The position numbers were made by a program, and so were the translations under genes. From NCBI RefSeq assembly GCF_001182745.1, contig NZ_LN868939.1, positions 1,054,001-1,118,000 on the forward strand: a stretch of DNA of 64,000 bases. The letters are read 5' to 3'. The notes under the pieces are model-generated. The model was not told the DNA's origin. It did not search any database and worked only from the letters and a program-made list of their open reading frames with translations. The stretch comes from Nocardia farcinica (lineage in GTDB: Bacteria > Actinomycetota > Actinomycetes > Mycobacteriales > Mycobacteriaceae). Shown one piece after another: positions 1 to 64,000 of the stretch. Within the stretch, counting starts at the first letter, position 1. Every line of letters begins with the position of its first letter.

Positions 1-2
1 CC

Positions 3-437
3 CCGCTGTACTGGAATTCCCGCCAGCGGCTGGAGCGGATCCGGCAGGCCGCCGACCCGCTGGACAATGCCATCCGCAACACCCGTGTGCTGTTGCGCCG
101 TTCGCTGACGCTGGTCCGCGACGACGAGATCCTCGATCCGCGCCTGATCGACGAGGTGGAGCGGCTGGCCGACGCGGTGGACGTGGTGCGCCGGATGATG
201 CTGGCCGACCCCGGCGAGCAGCCCGACCAGGCCGAGGCGGCCCGGGTGCTGCGGTCGGTGGCCAAGGAGGCGCGCCCGGAACTCGTTGCCGGCGCCGGGC
301 TCTCGGCGCACGTGGTGTTCGCGCAGGTCCGGTCGATTCTGGTGGATTTGATGCAGGTGTGCGGGGTGAAGCGGATCTCGGCGATCGCGCTGCTGCCCCC
401 GACCGTGCCCAATCCCTATGTGCGTCCCGAGGACTGA
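3..437 (+). CDS. FUSC-like membrane protein, C-terminal fragment
   Basis: The reading frame is already open at base 3 and runs to a stop at 435-437, so only the last ~144 residues are present. The visible part has no membrane segment. It begins with an Arg-rich stretch (NSRQRLERIRQAADPLDNAI) and is otherwise helical and soluble-looking, which fits the cytoplasmic C-terminal domain of actinobacterial FUSC/aromatic-acid-exporter-like proteins. The assignment rests on general resemblance, because the membrane half lies outside the window. The 70 bp after the stop contain a short repeat of a 'gaacggcac' unit (452-508). The next gene converges from the other strand. Confidence 0.55.
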   Translation, partial: PLYWNSRQRLERIRQAADPLDNAIRNTRVLLRRSLTLVRDDEILDPRLIDEVERLADAVDVVRRMMLADPGEQPDQAEAARVLRSVAKEARPELVAGAGLSAHVVFAQVRSILVDLMQVCGVKRISAIALLPPTVPNPYVRPED

Positions 438-508
438 GCACCAGGTCAGGAACGGCACCAGCTCAAGAACGGCATCAGCTCCGGAACGGCACCGAGTCCG
501 GAACGGAA

Positions 509-1297
509 CTAGGTCCAGAACCGCACCAGTCCGGCGCCGCGCGCGACCCACACGTCGGGCACGCCGAACAGTTCGCAGATGGTGTAGATGGCGTCGAAGA
601 ACGGCCGGTTCACCGTGGGCGTGAGGATCAGCGCGAACAGCAGCAGCATCCCCAGCGGCTTGAGCTGATCCAGCGACCGGCGGGTCCGGTAGCTCAGCGA
701 GGGCTCGAGGATCCCGTAGCCGTCCAGGCCGGGGATCGGCAGCAGATTCAGCAGGGTCGCGGTGATCTGCAGGAAGCCGAGGAACGCCAGGCCGTACCAG
801 AAGGCCGCGTGACCGGTCGTGCTGCCGAACACCGCGACCACCAGCAGCAGCACGACACCGCAGACCGCGTTGACCGCCGGGCCCGCGCCGCTGATCATCC
901 GCTGCCGGGCCGGGCTCACCGCGTGCGGGTGCACGTACACGGCGCCGCCGGGCAGGCCGAACCCGCCGAGCGCGATGAACACCACCGGCAGCACGATCGA
1001 CAGCAGCGGGTGTGAGTACTTCAGCGGGTTCAGCGTGAGATACCCGCGCAGCTCCACCTCGCGGTCCCCGGCCCGCCAGGCCAGGTAGGCGTGCGCGAAC
1101 TCGTGCAGGCACAGCGTGACGATCCAGCCCGCCACCACCAGGACGAACACCCCGACACCCGCGGCGGTCTCGCCGTAGTCGGAGATCCACGCCAGCACGG
1201 CGCCCGCCACGGTGACCGCGACGACCAGCAGGAACACCGGACTGGGCCGCACCGCGCCGCGACCGAGCCGCCGGTCGCGGGAGAACGGCAGGCTCAT
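509..1297 (-). CDS. Site-2 protease family zinc metalloprotease (Rv0359-like)
   Basis: Predicted intramembrane zinc metalloprotease of 262 residues. The HExxH zinc motif is HEFAH at residues 65-69, inside a hydrophobic segment. The second motif, N-x-x-P-x-P-x-x-D-G, is at 184-193 and its Asp (192) supplies the third zinc ligand. At least four further hydrophobic segments are visible. Homologues next to purA include M. tuberculosis Rv0359; this one is on the strand opposite purA, as in Mycobacterium. The ATG overlaps the TGA of the upstream gene by four bases (ATGA), so the two are probably translationally coupled. The substrate is unknown. Confidence 0.85.
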   Translation of the reverse strand: MSLPFSRDRRLGRGAVRPSPVFLLVVAVTVAGAVLAWISDYGETAAGVGVFVLVVAGWIVTLCLHEFAHAYLAWRAGDREVELRGYLTLNPLKYSHPLLSIVLPVVFIALGGFGLPGGAVYVHPHAVSPARQRMISGAGPAVNAVCGVVLLLVVAVFGSTTGHAAFWYGLAFLGFLQITATLLNLLPIPGLDGYGILEPSLSYRTRRSLDQLKPLGMLLLFALILTPTVNRPFFDAIYTICELFGVPDVWVARGAGLVRFWT

Positions 1298-1956
1298 CGG
1301 ACCAGCAGCCAGGGTTCGTGGTGGCGGTAGAAGGTGGAGCGCGGCACCGGCCGGGTGGTGCGGATGCCGTCGCGGGTCACCACCGCACCGGGCGTGCCGA
1401 GCTGGGCCGCCCTGCCCTCCACCCAGCGGCGCTTGCGCAGCACGCCGCGCTGGGCGGCGGCGCGCACGCCGGGCATGTGCAGGGTGGGGGAGATGTGCAT
1501 GGCCGTGACCCGGCCGGTGAACAGCAGGGTGTCGTCGACGTAGGCCTCACCGTCGAGCTTGGCGCCCTCCGGGCCGGTGATGGTGGCGCGGCCGACGAGC
1601 ACCTTGCCGGTGTCGTCGCGGATCAGCGGGGTCGCGGTGGCCTTGCCCTCGATGGCGCGTTTGGCCGCGGAGTTGCCGCTGCCGATCTCGTAGGCGCGGG
1701 CGCCGTAGGTGCGGTCGATGGGCACGTAGCCGATCTCCACGTGCAGCCGCTCGGTCTTCATCAGGTGGGTGAGCACGGCGGCCAGCGCGGCGTCCTCGCC
1801 GAGCACGATCAGTCGCGGCAGGCTGTCGGCGGCCAGCACGGGAAGCAGTTCGTCGACCACGGCCGGGTCCGGGATGGCGGCCGTCTGAGTGGTGGGCAGC
1901 GCGGCGAGGGCGATCGGGACGGGAGCACCGTCGCAGCGGAGAACGTGGGTACTCAA
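1294..1956 (-). CDS. Conserved protein, Rv0358-like
   Basis: Protein of 220 residues with no recognised catalytic motif, conserved beside purA in mycolic-acid actinomycetes. The start chosen is TTG at 1956, giving MSTHVLRCDGAPVPIALA. An AGGAGG ribosome site lies 12 bases upstream (1969-1974). A GTG at 1968 abuts that site directly and is too close to be a good start. The frame stays open far upstream, antisense to purA, but that stretch is not coding. It shares a four-base overlap with the site-2 protease downstream, and its promoter must lie in the 1957-2220 gap shared with purA. Confidence 0.72.
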   Translation of the reverse strand: MSTHVLRCDGAPVPIALAALPTTQTAAIPDPAVVDELLPVLAADSLPRLIVLGEDAALAAVLTHLMKTERLHVEIGYVPIDRTYGARAYEIGSGNSAAKRAIEGKATATPLIRDDTGKVLVGRATITGPEGAKLDGEAYVDDTLLFTGRVTAMHISPTLHMPGVRAAAQRGVLRKRRWVEGRAAQLGTPGAVVTRDGIRTTRPVPRSTFYRHHEPWLLVR

Positions 1957-2175
1957 ACTGCCGTACACCCTCCTAGATCCGGCCGATCGGGTCGACCCCA
2001 CACGCGTGCGGCGAACCGTTGCCCGGCCCGCCCCGCAGCAACCATAGTCGCGTTCGGACGGCCGCGCCCGGGCCGAGTCGGCATTGTGACCGGGCTGTCG
2101 GGTGCCTGCTTCCCGGGGTGCGCGGGGCCATTGGGTAAGCTGTGCTTCCGGCCACCGCCTCAGTACGGCAGGTAG

Positions 2176-3510
<1,335 letters not shown>

Positions 3511-3515
3511 GCCAC

Positions 3516-3532
3516 GCCGGGCTCGGCCCGGC
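3516..3532 (+). terminator. GC hairpin after purA
   Basis: GCCGGGC and GCCCGGC pair as a 7-bp stem around a 3-base loop, six bases after the purA stop. No T run follows, so termination is only suggested by its position. Confidence 0.4.
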
Positions 3533-3581
3533 CTGCGCCGAGTTCCGCGCGCGCGGGGCGGTGCCGAACTACAGTTGGTAC

Positions 3582-6185
3582 ATGGCTCGGAATTGGCCGA
3601 TGATCGAGCGCGAGACCGAGTTCGAGACCATCCGCGCGGCGCTCACGGGCCCCGACTACGTCGGCGCCGTGCTCACCGGCGACGCGGGGGTGGGCAAGAC
3701 GACACTGGCGCGGCAGGCCGCCGCGGCGGTGGGCGGGCGCATCCGCTGGGTGGCGGGCACCGAATCCGCGCGCGGCATCCCGCTCGGGGTGTTCGCGCAC
3801 ATGGTGGGGGTGTACACCGCGCACGATCCGGTCACCTTCATGTCGGCGGCGCGCGAGGCGTTGCTCGCCGACGGCGCCACCATCATCGGTGTCGACGACG
3901 CCCATCTGCTGGACCAGCTCTCGGCCACCCTGTTGCTGCAGTTGGCCATCGACAAGGCCGCGCACGTGGTCGCGACCGTGCGCAGCGGCGTGCCGGTGCC
4001 GGACGCGATCACCTCGCTGTGGAAGGACGGGCACCTGCTGCGGGTGGACCTGAAACCGTTCACCCAGCGCCAGAGCGTCGAGCTGGTCGAGTCGATGCTG
4101 GGCGGGCAGCTCGAGGGCTTCACCGCCAATCTGATGTGGGAGTCCTCCGGCGGAAACGCCCTGTTCCTACGGCATCTGGTGGAAGGCGCGCTGGAAGCGG
4201 GCACGCTGCGGCAGGTCAACGGCGTGTGGCAGCTGCGCGGGCGTGCCGCGGTCACCTCGGAGCTGGCCGCGTTGCTCGAGGATCGGGTCGAGCAACTGCC
4301 CGAACCGGTGCTGCGGGTGCTCGAGCTGCTCACCTTCTGTGAGCCGATGGATCTGGACGTGCTGGCCGAGCTGGCCGGTGAGGACGCGGTGGAGGCGGCC
4401 GAAACCCGTGGCGTCATCCGGGTTGTCGAGCACGGCCACGAGCTCACCGTGCGCTACAACCACCCGCTCTTCGGCGAGGTGATCCGACGCAGGCTCGGTA
4501 TCGCCTCGGCGCGCAGGCTGCGGGGGCGGTTGTTCTCGGCGTTGCAGCAGCGGCCGATCAAGTCCGCCGCCGAACGCATCCGGCTGGCCGAATTGGCGTT
4601 GGACTCGGACAAATCCGCTGATCTGGAGCTGTTCGAGGCCGCCGCCGCCGATGCCATCGCGCTGGCCGACCTGCCGCTGGGCGAGCGGTTAGCGCGGGCG
4701 GCGGTGGAGCGGCGCGGCGGGGTGGAGGCGGCCGATCTGCTGGCCAGGGCGCTGCTGTGGCAAGGGCATCGGATCGAGGCCGAGCGGACGCTGGCCGGGT
4801 TCGATCCCGAGCAGCTCACCGAGGTGCAATTGGCCAACTGGGGCGGCACGCGGGTGTCGAACCTGTTGTGGGCCATGGGCGATGCCGACCGCGCCGACGA
4901 GGTGCTCGCGCTGGTGCGGGCCAAGGTCCGCCATCCCAAGATCGTCGCCACGCTGGCCGGGCTGGCCTCGGCGTGTGCGGTGAACGAGAACCGCCTCGAC
5001 GACGCGATCGCCGAGGCCGAGACGGTGATGGGTGATCCGGGCGCGCCGCCGTGGGCGGTGTGGTGGGCGGCCTTCGGCGGCGGGCTGGCGCTGGCGCTGA
5101 TGGGCCGCGGCGCCGAGGCGAAACGCTACGCGGCGCGCGGGCACGAGGTGGACAAGGCCATCGACGGACTCAACCGTTTCATGTCCACGCACGCGGAGGT
5201 GCTCGCGCTGATCTACACCGGCGAGCTGGCGGCCGCGCGGCAGTGCGCGGCACCGCGTTTCAGCTATTCCGAGCCGGGCCAGTACCTGGCGTGGGGCATG
5301 TCGAAGATCCTGCAGGGCACCGTCGACGTCGCGCAGGGCCGGTTCCCCGACGGTATCGAGCATCTCGAGCAGGCGCTGGCCGCGTTGACCGCCGAAGGCG
5401 CTGCCGCATGGACGTTTCCGGCGCGGATCCGGTTGGCCGAGGCCTACGCCGCGCTGGGCCGGGCGGCGGAGGCGGCCGAGTCGATCGCCGAGGCGAGCAG
5501 GCGCGGCGGCAGGCACAGCGCCGTGTACGAACCGCAGCTGGCGATCGCCCGGGCGTGCGTGGCCGCCGCCGAAGGCACGGTCAGCACAGCGGTGCGGCTC
5601 GCGATGGCGGCCGCCGATGCCGCGGCCCGCGCGCACCAGTACGCCATCGAGGCCACCGCCCTGCACGTGGCCGCGCGGTTCGGTGATCCGGCGGTGGCCG
5701 ACCGGCTCACCGAGTTGGCCGGGCGCGTGGACGGCCGCCTTGTGTCGTTGCAGGCCGCCCACGCCCGTGCTCTCGCCGCCCACGACGGTCCCGGATTGGA
5801 TTCGGCCGCAGCGGGTTTCGAACAGATCGGCGCGCTGCTCTCGGCCGCCGACGCCGCCGCGCAAGCCGCCTCCGCGCACGAACGCGCCGGTGACCGCCGT
5901 AACGTGCTGGAATCCGCGGCCACCGCCAACCGGCTGGCGGCGGCCTGCGGCGGCGCGAGCACCCCCGCCCTCCGGGAGGCGGCCCAGCCGCTCCCGCTCA
6001 CCGTCCGGGAACGGGAGATCGCCAACCTGGTGGCCGCGGGCATGTCCAACCGGCAGATCGCCGACCGGCTCACCGTCTCGGTGCGCACCGTCGAGGGCCA
6101 CCTCTACCGCGCCTGCATGAAGATGGACGTCACCGATCGGGAATCCCTCGGCGCCCTCATCCGCGGCGAGAACGCGGGCCGCTGA
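3582..6185 (+). CDS. Large ATP-binding LuxR-family regulator (LAL/STAND type)
   Basis: Protein of 867 residues. An N-terminal P-loop ATPase has Walker A GDAGVGKT (33-40) and Walker B around residue 105 (IIGVDDAHLL). A long alpha-helical, Ala-rich TPR-like middle follows. The last ~60 residues are a LuxR/GerE helix-turn-helix (LTVREREIANLVAAGMSNRQ onward). This layout matches LAL/MalT-like regulators that bind ATP and an unknown signal before activating transcription. The start is ATG 3582; an in-frame GTG at 3561 is possible, and neither has a strong ribosome site. There is no obvious partner: purA is upstream and a small lipoprotein gene downstream. The target genes cannot be read from sequence. 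Confidence 0.85.
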   Translation: MARNWPMIERETEFETIRAALTGPDYVGAVLTGDAGVGKTTLARQAAAAVGGRIRWVAGTESARGIPLGVFAHMVGVYTAHDPVTFMSAAREALLADGATIIGVDDAHLLDQLSATLLLQLAIDKAAHVVATVRSGVPVPDAITSLWKDGHLLRVDLKPFTQRQSVELVESMLGGQLEGFTANLMWESSGGNALFLRHLVEGALEAGTLRQVNGVWQLRGRAAVTSELAALLEDRVEQLPEPVLRVLELLTFCEPMDLDVLAELAGEDAVEAAETRGVIRVVEHGHELTVRYNHPLFGEVIRRRLGIASARRLRGRLFSALQQRPIKSAAERIRLAELALDSDKSADLELFEAAAADAIALADLPLGERLARAAVERRGGVEAADLLARALLWQGHRIEAERTLAGFDPEQLTEVQLANWGGTRVSNLLWAMGDADRADEVLALVRAKVRHPKIVATLAGLASACAVNENRLDDAIAEAETVMGDPGAPPWAVWWAAFGGGLALALMGRGAEAKRYAARGHEVDKAIDGLNRFMSTHAEVLALIYTGELAAARQCAAPRFSYSEPGQYLAWGMSKILQGTVDVAQGRFPDGIEHLEQALAALTAEGAAAWTFPARIRLAEAYAALGRAAEAAESIAEASRRGGRHSAVYEPQLAIARACVAAAEGTVSTAVRLAMAAADAAARAHQYAIEATALHVAARFGDPAVADRLTELAGRVDGRLVSLQAAHARALAAHDGPGLDSAAAGFEQIGALLSAADAAAQAASAHERAGDRRNVLESAATANRLAAACGGASTPALREAAQPLPLTVREREIANLVAAGMSNRQIADRLTVSVRTVEGHLYRACMKMDVTDRESLGALIRGENAGR

Positions 6186-6251
6186 TTCCGCTCGGCCGCG
6201 CCCGCCACTAGGCTGGGCGGACCCCAGCGGTGCTCTTCGGGAGGGGTCGCG

Positions 6252-6524
6252 ATGCTGAGACGGGCGGTTCTGCTCGGTGCGGTGGCCGTCGCACTGGCCG
6301 CGTCGGGCTGTACCGAAACCGGTACCCCGACGCCGGGCAGCGCGGCCGTGACCACCTCGCCGGGCGTCACCCTGAACCCCGAGCAGGAGAACAACCGCAG
6401 GATCGTCGAGCGGCTGGCCGAACTGGGCTGCACCACCAACAGCTGCATCCAGACCTACTTCGCGTGCAAGGACGGCTACCTCACCGGCGATGCCTGCGAG
6501 TTCTACCGCAGGCATCCCCTGTGA
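6252..6524 (+). CDS. Small secreted lipoprotein
   Basis: Protein of 90 residues with a typical lipoprotein signal peptide and lipobox ending AASGC, lipidated Cys at 20. The mature part is about 70 residues and has five Cys in all, including the pattern CTTNSCIQTYFACKDGY and a later CEF, so disulfides are likely. ATG 6252 follows GAGG. It is not recognised as a named family and is probably anchored on the outer face of the membrane. It sits between the LuxR regulator and a MerR gene. Confidence 0.8.
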   Translation: MLRRAVLLGAVAVALAASGCTETGTPTPGSAAVTTSPGVTLNPEQENNRRIVERLAELGCTTNSCIQTYFACKDGYLTGDACEFYRRHPL

Positions 6525-6569
6525 GCGCTTGACCCTCACACCGTGTCAGCCCCTACACCGGGAGCCGTC

Positions 6570-7175
6570 ATGTTGAGCATCGGAGACTTCGCCAGGCACG
6601 GGCGGGTGTCGGTGCGGATGTTGCGCCACTACGACGCCCTCGGTCTGCTGCGCCCCGACCGGGTCGACCCGGCCACCGGCTACCGGTCCTACGGGATCGG
6701 GCAGCTGGCGCGGCTGAACCGGATCGTCGCGCTGAAGGATCTCGGGTTCACCCTGGACCAGGTCGGCCGGATTCTGGACGCCCGGGTCGGCGGCGCGGAA
6801 CTGCGCGGCATGCTGATGCTGCGCCGCGCCGAACTCGAGCAGCGCATCGCCGCGGACCGCGCGCGGCTCGCCCAGATCGAGACGAGGCTCCGCATCATCG
6901 AAAGGGAGGGTGTCATGCCCGTCGAGGAAGTGGTGATCAGGTCGGTGCCCGCGGTGCGGGTGGCAGAGCTGAGCGAGGTCGCGGCCGATTTCGAGCCGTC
7001 GTCCATCGGTCCGGTGGTGGGCAAGCTGTTCGACGAACTCTGGCAGGGGCTGGGCCGCTGGATCGCCGACAACGGCTACCGCACGATCGGGCCGAGCCGG
7101 GAGGTCACCCTCGAGTACTCCGAGGACAGCGCGAAGTGGGTGACCGAGCTCCAGGAACCGATCGCGCCCGCGTGA
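6570..7175 (+). CDS. MerR-family regulator with shortened GyrI-like C-terminus
   Basis: Protein of 201 residues. Residues 1-70 form a MerR winged helix (MLSIGDFARHGRVSVRMLRH, then YDALGLLRPD), followed by a coiled-coil (about 75-110). The C-terminal region starts like a GyrI/SOUL effector domain (VVIRSVPAVRVAEL) but then goes almost directly to the family's closing segment (WVTELQEPIAP). Family members are usually about 270 residues, so about 60 residues seem to be missing from the middle of the ligand domain. The start is ATG 6570, with GGAG at good spacing; a GTG at 6543 in the same frame is less likely. The stop lies two bases from the end of the convergent hydrolase gene. Confidence 0.8.
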   Translation: MLSIGDFARHGRVSVRMLRHYDALGLLRPDRVDPATGYRSYGIGQLARLNRIVALKDLGFTLDQVGRILDARVGGAELRGMLMLRRAELEQRIAADRARLAQIETRLRIIEREGVMPVEEVVIRSVPAVRVAELSEVAADFEPSSIGPVVGKLFDELWQGLGRWIADNGYRTIGPSREVTLEYSEDSAKWVTELQEPIAPA

Positions 7176-7177
7176 AC

Positions 7178-8005
7178 TCAGATCGCGCCCTTGCCGGTGA
7201 GGAAATCGGCGGTGGGTGCGGCGATGAGCTCGACGTTCTGGTTGTGGCCCAGCCGTGGCAGTTCCCGGTGATGGGCCAGCGGCAGCGCGGCGGCGGTGGC
7301 CGCGGCGGCGGTCTTGACGCTCGCCGCGCTGTCGGTGCCGGCCAGCACCAGCACGGGCACGGTGAGTTCGGCCCAGTCGGCGGGCCGCAGTGCCTCACCC
7401 CGGGTATAGGGGCCGATCACCGCCCAGTCGTGGGCGGTCGAGGTCGCCAGGTTCTTCATCGTGCGCCAGTAGGGGGTCAGGCGCATGGTGGTGACCATCG
7501 TCCACGGCACGCCCATCACCTTGCGCAGGTAGTAGGCGGCGGCCTTGCCGGTCTTGCCCTCGGCCAGCAGCTGCTCCAGGCGCGTGCCCGCGTCCTGCGG
7601 CGGCACGTGCCCGGTGCGGTCGACGACGAACGGCGGTTCGAACGCGACCACCCGGGTGAGGCCGGGAATCCGGCCGGAGGCGGCCGCCCGCAGGGCCAGC
7701 ACCGCACCCGCCGACCACCCGAACAGCGCCGCCGCGCCGCCCGCCGCCGCGACCAGCGCCGCCAGGTCGTCGATTTCGTGCCCGGCCTGGTACACACTCG
7801 GGGTGTCGCCGCTGTCGCCGCGGCCACGCCGGTCGTAGACGAGCACGGTGAGATCGAGGGCGGCCAGCGCCGCGGCCAGATCGGTCAGCTTGGGCGAGCG
7901 GCGGTCCTCGAGCGCTCCGCCGACGAGGATCACCGTGCCCGCCGTCCCGGCGCCGATCTGCTCGTACGCGATCGCGGTCCCGTCCGCGGAGGTCACCGTG
8001 TGCAT
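7178..8005 (-). CDS. Alpha/beta-fold hydrolase
   Basis: Soluble hydrolase of 275 residues. The nucleophile elbow is GWSAG with Ser98. The oxyanion region LVGG is near residues 27-30, and the C-terminal catalytic His is in RLGHNQ. The YDRRGRGDSGD segment (58-67) is typical of the family. ATG 8005 is preceded by AGGAAGG. The substrate cannot be predicted. It converges on the MerR gene with a two-base gap. Confidence 0.88.
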   Translation of the reverse strand: MHTVTSADGTAIAYEQIGAGTAGTVILVGGALEDRRSPKLTDLAAALAALDLTVLVYDRRGRGDSGDTPSVYQAGHEIDDLAALVAAAGGAAALFGWSAGAVLALRAAASGRIPGLTRVVAFEPPFVVDRTGHVPPQDAGTRLEQLLAEGKTGKAAAYYLRKVMGVPWTMVTTMRLTPYWRTMKNLATSTAHDWAVIGPYTRGEALRPADWAELTVPVLVLAGTDSAASVKTAAAATAAALPLAHHRELPRLGHNQNVELIAAPTADFLTGKGAI

Positions 8006-8092
8006 GCCTGTGCTCGCCTTCCTCTCGGGGCCCGTCGCCGAGCCGGTCCGGTGTCCATCATCCGGTGCCGTGCCCCGGCCGCCGTCACCGCC

Positions 8093-8638
8093 TCAGAACA
8101 GCGTCGGCTCCCCGAATCCGGGTGTGCGCTCGATCTCGAGCAGGCGTGCCTTGGTGCCGATGCCGCCCGGTGCGGAGAAGCCGTGCAGCGCGTGGTCGGC
8201 GGCGAGCACCCGGTGGCACGGCACGATCAGCGGAACGGGATTGCGGCCCAAGGCCTGTCCCACCGCCTGTGCCGCACCCGGCAGGCCGACCCGGTGGGCC
8301 ACCTGCCCGTAGGTCAGGGTGCGGCCGGGGTCGATGGCGCGGGTGACCTCGTAGACCGCGCGGTGGAAGTCCGGCACTGCACCGAGGTCAACGGGGATCC
8401 AGCGCAGGTCGTCGAGCTCGCCGGACAGGTGGGCGCGGATGCCCGCGACGGCCGTGGCGATCGCGCCCGTCGGCTCGTCTTCCCGGACGCCTCGGCGTTC
8501 GAACCCGGCCCGTAGCGCCGCCGGATCGGGTTCGGGCAGCCGGAAGCCGACCACGGCGTCGTCGCGCCAGCTGATCGCACAGACCCCGAGCGGGGTCTCG
8601 AACAGCGCGGCGAGGGTGGGCGGCGCGGGCGCACTCAT
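8093..8638 (-). CDS. ogt: Methylated-DNA-protein cysteine methyltransferase
   Basis: DNA repair protein of 181 residues that accepts the alkyl group from O6-alkylguanine onto its own Cys. The active-site motif is PCHRV with Cys141. The preceding helix-turn-helix (LTYGQVAHRVGLPGAAQAVG) includes the recognition helix, with AAQAVG leading to GQALGRNPVPLIVPCHRV. The frame stays open further upstream, but ATG 8638 gives the normal N-terminus. A perfect 16-bp hairpin lies 37-74 bases upstream of the start (8675-8712) and may be an operator. Confidence 0.92.
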   Translation of the reverse strand: MSAPAPPTLAALFETPLGVCAISWRDDAVVGFRLPEPDPAALRAGFERRGVREDEPTGAIATAVAGIRAHLSGELDDLRWIPVDLGAVPDFHRAVYEVTRAIDPGRTLTYGQVAHRVGLPGAAQAVGQALGRNPVPLIVPCHRVLAADHALHGFSAPGGIGTKARLLEIERTPGFGEPTLF

Positions 8639-8674
8639 GCCGTCAGTGTGCACCGAGGGTACGACATCCGGAAA

Positions 8675-8712
8675 CCAGTCCAGTCCAGTTTTTCGGAACT
8701 GGACTGGACTGG
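8675..8712. promoter_or_regulatory. Perfect 16-bp inverted repeat upstream of ogt
   Basis: The left arm CCAGTCCAGTCCAGTT (8675-8690) pairs exactly with AACTGGACTGGACTGG (8697-8712) across TTTCGG. Each arm is three tandem copies of a 5-bp unit (CCAGT / ACTGG). It lies between ogt and the end of the small membrane gene at 8775, both leftward. It is either an operator in the ogt promoter or a terminator for the small gene. A single ACTGGACT copy recurs at 9040-9047, beside the MocR start. Confidence 0.6.
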
Positions 8713-8774
8713 CTGTCGTCCGGTGCTCCCGTGCGCGGCAGGGGGCAACGGTGCCGGTGCCGCCGCCGATCGGC

Positions 8775-8987
8775 TCAGGCGGCCCTTTGTTCGTCCTCGA
8801 CGCTGCGCGCGGCGGCGATGTCGCGGTATTGCCGCTGGTCGTCGTAGTAGCCGGGATCCGAATCCCGGAGCAGGTCACTGGGCCGGAACTGCTCGAGCAG
8901 GAGCGAGGACACCGGCTCACGGCGGACCAGCCGGTAGGCGAAGGCGAAGACGGCGGCGGCGATGAGGAGGGACAGCAGCGTGGTCAT
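8775..8987 (-). CDS. Small single-span membrane protein
   Basis: Protein of 70 residues: an N-terminal transmembrane helix (MTTLLSLLIAAAVFAFAYRL) followed by a charged cytoplasmic tail rich in Asp, Gln and Arg. No family is recognised. The start ATG 8987 is divergent from the MocR-type regulator, with a 62-bp gap. A functional link to MocR is possible but unproven. Confidence 0.6.
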   Translation of the reverse strand: MTTLLSLLIAAAVFAFAYRLVRREPVSSLLLEQFRPSDLLRDSDPGYYDDQRQYRDIAAARSVEDEQRAA

Positions 8988-9049
8988 GTTCTTCAGATTC
9001 CGCCGACTGGCCTTGCTTTCAAATAGCCAATCCGCGAATACTGGACTTC

Positions 9050-10549
9050 ATGGCGACACGAGTGATCGGCGCGGCCGGGCTGGCGCGCGACCTGGGCAAC
9101 TGGCGCAGCGCGGGCGAGGACGAGCACGGCCGCCGCAGCAGACCGGCCTACCTGGCCCTGGCCGAAGGCATCCGGCTGCTCATCCACGACGGCCGCGCCC
9201 CGCTCGGCGTCGCGCTGCCCAGCGAGCGCGATCTGGCCGCCACCCTCGGCGTCAGCCGCACCACCATCACCTCCACCTACGCGCTGCTGCGCGAGCACGG
9301 CTACTTGATCAGCCGCCAGGGTTCGCGCAGCACCGTCGCGCTGCCGCCCGCCGTCCCGAACGACGGCAGCCGCGCCGCCCGCGGCATCCTCGCGACGATG
9401 GTCCCGGCCGAGCTCACCACCGTCGACCTCACCTATGCGGCCATGACCGCGCCCGAGGAGATGCACGAGGCGTACGCGACGGCGCTACAGGCGCTGCCCG
9501 CGTATCTGGGCACCCACGGCATGGACCCGGTGGGCATGCGTGCGCTACGGGAGGCGCTCGCGCGCCGCTACACCGCCCGCGGCCTGCCCACCGATCCCGA
9601 CCAGATCCTGGTCACCCTCGGCGCGCAGCACGGCCTGCGCCTGCTGCTCAACGTGCTCACCGCGCCGGCGGCCAGGGTGCTGATCGAGCACCCCACCTAC
9701 CCCAACGCCATCGAGGCGATCCGTGATGTCGGCGCCCGGCCCATCCCCGTGCCGCTCCTGCTGGAGAACCCTTCGGCCGGTTGGGATCTGGACGGGTTGC
9801 GCAGCGCCGCCCGGCAGACCGCGGCCACCCTGGCCTACCTGGTGCCCGACTTCAACAATCCGACCGGGATGCTGCTCGACGCCGAGGGCCGTGCCGAACT
9901 GGCCGCCATCGCCCGTGACACCAGGATGACCGTCGTGGTCGACGAATCGATGGTGGATCTCGGCCTCGACGTCGACACCATGCCCCCGCCGGTGGCCGCG
10001 TTCGGCAAGGGCGCGGAGATCATCACGATCGGTTCGGCCTCGAAGTCGTTCTGGGGCGGCCTGCGGGTCGGCTGGATCCGCACCAACCAGAGCCTCATCA
10101 CCAAGTTGCTCGGCATCCGCTCCACCGTCGACCTCGGCACGCCGGTGATGGATCAGCTCGCCACCGTGCACCTGCTCGAACACGCCGAGACGATCCTGGA
10201 GCGCCGCCGCGCACAGCTGCGCTCCCAACGCGCGGCCCTGCTCGACGCGATCGCCGAGGAACTGCCGGACTGGCGGGTGCAGCCCGGGGCCGGGGGCATG
10301 TCGGTGTGGGCGCAGCTGCCCGCGCCGGTGTCGACGGCACTGGCCGCCACCGCGCCCAACCACGGCGTGCTGCTGGCCGCCGGGCCGCGGTTCGGCGTGC
10401 AGGGCGCCTTCGAGCGGTTCCTGCGGTTGCCCTACACCCACGGCGAGCCGGAATTGCGGTTGGCGGTCAAGGGAATCGCGGCCGCCACCGCCGCGCTCAC
10501 CCCGCGGGCGGCCGATCCGCTCAACCCGTTGAACATGTCGATCCGCTGA
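9050..10549 (+). CDS. MocR-type GntR/aminotransferase fusion regulator
   Basis: Protein of 499 residues. The N-terminus (about residues 25-95) is a GntR winged helix (LPSERDLAATLGVSRTTITS). From about 120 to 485 it is a class I aminotransferase fold. The PLP Schiff-base lysine is Lys332 in SASKSFWGG, with PDFNNPTG and DES motifs upstream. Such proteins use PLP or an amino-acid adduct as effector rather than acting as enzymes. ATG 9050 has no clear ribosome site, and ACTGGACT lies three bases before it. A strong hairpin follows the gene. Its regulon is unknown; the CCAGT-repeat hairpin at 8675 is a candidate target. Confidence 0.9.
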   Translation: MATRVIGAAGLARDLGNWRSAGEDEHGRRSRPAYLALAEGIRLLIHDGRAPLGVALPSERDLAATLGVSRTTITSTYALLREHGYLISRQGSRSTVALPPAVPNDGSRAARGILATMVPAELTTVDLTYAAMTAPEEMHEAYATALQALPAYLGTHGMDPVGMRALREALARRYTARGLPTDPDQILVTLGAQHGLRLLLNVLTAPAARVLIEHPTYPNAIEAIRDVGARPIPVPLLLENPSAGWDLDGLRSAARQTAATLAYLVPDFNNPTGMLLDAEGRAELAAIARDTRMTVVVDESMVDLGLDVDTMPPPVAAFGKGAEIITIGSASKSFWGGLRVGWIRTNQSLITKLLGIRSTVDLGTPVMDQLATVHLLEHAETILERRRAQLRSQRAALLDAIAEELPDWRVQPGAGGMSVWAQLPAPVSTALAATAPNHGVLLAAGPRFGVQGAFERFLRLPYTHGEPELRLAVKGIAAATAALTPRAADPLNPLNMSIR

Positions 10550-10570
10550 GGGCCGCGCCCCGGCGAACGC

Positions 10571-10600
10571 GAACGCCCCGTGGCATCCCACGGGGCGTTC
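10571..10600. terminator. Bidirectional terminator hairpin
   Basis: A 13-bp perfect stem (GAACGCCCCGTGG / CCACGGGGCGTTC) with a CATC loop lies between the convergent MocR-type and mcr genes. There is no T run, as is common in actinomycetes. Confidence 0.65.
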
Positions 10601-10611
10601 GGGGCGAGAAG

Positions 10612-11712
10612 TCAGTCCGCCCAGACGTTCTCGATCGGCGTCGCCTCGGTCGGCGGCGGCGTCGGCACGGCGGCCGGCGTGCGCGAGAAGCGGGGCGCGG
10701 GCGCGTGCTGCACCACACCCTCGATCTCGACCAGGCCGTTGCGGGCGGCGATGTGCTCGTTCTCGGTGGCCTCGGTCAGCGTCAGCACCGGGGTGGTGCA
10801 GGCGTCGGTGCCTTCGAAGATCGCCGCCCACTCGTCGCGGGTCTTGGTCTTGAACTTCTCGGCGAACAGCTTGCGCAGCTGGTCCTGGCCGTTGGGATCG
10901 ATCTGCATCGGCAGGCCCTCGGGATCGATCTCGAGCCCCTTCAACAGCTCGGCGTAGAACTGCGGCTCGATCGCGCCCACCGCCATGTACTTGCCGTCGG
11001 CGGTCTCGTAGGTGTCGTAGAAGGCCATGCCGGTGTCGAGCAGGTTGGTGCCGCGCTCGTCGGACCACAGGCCCATGCCGCGCATACCCCAGATCATGTG
11101 CGACAGGGCCAGCGCGCCGTCGATCATCGCCGCATCGATGACCTGGCCCTTGCCCGAGCTCTGCCGCTCCACCAACGCGGCCAGGATGCCGAACACCAGG
11201 AACATCGAACCGCCGCCGAAGTCGCCGACCATGTTCAGCGGCGGCACCGGCCGCTCGCCCTTGCGGCCGATCGCGTTCAGCACGCCGGTCAGCGAGATGT
11301 AGTTGATGTCGTGCCCGGCGCGGTCGGCCAGCGGTCCGTACTGGCCCCAGCCGGTCATCCGGCCGTAGACCAGGCGCGGGTTGCGGGCCAGCGTCTCCTC
11401 CGGGCCGAGGCCCATCCGCTCGGTGACGCCCGGGCGGAAGCCCTCGATCAGCACGTCGGCCTTGTCGATCAGGCCGAGGACCTTCTCGATGTCGGCGGGG
11501 TCCTTGAGGTTGGCCTCGACGATGGTGCGGCCACGCCACTGCGGGCGCTCCATCACGCCGGGGAACAGGTTCGGTCGCTGGACACGCACCACGTCGGCGC
11601 CCAGATCGGCCAGCAGCAGCGCGGCGTGCGGACCGGGGCCGATACCGGCCAGCTCGACAACTCGGATGCCCGCGAGCGGGCCCTGCTTGGTGGCGGTGGA
11701 TTCTGTGCTCAC
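10612..11712 (-). CDS. mcr: Alpha-methylacyl-CoA racemase (CaiB/BaiF family)
   Basis: Class III CoA-transferase-fold enzyme of 366 residues. It epimerises 2-methylacyl-CoA esters so that branched fatty-acid or sterol side-chain intermediates can enter beta-oxidation. The opening [20 protein letters not shown] is the CoA-binding signature. By alignment from memory with M. tuberculosis MCR, the catalytic residues correspond to Arg99, His134 (RAGHDINY), Asp164 (VGDFGGG) and a Glu in [11 protein letters not shown]. The length matches MCR. The start is GTG 11712, six bases after GAGG. Confidence 0.9.
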
Positions 11713-11903
11713 GCCCTACCTCGGTTCGTCGTTGATCCAGGTCACCGGCTGCCGGTGCCTCCCGTCCGATACCCACGGTTCCGGCGGGTGTATTGACAGT
11801 ATGACAACAAGCCGGGGGTCATCCAGGGCAGCCCCGGGTGCGGCCGGGGGACGGATGGGCGAGAATCCGTGCGGCGGCGATCGGCGGAGGAGAGGATGCG
11901 GGC

Positions 11904-12386
11904 GTGAGCGTGTGGGGCGAGGTCGTCGTCGGTCTGGTGATCCTGGTCGGGCTCGTCGGCATCGTGGTGCCGATACTGCCGGGCGTGATCCTCGTCTTCG
12001 GGGCGATCCTGGTGTGGGCGATCATGACCGGCGGGGCGACCGCCTGGACGGTGTTCGCGATCGCGACGGTGCTGCTGGTGATCTCCGGCGTCGTCAAATA
12101 CGCCTGGCCGGGCCGGAAGATGAAGGACGCGGGGGTGGCCAACCGGGCGCTGTTCCTCGGCGCGGTGCTCGGGATCGTGGGGTTCTTCGTGATCCCGGTG
12201 GTCGGCTTGTTCGTCGGATTCGTGCTCGGCGTCTACCTCAGCGAGCTGCAGCGCTTCTCCGACACCAAGCAAGCCTGGACCGCGACCACGCACGCGCTCG
12301 AGGGCGTGGGCCTGTCGATCGTGATCGAACTGCTGGGCGCCCTGCTGGCCACCGGCGTCTGGGTGATCGGCGCGATCCTGGCCTGA
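11904..12386 (+). CDS. DUF456 membrane protein
   Basis: Integral membrane protein of 160 residues with four to five hydrophobic segments and the DUF456 features LPGVILVFGAILVWA and a Gly-rich FLGAVLGIVGFF...GLFVGFVLGVYL segment. The function is unknown. The start is GTG 11904, behind a GGAGGAGAGG ribosome site; the frame is open upstream without a better start. It converges on the amidohydrolase gene. Confidence 0.85.
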   Translation: MSVWGEVVVGLVILVGLVGIVVPILPGVILVFGAILVWAIMTGGATAWTVFAIATVLLVISGVVKYAWPGRKMKDAGVANRALFLGAVLGIVGFFVIPVVGLFVGFVLGVYLSELQRFSDTKQAWTATTHALEGVGLSIVIELLGALLATGVWVIGAILA

Positions 12387-12422
12387 GCGCGGTCAGGCGC
12401 GGCCGTCGGCAGGCCGGGACGG

Positions 12423-13283
12423 TCAGTCGATCGCGCGGAACGGGATGGTGTCGGCGGGCTCCAGCGGCGCGGGCCGCCGCAGCGGCAAGGTCGGGTCCTG
12501 CGGTAGCGGCAGGGTCGGGTCGGGATCGGTGAACTCGGGACGCTCGCGGGCGGGCAACCGGTAGAACGCCCGCGCGTTGTCCTCCAGCACGGCGTGCATA
12601 TCGGTGCCCACCACATCGCACAGCAGGTCGACGTCGGAGTCGCGGAACGGGCGTCCCGCCCGGGTGCCGGGCAGATCGGTGCCGAACATCAACGCCTGCG
12701 GGTTCACCGCGTGGATGCGGCGCAACGTGTCGGCCACGTTCATCGACACCCGGCCGAATCCGGTCGCCTTGACCCGCGCGCCCCGGTCGACGAGGTCGAG
12801 CAGGAACGGCAGGCCCTCCTCGGACATGCCGAGATGGTCCACCGACAGGGCGGGCAGCTTGGAGATCACCGGCTGCAACGACGCCAGCATCTGGCCGTCC
12901 ATGTAGACCTCGACATGCCAGCCCACCAGCTCGTGCGCGCGCAGCGCCTGCACGGTCATGCGGGTGATGTCGGCGGCGGCCCGCTTGAGGTTGAAGCGCA
13001 GTGCCCGCACGCCCACCCGGTCGAGTTCGATGATCTCCTCGTCACCCGCGTCCAGGTCCAGCCGCGTCACCCCGACCCAGCCCGCACCGAGTTCGGCCAG
13101 CGCCGCCTTCAGATACGTCTGGTCGGTGCCCTGGAACGACGCGCTCACCACCGCGCCGCCCTGGACATCGAAGCGCGCCATACGTTTCCGATAGTCGGCG
13201 ATGGTGTAGGGCTCCGGCAGGTAGCCCTCGTTCTCGGTCAGCGGGAACCGCGGATCGATGATGTGGACATGGGCATCGAACAC
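12423..13283 (-). CDS. Amidohydrolase-family metal-dependent hydrolase
   Basis: TIM-barrel hydrolase of 286 residues of the amidohydrolase_2 type. The opening HVHIID (5-10) supplies the first metal ligands. Later signatures are HVEVYMDGQ, SVDHLGM and FGTDLPGTR, the last with the conserved metal-site Asp. Members include decarboxylases and lactone hydrolases, so the substrate is open. The last ~45 residues are Pro-rich and look non-catalytic. The start is GTG 13283. Downstream of fprA but 111 bp away, so co-transcription is uncertain. Confidence 0.85.
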   Translation of the reverse strand: MFDAHVHIIDPRFPLTENEGYLPEPYTIADYRKRMARFDVQGGAVVSASFQGTDQTYLKAALAELGAGWVGVTRLDLDAGDEEIIELDRVGVRALRFNLKRAAADITRMTVQALRAHELVGWHVEVYMDGQMLASLQPVISKLPALSVDHLGMSEEGLPFLLDLVDRGARVKATGFGRVSMNVADTLRRIHAVNPQALMFGTDLPGTRAGRPFRDSDVDLLCDVVGTDMHAVLEDNARAFYRLPARERPEFTDPDPTLPLPQDPTLPLRRPAPLEPADTIPFRAID

Positions 13284-13394
13284 GTGTACAGAATGCCTCG
13301 AGATCGCCGGGCTGTCGCACCTGCCGCCCGCGTGGTGACACCGGCGCTGCTGCCACAGCCCGCGTGGTGACGCCGCGCTACCGCCGCCGGCCGC

Positions 13395-14798
13395 TCAGAC
13401 CTTGTGCGGCTCGCTGGCGCGCAGCATGTCCTCGCGCTCGACGACCTTGACGCGCTCGCGGCCCTCCGGCTCGCCGAGCGAGCGCTCGTGCGCGTCCAGG
13501 CGGTACCAGCCCGCCCAGGTCGTGAACGGCAGCCCCTTGCTCTCCAGGAACTCGATGACCGCGTCCGGGTCCGGGTTCTCCGCCGGGGTGAACGAGGGGG
13601 CGTCGTCGAGCAGGCAGGCGATCGTCTCGTTGGCGTCGCCCTTGGTGTGGCCGATCAGGCCGACCGGGCCGCGCTTGATCCAGCCGGTGACGTAGGTGGC
13701 GGGCATGTAGCGCGCCGGGCCGTCGGCGTTCTCGTCGATCAGCACGCGACCGGCCTCGTTCGGCACGGTGCCTGCCTGGTCGTCGAACGGCAGGTTGCTG
13801 ATGTTCTGCGACAGATAGCCGACAGCGCGGTAGACGGCCTGGACGTCCCAGTCCTTGAACACGCCGGTGCCCTTGACGTTGCCGGTGCCGTCGAGCTGGG
13901 TGCGCTCGGTGCGCAGGCCGACGACCTTGCCGTTCTCGTCGCCGAGGATCTCCGCCGGGGACTCGAAGAAGTGCAGGTAGAGCTTGTGCGGACGGTCGCC
14001 CTGGTCGCGGATCGCCCACTGCTCGAGGGTGTTGGCGACCATGTCGACCTGCTTGGAGTGGCGGCGCGCGGCCTCCGAGCCCTCGTCGTAGTCGATGTCC
14101 TCGGGGTCGACGATCACCTCGATGGTGGGCGAGTGGTCGAGCTCGCGCAGCTCCAGCGGGGTGAACTTGGCCTGGGCCGGGCCGCGGCGGCCGAACACGT
14201 GCACCTCGACGGCCTTGTTGGCCTTCAGGCCCGCGTAGACGTTCGGCGGGATCTCGGTGGGCAGCAGTTCGTCACCGGTCTTGGCGAGCACGCGCGCCAC
14301 GTCCAGCGCGACGTTGCCGACGCCGAGCACCGCGACCTTCTCCGCGTCCAGCGGCCAGGTGCGGGGCACGTCCGGGTGACCGTCGTACCAGGAGACGAAG
14401 TCGGCCGCGCCGTAGGAACCGTCCAGGTCGATGCCGGGGATGTTCAGCGCGCGGTCGGCGTTGGCGCCGGTGGAGAAGATCACCGCGTCGTAGAAGCGGC
14501 GCAGGTCATCGAGGGTGATGTCGGTGCCGTAGTCGATGTTGCCGAGCAGGCGCACCTGCTCCTTGTCGAGCACCTTGTGCAGGGCGGTGATGATGCCCTT
14601 GATGCGCGGATGATCGGGCGCGACGCCGTAGCGGATCAGCCCGAACGGTGCGGGCATGCGCTCGTAGAGGTCGATGCTCACGTCGGCATCGGACTTCATC
14701 AACGCGTCGGCGGCGTAGATTCCGGCCGGCCCCGCGCCGACGATCGCGATGCGGAGCGGGCGGGCGCCGCTGGTCGGCGCTGCACTCTGTTCGGTCAT
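13395..14798 (-). CDS. fprA: Ferredoxin/adrenodoxin-type NADPH reductase
   Basis: Flavoprotein of 467 residues that passes electrons from NADPH to ferredoxins, usually serving P450s or iron metabolism. The FAD loop is GAGPAG (21-26), followed by YERMPAPFGLIRYGVAPDHP, diagnostic of the FprA/adrenodoxin reductase family. The NADPH-binding site is VLGVGNVALDVAR. GWIKRGPVGLIGHTK near the C-terminus completes the fold. An iron-box-like palindrome lies 48-66 bases upstream, so expression is probably iron-repressed. Which of the several actinobacterial Fpr paralogues it is cannot be fixed here. Confidence 0.88.
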   Translation of the reverse strand: MTEQSAAPTSGARPLRIAIVGAGPAGIYAADALMKSDADVSIDLYERMPAPFGLIRYGVAPDHPRIKGIITALHKVLDKEQVRLLGNIDYGTDITLDDLRRFYDAVIFSTGANADRALNIPGIDLDGSYGAADFVSWYDGHPDVPRTWPLDAEKVAVLGVGNVALDVARVLAKTGDELLPTEIPPNVYAGLKANKAVEVHVFGRRGPAQAKFTPLELRELDHSPTIEVIVDPEDIDYDEGSEAARRHSKQVDMVANTLEQWAIRDQGDRPHKLYLHFFESPAEILGDENGKVVGLRTERTQLDGTGNVKGTGVFKDWDVQAVYRAVGYLSQNISNLPFDDQAGTVPNEAGRVLIDENADGPARYMPATYVTGWIKRGPVGLIGHTKGDANETIACLLDDAPSFTPAENPDPDAVIEFLESKGLPFTTWAGWYRLDAHERSLGEPEGRERVKVVEREDMLRASEPHKV

Positions 14799-14845
14799 CT
14801 GTTACGCGCACCCTTATTGGTCGAATACGTTCACTGGCGTCCTTC

Positions 14846-14864
14846 TTAGCTTAGGCTAAGTTGA
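14846..14864. promoter_or_regulatory. Iron box (IdeR/DtxR-type operator) before fprA
   Basis: TTAGCTTAGGCTAAGTTGA matches 15 of 19 positions of the known iron-box consensus (TTAGGTTAGGCTAACCTAA). Its core CTTAGCTTAGGCTAAG is nearly palindromic (14 of 16). It is placed 48 bp before the fprA start, so iron-dependent repression is expected. Confidence 0.75.
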
Positions 14865-15153
14865 CGCACCGATCTGGTTGCCCCTGGCGATACGGACGCC
14901 GATCGGGCCCCCTGTCACGTCCCAGGTCACGACGTTCGCTGTCTTTTGCCAGGACAGCGGGCCGCAGATTCGCGATTCTATCGTCCGGCCGACAGCCGCC
15001 GCCGGGGCGGTGCCGCGGCGGACCCGGATCCGCGCGCTGCGTACCTGCCGCCGCCGTCCACGGTACCCGCGCGTGCGTGGCGCCGGATGTGTGCTGCGTC
15101 GCGGCCGGGGGCCGCCGCCCGCCCACCACGGCGCACCGGGGATCATCGAGGTC
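14865..15153. other. Intergenic region between fprA and an Rv0361-like gene
   Basis: Together with the iron box this is a 355-bp divergent gap. No convincing small gene is seen on either strand. A 7-bp stem (CGCTGTC 14937-14943 with GACAGCG 14953-14959) is the only clear structure. Promoters for both flanking genes must lie here. Confidence 0.5.
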
Positions 15154-15603
15154 ATGGCCGACAAGCAGCCCGCCGGGCAGGACGAACCGATCCCCGTCGA
15201 TCAGACCGATCACCGCTCGATGACCCCGTTCATCGCGGCCGCGGTGATCGCGGTGATCGTGCTGGTGGCCATCGTGCTCGGCGGCCTGCTCTCCCCCGCT
15301 GAGAAAAATGTCACAGAAGCCGACCGGATCACCGCCGCCGTGCAGAACTTCGTCGAGGGCACCAACGCCACCGACGAGGTGCCGCCGCCCGGTGCCGCCT
15401 GCGCGGATTTCGACCCGGCGCGCTCACCGCTGGCCGCGCAGGAAGGCACCGGCAAGACAATCGAACTGGCGTCGGTCGCCGATCAGAGCGTCAACGGCAA
15501 CCGGGCCAAGGCCACCGTCACGGTGCGGGTCGACGGGGCCGAACAGACCGCGACCTGGAACCTGGTCCGTGCCGACGGCACGTGGGTGGTCTGCACCGCC
15601 TGA
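15154..15603 (+). CDS. Rv0361-like single-span membrane protein
   Basis: Protein of 149 residues: a short polar N-terminus, one transmembrane helix (FIAAAVIAVIVLVAIVLGGL), then an extracytoplasmic domain of about 100 residues that resembles small NTF2-like/Rv0361-type domains. Two Cys (CADF and the C-terminal VCTA) could form a disulfide. The start is ATG 15154; the frame is open upstream but that part lacks a coding look. The function is unknown. Confidence 0.75.
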   Translation: MADKQPAGQDEPIPVDQTDHRSMTPFIAAAVIAVIVLVAIVLGGLLSPAEKNVTEADRITAAVQNFVEGTNATDEVPPPGAACADFDPARSPLAAQEGTGKTIELASVADQSVNGNRAKATVTVRVDGAEQTATWNLVRADGTWVVCTA

Positions 15604-15608
15604 TCCGG

Positions 15609-15638
15609 TTGACACGGTGACTTCGGTCCAGGCAATCT
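15609..15638 (+). promoter_or_regulatory. Probable promoter of the metZ riboswitch transcript
   Basis: A perfect -35 hexamer TTGACA (15609-15614) is followed 16-18 bases later by a weak -10 (within GGCAATCT). The transcript would begin near 15645, right at the 5' edge of the SAM-IV aptamer, which supports the assignment. Confidence 0.5.
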
Positions 15639-15648
15639 CAGTGACCGA

Positions 15649-15758
15649 AGGTCATGAGCACCAGCGCCAAGCCCCGGCTCGCTGGTCGGCAACCCTCCTC
15701 CGCGGCGGGGTGCTCCGGGTGACGACCTGGCCGTACCGAAGACGGTGCGGCAAGTGCG
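15649..15758 (+). promoter_or_regulatory. SAM-IV riboswitch
   Basis: The segment contains the conserved SAM-IV core: GGTCATGAG, CCAGCG paired with CGCTGG, GCCCCGGCTCGCTGG, CGGCAACCCTCC, and GGGTGCTCCGGGTGA. P1 is formed by GGTC (15650-15653) with GACC (15724-15727). The 3' hairpin CCGTACCG/CGGTGCGG follows. SAM-IV aptamers are known in actinobacteria upstream of methionine genes. Binding of S-adenosylmethionine should turn off the rhodanese and metZ genes. The ribosome site CAGGAGG lies just after it, so control may be at translation start. Confidence 0.9.
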
Positions 15759-15776
15759 GATTCACAGGAGGTTCGA

Positions 15777-16193
15777 ATGAGTTACGCCGGGGACATCACC
15801 CCCCGCCAGGCCTGGGAACTGCTGCGTGAGAACCCCGCGGCCGTCCTCGTCGACGTGCGTACCGAAGCCGAGTGGCGCTTCGTCGGCGTGCCCGACACCA
15901 GCTCCATCGACCGGCCCACCCTGCTGATCGAGTGGGTGGACGGCACCGGCTCGCCGAACCCGCGCTTCGCCGAGCAGCTCGGCAAGGCACTGGCCGACCG
16001 CGCGCCGGAGGCGCCCGTGGTGTTCCTGTGTCGGTCGGGGCAGCGTTCGGCGCACGCCGCCGACGTCGCGACCGAGCTGGGAATCACCCCGTCCTACAAC
16101 GTGATCGAGGGCTTCGAGGGTTCGCTGGATGCCAACGGGCACCGCGGCGGCACCGGTTGGCGGGCCGAGGGGCTGCCCTGGAGGCAGTCGTGA
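15777..16193 (+). CDS. Rhodanese-domain protein (Rv0390-like)
   Basis: Single-domain rhodanese of 138 residues. The active-site loop is CRSGQRS with Cys85 as persulfide carrier. The N-terminal LVDVRTEAEW motif is typical. It probably delivers or traps sulfide for the adjacent O-succinylhomoserine sulfhydrylase. CAGGAGG precedes the ATG at ideal spacing and directly follows the riboswitch. The stop overlaps the metZ GTG (GTGA), so the two genes are coupled, as in M. tuberculosis Rv0390-Rv0391. Confidence 0.92.
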   Translation: MSYAGDITPRQAWELLRENPAAVLVDVRTEAEWRFVGVPDTSSIDRPTLLIEWVDGTGSPNPRFAEQLGKALADRAPEAPVVFLCRSGQRSAHAADVATELGITPSYNVIEGFEGSLDANGHRGGTGWRAEGLPWRQS

Positions 16194-17404
16194 TCACCGG
16201 CGGCGCGTTCGACAAGCCGCTGCCCGAGGGCGTCGGTCCCGCGACCCTCGGAGTGCGCGGCGGGCTGCGCCGGTCCGGCTTCGAGGAGACCGCCGAGGCG
16301 CTCTACCTGACCTCCGGTTTCGTCTACGAGAGCGCCGAGGCCGCCGAGGCCGCGTTCACCGGCGAGGTGGAGCACTTCGTCTACTCCCGGTACGGCAATC
16401 CGACCGTGGCGATGTTCGAGGAACGCATCCGCCTGATGGACGGCGCCGAGGCCGCGTTCGCGACCGCCAGCGGTATGTCGGCGGTGTTCACCGCGCTCGG
16501 CGCGCTGCTCGGCGCCGGCGACCGGCTGGTCGCGGCCCGCAGCCTGTTCGGGTCGTGTTTCGTGGTCTGCAACGAGATCCTGCCCCGCTGGGGCGTGGAG
16601 ACGGTGTTCGTCGACGGCGAGGACCTCGACCAGTGGGAGCGGGCACTGTCGGTGCCCACCGCCGCGGTGTTCTTCGAGACGCCGGCCAACCCGATGCAGA
16701 CCCTGGTCGACGTGCGCCGGGTCACCGAGATCGCGCACGCCGCGGGCGCGAAAGTGGTGCTGGACAACGTGTTCGCCACACCGCTGCTGCAGAAGGGCTT
16801 CGATCTCGGCGCCGACGTGGTCGTCTACTCCGGCACCAAGCACATCGACGGCCAGGGCCGGGTGCTCGGCGGTGCGATCCTCGGCGACCGCGAGTACATC
16901 GACGGCCCGGTGAAGACCCTGATGCGCCACACCGGCCCGGCGCTGAGCCCGTTCAACGCCTGGACGCTGCTCAAGGGCCTCGAGACGATGCCGCTGCGCG
17001 TGCGGCACTCCACCGAGTCGGCGCTGCGGATCGCCCGCTTCCTCGAGTCGAACCCGGCGGTGAGCTGGGTGAAATACCCGTTCCTCGAATCACATCCGCA
17101 GTACGACCTGGCCCGGGCCCAGATGTCCGGTGGCGGCACCGTGGTCACCTTCGAGCTGAAGGCGGCCGAGGGCGAGGCCAAGAAGCGCGCGTTCGAGGTG
17201 CTCGACCGGCTGCGGATCATCGACATCTCCAACAACCTCGGCGATGCCAAGACCCTCATCACCCACCCCGCCACCACCACCCATCGCGCGATGGGCCCCG
17301 AGGGCCGGGCCGGTATCGGCCTGACCGACGGGGTGGTGCGCATCTCGGTGGGGCTGGAGGACGTCGACGACCTGCTCGGCGATCTCGAGCACGCGCTGAG
17401 CTGA
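16190..17404 (+). CDS. metZ: O-succinylhomoserine sulfhydrylase
   Basis: PLP enzyme of 404 residues of the Cys/Met metabolism family. It forms homocysteine from an O-acylhomoserine and sulfide. The Schiff-base lysine is Lys217 in YSGTKHIDGQG. FVYSRYGNPT and SGMSAVFTAL are family signatures near the N-terminus. The GTG start overlaps the rhodanese stop by four bases; the frame stays open upstream but that part lies inside the rhodanese gene. It is under control of the SAM-IV riboswitch through the shared transcript. Confidence 0.95.
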   Translation: MITGGAFDKPLPEGVGPATLGVRGGLRRSGFEETAEALYLTSGFVYESAEAAEAAFTGEVEHFVYSRYGNPTVAMFEERIRLMDGAEAAFATASGMSAVFTALGALLGAGDRLVAARSLFGSCFVVCNEILPRWGVETVFVDGEDLDQWERALSVPTAAVFFETPANPMQTLVDVRRVTEIAHAAGAKVVLDNVFATPLLQKGFDLGADVVVYSGTKHIDGQGRVLGGAILGDREYIDGPVKTLMRHTGPALSPFNAWTLLKGLETMPLRVRHSTESALRIARFLESNPAVSWVKYPFLESHPQYDLARAQMSGGGTVVTFELKAAEGEAKKRAFEVLDRLRIIDISNNLGDAKTLITHPATTTHRAMGPEGRAGIGLTDGVVRISVGLEDVDDLLGDLEHALS

Positions 17405-17409
17405 CCGGC

Positions 17410-17757
17410 TCATCCGGCCGGCCGCAGCAGTTCCGCGAGGTCGGCCGGGATCGGCATCGGCCGGCGCAGACCGACATTCGCGCGCCCGGTGTTGCCTTCC
17501 GGATAGCGCCCGGTCAGCGAGCCGGGCGCGGCGACGAGGACGCGGACGAGCTGGCCGACGGCCTCGCGGCGGTCGCGCTGCCGTACCGCCAGGGCGAACA
17601 TCGCGACGTGGTTGCCGGTGTGCAGCCACGGGTCGGGCTGGGACAGGATGTGCGCGCGTTCGAGGTGCGTCCAGCGCAGGGCCGGGTCGGCGGTGGTCTT
17701 CGCGGCCGCCATCTCGGCGCGGTAGCGGGCGCGGGCGGCGGGGGAGAGGGCGGGCAT
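17410..17757 (-). CDS. DUF3703 protein
   Basis: Small soluble protein of 115 residues with the DUF3703 pattern: HLERAHILSQPDPWLHTGNH in the middle and a closing YPEGNTGRANVGLRRPMPIP. Family members often sit next to sterol desaturase-like genes, as here. The ATG overlaps the upstream desaturase stop (TGATG), so it is translationally coupled and probably works with that membrane enzyme. The role is unknown. Confidence 0.82.
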   Translation of the reverse strand: MPALSPAARARYRAEMAAAKTTADPALRWTHLERAHILSQPDPWLHTGNHVAMFALAVRQRDRREAVGQLVRVLVAAPGSLTGRYPEGNTGRANVGLRRPMPIPADLAELLRPAG

Positions 17758-18614
17758 CAGTGTCCTTTCCGGAATGGTTCGGCCAGTTGGGCCAGGTAGC
17801 CCACCGGATAGTCGGGTTTCGCGGCCATGCCGAGGTCGTCGCTGGTGAACCGCCGTCGCGGGTCGTAGCTGTAGGTGCCGAGCAGGTGGTCCCAGATCAG
17901 GGTGAACAGGCCGAAGTTGACATCGCCCACCCCCGCCCATTTGAGGTGGTGGAAGCGGTGGCCCTCGTTCAGCGCCAGCACGTGTTTGAGCGGCCCGACC
18001 CGGTAGTCGGCGTTGGAGTGCTGCAGCAGCAGTTGCACGGCCACGGCCAGTGCCAGCGCGGCGGCGACCGGCACCGGGATACCGGCGAGCAGCAGGGGCG
18101 TGACCCCGGCGATCATCTCGACCGTCTGGTGCAGTGGGTGTTTCATCAGGCCGTTGAGGCCGTAGCAGCGGGTGACGCTGTGGTGCACGGCGTGGAATCG
18201 CCACAGCACCCCGATGTGGTGGCTGGCGTAGTGGGCGAGCGTGATGCCCAGATCGGCGATCAGGATCGCCACCAGCACCTGGATGACGAAAGGCCAGCTG
18301 TGCGGCCATATTCCGGTACCCGGTAGCAGCGCGGCGAGGGCGGGGATGGCGGCGACCGAGCCGAGGACCAGCGTCTCGTTGACGACGGTGTGGACGGTGT
18401 CGCGGCCCGCGTCGCCGTGCGAGCGGTTCCAGGCCGGCCGGTAGGGCAGCACACGTTCGGCGGCGAACGACAACGCGACGGCCGCGGCGAGCAGCGCCAC
18501 CAGCCACAGCTTGGCGGCGCCAGCGGCGGCCAGGGCGATGCCCGCGCCGTTGATGCCTACCAGCATCACCGGCACGTAGCCGTATCGGACAAGGGGGCGA
18601 ACCACAATGGACAT
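17757..18614 (-). CDS. Sterol desaturase/fatty acid hydroxylase family protein
   Basis: Integral membrane di-iron oxygenase of 285 residues with about six hydrophobic segments. The His clusters are HYASHH (128-133), HAVHH (141-145) and HRFHH near 220, with a further His in LLQHSNAD, so the metal site looks intact. It would hydroxylate or desaturate a lipid or sterol-like substrate, which is not predictable. ATG 18614 is used. It is followed by DUF3703 and preceded at 43 bp by an AraC gene on the same strand, probably one operon. Confidence 0.88.
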   Translation of the reverse strand: MSIVVRPLVRYGYVPVMLVGINGAGIALAAAGAAKLWLVALLAAAVALSFAAERVLPYRPAWNRSHGDAGRDTVHTVVNETLVLGSVAAIPALAALLPGTGIWPHSWPFVIQVLVAILIADLGITLAHYASHHIGVLWRFHAVHHSVTRCYGLNGLMKHPLHQTVEMIAGVTPLLLAGIPVPVAAALALAVAVQLLLQHSNADYRVGPLKHVLALNEGHRFHHLKWAGVGDVNFGLFTLIWDHLLGTYSYDPRRRFTSDDLGMAAKPDYPVGYLAQLAEPFRKGH

Positions 18615-18657
18615 GGGTTCAGCGTCGCCGCCGTGCCCGGCCGTCGGCTTGAAGAAA

Positions 18658-19377
18658 TCAGCTGACCTTCGCCGGCGGCGGGCGCCAGCCGGTCGCGATG
18701 AGCGCTTCGGTCGGGCTGATGCCGATCAGGTCGCGGCAGGTGCGGGTCAGGTGCGCGCTGTCGGCGAAGCCGGCCGCGTGCGCGGCCTCGGTCAGCGAAT
18801 CGCCCGCGCGGACGACGTCCATCGCGAGTTGGAGCCGGACCCAGCGCCGCCACGCCGCGTACGGCAACCCGACCTGTTCGGTGAACACGTGCGAGAGGCG
18901 ACTGGCCGAAATGCCGACGCGGGCCGCGAGTTCCGCCAGCCGCGGCGGTCCGCCGGGGCGGTCGACCGCCATCCGCAGCGCGGCGGCGACCGCGGGATGG
19001 TTGCGCCTGCGCCGACCGGTCGGGTCGGCGGCGGGGCTCGGCACGGCGGCCGCGACCCAGCTGGCGGCGTCGTCGGCGGGCAGCCCGCCCAGCCGGGCGA
19101 CGGCGGCGTGCGCGGTGGTGCTGTCGGGATCGAGGAAGGCGAGGAAGCCGCTGGTGCCGGCCTCGGCGCGGACCCGGTGTGCGACGCCGGGCGGGATGAT
19201 CGCGGCCTGGGCGGAGACGGTCTGCCCGCCCGCGTCGGTCAGTGTGAGCCCTCCGCGGGCCACGAACAGGACCTGCACGGCGGCGTGCGCGTGGGCGTCG
19301 GCGTCGCCGATCTCACCGGTGAACGCCATCAGCCCGGGGCGGAACACCACCCCGCCGCGCCACGCCGCCGAACCCAT
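18658..19377 (-). CDS. AraC-family transcriptional regulator
   Basis: Protein of 239 residues. The N-terminal half is a cupin-like ligand domain (HAHAAVQVLFVARGG, then IIPPGVAHRV). The C-terminal 100 residues carry two helix-turn-helix units (LAARVGISASRLSHVFTEQV and AAHAAGFADSAHLTRTCRDL). The ATG overlaps the fgd1 stop (TGATG), so it is coupled to fgd1. Its position suggests control of the fgd1-desaturase unit. Confidence 0.85.
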   Translation of the reverse strand: MGSAAWRGGVVFRPGLMAFTGEIGDADAHAHAAVQVLFVARGGLTLTDAGGQTVSAQAAIIPPGVAHRVRAEAGTSGFLAFLDPDSTTAHAAVARLGGLPADDAASWVAAAVPSPAADPTGRRRRNHPAVAAALRMAVDRPGGPPRLAELAARVGISASRLSHVFTEQVGLPYAAWRRWVRLQLAMDVVRAGDSLTEAAHAAGFADSAHLTRTCRDLIGISPTEALIATGWRPPPAKVS

Positions 19378-20387
19378 CAGGCCAGTGCGCGCAGGCGGGG
19401 TGCCAGATCGCGCTGGAACAGGTCGAGGAACCGGCGCTGGTCGTGGCCCGGCGCGTGGAACACCAGGTGGTTGAGGCCCGCGTCGAGGTAGGGCTTGATC
19501 TGTTCGACGGCCTGGTCCGGGTCGCTGGCCACGATCCAGCGCTTGGCGATCTGCTCGATCGGCAGCGCGTCGGCGGCCGCCTCCATTTCGATGGGATCGG
19601 TGATGCTGTGCTTCTGCTCGGCGGTCAGCGACAGCGGCGCCCAGAACCGGGTGTTCTCCAGTGCCAGTTCGGGATCGGTGTCGTAGGAGATCTTGATCTC
19701 GATCATCCGGTCGATGCTGTCCACGCTGCGTCCGGCCTTGGCCGCGCCCTCGGCGACCGCGGGCATGAGCTTGTCGGTGTAGAGCTCCATGCCCTTGCCC
19801 GAGGTGCAGATGAACCCGTCGCCCGCACGCCCGGCGTAGCGGGCCACCAGCGGGCCGCCCGCGGCGATGTAGATCGGCACGCCGCCCTCGGGCACGTCGT
19901 AGATCGAGGCGCCGACGGTGCGGTAGTACTGGCCGTCGAAATCGACCCGGTCGCCGGTCCACAGCGCCCGCATCAGCTCCACCGCCTCGCGCAGCCGCGC
20001 GAACCGCTCCTTGAACTTCGGCCACTCACCCTGGTAGCCGGTGGCGATCTCGTTGAGCGCCTCGCCGGTGCCGACACCGAGCATGACCCGCCCCGGGTAC
20101 AGGCAGCCCATCGTGGCGAAGGCCTGCGCGATCACGGCCGGGTTGTAGCGGAAGGTCGGCGTGAGCACCGACGTGCCCAGTTTGATCCGCTCGGTGCGCG
20201 CGCCCACCGCGGCCATCCAGGCCAGTGAGAACGGCGCGTGCCCGCCCTTGTGCCGCCAGGGCTGGAAGTGGTCGCTCACCGTGGCGCTGTCCATGCCGTG
20301 TTCCTCGGCGAGCACCGCGATGTCCACCAGTTCCCGTGGGCCGAATTGTTCCGCCGACGCCTTGAATCCCAGCTCGAGATCACCCAT
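19377..20387 (-). CDS. fgd1: F420-dependent glucose-6-phosphate dehydrogenase
   Basis: Cytoplasmic TIM-barrel LLM-class enzyme of 336 residues, exactly the length of M. tuberculosis Fgd1 and very similar throughout. It oxidises glucose 6-phosphate and reduces cofactor F420, feeding F420H2-dependent reductases. Catalytic His40 and Trp44 (SDHFQPWRH) and Glu109 (GTGEALNE) are all present. The opening [15 protein letters not shown] is diagnostic. In M. tuberculosis fgd1 is followed by pta; here about 6 kb of other genes intervene and the gene points away. Confidence 0.96.
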
Positions 20388-20502
20388 TGCGCGTCACTCC
20401 TGTCGCTTCGCTCTGCTCTCGCACGGCCGGTTCGACCATAACCAGGTCCGACGGCACGCGTGTGCGCGGTCACGTCCGGGTGAGGCAACCCGCGGGGAGG
20501 TG

Positions 20503-20532
20503 TTGTCATTCCATCGGTAGTGAGTGTACAGT
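20503..20532 (+). promoter_or_regulatory. Promoter for a leaderless tetR transcript
   Basis: TTGTCA (20503-20508), an 18-base spacer and TACAGT (20527-20532) fit a sigma-A promoter. The -10 ends seven bases before the tetR ATG, so the mRNA probably starts at the ATG, which also lacks a ribosome site. Confidence 0.5.
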
Positions 20533-20539
20533 CACTCAC
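20520..20539. promoter_or_regulatory. TetR operator O1, abutting the tetR start
   Basis: GTGAGTGTACAGTCACTCAC is a 7+6+7 inverted repeat that covers the -10 element and ends at the base before the ATG. A copy matching at 16 of 20 positions lies before the next gene (21150-21169), so this is very likely the binding site of the adjacent TetR protein. Confidence 0.72.
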
Positions 20540-21103
20540 ATGAGCAAGAGCGGAGCCATCCTCTCCCGGTCGGACGCCCGGCGCGACACCGTCGTCGACG
20601 CGGCCATCGCCGAGTTCGCCCGCACCGGCTACCACGGCACGCCGATCAGCACGGTGGCGGCGGCGGCGCAGATCTCCCCCGCGTACGTCTTCAAGTTGTT
20701 CCCGAGCAAGGTCACGCTGTTCGTCGCCGCGCTCGACCGCTGTTTCGAGCGGATCGAGAGTGCGCTCGCGGCCGGCGCGGCCCGGGTGCCCGGTGCGAAG
20801 CCCGACGAGATCCTGTACGAGATGGGCGGCGCCTACGCCGAACTCATCGGCGACCGGAATCTGCTCATGCTCCAGGTGCACGCCCAGTCCGTCGTCGACG
20901 TCCCGGAGATCGGGGAGGCGATGCGGCGCGGTATCGCCCGGGTGACCGAACTGGCCAAACAGCGATCCGGCGCCGAGGACGCCGCGGTGCAACGCTTCAT
21001 CGCCTTCGGGCAGCTCTGTCACCTGATCACCACCCTCGGGCTCGACGGGGACGCCAGTCCCTGGGCGGCGATCCTCACCGAGGGCATCCGGCACCCCGGC
21101 TGA
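20540..21103 (+). CDS. TetR-family repressor
   Basis: Protein of 187 residues. The N-terminal helix-turn-helix is typical (RRDTVVDAAIAEFARTGYHG, then AAQISPAYVFKLFPSK), and the C-terminal ligand domain is helical. The frame is open upstream but ATG 20540 is right after the promoter, giving a leaderless start. It probably represses itself and the downstream quinone reductase through the two matching operators. A terminator follows. Confidence 0.88.
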   Translation: MSKSGAILSRSDARRDTVVDAAIAEFARTGYHGTPISTVAAAAQISPAYVFKLFPSKVTLFVAALDRCFERIESALAAGAARVPGAKPDEILYEMGGAYAELIGDRNLLMLQVHAQSVVDVPEIGEAMRRGIARVTELAKQRSGAEDAAVQRFIAFGQLCHLITTLGLDGDASPWAAILTEGIRHPG

Positions 21104-21117
21104 CCCGTTCCGACCAT

Positions 21118-21137
21118 GCCCCTTCGGGGGCTTTTCT
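21118..21137 (+). terminator. Rho-independent terminator after tetR
   Basis: GCCCC and GGGGC pair around a TTCG tetraloop (21118-21131), followed by TTTTCTT. It separates tetR from the quinone reductase, which therefore needs its own promoter. Confidence 0.75.
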
Positions 21138-21149
21138 TCGACCCATCGA

Positions 21150-21169
21150 GTGATTGACCAGTCACACAC
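21150..21169. promoter_or_regulatory. TetR operator O2 before the quinone reductase
   Basis: GTGATTGACCAGTCACACAC matches operator O1 (20520-20539) at 16 of 20 positions. It ends 12 bases before the ATG of the quinone oxidoreductase and lies between the terminator and the ribosome site AGGAGAG. Confidence 0.7.
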
Positions 21170-21181
21170 TAGGAGAGAATC

Positions 21182-22213
21182 ATGATCACCACAGCCACCG
21201 AAATCGTGCTGCCCGGCCGCGTCGAGCCGGACGGCCTGCTCGTCACCCGGCGCGAGCTGCCCGGGCCGGGCCCCGGCCAGGCGCTCGTGCGGGTCGAGGC
21301 GAGCGGCGTCTCCTTCGCCGAGCAGCAGATGCGACGCGGCAAGTACTACGACCAGCCACCGTTCCCGTTCGTGCCCGGCTACGACCTGGTCGGCATCGTC
21401 ACCGCGGTGGGCCAGGACGTCGACGCCGCGCTGGTGGGACGCCGGGTGGCGGCACTGACCAAGATCGGCGGCTGGACCAGCGCCGCCCTGCTGGACGCCG
21501 CCGACCTGGTGCCCGTGCCGGAGCCACTCGACGCCGCCGCGGCCGAAACCTTCGTCGTCAACGGGATCACCGCGTGGCAGATGCTGTTCCGCACCGCGAA
21601 AGTCCGTGCCGGACAGACCATCCTGGTGCACGGCGCGAACGGCGGGGTCGGATCGACCCTCGTCCAGCTGGCGCGCGCCCACGGCATCCATGTCATCGGC
21701 ACGGCCTCGGCGCGCCACCGCCGCGCCGTCGAGGAACTCGGCGCGACCTGGATCGACTATCGCACCGAAGTGGCACGGCAGGTACGGGAGCTGGCGCCGG
21801 GCGGGGTGAACGCGGTGTTCGACCACATCGGCGGTCCCGGCATCGTCGAGTCGTTCCGCCTGCTCGCCCCGCACGGCACCCTGGTCTCCTACGGCACCGC
21901 CGCGACCAAGGACCAGGAGGGCAATTCCCGGCTGCCGGTGCTGAAGCTGCTCGCGCGGTTGGTGCTGTGGAACGCGCTGCCCAACAAGCGGAATGCGCAC
22001 TTCTTCAATCTGTGGGCGGGTAAGCGCAACCTGTCGCGCTTCCGCGCCCGGATCGCCGCGGACCTCGGCGCCGTCTTCGACCTCGCGGCACAGGGCGTAC
22101 TGCGCGCCAAGGTAGCGGCCCGGGTTCCGTTGAGCGCGGCGGCCCGCGCGGTCGAGCTCGCCGAATCCGGTTCCGTCGTCGGCAAAGTCGTTCTCGTCGC
22201 CGACGAAGGCTGA
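21182..22213 (+). CDS. Zinc-type quinone oxidoreductase (MDR family)
   Basis: Medium-chain dehydrogenase/reductase of 343 residues, quinone-oxidoreductase branch. The NADPH-binding loop is VHGANGGVGSTL (near 150-162). The start EIVLPGRVEPDGLLVTRREL and FVPGYDLVGIV are family features, and no structural zinc Cys cluster is present. It probably reduces quinones or reactive enals/alkenals. AGGAGAG precedes ATG 21182. Control by the adjacent TetR is suggested by the shared operator. Confidence 0.88.
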   Translation: MITTATEIVLPGRVEPDGLLVTRRELPGPGPGQALVRVEASGVSFAEQQMRRGKYYDQPPFPFVPGYDLVGIVTAVGQDVDAALVGRRVAALTKIGGWTSAALLDAADLVPVPEPLDAAAAETFVVNGITAWQMLFRTAKVRAGQTILVHGANGGVGSTLVQLARAHGIHVIGTASARHRRAVEELGATWIDYRTEVARQVRELAPGGVNAVFDHIGGPGIVESFRLLAPHGTLVSYGTAATKDQEGNSRLPVLKLLARLVLWNALPNKRNAHFFNLWAGKRNLSRFRARIAADLGAVFDLAAQGVLRAKVAARVPLSAAARAVELAESGSVVGKVVLVADEG

Positions 22214-22285
22214 ACCCGTCCCACCCGCTCGCGCTACCGCCCGCCGATCCCTACCCTCCGCCACCTTCGTCCCAGGAGAACTCCC

Positions 22286-22903
22286 ATGACCCAGCATCTT
22301 CCGACCGCTGTCCCACACACCGCTGTCCGGCACCCGTCCGCGGTGCGCACCCTGCTCGACAACCGACCGTCCTACCTCGGGTTCGGCGCCGCCTGGTTGC
22401 TCGGGCACGGCGCCTACGCCCTTTCGCACGGCAGCGATCCCGTCCTGCGCCTGCCCGCGGCGGTGCCGAGCATCCTGCTCATCACCGGCCTGGTCGCGGC
22501 GCTGATCGTCACGAGCGTCGTCTCCATGCGGGCGCAGCGCACGGCCACCGGGAGCGAGGCGGTCGTCGGCAAACTGCTGGCCGCCTCCTGGCTGGTCGGC
22601 TTCGGTGCGCTGTTCTTCGTCATCACGGCGGTGAGCTCGGTGCTGCCCCACGGCGACCTCACGACGCTGCTGTGGCCCGCGGGCTCCGGCCTCATCGTCG
22701 GACTGCTCTACCTCGCGGGCGGCGCCGCCTATCGTGACGTGTTGCAGTACACCCTCGGCGCCTGGCTCGCGCTCACCTCCACCGCCGCCCTCCTCCTCGA
22801 CGGGGCGAGCCCGTACTGGGTGCTCGCGGTCGCGGGCGGCGGCAGCTACCTGCTCGCCGCCGCGCTCGAACCCCGCCGCCGCGCCACCGCCGCGCTCGCC
22901 TGA
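22286..22903 (+). CDS. Multi-span membrane protein of unknown function
   Basis: Protein of 205 residues with about six predicted transmembrane helices (for example SYLGFGAAWLLGHGAYAL and LTGLVAALIVTSVVSM-like segments). No family is recognised. AGGAGAA precedes ATG 22286. It lies 72 bp after the quinone reductase and before a strong terminator, so it is probably the last gene of that TetR-controlled unit. Confidence 0.8.
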   Translation: MTQHLPTAVPHTAVRHPSAVRTLLDNRPSYLGFGAAWLLGHGAYALSHGSDPVLRLPAAVPSILLITGLVAALIVTSVVSMRAQRTATGSEAVVGKLLAASWLVGFGALFFVITAVSSVLPHGDLTTLLWPAGSGLIVGLLYLAGGAAYRDVLQYTLGAWLALTSTAALLLDGASPYWVLAVAGGGSYLLAAALEPRRRATAALA

Positions 22904-22913
22904 CCGCTGACCC

Positions 22914-22952
22914 CCGACAACCCCGCCCGGCACCGGGCGGGGCTGTCGGTTT
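22914..22952. terminator. Strong terminator
   Basis: CCGACA-A-CCCCGCCCGG pairs with CCGGGCGGGG-C-TGTCGG around a two-base loop (16 paired bases with one mismatch), followed by TTT. It ends the quinone reductase/membrane protein unit. Confidence 0.82.
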
Positions 22953-23044
22953 CGTCCACGACGCGGACGCGTTCCCGACGTAGGCTGCCGAGCGGTATCA
23001 ACCGGTCACCGGCGGTTTCCGCCGTGCGTCTTCTGGAGGATTCG

Positions 23045-23620
23045 TTGGCACGCGAATTGGTCTACACGGGTTTCATGACGCTGGACGGCGTGGTGGATTC
23101 GCCGGGCGGTCAGGTCGAGGGGCATCGCAGCGGCGGCTGGGTGATGGACTCCGAGTTCCTGCCCGAGGCGTTCGCGCTCAAGGGCGAGGAACTGGCCGAG
23201 ACCACGGCGTTGATGTTCGGCCGTCGCAGCTACGAGGCGTTCGCCCCGATCTGGCCGGGTTCGGAGGATCACGCCGCGTACAAGGAGCTTCCCAAGTACG
23301 TCGTCTCGACCGGCCTCGCCGACGACGCGCTGGTCGAGGACTGGGGTCCGATCACGATCCTGCGCTCGACCGAGCAGGTGGCCGAACTGAAGCAGACCGA
23401 GGGCGGAGCCATCTTCATCCACGGCAGCGCCGAGCTGGCCCGCCGCCTGTCCGAGGCCGATCTGATCGACCGGTACAACCTGCTGGTGTTCCCGGTGTTG
23501 CTCGGAGCGGGCAAGAGCCTGTTCAGCCGGGCGGACCGCGACAAGCAGCAGCTACGCCTGCGCGAATCCGCGAGCTACACCAACGGGGTCACCAAACTCG
23601 TCTACGACGTGGTGCACTGA
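23045..23620 (+). CDS. Dihydrofolate reductase-fold protein (RibD C-terminal type)
   Basis: Protein of 191 residues of the DHFR/RibD_C superfamily, typical motifs being YTGFMTLDGVVDSPGGQ at the start, MFGRRSYEAFAPIWPGSE in the middle and FIHGSAELARRLSEADLID towards the end. The nucleotide-binding fold is complete. The physiological substrate of these stand-alone proteins is generally unknown. The start chosen is TTG 23045, four bases after GGAGGA. The last 69 bases overlap the 3' end of the convergent AraC gene. Confidence 0.85.
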   Translation: MARELVYTGFMTLDGVVDSPGGQVEGHRSGGWVMDSEFLPEAFALKGEELAETTALMFGRRSYEAFAPIWPGSEDHAAYKELPKYVVSTGLADDALVEDWGPITILRSTEQVAELKQTEGGAIFIHGSAELARRLSEADLIDRYNLLVFPVLLGAGKSLFSRADRDKQQLRLRESASYTNGVTKLVYDVVH

Positions 23621-24322
23621 GGCCGGGTCGAGCGCGAGCGCACCGCCCGAGCCCTCGCGCAACTGCCGGGCCGTGCGTCCGACATAGCGGCGCAGGGCCC
23701 GGGCGAGGTGCGGCCCGTCGTAGTACCCGAGCCCGGTGACGACGTCGCTCTCGGCGGTGCCCGAAGACAGCAGCACCGCGGCGGCGCGGGCCCGCGCGAT
23801 CTGACGGACGGCGCCGCGGGTGAGGCCGGTCGCCGCCCGGAAGCGGCGCTCCATCGTGCGGTCGGAGACGTCGGTGGCCTCGCCGCGCAGGGCCGCGGTG
23901 ACCAGCGGGTCACGACCGACGACGCCCTCGCGGACCAGCCGCGCGACCAGCGCTTCGGCGTCGTCGGGGTGCGGGGTCTCCCAGCGCGCGCCGTCGAGCC
24001 AGAAACCGCGTTCGGTGACATCGGGCAGGACGATGCCGCTGTCCACCAGGAACGGCGCGGCCACCGTACGCAGCGAGGTGCCGACCGCGAACTGGATGCC
24101 CACGAAGGTCGCGTCCTCGGGGACCGGGGCCGTGCCGGTGCGGCTCTCCGGGCCGGTGACCGCCGCGTACGCCCGGCCCTCCCGCTGCCAGAACACCAGC
24201 CCCCAGGTCTCGCTCGCGACGGAGGTCATCCGGGCGACCTGCTCGCTGCGGCACGTCCACACCGAGTCGATCCACGGCGACTCCGACGCGCGCGTCTGGA
24301 ACAGCAATCCCACCCGCGGCAT
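23552..24322 (-). CDS. AraC-family regulator
   Basis: Protein of 256 residues. The N-terminal part is an uncharacterised ligand domain beginning MPRVGLLFQTRASESPWID, and the C-terminal HTH region includes TMERRFRAATGLTRGAVRQI and VTGLGYYDGPHLARALRRYV. The frame is open upstream but ATG 24322 gives the normal N-terminus. The last ~22 codons are antisense to the end of the DHFR-like gene. The start lies only three bases from the start of the divergent HAD gene. Confidence 0.8.
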   Translation of the reverse strand: MPRVGLLFQTRASESPWIDSVWTCRSEQVARMTSVASETWGLVFWQREGRAYAAVTGPESRTGTAPVPEDATFVGIQFAVGTSLRTVAAPFLVDSGIVLPDVTERGFWLDGARWETPHPDDAEALVARLVREGVVGRDPLVTAALRGEATDVSDRTMERRFRAATGLTRGAVRQIARARAAAVLLSSGTAESDVVTGLGYYDGPHLARALRRYVGRTARQLREGSGGALALDPASVHHVVDEFGDPVGVARGFAQA

Positions 24323-24325
24323 CCT

Positions 24326-25141
24326 ATGACGGACAATTGCCGGGTGACCATCGATGACGAGCCGATCCTGTCCTACCTGACCGATATGGACGGCGTGCTG
24401 GTGAGCGAGGACCATCTGGTGCCGGGCGCCGACGAGTTCCTCGCCGAATTGCGCGCGAACGAGACGCCGTTCCTCGTGCTCACCAACAACTCCATCCGCA
24501 CCCCGCGCGACCTGCAGGCCCGGCTGCGCACCACCGGCCTGGACATCCCGGAGGAGTCCATCTGGACCTCCGCGCTGGCCACCGCGACCTTCCTCAACGA
24601 CCAGCGCCCGAACGGCACCGCGTACGTGGTGGGGGAGTCCGGCCTCACCACGGCGCTGCACGAGATCGGTTACGTGCTCACCGACAGCGACCCCGACTAC
24701 GTCGTGCTCGGCGAGACCCGCACCTACTCCTTCGAGGCCATCACCACCGCCATCCGCCTGGTCGAACGCGGCGCCCGTTTCATCGCCACCAATCCGGACG
24801 CCACCGGCCCGTCGCGCGAGGGGGTACTGCCTGCGACCGGCTCGGTCGCCGCCCTGATCACCCGCGCCACCGGACGCGACCCGTACTACGTCGGCAAACC
24901 CAACCCGCTGATGATGCGCTCGGCACTGCGCCGCCTCGGCGCCCATTCCCAGTCGACGGTGATGATCGGCGACCGCATGGACACCGACGTGATCTCCGGT
25001 CTGGAGGCGGGCATGCGCACGATCCTGGTCACCTCGGGCATCTCCACCCGCGCCGCCGTCGAGCAGTACCCCTACCGCCCGACCATGGTCATCGACTCGG
25101 TCGCCGACCTGGTGGGACGCACGAAGAATCCCTTCGGCTGA
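24326..25141 (+). CDS. HAD-superfamily IIA hydrolase (NagD-like)
   Basis: Phosphatase-type protein of 271 residues. The nucleophile motif is DMDGVL at about residues 20-25. LTNNSIRTPRDL is motif II, and GKPNPLMM and MIGDRMDTDV are motifs III and IV. Substrates of NagD-like enzymes are small phosphorylated metabolites. ATG 24326 is given; GTG 24344 (MTIDDEPIL...) is an equally plausible start and would leave room for a promoter. It is divergent from the AraC gene. Confidence 0.87.
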   Translation: MTDNCRVTIDDEPILSYLTDMDGVLVSEDHLVPGADEFLAELRANETPFLVLTNNSIRTPRDLQARLRTTGLDIPEESIWTSALATATFLNDQRPNGTAYVVGESGLTTALHEIGYVLTDSDPDYVVLGETRTYSFEAITTAIRLVERGARFIATNPDATGPSREGVLPATGSVAALITRATGRDPYYVGKPNPLMMRSALRRLGAHSQSTVMIGDRMDTDVISGLEAGMRTILVTSGISTRAAVEQYPYRPTMVIDSVADLVGRTKNPFG

Positions 25142-25221
25142 GCCCGCCCCATCCCCTCCCGATCTCGATGCCGGGCCCGCCGAGCAGCGCCGGATCAGCG
25201 GGAAGGCCGGCACCCTGACCG

Positions 25222-25674
25222 TCACTCCTTCTCCAGGGCCTCCAGGGCTCGGGTCAGGTCGGTGAGGGCGGACACTATTTCGGTGAGGCGGGTGGGCCCG
25301 AGGTGCGCGGCGAGGGCGGCGGCGCGGGCGGCGTGCCCGGGGTCGATGCGGGCGACGGCGGCGCGGCCCGCCTCGGTGGGGGCGACGAGTTTGGCGCGCC
25401 GGTGTGCGGGGTTGGGGCGGTATTCGGCCAGGCCCTTGTCCACGAGCAGATCGGCGATGCGCTGCACGCTCTGGCGGGTGATGCCCATCGCGCGGGCGAT
25501 GCCGGACACCGGCAACGGCTCGCGCAGGACCGCCCCGAGCACCTGCCACCAGGCTGCGGTGAGCCCGGCCGGGCGGGCCAATTCCTCGGCGACGGCGAGG
25601 AATTGGCCGTTCAGGCGGAACGAGGTGATGGCGGCCGTGCTGAACAGCTGCTGGGCCGAGAGCGGTTCGCTCAT
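25222..25674 (-). CDS. MarR-family repressor
   Basis: Protein of 150 residues with the winged-helix core GIARAMGITRQSVQRIADLL and wing NPAHRRAKLVAPTEAG. The ATG overlaps the stop of the DJ-1 gene upstream (ATGA), so the pair is co-transcribed and coupled. The double palindrome at 26297-26332, covering the start of that operon, is very likely its operator, so the unit should be autorepressed. Confidence 0.88.
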   Translation of the reverse strand: MSEPLSAQQLFSTAAITSFRLNGQFLAVAEELARPAGLTAAWWQVLGAVLREPLPVSGIARAMGITRQSVQRIADLLVDKGLAEYRPNPAHRRAKLVAPTEAGRAAVARIDPGHAARAAALAAHLGPTRLTEIVSALTDLTRALEALEKE

Positions 25675-26297
25675 TCAGCCGCCGCGTGGTCCTGCAGCGC
25701 GAGGAACGCGCTCACGTCGTTGTGCGCGAACAGGCGATACCAGGCGTCGAGCACATGCGGCTCGTAGACGTCGAGCACGCGCAACACTTCGCGGGCGAAC
25801 TCGAACGGCGCGGTGCCCGTCGCGGTGACGAGCACGCCGTCGGACACCGCGGGCTGCTCGACGTAGTGGTCGGCTCCGGCGTAACCGCTGGCCGCGAGGA
25901 ACTGCGGCGCGTTGCTGGTGTGCTTCCTGGTGTCGAGCAACCCGGCCGCGGCCAGGCCGTAGGTGGCGCCGCAGATCGCCGCCACCGGCACGCCCGCGTC
26001 GAGGAAGCCGGCCGCGGCCGCCGCGAAGGGCGCCAAATCGCCGGGCACCCAGGTGTCGGCGCCCGGCAGGATCAGCCCGGCGCTCTGCTCGGGGGTGAGC
26101 TCGCCGAGCGCGAGATCGGGCACGATGCGGACGCCGCCCTTGGTGCGGATGGGATCGCGGGTGAGTCCGACGGTGCGGACCTCGAAGCTGCCCGGGTTGC
26201 GCTGCCACTCGGGGTTGTTGATGTGCGCGATGGCCGCGCCGACCTCCCAGTCGGCGAGCGTGTCGTAGACGGCGGTGTGGACGGTCCTCGTTTCCAT
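25671..26297 (-). CDS. DJ-1/PfpI-family protein
   Basis: Glutamine-amidotransferase-like protein of 208 residues. The nucleophile elbow AAICGATYGLAAAG contains Cys109, with a conserved acidic residue near 19 (WEVG). Members are glyoxalases, deglycases or isonitrile hydratases, and this one cannot be resolved further. The ATG at 26297 lies at the edge of the operator, and AGGA inside the operator serves as its ribosome site. First gene of a two-gene unit with marR. Confidence 0.85.
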   Translation of the reverse strand: METRTVHTAVYDTLADWEVGAAIAHINNPEWQRNPGSFEVRTVGLTRDPIRTKGGVRIVPDLALGELTPEQSAGLILPGADTWVPGDLAPFAAAAAGFLDAGVPVAAICGATYGLAAAGLLDTRKHTSNAPQFLAASGYAGADHYVEQPAVSDGVLVTATGTAPFEFAREVLRVLDVYEPHVLDAWYRLFAHNDVSAFLALQDHAAAE

Positions 26298-26332
26298 GAC
26301 AGCATCCTGTCATCCTTGACAGGATGCTGTCA
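26297..26332. promoter_or_regulatory. Double-palindrome MarR operator
   Basis: TGACAGCATCCTGTCA (26297-26312) and its exact reverse complement TGACAGGATGCTGTCA (26317-26332) are separated by TCCT. Each 16-mer is itself a TGACAG-N4-CTGTCA palindrome, so there are four TGACAG half-sites and two dimer sites. The array overlaps the DJ-1 start codon and is 57 bp from pta on the other strand. Confidence 0.82.
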
Positions 26333-26388
26333 ATAGCTGCGGGGAGGTTCACCCGGCGGCGCGCGGCGGGCTCACTAAGCTCGGGGCC

Positions 26389-28476
26389 ATGGTCGAATCC
26401 GCTCCGTCCACCGTGTACATCGCCTCCCCGGAAGGAGACACCGGGAAGTCGACGGTCGCGCTCGGCGTCCTGCAGATGCTGTGCGCCACCACGGCGCGAG
26501 TCGGGGTGTTCCGGCCGATCGCGCGCTCGACCACCGAACCCGACTACATCCTCGAACTGCTGCTCGAGCACAGCACCGCCGATCTGGACTACGCCCAGTC
26601 CATCGGCGTCACCTACGAACAGGTGCACGCCGACCCCGACGCCGCGATCAGCGAGATCGTCATGCGCTTCCACGAGGTCGCCGACGCCTGCGACGCGGTG
26701 GTGGTGATCGGCAGCGACTACACCGATGTCGCCAGCCCGAGCGAGCTGCGCTTCAACGCCAGGATCGCGGTGAACCTCGGCGCGCCGGTGCTGCTGGTGG
26801 TGCGCGGCTCCGGCCGCACCCCGGTGGAGGTCAAGCAGCTGGTCGAACTGTGCATGAGCGAGTTGCACGCCGAGCACGCCGCCGCCGTCGCGGTGATCGC
26901 CAACCGTTGCGATCCCGACCAGCTCGACGAAGTGTGTTCGGTCCTTGGCGCGTTCGACGTCCCGTCCTGGGCGCTGCCGGAGGTGCCGTTGCTGATCGCG
27001 CCGACGATGGCCGAGCTGTGCGAGGCGGTGGGCGGCGAGATGTACAGCGGCGACCCGGAACTGTTGCAGCGCGAGGCGCTGAAGATCATGGTCGGTGGCA
27101 TGACCGCCGAGCACATTCTGGAGCGGCTGGTCGACGGCGTGGTCGTGATCGCACCGGGCGACCGGTCCGACGTGCTGCTCAGCGTGGTGAACGCCCATGA
27201 GGCCGAGGGCTTTCCGTCGCTGTCGGGCATCATCATGAACGGCGGGATGCGCCCGCACCCCGCGGTTGCCCGGCTGATGGCCGGTCTCAAGCCCCGGCTG
27301 CCGATCCTCACCACCGACCTGGGCACCTACGACACCGCCAGCGCCGCCTACCGCACCAGGGGACGGATGTCGGCGGGCAACCCCCGCAAGGTCAACACCG
27401 CGCTGGCGCTGATGGAACAGCACGTCGACGCGCCGGAACTGCTGAGCCGCATCCGCGTTCGCCGCAGCGACGTGGTGACCCCGCAGATGTTCGAATACCA
27501 GCTCATCGAGCGGGCCAGGGCCGACCGCAAGCGCATCGTGCTGCCCGAGGGCGACGACGACCGCATCCTGCGCGCCGCGGGCCGGGTGCTCCAGCGCAAG
27601 ATCGCCGACCTGGTCATCCTCGGCGACGAGACCGCGATCCGGGCGCGCGCCGCCGAACTCGGCGTCGACATCGCCGAGGCCGAGGTGCTCGATCCGCGCA
27701 CCTCCGGACACCTGGAGTCGTTCGCCGCCACCTACACCGAACTGCGCAAGCACAAGGGCATGACGCTGGAACGCGCGCGCGAAACCGTCGCCGACATCTC
27801 CTATTTCGGCACCATGATGGTGTACGAGGGCATCGCCGACGGCATGGTTTCCGGCGCCGCGCACACCACCGCCCACACCATCCGGCCCTCCTTCGAGATC
27901 ATCAAGACCGTGCCGGGCGTGCAGACGGTCTCCAGTGTGTTCCTCATGTGCCTGGCCGACCGGGTACTCGCCTACGGCGACTGTGCCGTGGTGCCCGATC
28001 CCACCTCCGAGCAGCTCGCCGACATCGCCATCTCCTCCGCCCGCACCGCCCAGCGCTTCGGCATCGACCCGCGGGTGGCGATGCTGTCGTATTCGACCGG
28101 CGAGTCCGGCAGCGGCGCGGACGTGGAGAAGGTGCGGGTGGCCACCGATCTGGTGCGCGAGCGCGCGCCGGAACTGCTGGTGGAGGGCCCGATCCAGTAC
28201 GACGCGGCGATCGAGCCCACCGTCGCCGACGCCAAACTGCCCGACTCCGAGGTCGCCGGGCGCGCCACCGTGTTCGTCTTCCCCGATCTCAACACCGGCA
28301 ACAACACCTACAAGGCCGTGCAGCGCAGCGCGGGCGCCATCGCGATCGGCCCGGTGTTGCAGGGCCTGCGCAAGCCGGTCAACGATCTCTCCCGTGGCGC
28401 GCTGGTCGCCGACATCGTCAACACCGTGGCCATCACCGCCATCCAGGCGCAGGGCATCGCGGAACAGGAGGGCTGA
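26389..28476 (+). CDS. pta: Phosphate acetyltransferase
   Basis: Cytoplasmic enzyme of 695 residues, close to M. tuberculosis Pta. It interconverts acetyl-CoA and acetyl phosphate. The N-terminal half is the P-loop/DRTGG regulatory part ([10 protein letters not shown], 13-22). The C-terminal ~330 residues form the catalytic PTA domain ([19 protein letters not shown] onward, ending [20 protein letters not shown]). The stop overlaps the ackA start by one base (TGATG). Its promoter region includes the MarR operator, so cross-regulation is possible. Confidence 0.96.
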
Positions 28477-29684
28477 TGACCACCGCATCCGAACACCTCG
28501 TCCTCGTGCTCAATTCGGGGTCGTCCTCGATCAAGTACCAGCTGGTCGACCCCGAGACGGGCGAGGTGTCCGCCGCCGGGCTGGTCGAGCGGATCGGTGA
28601 GGACGACAGCGCGATCGAGCATCGCTGCGGTGCGCGCACCATCGGTCACGAGGGCCGCATCCCCGACCACCGCGCGGGCCTCGAGCGGGTGTTCGAGATG
28701 TTCGCCGAGACCGGGTTCGACCTGGCGGGCGCCGGCCTGCGCGCGGTCGGGCACCGGGTGGTGCACGGCGGGGAGATGTTCCACGAGCCCACGCTGGTGA
28801 CCGACGAGGTGGTCGCCGCCATCGCGGATTTCGCCGAACTCGCGCCGCTGCACAACCCCGCCAATGTCACCGGCATCGAGAACGCGCGTCGCCTGCTACC
28901 GGGCGTCCCGCAGGTCGCGGTGTTCGACACCGCCTTCTTCCACGGCCTGCCCGACGCCGCCAAGACCTACGCCATCGACGCCAAGATCGCCGCGGAGTAC
29001 GGCATCCGCCGCTACGGCTTCCACGGCATCTCGCACGAGTACGTGTCCGGCCGGGTCGCCGAGCTACTCGACCGCGACCCGGCGCGGCTGCGCCAGATCG
29101 TCTTCCACCTCGGCAACGGCGCCTCGGCGTCGGCCGTGCGCGGTGGCAGCCCGATCGACACCTCGATGGGCCTGACCCCGCTGGAGGGCCTGGTCATGGG
29201 CACCAGGGGCGGTGACCTCGATCCCGGCATCCTCGGGCACCTGGCCCGCGCGGCCGGCTTCGACGTCGACCGCATCGACAAGCTGCTCAACCGCGAGGCC
29301 GGCCTCAAAGGCATGGCGGGCGTCAACGACTTCCGGGAACTGCGCCGCCTGATCGACGAGGGCGACGCCGCGGCGAAGCTCGCCTACGACGTCTACGTGC
29401 ACCGGCTGCGCCGCTACCTCGGCGCCTACCTGATCGCGCTCGGCGGCGTCGACGCCATCACCTTCACCGCCGGCGTCGGGGAGAACAGCGCCGACGTGCG
29501 CGCCGACGCCCTGGCCGGACTGGAGAACTTCGGCATCGCCGTCGATCCCGCCCGCAACACCGCGAAAGACCGCGGCGCCAGGGTCATTTCGCCGCCGGCG
29601 GCCCCGGTGACGGTGTTGGTGGTGCCGACCAACGAGGAGCTGGCCATCGCCCGCGCGGCCGACCGCCTGGTCGCCGCGGGCTGA
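28476..29684 (+). CDS. ackA: Acetate kinase
   Basis: ASKHA-fold kinase of 402 residues that converts acetyl phosphate and ADP to acetate and [17 protein letters not shown] near the N-terminus is the phosphate motif. Other signatures are [33 protein letters not shown] and [27 protein letters not shown] precedes the ATG, which overlaps the pta stop. It converges on pknG with only 19 bp between the stops. Confidence 0.96.
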
Positions 29685-29703
29685 CGCCGGGCCGCCCCGC
29701 GGA

Positions 29704-32352
<2,649 letters not shown>

Positions 32353-33324
32353 TCAGTCCTGATAGGTCGCGGCAGGCGGGGCGGGCGCGGGGCCGAGGAC
32401 CGACAGCCACTGCCGGTACAGGCGGGTCCAGGTGCCGTCGGAGCGCAGGCGTTCCAGCGTGCGGTTGACGAAGCGCACCAGGTCGTCGGCCTCGCGCGGA
32501 ATGCCGATGCCGTAGGGCTCGACGCTGATGCTCTCCCCGACCACCTCGGTGTAGGGGTCCTGCGCGGCCAGGCCGGCCAGGATCGCGTCGTCGGTGCTCA
32601 CCGCGTCGACCTGGCGTTGTTGCAGCACCACCAGGCAGTCCGCCCAGCTGGGCACGGTCAGCACGGTCGCGGCGGGCTGCTCGCGGCGCACGTGCTCGAG
32701 CGAGGTGGTGCCGCGCACCACGCACACCCGCTTGCCCGCCAGGTCGGCCAGCCCGCGGATCCCGGAGTCCTTCATCGCCAGCACCCGCTGGTCGGCCCGC
32801 AGGTACACCGTCGAGAACGCCACCTTGCGCCGTCGCTCGCAGGTGATCGTCATGGTCTTGGCGACCAGATCCACGGTGCGGTCCTGCAACGCCTGCTCGC
32901 GGTCGGCCGAACCCATGGACCGGAATTCGATCAGATCGGGATTGCCGAGCAGATCGCGGGCGATCTCGCGGGCGATGTCGGCGTCGAAGCCCACCACCGC
33001 CCCTGTGATGGGATCGCGGAAGCTGAACAGATTGCTGCCGGTGTCCAGACCGACCAGCAACCGGCCGCGACGGCGGATCGCGTCGAGGGTGGGCCCGGTG
33101 GTGGCGCCGGTCGGCCGCAGGCTGGCGGTGGGATCACCGCAGTCGGCCTCCGGCTGAGCGGGCAGTGGCGATTCCGGGGGCAGCACCGTCGCGCCCGCGG
33201 GCAACGGTGTCTCGGTGTAGGTGCCTGCCGGTGGCCGCGCGACCGGGGCCGGGCCGTCGGCGCAGCCGGTCAGCGCGGCCAGCGCGACCAGCAGGGCGGC
33301 GGGCAGGCCGCGCCGGGCTCTCAT
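32353..33324 (-). CDS. glnH: Glutamate/amino-acid-binding lipoprotein
   Basis: Periplasmic-type solute-binding lipoprotein of 323 residues. The lipobox ends LAALTGC with Cys21. The SBP_bac_3 domain starts near residue 85 (RGRLLVGLDTGSNLFSFRDP) and includes VGFDADIAREIARDLLG. In the PknG system GlnH senses extracellular amino acids and signals through GlnX. The start is ATG 33324, overlapping the glnX stop (ATGA). It lies seven bases before pknG, so the three genes form one operon. Confidence 0.93.
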   Translation of the reverse strand: MRARRGLPAALLVALAALTGCADGPAPVARPPAGTYTETPLPAGATVLPPESPLPAQPEADCGDPTASLRPTGATTGPTLDAIRRRGRLLVGLDTGSNLFSFRDPITGAVVGFDADIAREIARDLLGNPDLIEFRSMGSADREQALQDRTVDLVAKTMTITCERRRKVAFSTVYLRADQRVLAMKDSGIRGLADLAGKRVCVVRGTTSLEHVRREQPAATVLTVPSWADCLVVLQQRQVDAVSTDDAILAGLAAQDPYTEVVGESISVEPYGIGIPREADDLVRFVNRTLERLRSDGTWTRLYRQWLSVLGPAPAPPAATYQD

Positions 33325-34706
33325 CGGTACTCCCGCAGTCGCGGCCAGATGCCCACGCCGACACAGCCGATCGCCACCATGCCGAGCACCAACGCGCCGG
33401 GAGCGAGGAAATCCAGCGCGCGGGCGGCACGCGAAATCTCGCCGCGCAGCGCGTTCCTGGTCTCGGCCAGCCCGCTGTCGAGGGCCCGGTCCAGCGCGGC
33501 GACGGCCGCGGCCGACTCCTGCGCGCCCGGCCCGGTGGCCACCACGGCGGCGCCGGTGTAGTCGCCGTTGGCCAGGGCCTCGTTCATCCGCTGGTGCGCG
33601 GCCCGCCAATGGTCCAGCGCGGCACGCGCTTCGGCGAGCCGGTCGGTCGCGGGCGCCTCGGCCGGGTAGCCGTCGAGCAGATCGGCGAGGCGCGCGATGC
33701 CCTCGTCGTACACGCGGTCGTAGTCCCCGGAAGCGTCCCGGCGCACCAGCTTCAACATCTCCGCAGACCGGGCCTGCTGGGTGAGGATGCGGCTCTCGGT
33801 GAGCCGCGAACCCGGCACCGCGCCCTCGTCGCGCCCGTCGATCATGGCCAGCGCCGAGATCGAGCCGGCGAGCACCGTCCAGGCCAGCAACACCAGCACC
33901 GCGGCCGAGGCCGACAGCAGACCGGCGTTCAGGGTGCGCCGCCAGCGCCGCGCCAGCATCGCCTGCACCCACACCAGCGCCGCCAAGGCCAGGAGCAACA
34001 GCCCGATCGCGGGCCACGGCGGACGCACATGGTGGCGTCCGGCGGCCTCGACCGCCGCGGCCCGATGGTCCTCGAGTTCCTCGGCCATCGGCAACAGGGT
34101 GGCCTGCATCTGGTGCGATGCCTCGCTGAGATAGGCCGCGCCGACCGGGTAGCCGCTGCGGTTGTTCGTCCGCGCGGTCTCGATCAGGCCGGTGTAGACG
34201 GGCAGACCGGTGGCGATGCCGGTGCGCAGTCGGGTGTCGGCATCGTGGCCGCCGGAACCGATCACCAGTTCCGCCGCCGCCTCGCCGACGGCCTGCGTGT
34301 AGCGGTCGCGCACGGCTTGCGGTTCCAGGCCGCCCGCGATGAAGGCGGTGCTCGCGGCGGCGTCGGCGATCGACAGCGACGTGTAGAGCCGGTGCGCGGA
34401 GTGGGCGTTCGGCTCGGTGTCGACGAGCAGGATGTCGAGCGCCTCCTGCCGCTCGCCCACCGTGGACGCGGTCACCACCGCGGCGGCCCCGCACAACAGC
34501 ATCAACAGCAATCCGACCGCAATCAGCCAGCCGGGCGAGGAGGCGGCGAAGGCGCGCACATTGGCCGGGCTCAGCTGGTCGCGGACCACCACCGCCGACG
34601 CGCCCGCGAGCGGTTTGCGCGCCGGGTCGGCCGCGGCGCGATGCTCGCCCCCGGCCGGCCGGGCGGCGCGGCGACCCGCCCTGATCCCGCCCGTGTCATG
34701 TCCCAC
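33321..34706 (-). CDS. glnX: Membrane protein GlnX (Rv0412c-like)
   Basis: Integral membrane protein of 461 residues with four predicted spans: WLIAVGLLLMLLCGAAAVV, then a large sensory loop, AIGLLLLALAALVWVQ, LSASAAVLVLLAWTVLAGSI, and a C-terminal APGALVLGMVAIGCVGVGIW. Known role: a link between GlnH outside and PknG inside. The start is uncertain: GTG 34706 is given although GGAGG abuts it, and a downstream GTG near residue 39 is possible. First gene of the glnX-glnH-pknG operon and divergent from mutT3. Confidence 0.88.
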   Translation of the reverse strand: MGHDTGGIRAGRRAARPAGGEHRAAADPARKPLAGASAVVVRDQLSPANVRAFAASSPGWLIAVGLLLMLLCGAAAVVTASTVGERQEALDILLVDTEPNAHSAHRLYTSLSIADAAASTAFIAGGLEPQAVRDRYTQAVGEAAAELVIGSGGHDADTRLRTGIATGLPVYTGLIETARTNNRSGYPVGAAYLSEASHQMQATLLPMAEELEDHRAAAVEAAGRHHVRPPWPAIGLLLLALAALVWVQAMLARRWRRTLNAGLLSASAAVLVLLAWTVLAGSISALAMIDGRDEGAVPGSRLTESRILTQQARSAEMLKLVRRDASGDYDRVYDEGIARLADLLDGYPAEAPATDRLAEARAALDHWRAAHQRMNEALANGDYTGAAVVATGPGAQESAAAVAALDRALDSGLAETRNALRGEISRAARALDFLAPGALVLGMVAIGCVGVGIWPRLREYR

Positions 34707-34836
34707 CTCCGCGGTCCGCGCCTCACCTGTGCGCCTGCGTCGCAGTTTATTGTGGTCCTACCGATGCCGCGGTGCGTCGATCACCCCGGGGCGGGTGCGA
34801 CGGGGGAACGCCGCCGCGGCGCAACGAGGATGGTTT

Positions 34837-35556
34837 GTGATGCGTGGTGACGGTGACGGGTGGTCGGAGGGCCCGGACGGGCTACGGCACTGGGGCAAGT
34901 ACGGCGCTGCCGGGTTGTTGCTGCGGGCGCCGTTGGCGGGCGGCGGCTCGGCGGTGCTGTTGCAGCATCGGGCGCCGTGGAGCCACCAGGGCGGCACCTG
35001 GGCGCTGCCGGGTGGCGCCAAGGACAGCCACGAGTCCTCCGTGCACGCCGCCGTGCGCGAGGCGTGGGAGGAAGCGGGCATCGACCCCACCGCCGTGCGA
35101 GTGCGCGCCGAACGGGTGACCGCGTCGGCGTTGAGCGGCTGGACCTACACCACCGTCGTCGCCGACACCGACCAGACCCTGCGCACCAGCCGCGACCGGG
35201 AGAGCCTCGAACTGGCGTGGGTCCCCGAGGACGAGGTCACCGACCGCCCCCTGCACCCCGGCTTCGCCGCCGCCTGGCCCGCCCTGCGCGCCACCCCGGC
35301 TCGCGCCTGCCTGAGCGAGCTGGACGACGCCGACACCGTGGCCGCGGCCCTGCCCCGCACCGTCGACCTCGCCGACCAAGGCTTCCTCTGGTTGCACTCC
35401 GACCCCGACGGACCCGGCGGCTACGCCCGCATCGTCGCCGACACTGCCGCCACCGCCGACACTGCCGACACCGCCGAGTCCGGCGGTGCGCCGGAGGCGC
35501 AGACGGGCGCGCTGGTGCGCACGGTGTCGCTCACGGTGCGGCAGATCCTCGCCTGA
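34837..35556 (+). CDS. mutT3: NUDIX hydrolase MutT3
   Basis: Nucleotide pyrophosphohydrolase of 239 residues. The NUDIX box runs G60 to I82 (GGAKDSHESSVHAAVREAWE then EAGI) and matches GX5EX7REUXEEXGU. The N-terminus RGDGDGW is like M. tuberculosis MutT3. Function: cleaning oxidised nucleotides, or another small NDP. The start is GTG 34837, six bases after GAGGA (ATG 34840 is an alternative). The C-terminal ~40 residues include a low-complexity Asp-Thr-Ala repeat, and a shorter protein is usual in mycobacteria. It is followed by convergent thiE. Confidence 0.87.
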   Translation: MMRGDGDGWSEGPDGLRHWGKYGAAGLLLRAPLAGGGSAVLLQHRAPWSHQGGTWALPGGAKDSHESSVHAAVREAWEEAGIDPTAVRVRAERVTASALSGWTYTTVVADTDQTLRTSRDRESLELAWVPEDEVTDRPLHPGFAAAWPALRATPARACLSELDDADTVAAALPRTVDLADQGFLWLHSDPDGPGGYARIVADTAATADTADTAESGGAPEAQTGALVRTVSLTVRQILA

Positions 35557-35591
35557 GCACAGCGTGCCGCCGCCTCCGGCCGCCGACCTGC

Positions 35592-36290
35592 TCAGGAGGC
35601 GGCGAGCAGGGCTGATTTCAGCGCTCGCGCCGCCGCCTCGGGATCACGTGCCTCGGTGATCGCGCGCACCACCACGATCCGGTCCGCACCGGCGGCCAGC
35701 AGTTCCGGCAGCCGTTCCAGGTCGATGCCGCCGATGGCGAACCACGGCCGCGTCGGGTGCGAATCCGCGGTGGAACGCACCAGGTCCAGGCCCGCGGCCT
35801 GCCTGCCGGGCTTGGTCGGCGTCGACCAGACCGGGCCGGTGCAGAAGTAATCGATGTGCTCGTCGATGGCGGCGAGCCCGGCTTGGGCCCGGTTGTGGGT
35901 CGAACGGCCGATCACCACGTCGGGGCCGACGATGCGGCGCGCGTACCAGGGCGGCAGATCGCCCTGGCCGAGGTGCAGCACGTCCGCGCCCGCGGCCAGC
36001 GCGATGTCGGCGCGGTCGTTCACCGCGACCAGGCCGCCGTGGCGGCGCGCGACGGCCTTGAGTTCGGCCAGCGCGCCGAGCTCGGCCTTCGCCTCGAGCG
36101 GCCCGAACTTGGCCTCGCCGGGCGAGCCCTTGTCCCTGAGCTGAATGATGTCGACACCGCCCGCGAAGGCGGCTTCGGCGAACTTGGCCAGATCGCCCTT
36201 CTCCCGGCGCGCGTCGGTGCACAGATACAGCCGTGCCGTGGCGAGTCGGTCCCGGGGTGGCAGCGGTCGCTTCGGGTGGGAGGGATGCAC
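35592..36290 (-). CDS. thiE: Thiamine-phosphate synthase
   Basis: TIM-barrel enzyme of 232 residues that joins HMP-PP and thiazole phosphate to make thiamine phosphate. Signatures include [30 protein letters not shown] and [20 protein letters not shown], with STPTKPG at the phosphate site. The start is GTG 36290, without a clear ribosome site. The divergent gap to thiO (36291-36366) shows only a small GTAGC/GCTAC stem at 36301-36313 and no TPP riboswitch. Confidence 0.92.
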
Positions 36291-36366
36291 GTCGTCGACG
36301 GTAGCCGCGCTACGGTGGGGAAGCGAGCAGAGGGGGACCCGAGCGCTATCCAGGAAGGTGGCAGAC

Positions 36367-37457
36367 ATGCGGACTCTGGCCGTCGTCGGCGGCGGCGCCA
36401 TAGGTTTCGCGGTGGCCTGGCGGGCCGCCGAAGCGGGATGGCGGGTCACGCTGTTCGACGCCGCCGCCGGGTCCGGCGCCTCCCGGGTCGCGGGTGGCAT
36501 GCTCGCGCCGCTGTCGGAGGGCTGGCCGGGGGAGGACCGGGTCCTCGAGTTCGGCGCCGCCTCGCTGGCGCGCTGGCCCGATTTCGCCGCTCGGCTGCGC
36601 AGCGCCACCGGCATCGATGTCTTCGTCGCCGACGCGACCCTGACCGTCGCGCTCGACGCCGCCGACGCGGCCGACCTGCGCACCGTCGCCGACTGGGTCG
36701 GCGAACGCGGCCACGACCTGCGCCTGCTGGATCGGGCGGGCGTCCGCGCGATCGAACCCGCCCTCGCCCGGACCGTGCGCGCGGGCATGCTCTCCGCCGA
36801 ACCCGCCATCGACAATCGGCAGCTGTTCCGGGCACTGCACGCCGCGGCCACGGCGGCCGGGGTGGACGTGCGCGCCGAGTCCGTCACCGACCTGGCGGCC
36901 CTGTCCTTCGACCAGGTGGTGCTGGCCGCGGGCGCCGCGTCCGCCGGGTTGTGGCCGGGCCTGCCGGTGCGGCCGGTGAAGGGCGAGATCCTGCGCCTGC
37001 GGCACCGGCCGGGCGCGGCGCCCGCACCCCGCCGGGTGGTGCGTGCCCGGGTGCACGGCCGCCCGGTCTACCTGGTGCCGCGCGCGGACGGCATCGTCGT
37101 CGGCGCCACCCAGTACGAAGCCGGGTTCGACACCACCGTCACCGTCGGCGGTGTCCGTGATCTGATCGCCGACGCCGAGGCGGTGCTGCCCGGCATCGGT
37201 GAATACGAGCTGGCCGAGGCGAGCGCGGGCTCCCGCCCCGGCACCCCGGACAACCTGCCCCTCATCGGCAGGCTGTCCGAGCGGGTCGTGGCCGCCACCG
37301 GCCACGGCCGCAACGGCATGCTGGCCGTGCCGCTCACCGTCGACGCGACGATGGCCGCGCTCGGTGACGCGCCGCTGCCCGAGGCCGCGGCCGCCGACCC
37401 GCACCGCTTCACCCCGACGCCCGCCCCGGCGTCGCTGTCCGCGTCAGGAGGAATTCG

Positions 37458-37461
<4 letters not shown>
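36367..37461 (+). CDS. thiO: Glycine oxidase ThiO
   Basis: FAD-dependent glycine oxidase of 364 residues. It supplies dehydroglycine for thiazole synthesis. The FAD-binding loop GGGAIG is in [14 protein letters not shown] near the N-terminus. [13 protein letters not shown] and [14 protein letters not shown] are family signatures. The start ATG 36367 follows AGGAAGG. The last four bases overlap the thiS ATG. First gene of thiO-thiS-thiG. Confidence 0.94.
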
Positions 37462-38457
<996 letters not shown>

Positions 38458-38483
38458 CAGGCCCCCGGGGCACTGGGGGATCG

Positions 38484-38503
38484 GGTCATTCTCGAGGATG
38501 ACC
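38484..38503. promoter_or_regulatory. Inverted repeat before the ABC operon
   Basis: GGTCATTCTCGAGGATGACC is a palindrome with one T-G pair at its seventh position. It lies about 45-75 bp before the ABC transporter start and is a candidate operator; no adjacent regulator is present. Confidence 0.45.
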
Positions 38504-38559
38504 GAATTCCACCCCAGGTGGGGACGCGCGCGAGCCCGTCGTAGGGAATGCTGGACAGC

Positions 38560-39537
38560 ATGATCGAAGTGAGGGGTCTGACCAAACACTACGGCCGGAC
38601 CGCCGCCGTCGAGGATCTCACCTTCACCGTGAAACCGGGACAGGTGACTGGCTTCCTCGGGCCGAACGGCGCGGGCAAGTCCACGACGATGCGGATGATC
38701 CTGGGGCTGGACACCCCGACGGCGGGCACCGCGCTCATCGACGGCAAGCCGTATCACCAGCTGAAACAGCCGCTGCGCACGGTCGGCGCGCTGCTGGACG
38801 CCAAGTGGGTGCATCCGAACCGGTCGGCGCGCGCCCACCTGGAGTGGCTGGCCGCCTCCAACGGCATCGCGAAATCGCGGGTCGAGGAGGTCCTGCGGCT
38901 GGTCGGCTTGTCGGAGGTGGCGGGCAAGAACGCGGGCGGCTACTCGCTGGGCATGTCCCAGCGGCTGGGCCTGGCCGGCGCGCTGCTCGGCGATCCGAGG
39001 GTGCTGCTGTTCGACGAGCCGGTCAACGGCCTCGACCCGGAGGGCATCCTGTGGATCCGCCGGTTCATGCAGCGGCTGGCCTCCGAGGGCCGCACCGTGC
39101 TGGTGTCGAGCCACCTGCTCTCGGAGATGGCCCAGACCGCCGAGCACCTGATCGTGATCGGGCGCGGCAAGCTCATCGCCGACACCCCCACCAAGGAGTT
39201 CATCGAACGCGCCTCCGAGCAGACCGTGCGGGTGCGCAGCCCGCAACTGGACCAGCTGCGCAGCCTGCTCACCTCCAACGGCATGACCGTGCGTGAGGAC
39301 GGCACGGGCGCCGAGGGGCCCGCGCTGCTCGTCGCGGGGGTGACCAGCGACGCCGTCGGCAAGCTCGCCGGCGCCAACGACATCACCCTGTTCGAACTCT
39401 CGCCGCAGCGGGCCTCGCTGGAGGAGGCGTTCATGCGGATGACCGGCGGCGCCGTGCAGTACCACGGCGAGGGCGCCGAGGCGGTGGGTGTGCCCGGACC
39501 GGGTGGCCCGTACACAGCGATGGGAGGTGCGCTCTGA
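38560..39537 (+). CDS. ABC transporter ATP-binding protein
   Basis: ABC-2-type ATPase of 325 residues. Walker A is GPNGAGKST (34-42). Signature YSLGMSQRLGLAGALLGDP is followed by Walker B VLLFDEPVNGLDPEG and switch His in LVSSHLLSEM. The C-terminal extension (about 225-325) is typical of bacitracin/drug or lipid exporters. The start chosen is ATG 38560; ATG 38548 in the same frame is possible. It overlaps the permease start by one base (TGATG). Confidence 0.9.
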   Translation: MIEVRGLTKHYGRTAAVEDLTFTVKPGQVTGFLGPNGAGKSTTMRMILGLDTPTAGTALIDGKPYHQLKQPLRTVGALLDAKWVHPNRSARAHLEWLAASNGIAKSRVEEVLRLVGLSEVAGKNAGGYSLGMSQRLGLAGALLGDPRVLLFDEPVNGLDPEGILWIRRFMQRLASEGRTVLVSSHLLSEMAQTAEHLIVIGRGKLIADTPTKEFIERASEQTVRVRSPQLDQLRSLLTSNGMTVREDGTGAEGPALLVAGVTSDAVGKLAGANDITLFELSPQRASLEEAFMRMTGGAVQYHGEGAEAVGVPGPGGPYTAMGGAL

Positions 39538-40337
39538 TGGGCGTGTTGGCCGCGGAACGGATCAAACTGACCTCGACCAGGTCGCCCTGGTGGTGCACGG
39601 CGTTGACGGTCGTGTTCGCCCTCGGCATCACGGCGTTGTTCGCCCTGCTGCTGAACGTCTCCATGAGCGCCTACCGGGAAGACCCGTCGCTCGGTCCGGA
39701 GCCGCCGTACGCCGAGAACGCGATGGCGGGCCTCGGCATCACCGGCGTCGCCTTCATTCCCGGCTTCGGCTACATCCTGATCATGATCCTGGCGGCGCTC
39801 GCGGTCACCAGCGAATACCGCTTCGGGACCATGAAAGCCACCTTCCTCGCCGTGCCCAACCGCACGTCGGTGCTGGTCACCAAGGCGGCGATGATCGCGG
39901 TGGGCGCGGCCGTGCTCAGCGCGGTGCTCACCCTGCTGAGCTTCTTCATCCTGCAGGTGATCACCACCGACGACGTGGGCGCCAAGCTGAGCCTCAGCGA
40001 GGGTGACACCAAGATCTTCTACGCCGTCCCGATCTTCGTCGCCCTGGTGGTCTTCCTGGCCGTGGGTGTCGGGGCGCTGGTGCGCCAGTCGGCGGGTGCC
40101 ATCTCGCTGCTGATCGTCTGGCCCGTGCTGATCGAGCCGATCATCGGCGCGTTCGGCAAGTACGGACGTAATATTCAAGTGTTCCTGCCGTTCCAGAACG
40201 CGAACCGCTTTCTCGGCCTCGACGACAACAGCCTGCCGTGGCACTGGGGAGCCTGGCCCGCGCTGCTGTACTTCGCGGCGTTCGTCGCGATCGTGTTCGC
40301 CGCGGCGCTGGTCGTGGTGAACAAGCGGGACGCGTGA
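39537..40337 (+). CDS. ABC-2 type transporter permease
   Basis: Membrane protein of 266 residues with six predicted spans (for example TALTVVFALGITALFALLL, YILIMILAALAVTSEYRFGT, and a C-terminal LLYFAAFVAIVFAAALVVV). It pairs with the upstream ATPase to form an exporter. The TSEYRFGTMKATFLAVPNR segment is typical of ABC-2 permeases. Exported substrate unknown. Confidence 0.88.
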   Translation: MGVLAAERIKLTSTRSPWWCTALTVVFALGITALFALLLNVSMSAYREDPSLGPEPPYAENAMAGLGITGVAFIPGFGYILIMILAALAVTSEYRFGTMKATFLAVPNRTSVLVTKAAMIAVGAAVLSAVLTLLSFFILQVITTDDVGAKLSLSEGDTKIFYAVPIFVALVVFLAVGVGALVRQSAGAISLLIVWPVLIEPIIGAFGKYGRNIQVFLPFQNANRFLGLDDNSLPWHWGAWPALLYFAAFVAIVFAAALVVVNKRDA

Positions 40338-40449
40338 TGAAGCCACCCGAGTAGCGCCCTCGCCGCTCGGGTTCCGCGGTGACGACCTTGTCGGGAGGTA
40401 CGCACCGCGCAGGCACGATCCGTCACTGCCCGGCGGTCGTGCCCCCACC

Positions 40450-40489
40450 GGCCCGGTGTGTGAAGGCAATTCGCCTTCCACGCCGGGCC
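40450..40489 (+). other. Long hairpin upstream of the cyclase gene
   Basis: GGCCCGG (40450-40456) pairs with CCGGGCC (40483-40489), and an inner stem GTG-AAGGC / GCCTT-C-CAC closes on AATTC. It could terminate the ABC operon or belong to a regulatory region. No T run follows. Confidence 0.45.
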
Positions 40490-40521
40490 GTCGGCATTGT
40501 CGGTGGGATACGCTTCGGTGC

Positions 40522-41418
40522 GTGAGCGAGACACCCGGGGACGGTGCCGAGCCTCGGCGGGGGCCCGAGACCGAGGATGCCGCGCCCGCCCAGGACGGCC
40601 GCCCACCCAAGCCGCCGCGGCGCGAACGCCTGGCCGCGCTCGTCACCGACACCAACCGGCGCCCCGAGCTCATCGACGCACTGCGCTCGGTGCGCCGCAA
40701 ACTCCCCGGTGACCCCTCCTTCGGCGATCCGCTCTCGGTCTCCGGCCCCGGCGGTGCCCGTGCGGTGGCGCGGGCGGCGGAGAAACTGGTCGGCGACTCG
40801 CCGACGGCGGCGCGGGAACTCGGCCTCGGCGCCCTTCAGGTGTGGCAGGCCGTGCTCGAGCGGGTCGGCCGCGGTCGCGGTGACACCGAGGTGACGGTGA
40901 TGTTCACCGATCTGGTCGCGTTCTCCAGCTGGTCGCTCACCGCCGGCGACGAGGTGACGCTGCGCCTGCTACGCGCGGTCGCCACGGCCATCGAACCGCC
41001 CGTCGCCGAGCATCGCGGCAGCGTCGTCAAGCGGATGGGCGACGGCATGATGGCCGTGTTCGCCACCGCCGACGACGCCGTGCGCGCCGCCGTCACCGCC
41101 AAGGACAACCTGCGCGGCGTCGAGATCGAGGGCTACCAGCCGCGCATGCGGGTGGGCCTGCACACCGGCATGCCCCGCGAGATCGGCGGCGACTGGCTCG
41201 GCGTCGACGTCAATGTCGCCGCCCGCGTCATGGCCGCGGGCGGCAACGGCTACACCATGCTCTCCGACGCCACCCTGCGCGCCCTGCACCCCGACACCCT
41301 CACCGCCCTGGGCCGCACCACCAAGCCCTACCGCCGCAGCCTCTTCGCCGCCCCCCTCAACGGCGTCCCGGACGACCTGCGGATCTACCGCCTCACCCGG
41401 GTGTCGTCGCGAGCGTGA
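40522..41418 (+). CDS. Class III adenylate/guanylate cyclase
   Basis: Soluble protein of 298 residues. A charged, probably disordered N-terminus (1-60) is followed by a helical region and a class III cyclase domain from about 125. Metal and catalytic motifs are VTVMFTDLVAFSSWS, VVKRMGDGMMAVF and GVDVNVAARV, so it looks active. It makes cAMP or cGMP from the nucleotide. The start is GTG 40522, with TACGCT ending seven bases before it, consistent with a leaderless mRNA. Confidence 0.87.
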   Translation: MSETPGDGAEPRRGPETEDAAPAQDGRPPKPPRRERLAALVTDTNRRPELIDALRSVRRKLPGDPSFGDPLSVSGPGGARAVARAAEKLVGDSPTAARELGLGALQVWQAVLERVGRGRGDTEVTVMFTDLVAFSSWSLTAGDEVTLRLLRAVATAIEPPVAEHRGSVVKRMGDGMMAVFATADDAVRAAVTAKDNLRGVEIEGYQPRMRVGLHTGMPREIGGDWLGVDVNVAARVMAAGGNGYTMLSDATLRALHPDTLTALGRTTKPYRRSLFAAPLNGVPDDLRIYRLTRVSSRA

Positions 41419-41421
41419 GCG

Positions 41422-42300
41422 TCAGGCCAGTAGTTCTTCGGCCCGGCCGACCTCCAGCGCGCGGCGCAGCCATTTCTGGAGCTGGTCGAGGTCTCGGCAG
41501 GAGAGAATGGTCTCGCGGACCTGATCGGACACGGTGATGCCGCGGGCGTCGAGAACAGTCAGGACCGACTTCGCCTCGCCGATCGCTTCGCCCTGCGCTT
41601 CGCCCTCGGCGAAGTACTTGCGCGCGAAGTCGCTGGTGAAGTTGTAGTCACGCAGACCGGTGGACATGAATGCCTCCCAAGCAGGACGAACCGCGCGCGG
41701 CAGCATCGTCAGGATGAAGTCATGGTATCGCAGGGCCGGGTCGGCTCCGAGTGTTCGAAGACCGATCGCCAACGCGCGCCAGATTTCGGTGTGGTCGGGG
41801 TGGTCCGGATGGGCCACCGCCGACAGCACGGCCAGTTCCGGAAGTTCGGCCGCCAGATCGGGATCGGTGACCACCGGCACCGATGAGGGATCGAGCACCA
41901 GCGGTGCCAGGGTTGTCGGCGGGTTGCCGTAGCCGAAGTGCAAGGGTTGTGCCGCCCACGTGGCGGTACGGGGATCGGGACAGATGACAAGGAGCAGTAC
42001 CGGACACCTCAGCCGCGCTCGCAGCGACGCGGTGTAGACCGGCCAGGACCAGAGCTTGTCACCATCGCGGCGGAGCTGGATCTCCACCACCACCGCGAGG
42101 ACGGTGTCACCTCCCCGCCGGAACGCCAGCACCGCATCGGCGTAGTACTCGGTGGGCGCCAGTACAGCGGCACGTTCGGAGCGAGGTTCCACCGTTTCGT
42201 AGCACGGTAGTTGGCAGCCGAGCGCGGACAACAGCGGCGCGACCAGATCCGGTCGCGCGTTGAACATGTCGATCACCACTTCATGCGGAGCCGAAGGCAT
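41422..42300 (-). CDS. PD-(D/E)XK nuclease-like protein (Rpn/transposase-associated type)
   Basis: Protein of 292 residues from an actinobacterial family with many paralogues. The likely catalytic core is YYADAVLAF with Asp, then VVVEIQLRR (E-x-Q) and YTASLRARLRCPVLLL. The C-terminal third is a helical tail with a GEAQGEAIGEAK repeat. Homologues are annotated as Rpn-like or hypothetical, and the natural activity is unknown. It converges on the cyclase gene with a three-base gap. A truncated second copy of its end lies at 42489-42597. Confidence 0.65.
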   Translation of the reverse strand: MPSAPHEVVIDMFNARPDLVAPLLSALGCQLPCYETVEPRSERAAVLAPTEYYADAVLAFRRGGDTVLAVVVEIQLRRDGDKLWSWPVYTASLRARLRCPVLLLVICPDPRTATWAAQPLHFGYGNPPTTLAPLVLDPSSVPVVTDPDLAAELPELAVLSAVAHPDHPDHTEIWRALAIGLRTLGADPALRYHDFILTMLPRAVRPAWEAFMSTGLRDYNFTSDFARKYFAEGEAQGEAIGEAKSVLTVLDARGITVSDQVRETILSCRDLDQLQKWLRRALEVGRAEELLA

Positions 42301-42488
42301 GCGCGCACAGTAATCGTCGGCACCGACAGGTGTTACGTACCAAACGATTTCGTAGTCAGGAGTCCTACTCGGTGTTCACTGGCCATGGGGACTGCCCGCG
42401 ACTTCGCGGCAACTGCCCGTGCCGTTGCCTGTCTACCGGACGACCTGCGAATCCATCCCTCGCCCGGGTGACGCCGCCGCGTTGACAA

Positions 42489-42597
42489 TCAGGCCAGCAG
42501 TTCCTCGGCCCGACTGACCTCCAGCGCGGGGCGCAGCCATTTCTCGAGCTGGTCGACGTCTCGGCAGGAAAGGATGGTCTCGGCGAAGTACTTACTA
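42489..42597 (-). pseudogene. Remnant of a second nuclease-like gene, with internal deletion
   Basis: Reading leftward, KYFAETILSCRDVDQLEKWL then RPALEVSRAEELLA stop repeats the C-terminus of the 41422-42300 protein (about 85-90% DNA identity by eye). Relative to the intact gene, about 31 codons between KYFAE and ETILSC are missing. The junction falls in CTCG, a four-base repeat present at both ends of the lost segment. The rest of the copy is gone. Confidence 0.75.
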
Positions 42598-42643
42598 TTG
42601 CGCCGCAATCGGTTTCGCGGGGCGCGAGCCGGTGGGCAGCGCC

Positions 42644-43048
42644 TCACACTCCCATCTCGTCGAACAGGTCGGCGTTTCGGTCGAGGTGCTCCGGTGTGGC
42701 TCGATGGGCCGCGAGTCCCACGGTGTCGAACTCGTCGGCGCCACCCCCCATTGCGTGCCCACGCCGACATGGTAGTCGGTGTGGATCACCGCGAACGACG
42801 GCGCGGGCGAGTCGGACAGCTCCGCGGCGGGCAGGCGCACCACCCCTTCGCGGGGGAACAGGCCGGGAGCCTCCCGGGGCAAGCTCCAGCCATTCCGTCG
42901 CGCCGCGCCTGCCAGTAGGCGGTGTAGTGGTGCGTCAGGTGGAACAGCGCCAGCTCGGCGGTGAGGGGACCGGCTCGCCACCCCAGGCCGCGGCGGCGGA
43001 GGCGTCGTGTGGTCCGCACAGGATCAGTGCGGTGATGGCGTGCGGCAC
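42644..43048 (-). pseudogene. Decayed gene with three frameshifts
   Basis: Three successive reading frames on the minus strand each give protein-like sequence: VPHAITALILCGPHDASAAA, then LTAELALFHLTHHYTAYWQ, then EAPGLFPREGVVRLPAAELS through VIHTDYHVGVGTQWG, then ADEFDTVGLAAHRATPEHLD to the stop at 42644. Each junction is cured by adding one base in or near a C/G run (CCCC near 42985, a region near 42900, and the six-base run at 42745-42750). Either a real pseudogene or sequencing error. No family is recognised. Confidence 0.5.
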
Positions 43049-43052
43049 GGCG

Positions 43053-43211
43053 TCAGGACAGCCCCCACGCCAGAGCGCCCGCGGCGGCGAGGACACCGCA
43101 GACACCCAGGCCGATGGCCAGCGGCCGCGCGGTCTTCCAGGTGGAGTAGGCGCCGCCGAGAAGGAAGCCGGACAGCGCGAGCAGGACGATCATCGTGACG
43201 TCGGTGGACAT
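43053..43211 (-). CDS. Small two-span membrane protein
   Basis: Protein of 52 residues with two hydrophobic stretches (VTMIVLLALSGFLLGGAY and AIGLGVCGVLAAAGALAWGL). ATG 43211 has no clear ribosome site. No known family. It would be expressed with the decayed gene downstream. Confidence 0.55.
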   Translation of the reverse strand: MSTDVTMIVLLALSGFLLGGAYSTWKTARPLAIGLGVCGVLAAAGALAWGLS

Positions 43212-43324
43212 TGGTCCGATTCTGCCGTGTCGGCGGTCGCGGGGGTGCACCATAGCGGGTGATATGCCCCGAACCAGCGCCGAAGCGACCCGGTATCAGC
43301 GACCTGACCTGCTCGAACAAGTAA

Positions 43325-43340
43325 CAAGCACGCGAGCTTG
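43325..43340. promoter_or_regulatory. Palindrome before the acyl-CoA carboxylase operon
   Basis: CAAGCACGCGAGCTTG is palindromic at 14 of 16 positions and is followed by ATTTTTTT. It lies 67-82 bp before the first gene of the operon. It may bind the TetR encoded at the operon's end. It could instead be read as a terminator, but no rightward gene ends near it. Confidence 0.5.
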
Positions 43341-43406
43341 ATTTTTTTCCGGCTGGGTGTGATGCTGGGGCGGACGCGAACTCCACCGACAGGGAGGCCC
43401 CGGCTG

Positions 43407-45122
43407 ATGGGTAGGTTGGCCGCCGATCCGGAAGTGATCAGGATCGGCAACTGTTCCGGGTTCTACGGTGATCGGCTCGCCGCGATGCGCGAGATGCTCG
43501 AGGGCGGCGACCTCGACGTCCTCACCGGCGACTATCTGGCCGAGCTGACGATGCTCATCCTCGGCCGGGACCGGATGAAGGACCCGAGCCTCGGCTACGC
43601 CAAGACCTTCGTCAAGCAGATCGAGGACTGTCTCGGCCTCGCGCTGGACAAGGGCGTGCAGATCGTCGCCAACGCGGGTGGGCTGAACCCGGCGGGCCTG
43701 GCCGAACGGCTGCGCAAGGTCGCCGCCGACCTGGGCCTGAACGCGCAGATCGCGCACGTCGAGGGCGACGACCTGCTGGCCCGCGCGGGCGAGCTCGGCT
43801 TGGGCTCCCCGCTCACCGCCAATGCCTACCTGGGCGCGTGGGGCATCGTGGAATGCCTGAACGCCGGGGCCGACGTCGTGGTCACCGGCCGGGTCACCGA
43901 CGCCTCGGTGATCGTCGGGCCCGCCGCCGCGCATTTCGGCTGGGGCCGAACCGATTACGACGCCCTCGCCGGTGCGGTGGTGGCCGGGCACATCATCGAA
44001 TGCGGCACCCAGGCCACCGGCGGCAACTACGCCTTCTTCACCGAACTGCCCGACCTGGGCAGGCCGGGCTTCCCCATCGCGGAGATCCGCCGCGACGGGA
44101 GCAGTGTCATCACCAAGCACGCGGGCACCGGCGGCGCGGTCACCGTGGACACGGTCGAGGCCCAGCTGATGTACGAGATCCAGGGCGCGCGCTACGCCGG
44201 ACCCGACGTCACCGCCCGGCTCGACAGCATCCGCCTGACCCAGGAGGGGCCGGACCGGGTGCTGGTCGACGGTGTCGTCGGCGAGGCGCCGCCGCCACAG
44301 TTGAAGGTCTCGCTGAACACGCTCGGCGGATTCCGCAACGAGATGAGCTTCATCCTCACCGGCCTCGACATCGAGGCCAAAGCCGCACTCGCGCAACGCC
44401 AACTGGAAGACTGGCTACCGGTGCGGCCCGCCGAACTGGAATGGACGCTGGCCCGCCTGGACCGCCCCGACGCCGACACCGAGGAGCAGGCCAGCGCGCT
44501 GCTGCGCTGCGTGGTGCGCGACCCCGATCCGAACAAGGTCGGCCGCGCCTTCTCCAGCGTCGCGGTGGAACTGGCGCTGGCCAGCTACCCCGGGTGCAGT
44601 TTCACCGCACCGCCCGGCAACGGTTCCCCCTACGGGGTCTACACCGCGGGGTACGTCGAGGCCGGACAGGTGCCGCACGTCGCGGTCCTGCCGGACGGCG
44701 CCCGCGTCGACGTCGCGCAGGCCACCGACACCCGGGCGCTCGCCGACGTACCGGAACCGGCACTGCCGCAACAGTTCCCGGTCGGCGAGACCCGCCGCGT
44801 GCCGCTGGGCACGATCGCGCTGGCCCGCAGCGGCGACAAGGGCGGGGACGCCAACATCGGCGTCTGGGTGCGCACCGAGGACCAGTGGCGCTGGCTGGTG
44901 CACACCCTCACCGTCGACCGGCTGAAAGCACTGCTGCCCGAGACCGCGCAGCTCACCGTCACCCGGCACGTCCTGCCGAACCTGCGCGCGGTGAACTTCC
45001 TCGTCACCGGCCTGCTCGGCAAGGGCGTGGCCTACCAGGCCCGCTTCGATCCGCAGGCCAAGGGACTCGGCGAATGGCTGCGGTCCCGTCACCTCGATAT
45101 CCCCGTGGAGCTGCTGTCATGA
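43407..45122 (+). CDS. AtuA-family (DUF1446) protein, Rv0976c-like
   Basis: Protein of 571 residues. The N-terminal ~450 residues form the AtuA domain (IRIGNCSGFYGDRLAAMREM, GGLNPAGLAERL, GRVTDASVIVGPAAAHFGWG). The last ~110 residues are the small AtuA-like ferredoxin-fold domain (GTIALARSGDKGGDANIGVW). The family is tied to acyclic terpene and related branched acyl-CoA breakdown, but its reaction is not settled. ATG 43407 follows GGGAGG. First gene of a seven-gene operon and overlaps the next ATG by four bases. Confidence 0.87.
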   Translation: MGRLAADPEVIRIGNCSGFYGDRLAAMREMLEGGDLDVLTGDYLAELTMLILGRDRMKDPSLGYAKTFVKQIEDCLGLALDKGVQIVANAGGLNPAGLAERLRKVAADLGLNAQIAHVEGDDLLARAGELGLGSPLTANAYLGAWGIVECLNAGADVVVTGRVTDASVIVGPAAAHFGWGRTDYDALAGAVVAGHIIECGTQATGGNYAFFTELPDLGRPGFPIAEIRRDGSSVITKHAGTGGAVTVDTVEAQLMYEIQGARYAGPDVTARLDSIRLTQEGPDRVLVDGVVGEAPPPQLKVSLNTLGGFRNEMSFILTGLDIEAKAALAQRQLEDWLPVRPAELEWTLARLDRPDADTEEQASALLRCVVRDPDPNKVGRAFSSVAVELALASYPGCSFTAPPGNGSPYGVYTAGYVEAGQVPHVAVLPDGARVDVAQATDTRALADVPEPALPQQFPVGETRRVPLGTIALARSGDKGGDANIGVWVRTEDQWRWLVHTLTVDRLKALLPETAQLTVTRHVLPNLRAVNFLVTGLLGKGVAYQARFDPQAKGLGEWLRSRHLDIPVELLS

Positions 45123-46273
45123 ATGTCGGTCCGTGGAACACTCCCGAACGCCGCGAATTGCGCGCCACCGTGCGCGGATTCGTCGAGCGGGAGGTGCTGC
45201 CCTACCTCGACGACTGGGAACGCGAGGGCGAGATCCCGCGCGAGCTGCACAAGAAGGCGGGTGCGCTGGGACTGCTCGGTATCCAGTTCCCCGAGTCGGC
45301 CGGCGGCGCCGGGGGTGACGCGCTGGATTCGGTGATCGTCTGCGAGGAGATGCACCAGGCGGGTGCCTCGGGTGGGCTGTTCGCCTCGCTGTTCACCTGC
45401 GGTATCGCGGTGCCGCACATCATCGCCTCCGGCAACACCGATCTCATCGAGCGGTTCGCCGAGCCCACGCTCGCGGGCGAGAAGATCGGTTCGCTGGCCA
45501 TCACCGAGCCCGGCGGCGGCTCCGACGTCGGCCACCTCACCACCACCGCGCGCCGCGACGGTGACCATTACATCGTCAACGGCGCCAAGACCTACATCAC
45601 CTCCGGGTGCCGCGCCGACTTCGTGGTCACCGCGGTCCGCACCGGCGGGCCGGGCTCGGCGGGCATCTCGCTGCTGGTGGTGGAGAAGGACACGCCGGGT
45701 TTCACCGTGAGCCGCAAGCTCGACAAGATGGGCTGGCGGGCCTCCGACACCGCCGAACTGTCGTATGTGGACGTGCGGGTTCCGGTGGAAAACCTGGTGG
45801 GGCCGGAGAATTCGGGCTTCTACCAGATCGCGGCCGCGTTCGTCAGCGAGCGGGTCGGGCTGGCCGTGCAGGCCTACGCCCAAGCGCAGCGCTGCCTGGA
45901 CCTCACCCTGGAGTGGGTGCGCAACCGCGAGACCTTCGGCCGTCCGCTCATCAGCAGGCAGGCCGTGCAGAACACGGTGACCGAGATGGCGCGGCGCATC
46001 GACGTCGCCCGCGTCTACACCCGCGAGGTCGCCCGGCGCAGCGCCGAGGGCGAGACCGATCTGATCGCCGAGGTCTGCTTCGCCAAGAACACCGCCGTGG
46101 AGGCCGCCGAATGGGTGGCCCACCAAGCCGTCCAGCTCTTCGGCGGTCTGGGCTACATGCGTGAATCCGAGGTGGAGCGCCAGTACCGCGACATCCGCAT
46201 CCTCGGTATCGGCGGCGGCACCACCGAGATCCTGACCGGCCTGGCGGCCAAGCGATTGGGGTACCAGTCATGA
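45119..46273 (+). CDS. fadE13: Acyl-CoA dehydrogenase (FadE13-like)
   Basis: FAD-dependent dehydrogenase of 384 residues. Conserved features include LAITEPGGGSDVGHLTTTAR and RYRDIRILGIGGGTTEIL-like C-terminal segment (QYRDIRILGIGGGTTEILTG). The usual position of the catalytic Glu, in the loop before the last helices, is occupied by the QLFGGLGYMRESEVERQYRD region (Glu present). It introduces the 2,3-double bond into an acyl-CoA. ATG overlaps AtuA by four bases and the stop overlaps accD2 by four. Confidence 0.9.
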   Translation: MNVGPWNTPERRELRATVRGFVEREVLPYLDDWEREGEIPRELHKKAGALGLLGIQFPESAGGAGGDALDSVIVCEEMHQAGASGGLFASLFTCGIAVPHIIASGNTDLIERFAEPTLAGEKIGSLAITEPGGGSDVGHLTTTARRDGDHYIVNGAKTYITSGCRADFVVTAVRTGGPGSAGISLLVVEKDTPGFTVSRKLDKMGWRASDTAELSYVDVRVPVENLVGPENSGFYQIAAAFVSERVGLAVQAYAQAQRCLDLTLEWVRNRETFGRPLISRQAVQNTVTEMARRIDVARVYTREVARRSAEGETDLIAEVCFAKNTAVEAAEWVAHQAVQLFGGLGYMRESEVERQYRDIRILGIGGGTTEILTGLAAKRLGYQS

Positions 46274-47868
46274 CGATCCTGCGCAGCACCCTCGACAGCG
46301 CGGCACCGGAATACACCGCCGCCGCCGAGGCGATGACCACCAAACTCACCGAGATCGAAGCCGAATTCGCCAAGGCGGTCGCCGGTGGCGGGCCAGAGAA
46401 GCTGGCCAGGCATCGCAAGCGCGGCAAGCTCACCGCCCGCGAACGCATCGAACTGCTCATCGACGAGGACTCGCCGTTCCTGGAGCTGTGCCCGCTGGCC
46501 GCCTGGGGCAGCGAATTCCACGTCGGTGCCAGCGTGATCGCCGGGATCGGCATCGTGGAGGGCGTGGAGTGCATGATCGTCGCGCCCGACCCGACGGTGC
46601 GCGGCGGCACCTCCAACCCGTGGACGTTGCGCAAGAACCTGCGCATGAACGACATCGCCATGGAGAACCGGCTGCCGGTGATCGGGCTGGTCGAATCCGG
46701 CGGCGCGGACCTGCCCACCCAGAAGGAGGTCTTCGTCCCCGGGGGGCGGATGTTCCGCGACCTCACCAAGCTCTCCGCGATGGGCATTCCCACCATCGCG
46801 CTGGTGTTCGGCAATTCCACCGCAGGCGGCGCCTACATCCCCGGCATGTCCGACTACACGGTGATGATCAAGGAGCGCTCCAAGGTGTTCCTCGGCGGCC
46901 CGCCGCTGGTGAAGATGGCCACCGGGGAGGAATCCGACGACGAATCCCTCGGCGGCGCCGAGATGCATGCCCGCACCTCGGGCCTGGCCGACTACCTGGC
47001 CGCCGACGAGCAGGACGCGATCCGCATCGGCCGCTCCATCGTCAAACGGCTGAACTGGCGCAAGCAGGGCCCGGCGCCGCGCGGTCCGGTGCTCGAGCCG
47101 CGCTACGACCCCGAGGAACTGCTCGGCATCGTGCCCGCCGACCTGAAGATCCCGTTCGACCCGCGCGAGGTGATCGCGCGCGTGGTCGACGACTCCGACT
47201 TCGACGAGTTCAAGCCGCTCTACGGCAGCAGCCTGGTCACCGGCTGGGCGCAGCTGCACGGCTACCCGGTGGGCATCCTCGCCAACGCGCGCGGCGTGCT
47301 GTTCTCCGAGGAGGCACAGAAGGCCGCGCAGTTCATCCAGCTCGCCAACCAGTCCGACACGCCACTGCTGTTCCTGCACAACACCACCGGCTACATGGTC
47401 GGCAAGGAGTTCGAGCAGAAGGGCATCATCAAGCACGGCGCGATGATGATCAACGCGGTGTCGAACTCGAAGGTGCCGCACATCTCGCTGCTGATGGGCG
47501 CCTCCTACGGCGCGGGCCACTACGGCATGTGCGGCCGCGCCTACGATCCGCGCTTCGTCTTCGCCTGGCCCAGCGCGAAATCCGCGGTCATGGGTGGTGC
47601 GCAGCTGGCCGGTGTGATCTCGATCGTCGGCCGCGCCGCCGCCGAGGCGCGCGGCAAGCCGTTCGACGAGGAGGCCGACGCGGGGATGCGCGCGATGATC
47701 GAGGCGCAGATCGAGGCCGAATCGCTGCCGATGTTCATGTCCGGCAGGCTCTACGACGACGGCGTGATCGATCCCCGCGATACCCGCACGGTGTTGGGCA
47801 TGGCGCTCTCGGCCATCCACAACGCCCCGATCAAGGGCGCCGAGGGCTTCGGCGTCTTCCGGATGTGA
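46270..47868 (+). CDS. accD2: Acyl-CoA carboxylase, carboxyltransferase subunit
   Basis: Carboxyltransferase (beta) subunit of 532 residues, near the 529 of M. tuberculosis AccD2. It transfers the carboxyl group from biotin to an acyl- or enoyl-CoA. The two crotonase-like halves are visible: biotin-side LVFGNSTAGGAYIPGMSDYT and CoA-side LMGASYGAGHYGMCGRAYDP. Substrate specificity (3-methylcrotonyl, geranyl or another CoA) cannot be read directly. It is coupled to fadE13 and to accA2 eight bases downstream. Confidence 0.92.
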   Translation: MTILRSTLDSAAPEYTAAAEAMTTKLTEIEAEFAKAVAGGGPEKLARHRKRGKLTARERIELLIDEDSPFLELCPLAAWGSEFHVGASVIAGIGIVEGVECMIVAPDPTVRGGTSNPWTLRKNLRMNDIAMENRLPVIGLVESGGADLPTQKEVFVPGGRMFRDLTKLSAMGIPTIALVFGNSTAGGAYIPGMSDYTVMIKERSKVFLGGPPLVKMATGEESDDESLGGAEMHARTSGLADYLAADEQDAIRIGRSIVKRLNWRKQGPAPRGPVLEPRYDPEELLGIVPADLKIPFDPREVIARVVDDSDFDEFKPLYGSSLVTGWAQLHGYPVGILANARGVLFSEEAQKAAQFIQLANQSDTPLLFLHNTTGYMVGKEFEQKGIIKHGAMMINAVSNSKVPHISLLMGASYGAGHYGMCGRAYDPRFVFAWPSAKSAVMGGAQLAGVISIVGRAAAEARGKPFDEEADAGMRAMIEAQIEAESLPMFMSGRLYDDGVIDPRDTRTVLGMALSAIHNAPIKGAEGFGVFRM

Positions 47869-47876
47869 GGCACGCG

Positions 47877-49877
47877 ATGACGATTTCCACTGTGCTGGTC
47901 GCGAATCGAGGCGAGATCGCCCGGCGGGTGTTCGCCACCTGCCGCCGGATGGGACTGGGCACCGTCGCGGTGTACTCCGACGCCGATGCCGCCGCACCCC
48001 ATGTGCGGGAGGCCGACGCGGCGGTCCGGCTGCCGGGCAACACCCCGGCCGAGACCTATCTGCGCGGGGAGCTGATCATCGAGGCGGCACTCGCCGCGGG
48101 CGCCGACGCGGTGCACCCCGGCTACGGCTTCCTCTCCGAGAACGCCGAGTTCGCCCGCGCCGTGCTGGACGCGGGGCTGGTGTGGGTCGGGCCGCCGGTC
48201 GCCGCGATCGAGGAGATGGGCTCGAAGGTCGCCTCGAAGAAGCTGATGGACGCCGCGGGTGTGCCGGTGCTGGCCGAACTCGATCCGGCCGAGGTCACCG
48301 AGGCGCATCTGCCGGTGCTGATCAAGGCCTCCGCGGGCGGCGGTGGCCGCGGCATGCGGGTGGTGCGCGAGCTGGCCGATCTCGAACCGCAGATCGCCGC
48401 GGCCCGCCGGGAAGCCGAATCCGCCTTCGGCGACCCGACCGTGTTCTGCGAGCGCTACCTCGAGACCGGCCGCCACATCGAGGTGCAGGTGCTCGCCGAC
48501 ACGCACGGCACCATCTGGGCCGTCGGCGAGCGGGAATGCTCCATCCAGCGGCGGCACCAGAAGGTCGTCGAGGAGGCGCCCTCGCCGCTGGTCGAACGCG
48601 TCGACGGCATGCGGGAGCGGCTGTTCGACGCCGCCCGGCTGGCCGCGGGCGCGATCTCCTACACCGGCGCGGGCACCGTGGAATTCCTGGCCGACGACGC
48701 GGGCGAGTTCTACTTCCTGGAGATGAACACCCGGCTGCAGGTGGAACATCCGGTCACCGAGTGCACCACCGGGTTGGACCTGGTGCGGCTGCAACTCGAG
48801 ATCGCCGCGGGCGCGGCGCTGCCCGCCCGGCCGCCCGCGCTGCGCGGACATTCGATCGAGGTGCGCCTCTACGCCGAGGACCCGGCCCACGAGTGGCAGC
48901 CGCAGAGCGGCACCGTGCACCGCCTCGACATTCCGCTGGTGTGCACCGAATTCGATCTGCTCGACCGGGCCGGCGTGCGGCTGGACACCGGTGTGGTGGA
49001 CGGTTCGGTGGTCGGCGTGCACTACGACCCGATGCTGTCGAAGGTGATCTCCTACGCCGAGACCCGCGCCGAGGCCGCCCGCCTGCTGGCCTCGGCGTTG
49101 CAGCGGGCCCGCATCCACGGTCTGGTCACCAACCGGGACCTGCTGGTCCGGGTGCTGCGCCACCCGGCCTTCCTCGCCGGTGACACCGACACGGCATTCT
49201 TCGCCACCCACGGCCTGGACACCCTGTCGGCACCGCTGGTGAGCGCGGCCGACGAGCGGCTGTCCATCGTGGCCGCGGCCCTCGCCGACGCCGCCGCCAA
49301 CCGGGCCGCCGCCCGGGTCGGCGGCGGGTTGCCCAGCGGCTGGCGCAACCTGCCCTCGCAGTCGCAGCGCAAGTCCTACGAGAGCCGGGTCAGCGGCGTG
49401 CACGACGTCGACTACCGGTTCACCCGTTCCGGCGTGCTGGTCGACGGGCACGACGGTCTCGAACTGGTCGAGGCCGGCCCCGAGCGGGTCGTGCTGGCGG
49501 TGCCGGGCGAGCGCGGCCCGGTGCGGCGGGTGTTCGACGTCGCCCGCTACGGCGATCTGGTGTGTGTGGACTCGCCGCTGGGTCCGGTGAGCGTGCGCAG
49601 GCTGCCGCGCTTCAGCGATCCGGCCGACCAGGTGGCCACCGGCTCGCTGCTCGCCCCGATGCCGGGCAGCGTCATCCGGCTCGGCGCCGCCGTCGGTGAC
49701 CGCGTGGACGCGGGTCAGCCGGTGCTGTGGCTGGAGGCGATGAAGATGGAGCACACCATCGCCGCGCCCGCCGCCGGTGTGCTCAGCGCGGTGAACGTCG
49801 CGGTCGGCCAGCAGGTCGACATCGGCACGGTATTGGCCGTCGTGGAACCCGCGGCCGACGACACAGAGAAGGACTGA
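47877..49877 (+). CDS. accA2: Acyl-CoA carboxylase, biotin carboxylase/BCCP subunit
   Basis: Alpha subunit of 666 residues, matching AccA2 (667). Domains in order: biotin carboxylase (LVANRGEIARRVFATCRRMG; ATP-grasp glycine loop KASAGGGGRGMRVV; EMNTRLQVEHPVTE), a linker, then BCCP with the biotinylated Lys623 in LEAMKMEH. ATG 47877 is used; the frame is open upstream inside accD2. It forms an A2-D2 complex with the upstream product. Confidence 0.94.
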   Translation: MTISTVLVANRGEIARRVFATCRRMGLGTVAVYSDADAAAPHVREADAAVRLPGNTPAETYLRGELIIEAALAAGADAVHPGYGFLSENAEFARAVLDAGLVWVGPPVAAIEEMGSKVASKKLMDAAGVPVLAELDPAEVTEAHLPVLIKASAGGGGRGMRVVRELADLEPQIAAARREAESAFGDPTVFCERYLETGRHIEVQVLADTHGTIWAVGERECSIQRRHQKVVEEAPSPLVERVDGMRERLFDAARLAAGAISYTGAGTVEFLADDAGEFYFLEMNTRLQVEHPVTECTTGLDLVRLQLEIAAGAALPARPPALRGHSIEVRLYAEDPAHEWQPQSGTVHRLDIPLVCTEFDLLDRAGVRLDTGVVDGSVVGVHYDPMLSKVISYAETRAEAARLLASALQRARIHGLVTNRDLLVRVLRHPAFLAGDTDTAFFATHGLDTLSAPLVSAADERLSIVAAALADAAANRAAARVGGGLPSGWRNLPSQSQRKSYESRVSGVHDVDYRFTRSGVLVDGHDGLELVEAGPERVVLAVPGERGPVRRVFDVARYGDLVCVDSPLGPVSVRRLPRFSDPADQVATGSLLAPMPGSVIRLGAAVGDRVDAGQPVLWLEAMKMEHTIAAPAAGVLSAVNVAVGQQVDIGTVLAVVEPAADDTEKD

Positions 49878-49880
49878 GCC

Positions 49881-51041
49881 ATGAGCTTCATCGAGAGCGA
49901 CGAGCGCAAGCAGCTGCGGGCCGCGGTGGCCGCGCTGGCCGCCAAGTACACCTATCGCGACTACGTGCTGCCCAAGGCCCGCAAGAACGAGCCCCTCACC
50001 GAGTTGTGGGACGAGGCAGGGAAATTGGGCTTCCTCGGGGTGAACCTGCCCGAGGAGTACGGCGGCGGCGGTGCGGGCATGTACGAGCTGGCACTGGTGA
50101 TGGAGGAACTGTCCGCCCAAGGCGCGGGCCTGCTGCTCATGGTGGTCTCCCCGGCCATCTGCGGCACCATCATCAGCCGCTACGGCACCGACGAGCAGAA
50201 GCAGCAGTGGCTGCCCAAGCTCTCCGACGGCTCGGCCAAGATGGTCTTCGGCATCACCGAACCCGACGCCGGGTCCAACTCCCACCAGATCACCACCACC
50301 GCCCGCCGTGACGGCGACGACTGGCTGCTGACCGGCCGCAAGATCTTCATCTCCGGCGTGGACCAGGCCGAGGCGGTGCTGATCGTCGCGCGCACCGAGG
50401 ACCACAAGACCGGCAAGCTCAAGCCCGCCCTGTTCATCGTGCCCACCGACGCCCCCGGCTTCACCAAGGTGGCGCAGGAGATGGACATCATCGAGCCCGA
50501 CCACCAGTTCAGCCTGTTCCTCGACGACGTGCGCCTGCCCTCCAGCGCACTGGTCGGTCGGGAGGACGCCGCGCTGATGCAGCTGTTCGCCGGGCTGAAT
50601 CCCGAGCGGATCATGGGTGCGGCGATGGCCGTCGGCGTGGCCCGCTACGCCATCGACCGTGCCGTCGAATACGCCAAGGAGCGCACGGTGTGGAAGACAC
50701 CGATCGGTGCGCACCAAGGCATTTCGCATCCGTTGGCGCAGGTGAAGATCGAGCTGGAGATGGCCAAGCTGATGATGCAGAAGGCCGCCACCCTCTACGA
50801 CGCGGGCGACGAGATGGGCGCGGCGGAAGCCGCCAACATGGCCAAGTACGCCGCCGCCGAGGTCAGCATCAAGGCGCTCGACCAGGCCATCCAGACCCAC
50901 GGCGGCGCGGGCCTGACCGCCGACTACGGGCTGGCCGCGATGCTCGGCGCCGCCCGCATCGCGCGGATCGCGCCGGTGAGCCGGGAGATGGTGCTGAACT
51001 TCGTGTCCCAGCACTCGCTCGGCCTGCCCAAGTCGTACTGA
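49881..51041 (+). CDS. fadE12: Acyl-CoA dehydrogenase (FadE12-like)
   Basis: Second acyl-CoA dehydrogenase of the operon, 386 residues. MVFGITEPDAGSNSHQITTT is the FAD motif and QTHGGAGLTADYGLAAMLGA the C-terminal region. It starts three bases after accA2. The two dehydrogenases are only distantly similar, so they probably act on different intermediates. Together with echA7 this gives a full dehydrogenate-carboxylate-hydrate sequence. Confidence 0.9.
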   Translation: MSFIESDERKQLRAAVAALAAKYTYRDYVLPKARKNEPLTELWDEAGKLGFLGVNLPEEYGGGGAGMYELALVMEELSAQGAGLLLMVVSPAICGTIISRYGTDEQKQQWLPKLSDGSAKMVFGITEPDAGSNSHQITTTARRDGDDWLLTGRKIFISGVDQAEAVLIVARTEDHKTGKLKPALFIVPTDAPGFTKVAQEMDIIEPDHQFSLFLDDVRLPSSALVGREDAALMQLFAGLNPERIMGAAMAVGVARYAIDRAVEYAKERTVWKTPIGAHQGISHPLAQVKIELEMAKLMMQKAATLYDAGDEMGAAEAANMAKYAAAEVSIKALDQAIQTHGGAGLTADYGLAAMLGAARIARIAPVSREMVLNFVSQHSLGLPKSY

Positions 51042-51076
51042 TCCGCGCCGTACCGATCCGCCGGAAGGGGAGCACG

Positions 51077-51859
51077 ATGACCGACACCTCCACCGCGCCG
51101 CTGGTGCGCTACGACGTCCGCGACCGCTTCGCCGTGCTGACGTTCGATTCCCCGCACAACCGCAACGCGCTGTCCGCACGCCTGGTCGCGGACCTGCTGC
51201 GCGGTCTCGACGACGCGGCCGCGGACCCGGCGGTGCGCGGCATCGTGCTCACCCACACCGGCAACACCTTCTGCGCGGGCGCCGACCTGAGCGAAGCGGG
51301 CGACACCGATCCCGCGGTCGCCGCCGATCAGCGCACCCGCACGATGATCGGCGTGCTGCGCAGGCTCGTCGAGATCCCCAAGCCGGTGATCGCCCAGATC
51401 GACGGCAACGTCCGCGCGGGCGGCATGGGCATCGTCGCGGGCTGCGACATCGTCGTCGCCGGGCCGGGCAGCTCGTTCGCGCTCACCGAAGTGCGCATCG
51501 GATTGGCGCCGTTCATGATCTCGCTCACCCTGCTGCCGCGCCTGGAACCGCGCGCCGCCGCCCGCTACTACCTCACCGGGGAGAAGTTCGGCGCCGCCGA
51601 GGCCGAGCGGATCGGCTTGGTCACCGTCACCGCCGAGGACCCCGCCGCCGAGGTGGCGCGGCTGTGCGCGGAACTGCGCAAGGGCGCCCCGCAGGGCCTG
51701 GCCGAGGCCAAACGACTCGTCAACGCGCCCATCCTCGCCGAATTCGACCGGTCCGCCGAGGAACTGGCGCAACGCTCGGCGAGCTTCTTCGGCACCCCCG
51801 AGGTGCGCGAGGGCATGACGGCCTTCCTGCAACGCCGCCCGCCCACCTGGGCAGAATGA
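51077..51859 (+). CDS. echA7: Enoyl-CoA hydratase (EchA7-like)
   Basis: Crotonase-fold protein of 260 residues. CoA/oxyanion signatures are FDSPHNRNALSARLVADLLR and GNTFCAGADLSEAG, with NVRAGGMGIVAGCDIVVAG for the second oxyanion residue. Related members include methylglutaconyl-CoA hydratases and isohexenylglutaconyl-CoA hydratases. ATG 51077 follows GGAAGGGGAG. It overlaps the tetR start by four bases. Confidence 0.9.
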   Translation: MTDTSTAPLVRYDVRDRFAVLTFDSPHNRNALSARLVADLLRGLDDAAADPAVRGIVLTHTGNTFCAGADLSEAGDTDPAVAADQRTRTMIGVLRRLVEIPKPVIAQIDGNVRAGGMGIVAGCDIVVAGPGSSFALTEVRIGLAPFMISLTLLPRLEPRAAARYYLTGEKFGAAEAERIGLVTVTAEDPAAEVARLCAELRKGAPQGLAEAKRLVNAPILAEFDRSAEELAQRSASFFGTPEVREGMTAFLQRRPPTWAE

Positions 51860-52503
51860 CGATCATGGCGACACCCCACGAACCCAAGCAGGACCGCAGC
51901 CGCGCCACCCGGCAGCGGCTGCTCGAGGCGACCATCGACTGCCTGGCCGAGATGGGCTGGGCCGCCGCCACGGTCGCCGTGGTCGCCGAACGGGCCGGGG
52001 TGTCGCGCGGCGCGGCCCAGCACCACTTCCCGACCAGGGAAGATCTCATCACGGCCGCGCTCGAGTACATGTTCGACACCAGGAACGAGCAGGCCAGGCG
52101 CGAAGCCGAGGCCATGTCCGAGCAGCTCGACGGCATCGCCCGCACCGAAGCCGTGGTCGAGGGCCTGGTCGAGTCCTACACCAGCCCGCTGTTCAAGGCC
52201 GCCCTCCAGGTGTGGACCCACGCCGCCGCCGACCCGGTGCTCCGCGAACGCATCGTCCCCCTGGAAGCCAAATTCGGCCGCGCCTCCCACCGCCGCGCCG
52301 TCGAAGCCCTCGGCGTCGACGACTCCGACCCCGTCGCCCACCACCTCGTCCAAGCCACCCTCGACCTGGCCCGCGGACTCGGCCTCGCGGACGTCCTCAC
52401 CGACGACTCCGCCCGGCGCAAGCAGATCATCCACCAGTGGGCCGTCACCCTGCACTCGGCACTGCACACGGGTGTGGTGTCCGTGGCCGCGGAACCGGCG
52501 TAA
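51856..52503 (+). CDS. TetR-family regulator of the carboxylase operon
   Basis: Protein of 215 residues. The N-terminal HTH (ATRQRLLEATIDCLAEMGWA, then AERAGVSRGAAQHHFPTRED) is typical. It is the last gene of the operon and overlaps echA7 by four bases, so it is probably an autoregulator that senses a CoA-ester of the pathway. ATG 51856 is used; a second Met at 51865 is possible. The likely operator is the palindrome at 43325-43340. Confidence 0.88.
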   Translation: MTIMATPHEPKQDRSRATRQRLLEATIDCLAEMGWAAATVAVVAERAGVSRGAAQHHFPTREDLITAALEYMFDTRNEQARREAEAMSEQLDGIARTEAVVEGLVESYTSPLFKAALQVWTHAAADPVLRERIVPLEAKFGRASHRRAVEALGVDDSDPVAHHLVQATLDLARGLGLADVLTDDSARRKQIIHQWAVTLHSALHTGVVSVAAEPA

Positions 52504-52571
52504 CTCCTGGTTGTCGCCCACGGCGCAACGCTGGCCGTCTTCGAATGGCCGGTCGGCTCGCCGTGGCGCGC

Positions 52572-52599
52572 TCTTATCGTTGTCGCGGCAGAGTTAAGG
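52572..52599. promoter_or_regulatory. HipB operator O1
   Basis: First of four related sites, TTATCGTTG-N6-CAGAGTTAAGG. The right half is the most degraded. It lies 213 bp before the hipB-like ATG. Confidence 0.6.
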
Positions 52600-52631
52600 C
52601 GCTGTCCTCGGTGAGATCTGGGAAGTCCGCC

Positions 52632-52659
52632 ACTTATCGTTGTGATGGCAATGTTAAAC
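52632..52659. promoter_or_regulatory. HipB operator O2
   Basis: Second site, CTTATCGTTG-N6-CAATGTTAAAC, starting exactly 60 bp after O1. Confidence 0.68.
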
Positions 52660-52691
52660 CGATTCGATTGCTTCGGTTCTCGGGGAAACCG

Positions 52692-52719
52692 GTTTATCGT
52701 TGTATTGGCAACGATAAAC
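52692..52719. promoter_or_regulatory. HipB operator O3
   Basis: Best site: GTTTATCGTTG and CAACGATAAAC are a perfect 11-bp inverted repeat with a six-base spacer. It starts exactly 60 bp after O2. Confidence 0.78.
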
Positions 52720-52751
52720 CTCGGGTTGCTGGTGGCGGGATCTGCACCGCT

Positions 52752-52779
52752 GCTTATCGTCAGCATGCCGCTGATAGGA
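52752..52779. promoter_or_regulatory. HipB operator O4
   Basis: Fourth site, CTTATCGTCAG-N5-CGCTGATAGG, exactly 60 bp after O3. Its right half runs into the ribosome site AGGAG of the hipB-like gene, so binding there should directly block expression. Confidence 0.65.
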
Positions 52780-52784
52780 GTGGG

Positions 52785-53102
52785 ATGTCGAGACCTCAGC
52801 CACGTCGCCGAGCGCGGGCCCGGCGAGGACCGCTGCTGGAGTTCGGCAGCTTCCTCGTCGATCGCCGCATCGCGCTCGGACTGACCCAGCTCGACGTCGC
52901 CGAGCTCGCCGACGTCGGATTGTCCTCGGTCCGGGCACTCGAAGGCGGACACGATTCCCCGACGCTGGCCGTGACGCTACGCGTCCTCGACGCGCTCGGT
53001 CTGACACTGGTCAGCCTCACCGGAACCGCAGCTGATGCCATCACCGGCAGGGCCGCCAGGGTCCGCCCGGCACAGGAGGTCGACGATGAGCAACTGGCCT
53101 GA
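52785..53102 (+). CDS. HipB-like antitoxin/XRE repressor
   Basis: Protein of 105 residues. A basic N-terminus (RPQPRRRARARRG) is followed by an XRE helix-turn-helix (GLTQLDVAELADVGLSSVRA, then LEGGHDSP) and a short acidic tail. The size and position just before a HipA kinase identify it as the HipB-type antitoxin and operon repressor. The start is ATG 52785, with AGGAG four bases away and inside operator O4. It overlaps hipA by 17 bases. Confidence 0.85.
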   Translation: MSRPQPRRRARARRGPLLEFGSFLVDRRIALGLTQLDVAELADVGLSSVRALEGGHDSPTLAVTLRVLDALGLTLVSLTGTAADAITGRAARVRPAQEVDDEQLA

Positions 53103-54336
53103 GCCCGGACGCCTCCGCGACGTCGAGTCTGCCGATGTGTACAAGTGCGGTCGCCTGGCGGGAACCCTTCGCAGGGACGGTGACGACGTGGTCTTCACCT
53201 ACCTCGAGGAGTATCGAGCCGACCCCGAGACACCGCCGATCGCGTTCACCCTGCCCAAGCATTCCGAGGCCGTCCGAACGACCGGCGGTTCGGTCCCACC
53301 GTTCTTCGCCGGCCTGCTCCCCGAGGGAGCTCGCTTGGTCGCGATCACGGCGCTCACCAGAACGAGCGAGGACGACCACCTCAGCCTGCTTCTCGCGGTC
53401 GGTGCGGACACCGTCGGCGACGTCCAGGTGCTCCCCACCGGGCTGTCTCTCACCGAGCCGCCGCCACTGTTCGGCGAAGATCCCGCCACCGCGGACTTCG
53501 CCGAGGTGTTTGCCCGGGCCACCGCGATCACCGGCGATGAGTTCGACCGCACCGCACTGCCGGGGATTCAGGTGAAGGTGTCCGCCCGGATGATCTCCAC
53601 TCCCGTGCGAACCGGGCATGGGGCAGCCATCCTGAAACTGAATCCACCGGAGTTCCCCCGCCTGGTGGAGAACGAGAACTTCTTTCTCGACATGGCCGCG
53701 GAGTGTGGAATCCGGGTCCCACCGCATCAACTCGCGATCGACCGGCTTGGGCGAGCCGGACTGTTCGTCGAACGCTTCGACCGAGTGGTGGAGGGAGACG
53801 GGATACGGCGCCTCGCGCAAGAGGATGCCTGCCAGGTACTCGGCAGGTATCCGGCCGCGAAGTACCGGATATCGTTGCAGGAAGCGATCAAGGGACTCGG
53901 GCAGGCGGTGGAGGCCGGGGAAGGATCGCGCCGGGCCGCCATTCTCACCATGCTCGAGATCGCGGCGTTCAGTTACCTCATCGGCAACGGCGATTTACAC
54001 GGCAAGAACCTCTCCATCCTTCGGGCGCCGAGCGGGATCTGGGAGGTCACCCCCGCCTACGACCTGCTCACCACGCAGCCGTACCTGTCCTGGAAAGACC
54101 CGATGGCGCTGGCACTGTACGGCCGGAATGCCAGGCTCGGGCACCGATGGTGGATGGAGGCCGCCGAGCGTCTCGGTGTTCCCCGGCGCGCGCTGGCCCG
54201 CAGCCTGGCCCGCATCAGTGAGGCGGCCCAACCGTGGATCGGGAGGCTGGGCGAGATCGGGTTCGACGAAGCCTGGACGCGACGACTCGCGGAGCTGATC
54301 GAGCAGCGGCGGCAGGAGTTGTCCGCCCCCGAGTGA
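53086..54336 (+). CDS. HipA-like serine/threonine kinase toxin
   Basis: Protein of 416 residues with the N-terminal HipA subdomain (YKCGRLAGTLRRDGDDVVFT; PPFFAGLLPEGARL) and the kinase core. The Gly-x-Gln-x-Lys region is PGIQVKVSARM, near the site where HipA autophosphorylates. ATP-binding Lys is in ILKLNP. The catalytic loop GDLHGKN has Asp303 and Asn308, and the metal Asp326 is in PAYDLL. All key residues are present, so it should be active; HipA kinases phosphorylate aminoacyl-tRNA synthetases or other targets to cause growth arrest. AGGAGG precedes the ATG. Confidence 0.88.
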   Translation: MSNWPEPGRLRDVESADVYKCGRLAGTLRRDGDDVVFTYLEEYRADPETPPIAFTLPKHSEAVRTTGGSVPPFFAGLLPEGARLVAITALTRTSEDDHLSLLLAVGADTVGDVQVLPTGLSLTEPPPLFGEDPATADFAEVFARATAITGDEFDRTALPGIQVKVSARMISTPVRTGHGAAILKLNPPEFPRLVENENFFLDMAAECGIRVPPHQLAIDRLGRAGLFVERFDRVVEGDGIRRLAQEDACQVLGRYPAAKYRISLQEAIKGLGQAVEAGEGSRRAAILTMLEIAAFSYLIGNGDLHGKNLSILRAPSGIWEVTPAYDLLTTQPYLSWKDPMALALYGRNARLGHRWWMEAAERLGVPRRALARSLARISEAAQPWIGRLGEIGFDEAWTRRLAELIEQRRQELSAPE

Positions 54337-54443
54337 GTGCGATCGAGTCGTTGCCCCTCTGTGAGGGCCGGTGGATGGGAGACTGGCCGTGGGGGGTCGC
54401 GTCATATGGGTGGACCGGATTCGGAGGAACGAGAGGAAGCACC

Positions 54444-54785
54444 ATGACGGCGTCGAGGAGTTTCGGACGGATGGCGGCACTGCTGGCGGGGCCGCTGATG
54501 GTGGCCGGTGCCGCCGGGGTGGCGGGCAGCGAGCCGCCCCCGCCGCCCGCGGTGGCAGTCGCGACCGGGGCGAACTGGATGGTCGTGACGGTCACCCCGC
54601 TCGGCGGTGACGCGCCGGAGTGGTGCCGCGTCGACCCCTACTTCGGCACCCCCGAAACCCTCAGCCTCGCCGTCGCCCCGACCGGCAACGTGTTCGTCGA
54701 CGCCGTCCCCGCCGGGACACACACCGTAGCCGCCTGGTGCCCCAACGGCGGCTCCACCACAACAACGGTCACCGTCACGGGCTGA
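54444..54785 (+). CDS. Small secreted protein
   Basis: Protein of 113 residues with an N-terminal signal peptide (SFGRMAALLAGPLMVAGAAG) and a Pro-rich stretch just after (SEPPPPPAV). The mature part is beta-rich with two Cys (EWCRVD and AWCPNGG) that probably pair. GAGAGGA precedes ATG 54444. No family is recognised. Not obviously linked to hipBA. Confidence 0.68.
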   Translation: MTASRSFGRMAALLAGPLMVAGAAGVAGSEPPPPPAVAVATGANWMVVTVTPLGGDAPEWCRVDPYFGTPETLSLAVAPTGNVFVDAVPAGTHTVAAWCPNGGSTTTTVTVTG

Positions 54786-54807
54786 TGCTCATCCGGCCGC
54801 AGCCCGT

Positions 54808-55002
54808 CTACGGCTCGACGTAGAGCCGCTCGGTCGGCAGTCGCGGGTATGCCGCGGCGGGGTCGTCCACCACGAGCACCCGCCCCGGCCATATCTGGAC
54901 GAAGATCAGCGCTGCCGTGAGGCAGGCAACGTACCGTAAAGACATTCCAGCGAGGATCACGGCCAGGCAGACGTCACGTTCGTACGGAAGCGGTGAGGTC
55001 AC
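54808..55002 (-). CDS. Small membrane protein coupled to the upstream unknown gene
   Basis: Protein of 64 residues with one to two membrane spans (VCLAVILAGMSLRYVACLTA then ALIFVQIWPG) and a short extracytoplasmic tail. The GTG start at 55002 overlaps the stop of the upstream gene (GTGA), with AGGAG eight bases before it. Longer starts at 55020 or 55026 would read into the upstream gene. No family is recognised. Confidence 0.6.
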   Translation of the reverse strand: MTSPLPYERDVCLAVILAGMSLRYVACLTAALIFVQIWPGRVLVVDDPAAAYPRLPTERLYVEP

Positions 55003-55445
55003 CGGTCGTTCTCCTGGCATGACCATCGAGTGCCTCTCCGGCGTGAGCGCTCGCCTTCCCACGCTTCTCGGATGGCATTCCAGACGTCGCGAGGCATCGT
55101 CTCGAAGCACATCCCGAGGTCGGGAGAGCCCGGAAGCTCGATGATTCGACCCGTCGCGAACTGTATCCGGGCGACGTGGATAACGCCTTGTTCGACGAAC
55201 CATTCGACGACTGTCCCGGATGTGGATTCCGTTCGGAAAAGCCCTCCTGCCGATGACATCTCGATCGCCTCGGTGACGGTCATCGAGGGAGGGAGAGATC
55301 TGCAGGCCCTGTTGGCTGGTGGTTCTGGTGCGTCGGCCCATCGCCGCAGCGCGGCGCGGTACCGCTCGAGGAGTTGGGCTGGGAGAGAGCGGTATGTGCC
55401 ACGGGAACGAGGGAAGGGCACCCGCTGGGGCAATTCGCTGTCCAT
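54999..55445 (-). CDS. Hypothetical protein beside the XRE/DUF397 locus
   Basis: Soluble protein of 148 residues. The N-terminus is basic (VPFPRSRGTYRSLPAQLLER) and the C-terminal half (about 55-135) is more ordered, with MTVTEAIEMSSAGGLFRTES, VEWFVEQGVIHVARIQFATG and DVWNAIREAWEG. No family is recognised. ATG 55445 has no ribosome site. It is coupled by a four-base overlap to the small membrane protein. It is divergent from the XRE gene. Confidence 0.6.
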   Translation of the reverse strand: MDSELPQRVPFPRSRGTYRSLPAQLLERYRAALRRWADAPEPPANRACRSLPPSMTVTEAIEMSSAGGLFRTESTSGTVVEWFVEQGVIHVARIQFATGRIIELPGSPDLGMCFETMPRDVWNAIREAWEGERSRRRGTRWSCQENDR

Positions 55446-55554
55446 ACTTGCAGCTGGAGCCACCCCGCGCCGTTGGTTTCCATCACCCGGGGTCGGCCGA
55501 TCGTGTCACCCACGAAGCAAGGGGCGCACCGAGAGTGAGGGGGATCAGCACGCC

Positions 55555-56502
55555 ATGGGCAAGTCGGTGACCAGGGGAAGTGCCGACGATCGGGAGCGTG
55601 AATCGTCACCCACGCCGGGGCAGGTGGTCCCTGACGGGCCGGTGGTGACGGGGGTTCGGCACCGCCAGCTCGGCCGGATTCTTCGCGAAATGCGCAGCGA
55701 AACCGGGCTTTCCATTCTCACGGCAGCAAAAGCGGTAGGAATGGGGTCGGGATCGCTTCAGCGCCTCGAGTGCGGACAGGCGTCCAAGATCCACGACGCC
55801 AAGCTGGTCAAGCTCTGTCGGCTCTATCAGGGGATGGACCGGCTCGAGGAACTCAAAACGCTTGCTGCGCAACGCCGAGAACAGAGTTGGTGGGATGAGC
55901 GTACGGATATGCTCGCCCCGAGTTTCAAGGTCTATCTGGGACTGGAAGCCGCAGCCGAGCGGCTCACCGTGTATCGCCCGGACATCATCTCCAGTCTTTA
56001 CCAAACCCAGGAGTACGCAGAGGTTTTGGATCGAATCTACTTCCACGACGATTCGCCTGGCGAACGGGCGCAGCGAATGGAAGTGCGCAGAAAGAGGCTT
56101 GGGTTGATCAACCGCTCCCTGTCACCGCTGGAGGTCGACTTGGTGCTCGACGAGGGAGTCTTGCGCCGGATCGTCGGAGGCGCCCGACTGATGAGCCGAC
56201 AGCTTCGACATCTGGCAGATATGCCGCCGAATGTATCGTTACGGGTGTTGCCGGATTGTGCGGGATACCCGATGGGCAAGGCGGTCGATGCGTTCACGCT
56301 CCTCGACTTCGGCGCGAACAGCGGGAAAGCGAATGAGCCGCCGGTGGTCTATGTCGAAAGCTTCGCTGGCAGTATGCATTTGGAAACGCCTCGCAGTGTG
56401 CGCGCCTACCGGGAGGCGTTCCGGCGCATCCAGCGGGTAGCGTTGGATCGGAGTGAGAGTAAACGCCTGCTCAGGCGGGTAGCAAAGGAGTACGGGCCGT
56501 GA
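55555..56502 (+). CDS. XRE regulator with DUF5753 domain (WhiJ-like)
   Basis: Protein of 315 residues. An N-terminal XRE helix-turn-helix (LGRILREMRSETGLSILTAA, then KAVGMGSGSLQRLECG) is followed by the DUF5753 ligand/partner domain (PDIISSLYQTQEYAEVL, LVLDEGVLRRIVGG, VSLRVLPDCAGYP, VVYVESFAGSMHLE). Such proteins, paired with DUF397, control development in Streptomyces (the WhiJ type). ATG 55555 is given; no strong ribosome site is present. It overlaps the DUF397 gene by four bases. The local base composition is less G/C-rich than the flanks. Confidence 0.87.
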   Translation: MGKSVTRGSADDRERESSPTPGQVVPDGPVVTGVRHRQLGRILREMRSETGLSILTAAKAVGMGSGSLQRLECGQASKIHDAKLVKLCRLYQGMDRLEELKTLAAQRREQSWWDERTDMLAPSFKVYLGLEAAAERLTVYRPDIISSLYQTQEYAEVLDRIYFHDDSPGERAQRMEVRRKRLGLINRSLSPLEVDLVLDEGVLRRIVGGARLMSRQLRHLADMPPNVSLRVLPDCAGYPMGKAVDAFTLLDFGANSGKANEPPVVYVESFAGSMHLETPRSVRAYREAFRRIQRVALDRSESKRLLRRVAKEYGP

Positions 56503-56705
56503 GCACGAACCTGTCCCGGGCGCGTTGGTTCAAGAGCAGCCACAGTGGGGGGAACGACAACTGCCTGGAAGTTGCGTTCCTGGATGGCGGCATGGTGGGG
56601 GTCCGCGACTCGAAGGACCCGTCCGGGGGCGTGTTGGTGTTCACTCCGGCGGAGTGGGACGCTTTCCTGAACGGCGTGCAGGGCGGCGAGTTCGATCGTC
56701 CGTGA
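56499..56705 (+). CDS. DUF397 protein
   Basis: Small protein of 68 residues with the DUF397 signature: ARWFKSSHSGGNDNCLEVAF, VGVRDSKDPSGGVLVFTPAE, WDAFLNGVQGGEFD. It is always found with DUF5753-type XRE proteins, and it overlaps this one by four bases (GTGA). Probably an antagonist or partner of the regulator. Confidence 0.93.
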   Translation: MSTNLSRARWFKSSHSGGNDNCLEVAFLDGGMVGVRDSKDPSGGVLVFTPAEWDAFLNGVQGGEFDRP

Positions 56706-56793
56706 GCGCTCGAGGCGCGTCGAGGTGGAGTTCGGCGGGTGCCCGCCGCCGCGAGCACGACGATGCGCAATTGGTATCCGATCGGATCGCACA

Positions 56794-56832
56794 CCGCTGC
56801 CCACCGGCGGTCGGGGTGCCGGTGGGCAGCGG
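56794..56832. terminator. 15-bp stem between convergent genes
   Basis: CCGCTGCCCACCGGC (56794-56808) pairs perfectly with GCCGGTGGGCAGCGG (56818-56832) across a nine-base loop. It lies between the DUF397 and glycosyltransferase genes. No T run on either side. Confidence 0.6.
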
Positions 56833-56843
56833 GGTGGGTGGTT

Positions 56844-58907
56844 CTATTTCGGGGTGGTCAGGTCGTAGAGGGTGACGCCGTCGACGACGGTGGGGGTGAA
56901 GTTCTCCTCGACCCAGGTGCTGATGCGGGAGCTTTCGGAGGTCGATCCGCCCGGTCCGCCGCGGCCGCCGCCGATGAAGTAGTGGATCTTGCCGTCGCGG
57001 ACGTACTGCTGGAATTGCTCCAGCGTGGGGGAGGGGTCGCTGCCGTTGAAGCCGCCGATGGGCATGACGGGGAGTTCGGTGGCCAGTTGGAGGCCGGCGG
57101 CGCTCTGGGAGCCGATGGCGGCGGCGGCCCAGGTGTAGGTGTCGGCGTCCGTCTCGATCAAGCTGACGACCTGCTCGCTGGGGGTGCCGGCGCCGAGTAG
57201 TCCGCCCATGCCGAACAGTTCGCGGCCCGTCCCACCGGCGGTGCCGCCGTCACCCGGGACGCCGTTACCCGGCGCGGTGCCGGGATTCGCTGCGCCACCA
57301 CCGGGCGCGGCACCGGCGTTCGGCACGGTGCCTCCATCGGGCATGGTTCGCCCACCGCCGTCGGAGCGGGTAACGCCGTCGGGGCCGCCCATCAGCCGCA
57401 TGCCGTCGCCGCCCATGCCAGGCCCGCCGGGCCCGCTCACCTGTGGACCGGCGGTGGGGATCGACCCCTGATGCGAGGTCCCCACCGTCTGCACGGTGTA
57501 GGCGACCGGCCCGGCGAGCCCGGCCAGCGCGGCCGCCACCGCGACACCGGCCGCGAACTCGCGCCGGACGGGCACGAGCATGCCCACGGTCGCGAGCCCA
57601 CCCACCACGAGCACGGTCCACCGCAACCACGGCAGGAAATCCGCGCTGCGCGACAACAGCAGCCACGCCGTCGCCGTGGTGAGCCCGACCGCCGATGCCA
57701 ACGCGATCCGCACCCACCACCGATCGCGCTCCCGCCAGGCCTGCACGGCTCCGGCGCCGACCAGGACGGCGACCGCAGGTGCCAGCGCGACCGTGTAGTA
57801 CTGGTGGAAGATCCCCGCCATGAAGCTGAAGACCAGCCCGGTCACCACCAGCCAGCCGCCCCAGAGGATCAGGGCGGCGCGGCGGCCGTCGGTGCGGGGT
57901 GCCCTGCCGCGCAACACCGACCCGGTGACCATGAGCACCAACGCCGCCGGGATCAGCCAGGCGATCTGACCGCCTTGCGCGGGCTCGAACAGCCGGGTGA
58001 TTCCCGTGCTGCCCCACATGCCGTTGCCGCCGGGCGGCAGCTCGCCGCCGGGACCGACGCTGCCGGTCTCGTTGCCGTTGAGCCTGCCGAGACCGTTGTA
58101 TCCGAGGGTGAGTTCGATGATGGAATTGCGTTGCGAGCCACCGATCCACGGCCGGGACGACGCCGGCCACAGCTCCACGGCCAGCAGCCACCACCCCGCG
58201 GCGACGACCATCGCGGCGCCGGCGGCGAACAGTTGCGCGATCCGTTGGATCAGCCGCGGCGGACCGGCGACCAGGTAGGTCAGTGCCAGTGCGGGCACCA
58301 CCAACAGCACCTGCAACTGCTTGGCGAGGAAACCGAATCCGATGAACGCGCCGGTGAGTATCAGCCAGCGCCAGCGGCCGTCGGCGACCGCGCGGGTCGT
58401 CGCCCATGCCGCAGCGACCATCAGCAGCACCAGCAGCGCGTCGGGGTTGTTGAAACGGAACATCAACGCGGCCACCGGGATGACGGCCAGGACGAGCCCG
58501 GCCAGCAGGCCCGCGGCGGCGCCGAAGTTGCGGCGCACCGTCGCCCACAGCAACGCCACACTGCCCACCCCCATGAGCACCTGCGGTACCAGGATGCTCC
58601 AGCTGTTCAAGCCGAACAGGCGCACCGACAGCGCCATCGGCCACAGGGCGGCGGGCGGTTTGTCGACGGTGATCGAGTTCGCGGCATCGGAGGAACCGAA
58701 GAAGAACGCCTGCCACGACCGCGAACCCGCCTGCACGGCAGCCGAGTAGAAGGCGTTGGCCCACCCGTTGGCGGACAGGTTGTACAGGTAGGCCACGGTG
58801 GTGCCGACCAACAGCAGGGCCAGCAGGAGGTACTCGCGGTCGAGCCGCCGTCGCCGCGGAACCGGCTGCGCGGCAGCGTGTTCGGGCGGGGAGAGGAGTG
58901 TGGTCAC
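56844..58907 (-). CDS. Glycosyltransferase family 39 membrane protein (ArnT-like)
   Basis: Polyprenyl-phosphate-sugar-dependent glycosyltransferase of 687 residues with about 11 spans in the first 470 residues. The N-terminal loop DPSITVDKPP-like motif is present as SITVDKPPAALWPM, with the conserved acidic residue. Residues from about 490 to 600 are a Gly/Pro/Asn-rich linker (GNGVPGDGGTAGGTG), and the C-terminal ~90 residues form a soluble domain. It probably adds a sugar to a cell-wall lipid or protein. It overlaps the upstream GT2-GtrA gene by four bases, suggesting that protein supplies the lipid-linked sugar. Confidence 0.86.
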   Translation of the reverse strand: MTTLLSPPEHAAAQPVPRRRRLDREYLLLALLLVGTTVAYLYNLSANGWANAFYSAAVQAGSRSWQAFFFGSSDAANSITVDKPPAALWPMALSVRLFGLNSWSILVPQVLMGVGSVALLWATVRRNFGAAAGLLAGLVLAVIPVAALMFRFNNPDALLVLLMVAAAWATTRAVADGRWRWLILTGAFIGFGFLAKQLQVLLVVPALALTYLVAGPPRLIQRIAQLFAAGAAMVVAAGWWLLAVELWPASSRPWIGGSQRNSIIELTLGYNGLGRLNGNETGSVGPGGELPPGGNGMWGSTGITRLFEPAQGGQIAWLIPAALVLMVTGSVLRGRAPRTDGRRAALILWGGWLVVTGLVFSFMAGIFHQYYTVALAPAVAVLVGAGAVQAWRERDRWWVRIALASAVGLTTATAWLLLSRSADFLPWLRWTVLVVGGLATVGMLVPVRREFAAGVAVAAALAGLAGPVAYTVQTVGTSHQGSIPTAGPQVSGPGGPGMGGDGMRLMGGPDGVTRSDGGGRTMPDGGTVPNAGAAPGGGAANPGTAPGNGVPGDGGTAGGTGRELFGMGGLLGAGTPSEQVVSLIETDADTYTWAAAAIGSQSAAGLQLATELPVMPIGGFNGSDPSPTLEQFQQYVRDGKIHYFIGGGRGGPGGSTSESSRISTWVEENFTPTVVDGVTLYDLTTPK

Positions 58908-60166
58908 CGGGCGGCTCCTGTCTGGCCGGTGCGGATCGGGGTCGCGGCCGGTGGATTGCGGAACACCCAGCGCAGCCCGAGGAAGCGGGCCAGCGTCGCG
59001 ACGAGGTTGGCGGTGACGAGCACGACCAGTTCGACGTGCACCGGCGCGGCGGGCGCCCAGCGGTGCAGCGCGAACAGCGAGCCGCTGGTCACCAGCAGGC
59101 CGAACCCGAAGATCAGCATTCCTTGGAACTGGTGGGTGAGCACCCGGCCTGGCCCGCGCACCCCGAAGGTGAACGCGCGGTTGGCGGCGGTGTTGGCGAT
59201 CGCGGTGAGCAGCAGGGTCAGGAAGTTCGCGCCCTGCGCGCCCGCGACCGGCTGCAACACCAGATACAGCAGCATGTAGGCGAGCGTGGACAGCACGCCG
59301 ATGATCGCGAACCGCACCACCTGTCCGACCATTCCCAGCGGCACGCCCGGCACCAGCGGCTCACGGCCGATCGCGGCGCGGAGCTCGTCCAGCGGCAGCG
59401 CGCCCGTGGAAATGGCGCGCGCGAGCCGCCACACCCCGCGCAGATCCTTGATCGCGGTGTCGACGATGTCGACGCGGCTGTCGGGATCGTCGATCCAGTC
59501 CACCGGCACCTCGTGGATGCGCAGCCCGGCCCGCTCGGCCAGCACCAGCAGTTCGGTGTCGAAGAACCATTCGCCGTCCTCGACCAGCGGCAGCAGTTGC
59601 CGCGCGACCGCGGTGCGCACGGCCTTGAAACCGCATTGCGCATCGGAGAAGTGCGCGCGCAGGGAGGCTTTCAGGATCAGGTTGTAGCAGCGGGAGATGA
59701 TCTCGCGCTTGGGTCCGCGCACCACCCGCGACGAGGTGTCCAGCCGGGTGCCGATCGCCAGGTCGGAGTGGCCGGACACGAGCGGGGCGACCAGCGGCAG
59801 CAGGGCGTCGAGGTCGGTGGACAGGTCGACGTCCATGTAGGCGACCACCTGGGCGTCGGAGCGTTCCCACACCGCCCGCAGCGCCCGCCCGCGGCCCTTG
59901 GCCTCCAGGTGCACCACCCGCACGCCCGGATACCGGGCGGCGAGTTCGTGCGCGACGCGCAGGGTCGCGTCGGTGCTGGCGTTGTCGGCGATGGTGATGC
60001 GGGCCGGGAACGGGAAGCCGCCGCGCAGGTACTCGTGCAGCCGGTGCACGCAGTCGCCGAGGTCGGCCTCCTCGTTGTAGACGGGGATCACCACGTCCAG
60101 CACGGGCGGGCGGCCCGTGGCATCGATGTCTTGCGCCGTCCTGGCGACGGCCACGGTCTCGGTCAT
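58904..60166 (-). CDS. GT2 glycosyltransferase fused to a GtrA-like domain
   Basis: Protein of 420 residues. Residues 20-250 are a GT2 domain resembling dolichol/polyprenyl-phosphate sugar synthases (DVVIPVYNEEADLGDCVHRL, ADNASTDATL, YMDVDLSTDL with the metal Asp residues). From about 275 there are four spans of a GtrA flippase-type domain. Inference: it makes and flips a polyprenyl-phosphate sugar for the coupled GT39 enzyme. The start is ATG 60166; GTG 60175 is an alternative. Confidence 0.88.
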   Translation of the reverse strand: MTETVAVARTAQDIDATGRPPVLDVVIPVYNEEADLGDCVHRLHEYLRGGFPFPARITIADNASTDATLRVAHELAARYPGVRVVHLEAKGRGRALRAVWERSDAQVVAYMDVDLSTDLDALLPLVAPLVSGHSDLAIGTRLDTSSRVVRGPKREIISRCYNLILKASLRAHFSDAQCGFKAVRTAVARQLLPLVEDGEWFFDTELLVLAERAGLRIHEVPVDWIDDPDSRVDIVDTAIKDLRGVWRLARAISTGALPLDELRAAIGREPLVPGVPLGMVGQVVRFAIIGVLSTLAYMLLYLVLQPVAGAQGANFLTLLLTAIANTAANRAFTFGVRGPGRVLTHQFQGMLIFGFGLLVTSGSLFALHRWAPAAPVHVELVVLVTANLVATLARFLGLRWVFRNPPAATPIRTGQTGAAR

Positions 60167-60233
60167 GGCCACCACCTTCGGTGGCGTCGCTCCGGCGCCG
60201 CTGGGACCGAGCTGGGAGGTTCCTGGGAACCGG

Positions 60234-60860
60234 TCAGGCGGGTTTGCGCATCCGCAGCACGGTGTCGGCGCGGGTGCCGATCTGCCCTTCGGGGCCGGTC
60301 ATCTCCTGCTCGATCCGTTCCGCGGTCTCGACCGTCCAGCGGCCGTCCGGATCGAGCAGCGCGAGGGTGCCCTCGAGCGTCGGGAACTCGAACGACGGCG
60401 GCTCGGTCATCCAGCTCGGCCAGCCGGCGTGCGCGACGACCACCAGCAGTCCGCCCGGCGCGACGGCCGCGGCGGCGCGGGTGAGGATGCCGTCGCGCTC
60501 GCCCGGCGCGGCGACCGGCGAGTGCAGGAACTGGGCGGCGACCAGGTCGAAGGAGCCGGCGGGGAAGGACTCGAGCAGGTTGTGCCTGGCGAAGGTGATG
60601 CGGTGGTCGACTCCGGCTTCGACCGCGTGGGCGGCGGCGCGTTCGAGCGCGACGGTGGAGATGTCGACGGCGGTGACCCGCCAGCCGCGCTCGGCCAGCC
60701 AGATCGCGTCGGCCCCCTCCCCGCATCCGAGGTCGAGCGCGGTGCCGGGCGTCTGGTGCTCGACCTCGCGGGCGAACAGGGCGTTCACCTTGCCCGACCA
60801 CACCGCGTCGCGCTCGCGGTAGAAGTCTTCCCAGAACTGTTCGGGGGTGGTCTCGGTCAT
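60234..60860 (-). CDS. Class I SAM-dependent methyltransferase
   Basis: Soluble methyltransferase of 208 residues. The SAM-binding motif I is ALDLGCGEGADAIWLAERGW with VTAVDIS following. The N-terminus FWEDFYRERDAVWSGKVNAL and a late FLHSPVAAPGERDGIL resemble tellurite/thiol methyltransferase-like families. The start is ATG 60860, behind GGAGGAG; the frame is open upstream without a better start. The substrate is unknown. Confidence 0.88.
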   Translation of the reverse strand: MTETTPEQFWEDFYRERDAVWSGKVNALFAREVEHQTPGTALDLGCGEGADAIWLAERGWRVTAVDISTVALERAAAHAVEAGVDHRITFARHNLLESFPAGSFDLVAAQFLHSPVAAPGERDGILTRAAAAVAPGGLLVVVAHAGWPSWMTEPPSFEFPTLEGTLALLDPDGRWTVETAERIEQEMTGPEGQIGTRADTVLRMRKPA

Positions 60861-61158
60861 CGGCCGTCTCCTCCTCGCGTGATGGTCTGCGGTGGCTCCG
60901 CGAGGGAGATCGTGCCCGGACATGCGGGCTGACGGCAAAGTTTGTTGCCGGTTCGGCAAATGTGCCGGACGCGATCGCGGCCCCGGCCTGCCGCCGCGGA
61001 CGACGCCGGGGCTCGAAGAGCCGTTGCCACCGGGAACGCCGTTGTTCGGGACGGTCACGTCGTTGGGACCGGGGTGGTGACGACTGTCCTCAGTATGGAC
61101 CCGGGCACCGACAATTCCGGTGCGCCGCTCCCGCTGACCGGTCGGCGTGTCTCGCCGC
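60861..61158. other. Intergenic region upstream of the methyltransferase
   Basis: About 300 bp with no supported gene. It holds three alternating half-sites, CGGCAA (60933-60938), TTGCCG (60945-60950) and CGGCAA (60954-60959), about 75-100 bp before the methyltransferase start. The remainder up to thiD shows nothing clear. Confidence 0.45.
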
Positions 61159-62004
61159 TCAGGGCAGATGCAACCGCCACAGCGGCGACACCGGGCCGTG
61201 GCCGGCGCCGAGATCGTAGGCCGCGGCCAGGCAGCGCCGGGTCCACTCCTTGCCGAAGGCGACCGCCTCGGGCACCGGGTAGCCGTGTGCGAGAGCGCAG
61301 GCCACGGCGGCGGCCAGGGTGTCGCCGCCGCCGTGGTCGTTGCCGGTGGCGATCCGCGGCGCGGTGAACTCCTGGAAGGTGGTGCCGTCGAAGAGCAGGT
61401 CGGTGCTGACCTCGGAGGAGCGCAGGTGCCCGCCCTTGACCACCACCCAGCGCGGGCCGAACGCGTGCAGCGCCTCGGCGGCGCGCCGGGCCGACGCCTC
61501 GTCGGTGACCCGGATGCCGGTGAGCAGGCGGACCTCGTCCAGGTTCGGCGTCACGACGGTGGCCAGCGGGAACAGGGTGTGCCGGACGGCGTCGAGCGCC
61601 TCCTCGTGCAGCAGCGGGTCGCCGTGCATGGAGGCCGCCACCGGATCGACCACCAGCGGGGTGGGGCCGTCGCCGCCGATGCCCACCTCCCGGCAGACCG
61701 CCGCGACCGCCTCGATGATCGCCGAGGAGGCCAGCATGCCGGTCTTGGCCGCGCCGACGCCGATGTCGCCGGCCACCGAGCGCACCTGATCGGCCACGAT
61801 CTGCGGCGGGATCTCGTGGAACCCGCTGACCCCCACCGAGTTCTGCACCGTCACGGCGGCCACGGCGACGAGGGCGTGCACTCCGCACAGGGTCATCGTG
61901 CGGGAGTCGGCCTGGATTCCGGCGCCGCCGCCGGAATCGGTGCCTGCGATGGTGAGGACGCGCACCGGCGTCTGGCCTTCGGCGGGGAGCGGCAACAGCT
62001 TCAC
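61159..62004 (-). CDS. thiD: Hydroxymethylpyrimidine (phosphate) kinase
   Basis: Ribokinase-fold enzyme of 281 residues that phosphorylates HMP and HMP-P for thiamine synthesis. Signatures: [46 protein letters not shown] and the C-terminal catalytic [15 protein letters not shown]. Family members usually have GTGC-type CSLSS, so the anion-hole segment here is Gly/His-rich but keeps the catalytic Asp. The start is GTG 62004, which gives an N-terminus like M. tuberculosis ThiD (Rv0422c). Divergent from the CobW gene. Confidence 0.93.
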
Positions 62005-62062
62005 AGATGTGCACCATACGGTGGCGCGGCGGGGAATGGGGCAGCCGGTGCGCGGTGCCAAT

Positions 62063-62083
62063 TGAAAATGATTACCATTTACA
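62063..62083. promoter_or_regulatory. Zur/Fur-type box before the CobW gene
   Basis: TGAAAATG-N5-CATTTACA is an inverted repeat matching at 7 of 8 positions per arm and resembling known Zur boxes (TGAAAATnATTnTCA-like). It ends two bases before the ATG of the GTPase gene, as expected for a zinc-repressed leaderless transcript. Confidence 0.72.
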
Positions 62084-62085
62084 GA

Positions 62086-63234
<1,149 letters not shown>

Positions 63235-63240
63235 GCGCCG

Positions 63241-63999
63241 CTAACGCGGGGCGAGGAACAGGGTCTGGGTGCTGCGTCCGAGCGGGCCCTTCTCGTCGAA
63301 CAGCGCCGACTCGGCCATGCCGAGACCGCTGGGCTGCGGATGGGTGACGGCGTCGAGGCACACCCACTCGCCGACCGGCTGGCGGTGCAGGGTGACGGTG
63401 AGGTCGGTGTTGATGAACAGGAACCGCGACCAGTCCAGCACCGCGCTCACGCCGTTGCCCGAATCCGCCGCGGCCAGGGTGCGCTCCAGCGCGCTCGGGG
63501 TGGTGCCCGCGACGATCGGGTACTTCAGCCGGATCCAGCACACGGCGGGGCCTGGTTCGGTGAACGAGCCGGAGATGAAACGGTATTCGATGGCGGTGTG
63601 GAAGCCGACCGGCTGGGTGGCGGGGAACGGCGCGGGCGGCGGGGCCGTCTCGGGCCCGGGCCGGGTACCGGTGGGCTGGAACTGTTCGGGCAGTTCGAGT
63701 TCCGGCTCGGCGCGCCGGAACCGCCACGCGTTCGCCTTCATCACCGGCCCGCGGTCGGCGGACAGCGTCGCCTCCACGAGTTCGACACTGCGACCGGGCC
63801 GGGCGACGCGGGTCTCGACGGTGAGCGGGGCCAGCGGCACCGGCCCCAGGATCTCGACCGCCACCCGGCCCACCTGGAAGCCCTCGCGCGGCTCGCACCG
63901 TTCGATCGCGTGCCCGAGCAACGCCGAGGGCGGGCCCGCGTGCTGGGCGTCCGGGGACCACGGGCCGCGGGTCAGCTCGGTCGAGAGATACCGGTCGGG
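63241..63999 (-). CDS. Acyl-CoA thioesterase family protein, 5' end missing
   Basis: The frame is still open at the window edge, and 253 codons are present. Double-hotdog thioesterase-like sequence: DRYLSTELTRGPWSPDAQHA followed by GPPSALLGHAIERCE and later EYRFISGSFTEPGPAVCWIR. These match the thioesterase-like (4HBT_3/TesB-like) superfamily. Its 3' end lies six bases from the convergent CobW gene stop. Confidence 0.8.
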   Translation of the reverse strand, partial: PDRYLSTELTRGPWSPDAQHAGPPSALLGHAIERCEPREGFQVGRVAVEILGPVPLAPLTVETRVARPGRSVELVEATLSADRGPVMKANAWRFRRAEPELELPEQFQPTGTRPGPETAPPPAPFPATQPVGFHTAIEYRFISGSFTEPGPAVCWIRLKYPIVAGTTPSALERTLAAADSGNGVSAVLDWSRFLFINTDLTVTLHRQPVGEWVCLDAVTHPQPSGLGMAESALFDEKGPLGRSTQTLFLAPR

Positions 64000-64000
64000 C

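Follow-up and report, generated by a model that had tools for sequence, protein, structure and literature searches.

A 60-bp step between candidate HipB operators, conserved upstream of hipBA in Nocardia farcinica and its relatives

The hipBA module in the window, by which we mean the whole 64,000-nucleotide stretch of Nocardia farcinica DNA analyzed here (contig NZ_LN868939.1), is preceded by an array of four 24-bp palindromic sites that start at 52574, 52634, 52694 and 52754, at steps of exactly 60 bp. The same step recurs in related genomes across different operator sequences and follows a single clade of the HipA tree, and the main step classes of hipBA loci at large fall on a ladder of about 11 bp. 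The reading that we favor, and to which we give a probability of roughly 0.7, is that HipB binds the four palindromes as operators to autoregulate the hipBA operon, and that neighboring units are held in a fixed rotational register, so that the distance between sites would be selected and the intervening DNA would be free to change. Under this reading, which is drawn from sequence comparison, changes by whole helical turns would be tolerated and others mostly would not, and the rung of the ladder that an array occupies would track the HipA/HipB lineage, the window belonging to the 60-bp clade.

The heptamer TTATCGT stands on the plus strand at each of the four starts, each time forming the left half of a palindrome of 24 bp. 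A sequence-only reading of this DNA had reported the four positions and the exact step, both of which we confirm, and had put the palindrome at about 28 bp, which is too long. Counted on both strands of the whole window the heptamer occurs 5 times against 0.79 expected, with at least 5 occurrences in 0 of 100 shuffles; the fifth match corresponds to site 3, whose right arm it forms. At sites 1 to 4, respectively, 8, 8, 9 and 8 of the 12 palindrome pairs match, and the register is identical in all four. Site 1, the outermost (52574..52597, plus strand; TTATCGTTGTCGCGGCAGAGTTAA), has 3 mismatches against the perfect palindrome and scores 20.1 on the class-A matrix, which was built from orthologs; site 2 (52634..52657, plus strand; TTATCGTTGTGATGGCAATGTTAA) has 2 and scores 35.6; and site 3 (52694..52717, plus strand; TTATCGTTGTATTGGCAACGATAA) has none and scores 33.0, its perfect 12-nt arms reaching 52691-52720 around a center of 6 nt, which is the arrangement that had been singled out earlier as the best site. 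Site 4 (52754..52777, plus strand), with 8 of 12 pairs about the same center and more than 3 mismatches, scores 17.1. Because the scores set 20.1 and 17.1 against 35.6 and 33.0, both end sites are weak and the innermost is the weakest, not the outermost as had been proposed. The inner site had also been said to cover the ribosome-binding site of hipB; it does overlap the likely site, an AGGAG read from the sequence at 52776..52780 (plus strand), but as it ends at 52777 it shares only two bases with it. The three spacers between the operators (52598..52633, 52658..52693 and 52718..52753), each of 36 bp, are without similarity to one another: their pairwise likeness (11, 11 and 9 of 36 positions) equals that of shuffles (p 0.34, 0.47 and 0.68), as the sequence-only reading had recognized.

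Across the 6.46-Mb genome, sites 1 to 3 are the sole matches with at most 3 mismatches to the perfect palindrome, site 4 being too degenerate for this search to find, and a shorter half-motif matches sites 1 to 3 and one more place, C2:1663257. We reject a wide regulon for the HipB of the window, the genome holding no further site with at most 3 mismatches and one lone half-motif. When the window's own locus was scanned blind for repeated pairs, an intragenic repeat with a step of 92 ranked first and the 60-bp pair second, so the call of this array rests on the class-A matrix, which was trained on the class-A loci themselves, for motif and not for spacing. A TetR-family regulator gene (PF00440; positions 51865-52503 of the window) ends 70 bp ahead of operator 1.

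By its predicted products the gene pair that follows the array is a type II toxin-antitoxin hipBA module, as had been recognized. The first gene, hipB (52785..53102, plus strand), encodes a predicted helix-turn-helix antitoxin and repressor of 105 aa (PF13560/PF01381) that scores 71.1 bits against the Y4mF/HipB model TIGR03070, slightly below the cut-off of 71.65. The second, hipA (53086..54336, plus strand), encodes a predicted HipA-family Ser/Thr kinase toxin of 416 aa, a single chain that carries PF13657 (Couple_hipA, residues 17-115) and PF07804 (kinase, residues 157-382), both above cut-off. The two genes overlap by 17 nt, with a small HTH antitoxin gene directly upstream of the toxin gene as in type II hipBA. 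The HipA of the window shares 27% identity with that of E. coli, and the alignment shows K184, D303, N308 and D326, presumably the catalytic kinase residues, to be common to both; among PDB sequences, the window's protein matches Legionella HipT best (2e-21, residues 155-412). At the position of the autophosphorylated Ser beside the Gly-rich loop, which we take to be S150 in E. coli HipA, the window's protein has Ala, with a Thr one residue before. This Ser was not treated as obligatory, because HipG kinases, in the passages of PMC8262856 that describe them, lack a conserved Ser/Thr at that position.

The comparison with relatives carries most of the argument for a protected distance. The genus sample comprised 150 genomes, including the window's own, with a HipA match in 67. 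In 15 orthologs (L002-L016) the site recurs two or three times upstream of hipB at steps of 60-62 bp, with a last step of 71-72 bp in eight of them; the site in L015 is a diverged one of the TATGC type, and the ortholog scan also gave one weak extra match each in L013 (9.7) and L012 (6.0). In the more distant loci L018-L030, whose HipA is 45-48% identical, the operator is unrelated in sequence (ATCGGCAGAATATTGCCGAT-like) and the step is once more about 60 bp; other genera of the family have mostly TATGC-type operators. Class matrices that impose no spacing were run on 77 loci in three operator classes, A (TATCGTTG; 19 loci), B (TATGCnTG; 36 loci) and C (ATCGGCAG; 22 loci), with L017 (partial HipA, no array seen) put in no class and L179 (240 bases) unscanned. 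At least two sites were found in 74 of these loci, the window included, and none in L016, L031 and L144; for L016 the search region had been mis-set (partial HipA match), and the ortholog scan gives 61/61. Class C loci, for example L018-L030, have TTGCCG-like -35 letters inside the operator that precedes the last one.

Across the three classes the 74 loci provide 143 adjacent spacings, 122 at 59-62 bp, 20 at 71-73 bp and one at 256 bp, which is an extra distant match in L061. Freely varying spacing among relatives, which the sequence-only reading had named as fatal to its proposal, was not found: 142 of the 143 steps lie at 59-62 or 71-73 bp. Spacers of equal length from different loci have median identities of 0.25, 0.27 and 0.28 against 0.25 when shuffled, and the 68 adjacent spacer pairs within loci have an identity of 0.278 against 0.260. 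Because the step was kept, or altered by one DNA turn, while operator sequence and spacers changed, the distance itself appears to be protected by evolution, and the earlier suggestion of selection on spacing, as opposed to recent duplication, is strongly supported by the constant steps and chance-identity spacers of the relatives. We also considered, and rejected, the idea that every 60-bp step conceals two of 30 bp, with a further operator halfway, classes A, B and C having little or no conserved spacer sequence.

Blind pair scans of 80 regions upstream of hip genes gave z of at least 4 in 55, and 53 of these 55 have steps of 59-62, 71-73 or 120-124 bp. Control segments, 116 from elsewhere in the window and 55 from downstream of hipA, gave seven pairs at z of at least 4 (steps of 20, 38, 48, 66 and 99, and of 25 and 111, respectively), none of them at 59-62, 71-73 or 120-124 bp. 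The HipA tree has 126 rows. Those whose smallest step is at least 58 bp number 70, and every one of them belongs to a single starred clade (99) of 71 rows, whose remaining member, L064, has 50 bp, one turn less; departures from about 60 bp inside this long-step clade are of 50 or 71-73 bp. The long, phased array, which had been thought unusual, is rather the rule within its HipA clade. This is a quick tree with long branches flagged, and its rows were kept from 146 HipA open stretches by requiring z of at least 3.2 or a class matrix, with low-z rows (z 2.1-3.3; L070, L078, L079, L086, L182, L183 and L185) kept by choice. No usable open stretch was available for seven loci (L017, L050, L052, L063, L092, L132 and L134), and most loci fetched as upstream pieces only are absent from the tree. 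Outside it, at z 3.2-3.6, L167 (129), L191 (53/25/33) and L192 (51) give no support to the ladder, and further low-z calls (2.1-2.8) include L072 at 111, L076 at 73, L106 at 48, L108 at 60 and L171 at 31.

For a held-out test the prediction was written first and 31 new loci were then scanned, L228 being omitted as a repeat of L185. The prediction was borne out in 13 of the 14 long-clade loci, three of the 13 at z below 3 (L217, L218 and L220, at 0.8, 1.9 and 2.9). Twelve have steps of 60-62 bp, L219 with 72 as well and L225 with one more site, 38 bp ahead of its 60/60 array, and L244 has 72 plus a far match; in L245 no array was seen, and it apparently has a single site. The other 17 loci gave ten arrays at z of at least 3, all at 26-27, 38 or 49 bp, among them Sinorhizobium fredii pNGR234a (L246; 49/49), Tistrella mobilis (L247; 49) and Methylobacterium (27/27). 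The remaining seven had no call at z of at least 3, and L239, expected to be short, gave 61 at z 2.2, a step that, if real, runs counter to the prediction. The 49-bp steps of S. fredii pNGR234a and T. mobilis represent an intermediate rung.

The wider sample was drawn from a PF07804 search of the phylum (246 genomes, 45 with a match), together with E. coli-type loci and further upstream pieces. The blind scan covered 193 loci in total, 113 of them at z of at least 4, with those outside classes A-C resolved into arrays, and 32 loci showed no array at z of at least 2. The hipBA operators of E. coli K-12 have steps of 28/39/28, and each of the 23 E. coli-type loci shows 28-bp steps. One MAG, titled Candidatus Nanosynbacter (L115), has a HipA 100% identical to that of E. 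coli K-12 and the same operator array; its HipA is probably contamination, and the locus was excluded. Outside the 60-bp clade, hipBA loci have mostly steps of 26-28, 37-40 or 49 bp, and alternating arrays such as 29/40/29 also occur. Together with 60 and 71 bp, the main step classes thus make up a ladder whose rungs are about 11 bp apart, a period near the in vivo twist of DNA. Off this ladder are L096 and L097 (42/31/42), L100 (41/31/42), L094 (42/41), L102 and L172 (31), L068 and L070 (26/34/26), L098 (40/46/40), L119 (28/30/28) and L112 (53/40). The TATACC-type operators of L096, L097 and L100 show a one-turn difference within the array, in a phase unlike that of other lineages.

When the steps were thinned on the tree to 74, 55, 46 or 32 clusters, the best period was 10.95-11.2 bp (R 0.78-0.80) with a phase near half a turn, and a period of 10.5 bp fitted the same steps nearly as well (R 0.70-0.75). 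Jitter and uniform nulls reached the ladder in 0.0000 of 3000 each, and are generous because the thinned loci are still related. The five main peaks lie on an 11.2-bp ladder with a residual of 0.17 bp, matched by 0.00125 of 4000 random draws with the period free, a null that is too favorable because the peaks were chosen, with neither the 31/42 clade nor the odd gaps that alternating arrays contain among them. We put forward tentatively, at a little under even odds, the more general proposal that the spacing of HipB operators follows a torsional ladder with a period of about 11 bp (rungs near 27, 38, 49, 60 and 71), set by a fixed relative rotation of neighboring HipBA units, with each HipA lineage on one rung and moving mainly by whole turns, and with the long rungs (60, 71) acting as natural repression micro-loops. 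If this ladder is true, genomes would record the in vivo twist of DNA, because lineages would move between rungs mainly by whole turns.

In the mechanism that we propose for the window, HipB dimers, with or without HipA, would occupy each operator, and HipB-HipA units on adjacent operators would bind cooperatively with their rotational register fixed. The distance between sites would be under selection, and the DNA between them would not, because neighboring units must meet in register; whole-turn shifts of about 11 bp would be tolerated and other shifts mostly not, with the rung (about 27, 38, 49, 60 or 71 bp) following the HipA/HipB lineage. What points to a register requirement is that length is conserved, sequence is free and the exceptions are mostly of one whole turn. 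Contact may be made by HipA-HipA touch or by a short DNA loop, and the fully assembled array would be the fully repressed state. HipA-HipA dimers across operators were reportedly proposed for E. coli by Schumacher in 2015. Direct contact is plausible at 28-bp steps, whereas a short loop, or bending of the array, would be likelier at 60-71 bp, and at 60 bp direct touch between neighboring complexes may be impossible. The sections of PMC3376134 on the E. coli system describe repression by HipB through cooperative binding to four operators, and a 70 degree bend that HipA-HipB2-HipA imposes on the operator.

Spacer sequence is conserved in one exceptional case, a CRP-like site in one subclade. This palindrome, TGTGA-N6-TCACA, for which we assume GlxR as a label (CRP/GlxR-like), occurs in L009, L012, L013 and, weakly, L006, with 0, 2, 1 and 4 mismatches, respectively. 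In L009, L012 and L013 it is offset by 0-0.5 bp from the midpoint of operators 60-61 bp apart, and no third operator was called at the CRP-like midpoint in these three loci or in L006. The best CRP-like matches in 13 other class-A loci have 3-6 mismatches, that of L002 (4) lying at most 1 bp from the midpoint. As it is confined to one subclade, the midpoint site counts as one event; it hints at a bend that would close the loop between operators.

Several other explanations of the spacing were weighed against a fixed register. Equal and exact steps within the window are what would be expected if a 60-bp unit had recently been duplicated in tandem, with the spacing as a side effect, and it is the absence of spacer similarity that leads us to reject this as vanishingly improbable: the window's spacers resemble shuffles, the 68 adjacent pairs are hardly above them, and unrelated operator sequences show the same step. 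Promoter geometry, with one site over the -35 and one over the ribosome site, could fix the spacing in place of repressor contact, and class C lends it some substance, since 14 of 21 loci have a TANNNT 21-22 bp ahead of their last operator and the preceding operator is, on our reading, at the expected -35 place; class C operators may cover both the -35 and the ribosome site. However, O1-O2, the step farther upstream, is just as fixed (60-62), the last site of L006, L009, L012 and L013 is 76-88 bp before the start codon with the step still at 60-61, and whole-turn changes are left unexplained, so we consider this account unlikely.

Descent combined with slow indel turnover, with no register requirement, would also leave the long-step loci as a single HipA clade, which is what the tree shows. 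Related loci are indeed not independent events, and the 60-bp step may have arisen once. Nevertheless, spacer identity is at chance, yet length keeps to within a few bp from one operator class to the next, and the in-clade departures are of 50 or 71-73 bp, which makes descent alone quite improbable. Finally, the sites might belong to a regulator other than HipB, given that HipB binding here is a prediction and that the upstream neighbor is a TetR-type regulator gene. Comparable arrays precede hipB in many genomes, however, the operator sequence differs by HipA clade, and the near-perfect motif is found in the window's genome only at hipBA, and we regard a different regulator as very improbable.

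Evenly spaced hip operators are already known from published work on E. coli and on Legionella HipBST. Like the window, E. coli K-12 hipBA has four palindromic HipB operators before hipB at regular steps; unlike it, the operators are 18-bp TATCC-N8-GGATA sites at 28/39/28 (steps of about 28 bp being typical of the E. coli type), as opposed to 24-bp, TTATCGTTG-type sites at 60/60/60. For Legionella pneumophila HipBST, the relevant sections of PMC10653801 describe three operators at even intervals, the gap being 53 bp in nearly all species; adding the 18 nt of one site gives, by arithmetic, 71 bp center to center, a rung of the same ladder. Binding of the Legionella HipB to its operators was demonstrated there by gel shift, from which the authors infer that intermediate occupancy is allowed, in contrast to the cooperativity of E. 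coli (PMC10653801). The system differs from that of the window in being tripartite, with N-subdomain 1 as a separate protein, HipS, where the N-domain of the window's HipA is fused to the kinase, and its operators are said, in the same sections, to differ from those of hipBA (PMC10653801). The main text of that paper contains no word beginning 'helical' or 'spacing'. Loops formed by the lac repressor resemble hip arrays in their dependence on spacing, the loop fits in PMC1762422 giving in vivo helical repeats of 11.08 and 11.60 bp in two data sets; they differ in that they involve LacR on engineered pairs of operators, where the hip arrays are natural, have several sites and belong to an antitoxin. 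Among the papers listed in searches of openly licensed literature, we found no report of the 60-bp clade, of its independence from operator sequence or of the ladder.

The interaction of HipBA complexes on neighboring operators is central to the switching of hipBA between repressed and persistent states. Natural arrays found across the family, in which steps vary mostly by whole turns and operator sequences change freely, separate the geometry of contact from the recognition of sequence, and as direct contact predicts a fixed distance and looping predicts an 11-bp periodicity, the question becomes a testable one. The step pattern also represents a simple rule by which hip operators can be located in genomes.
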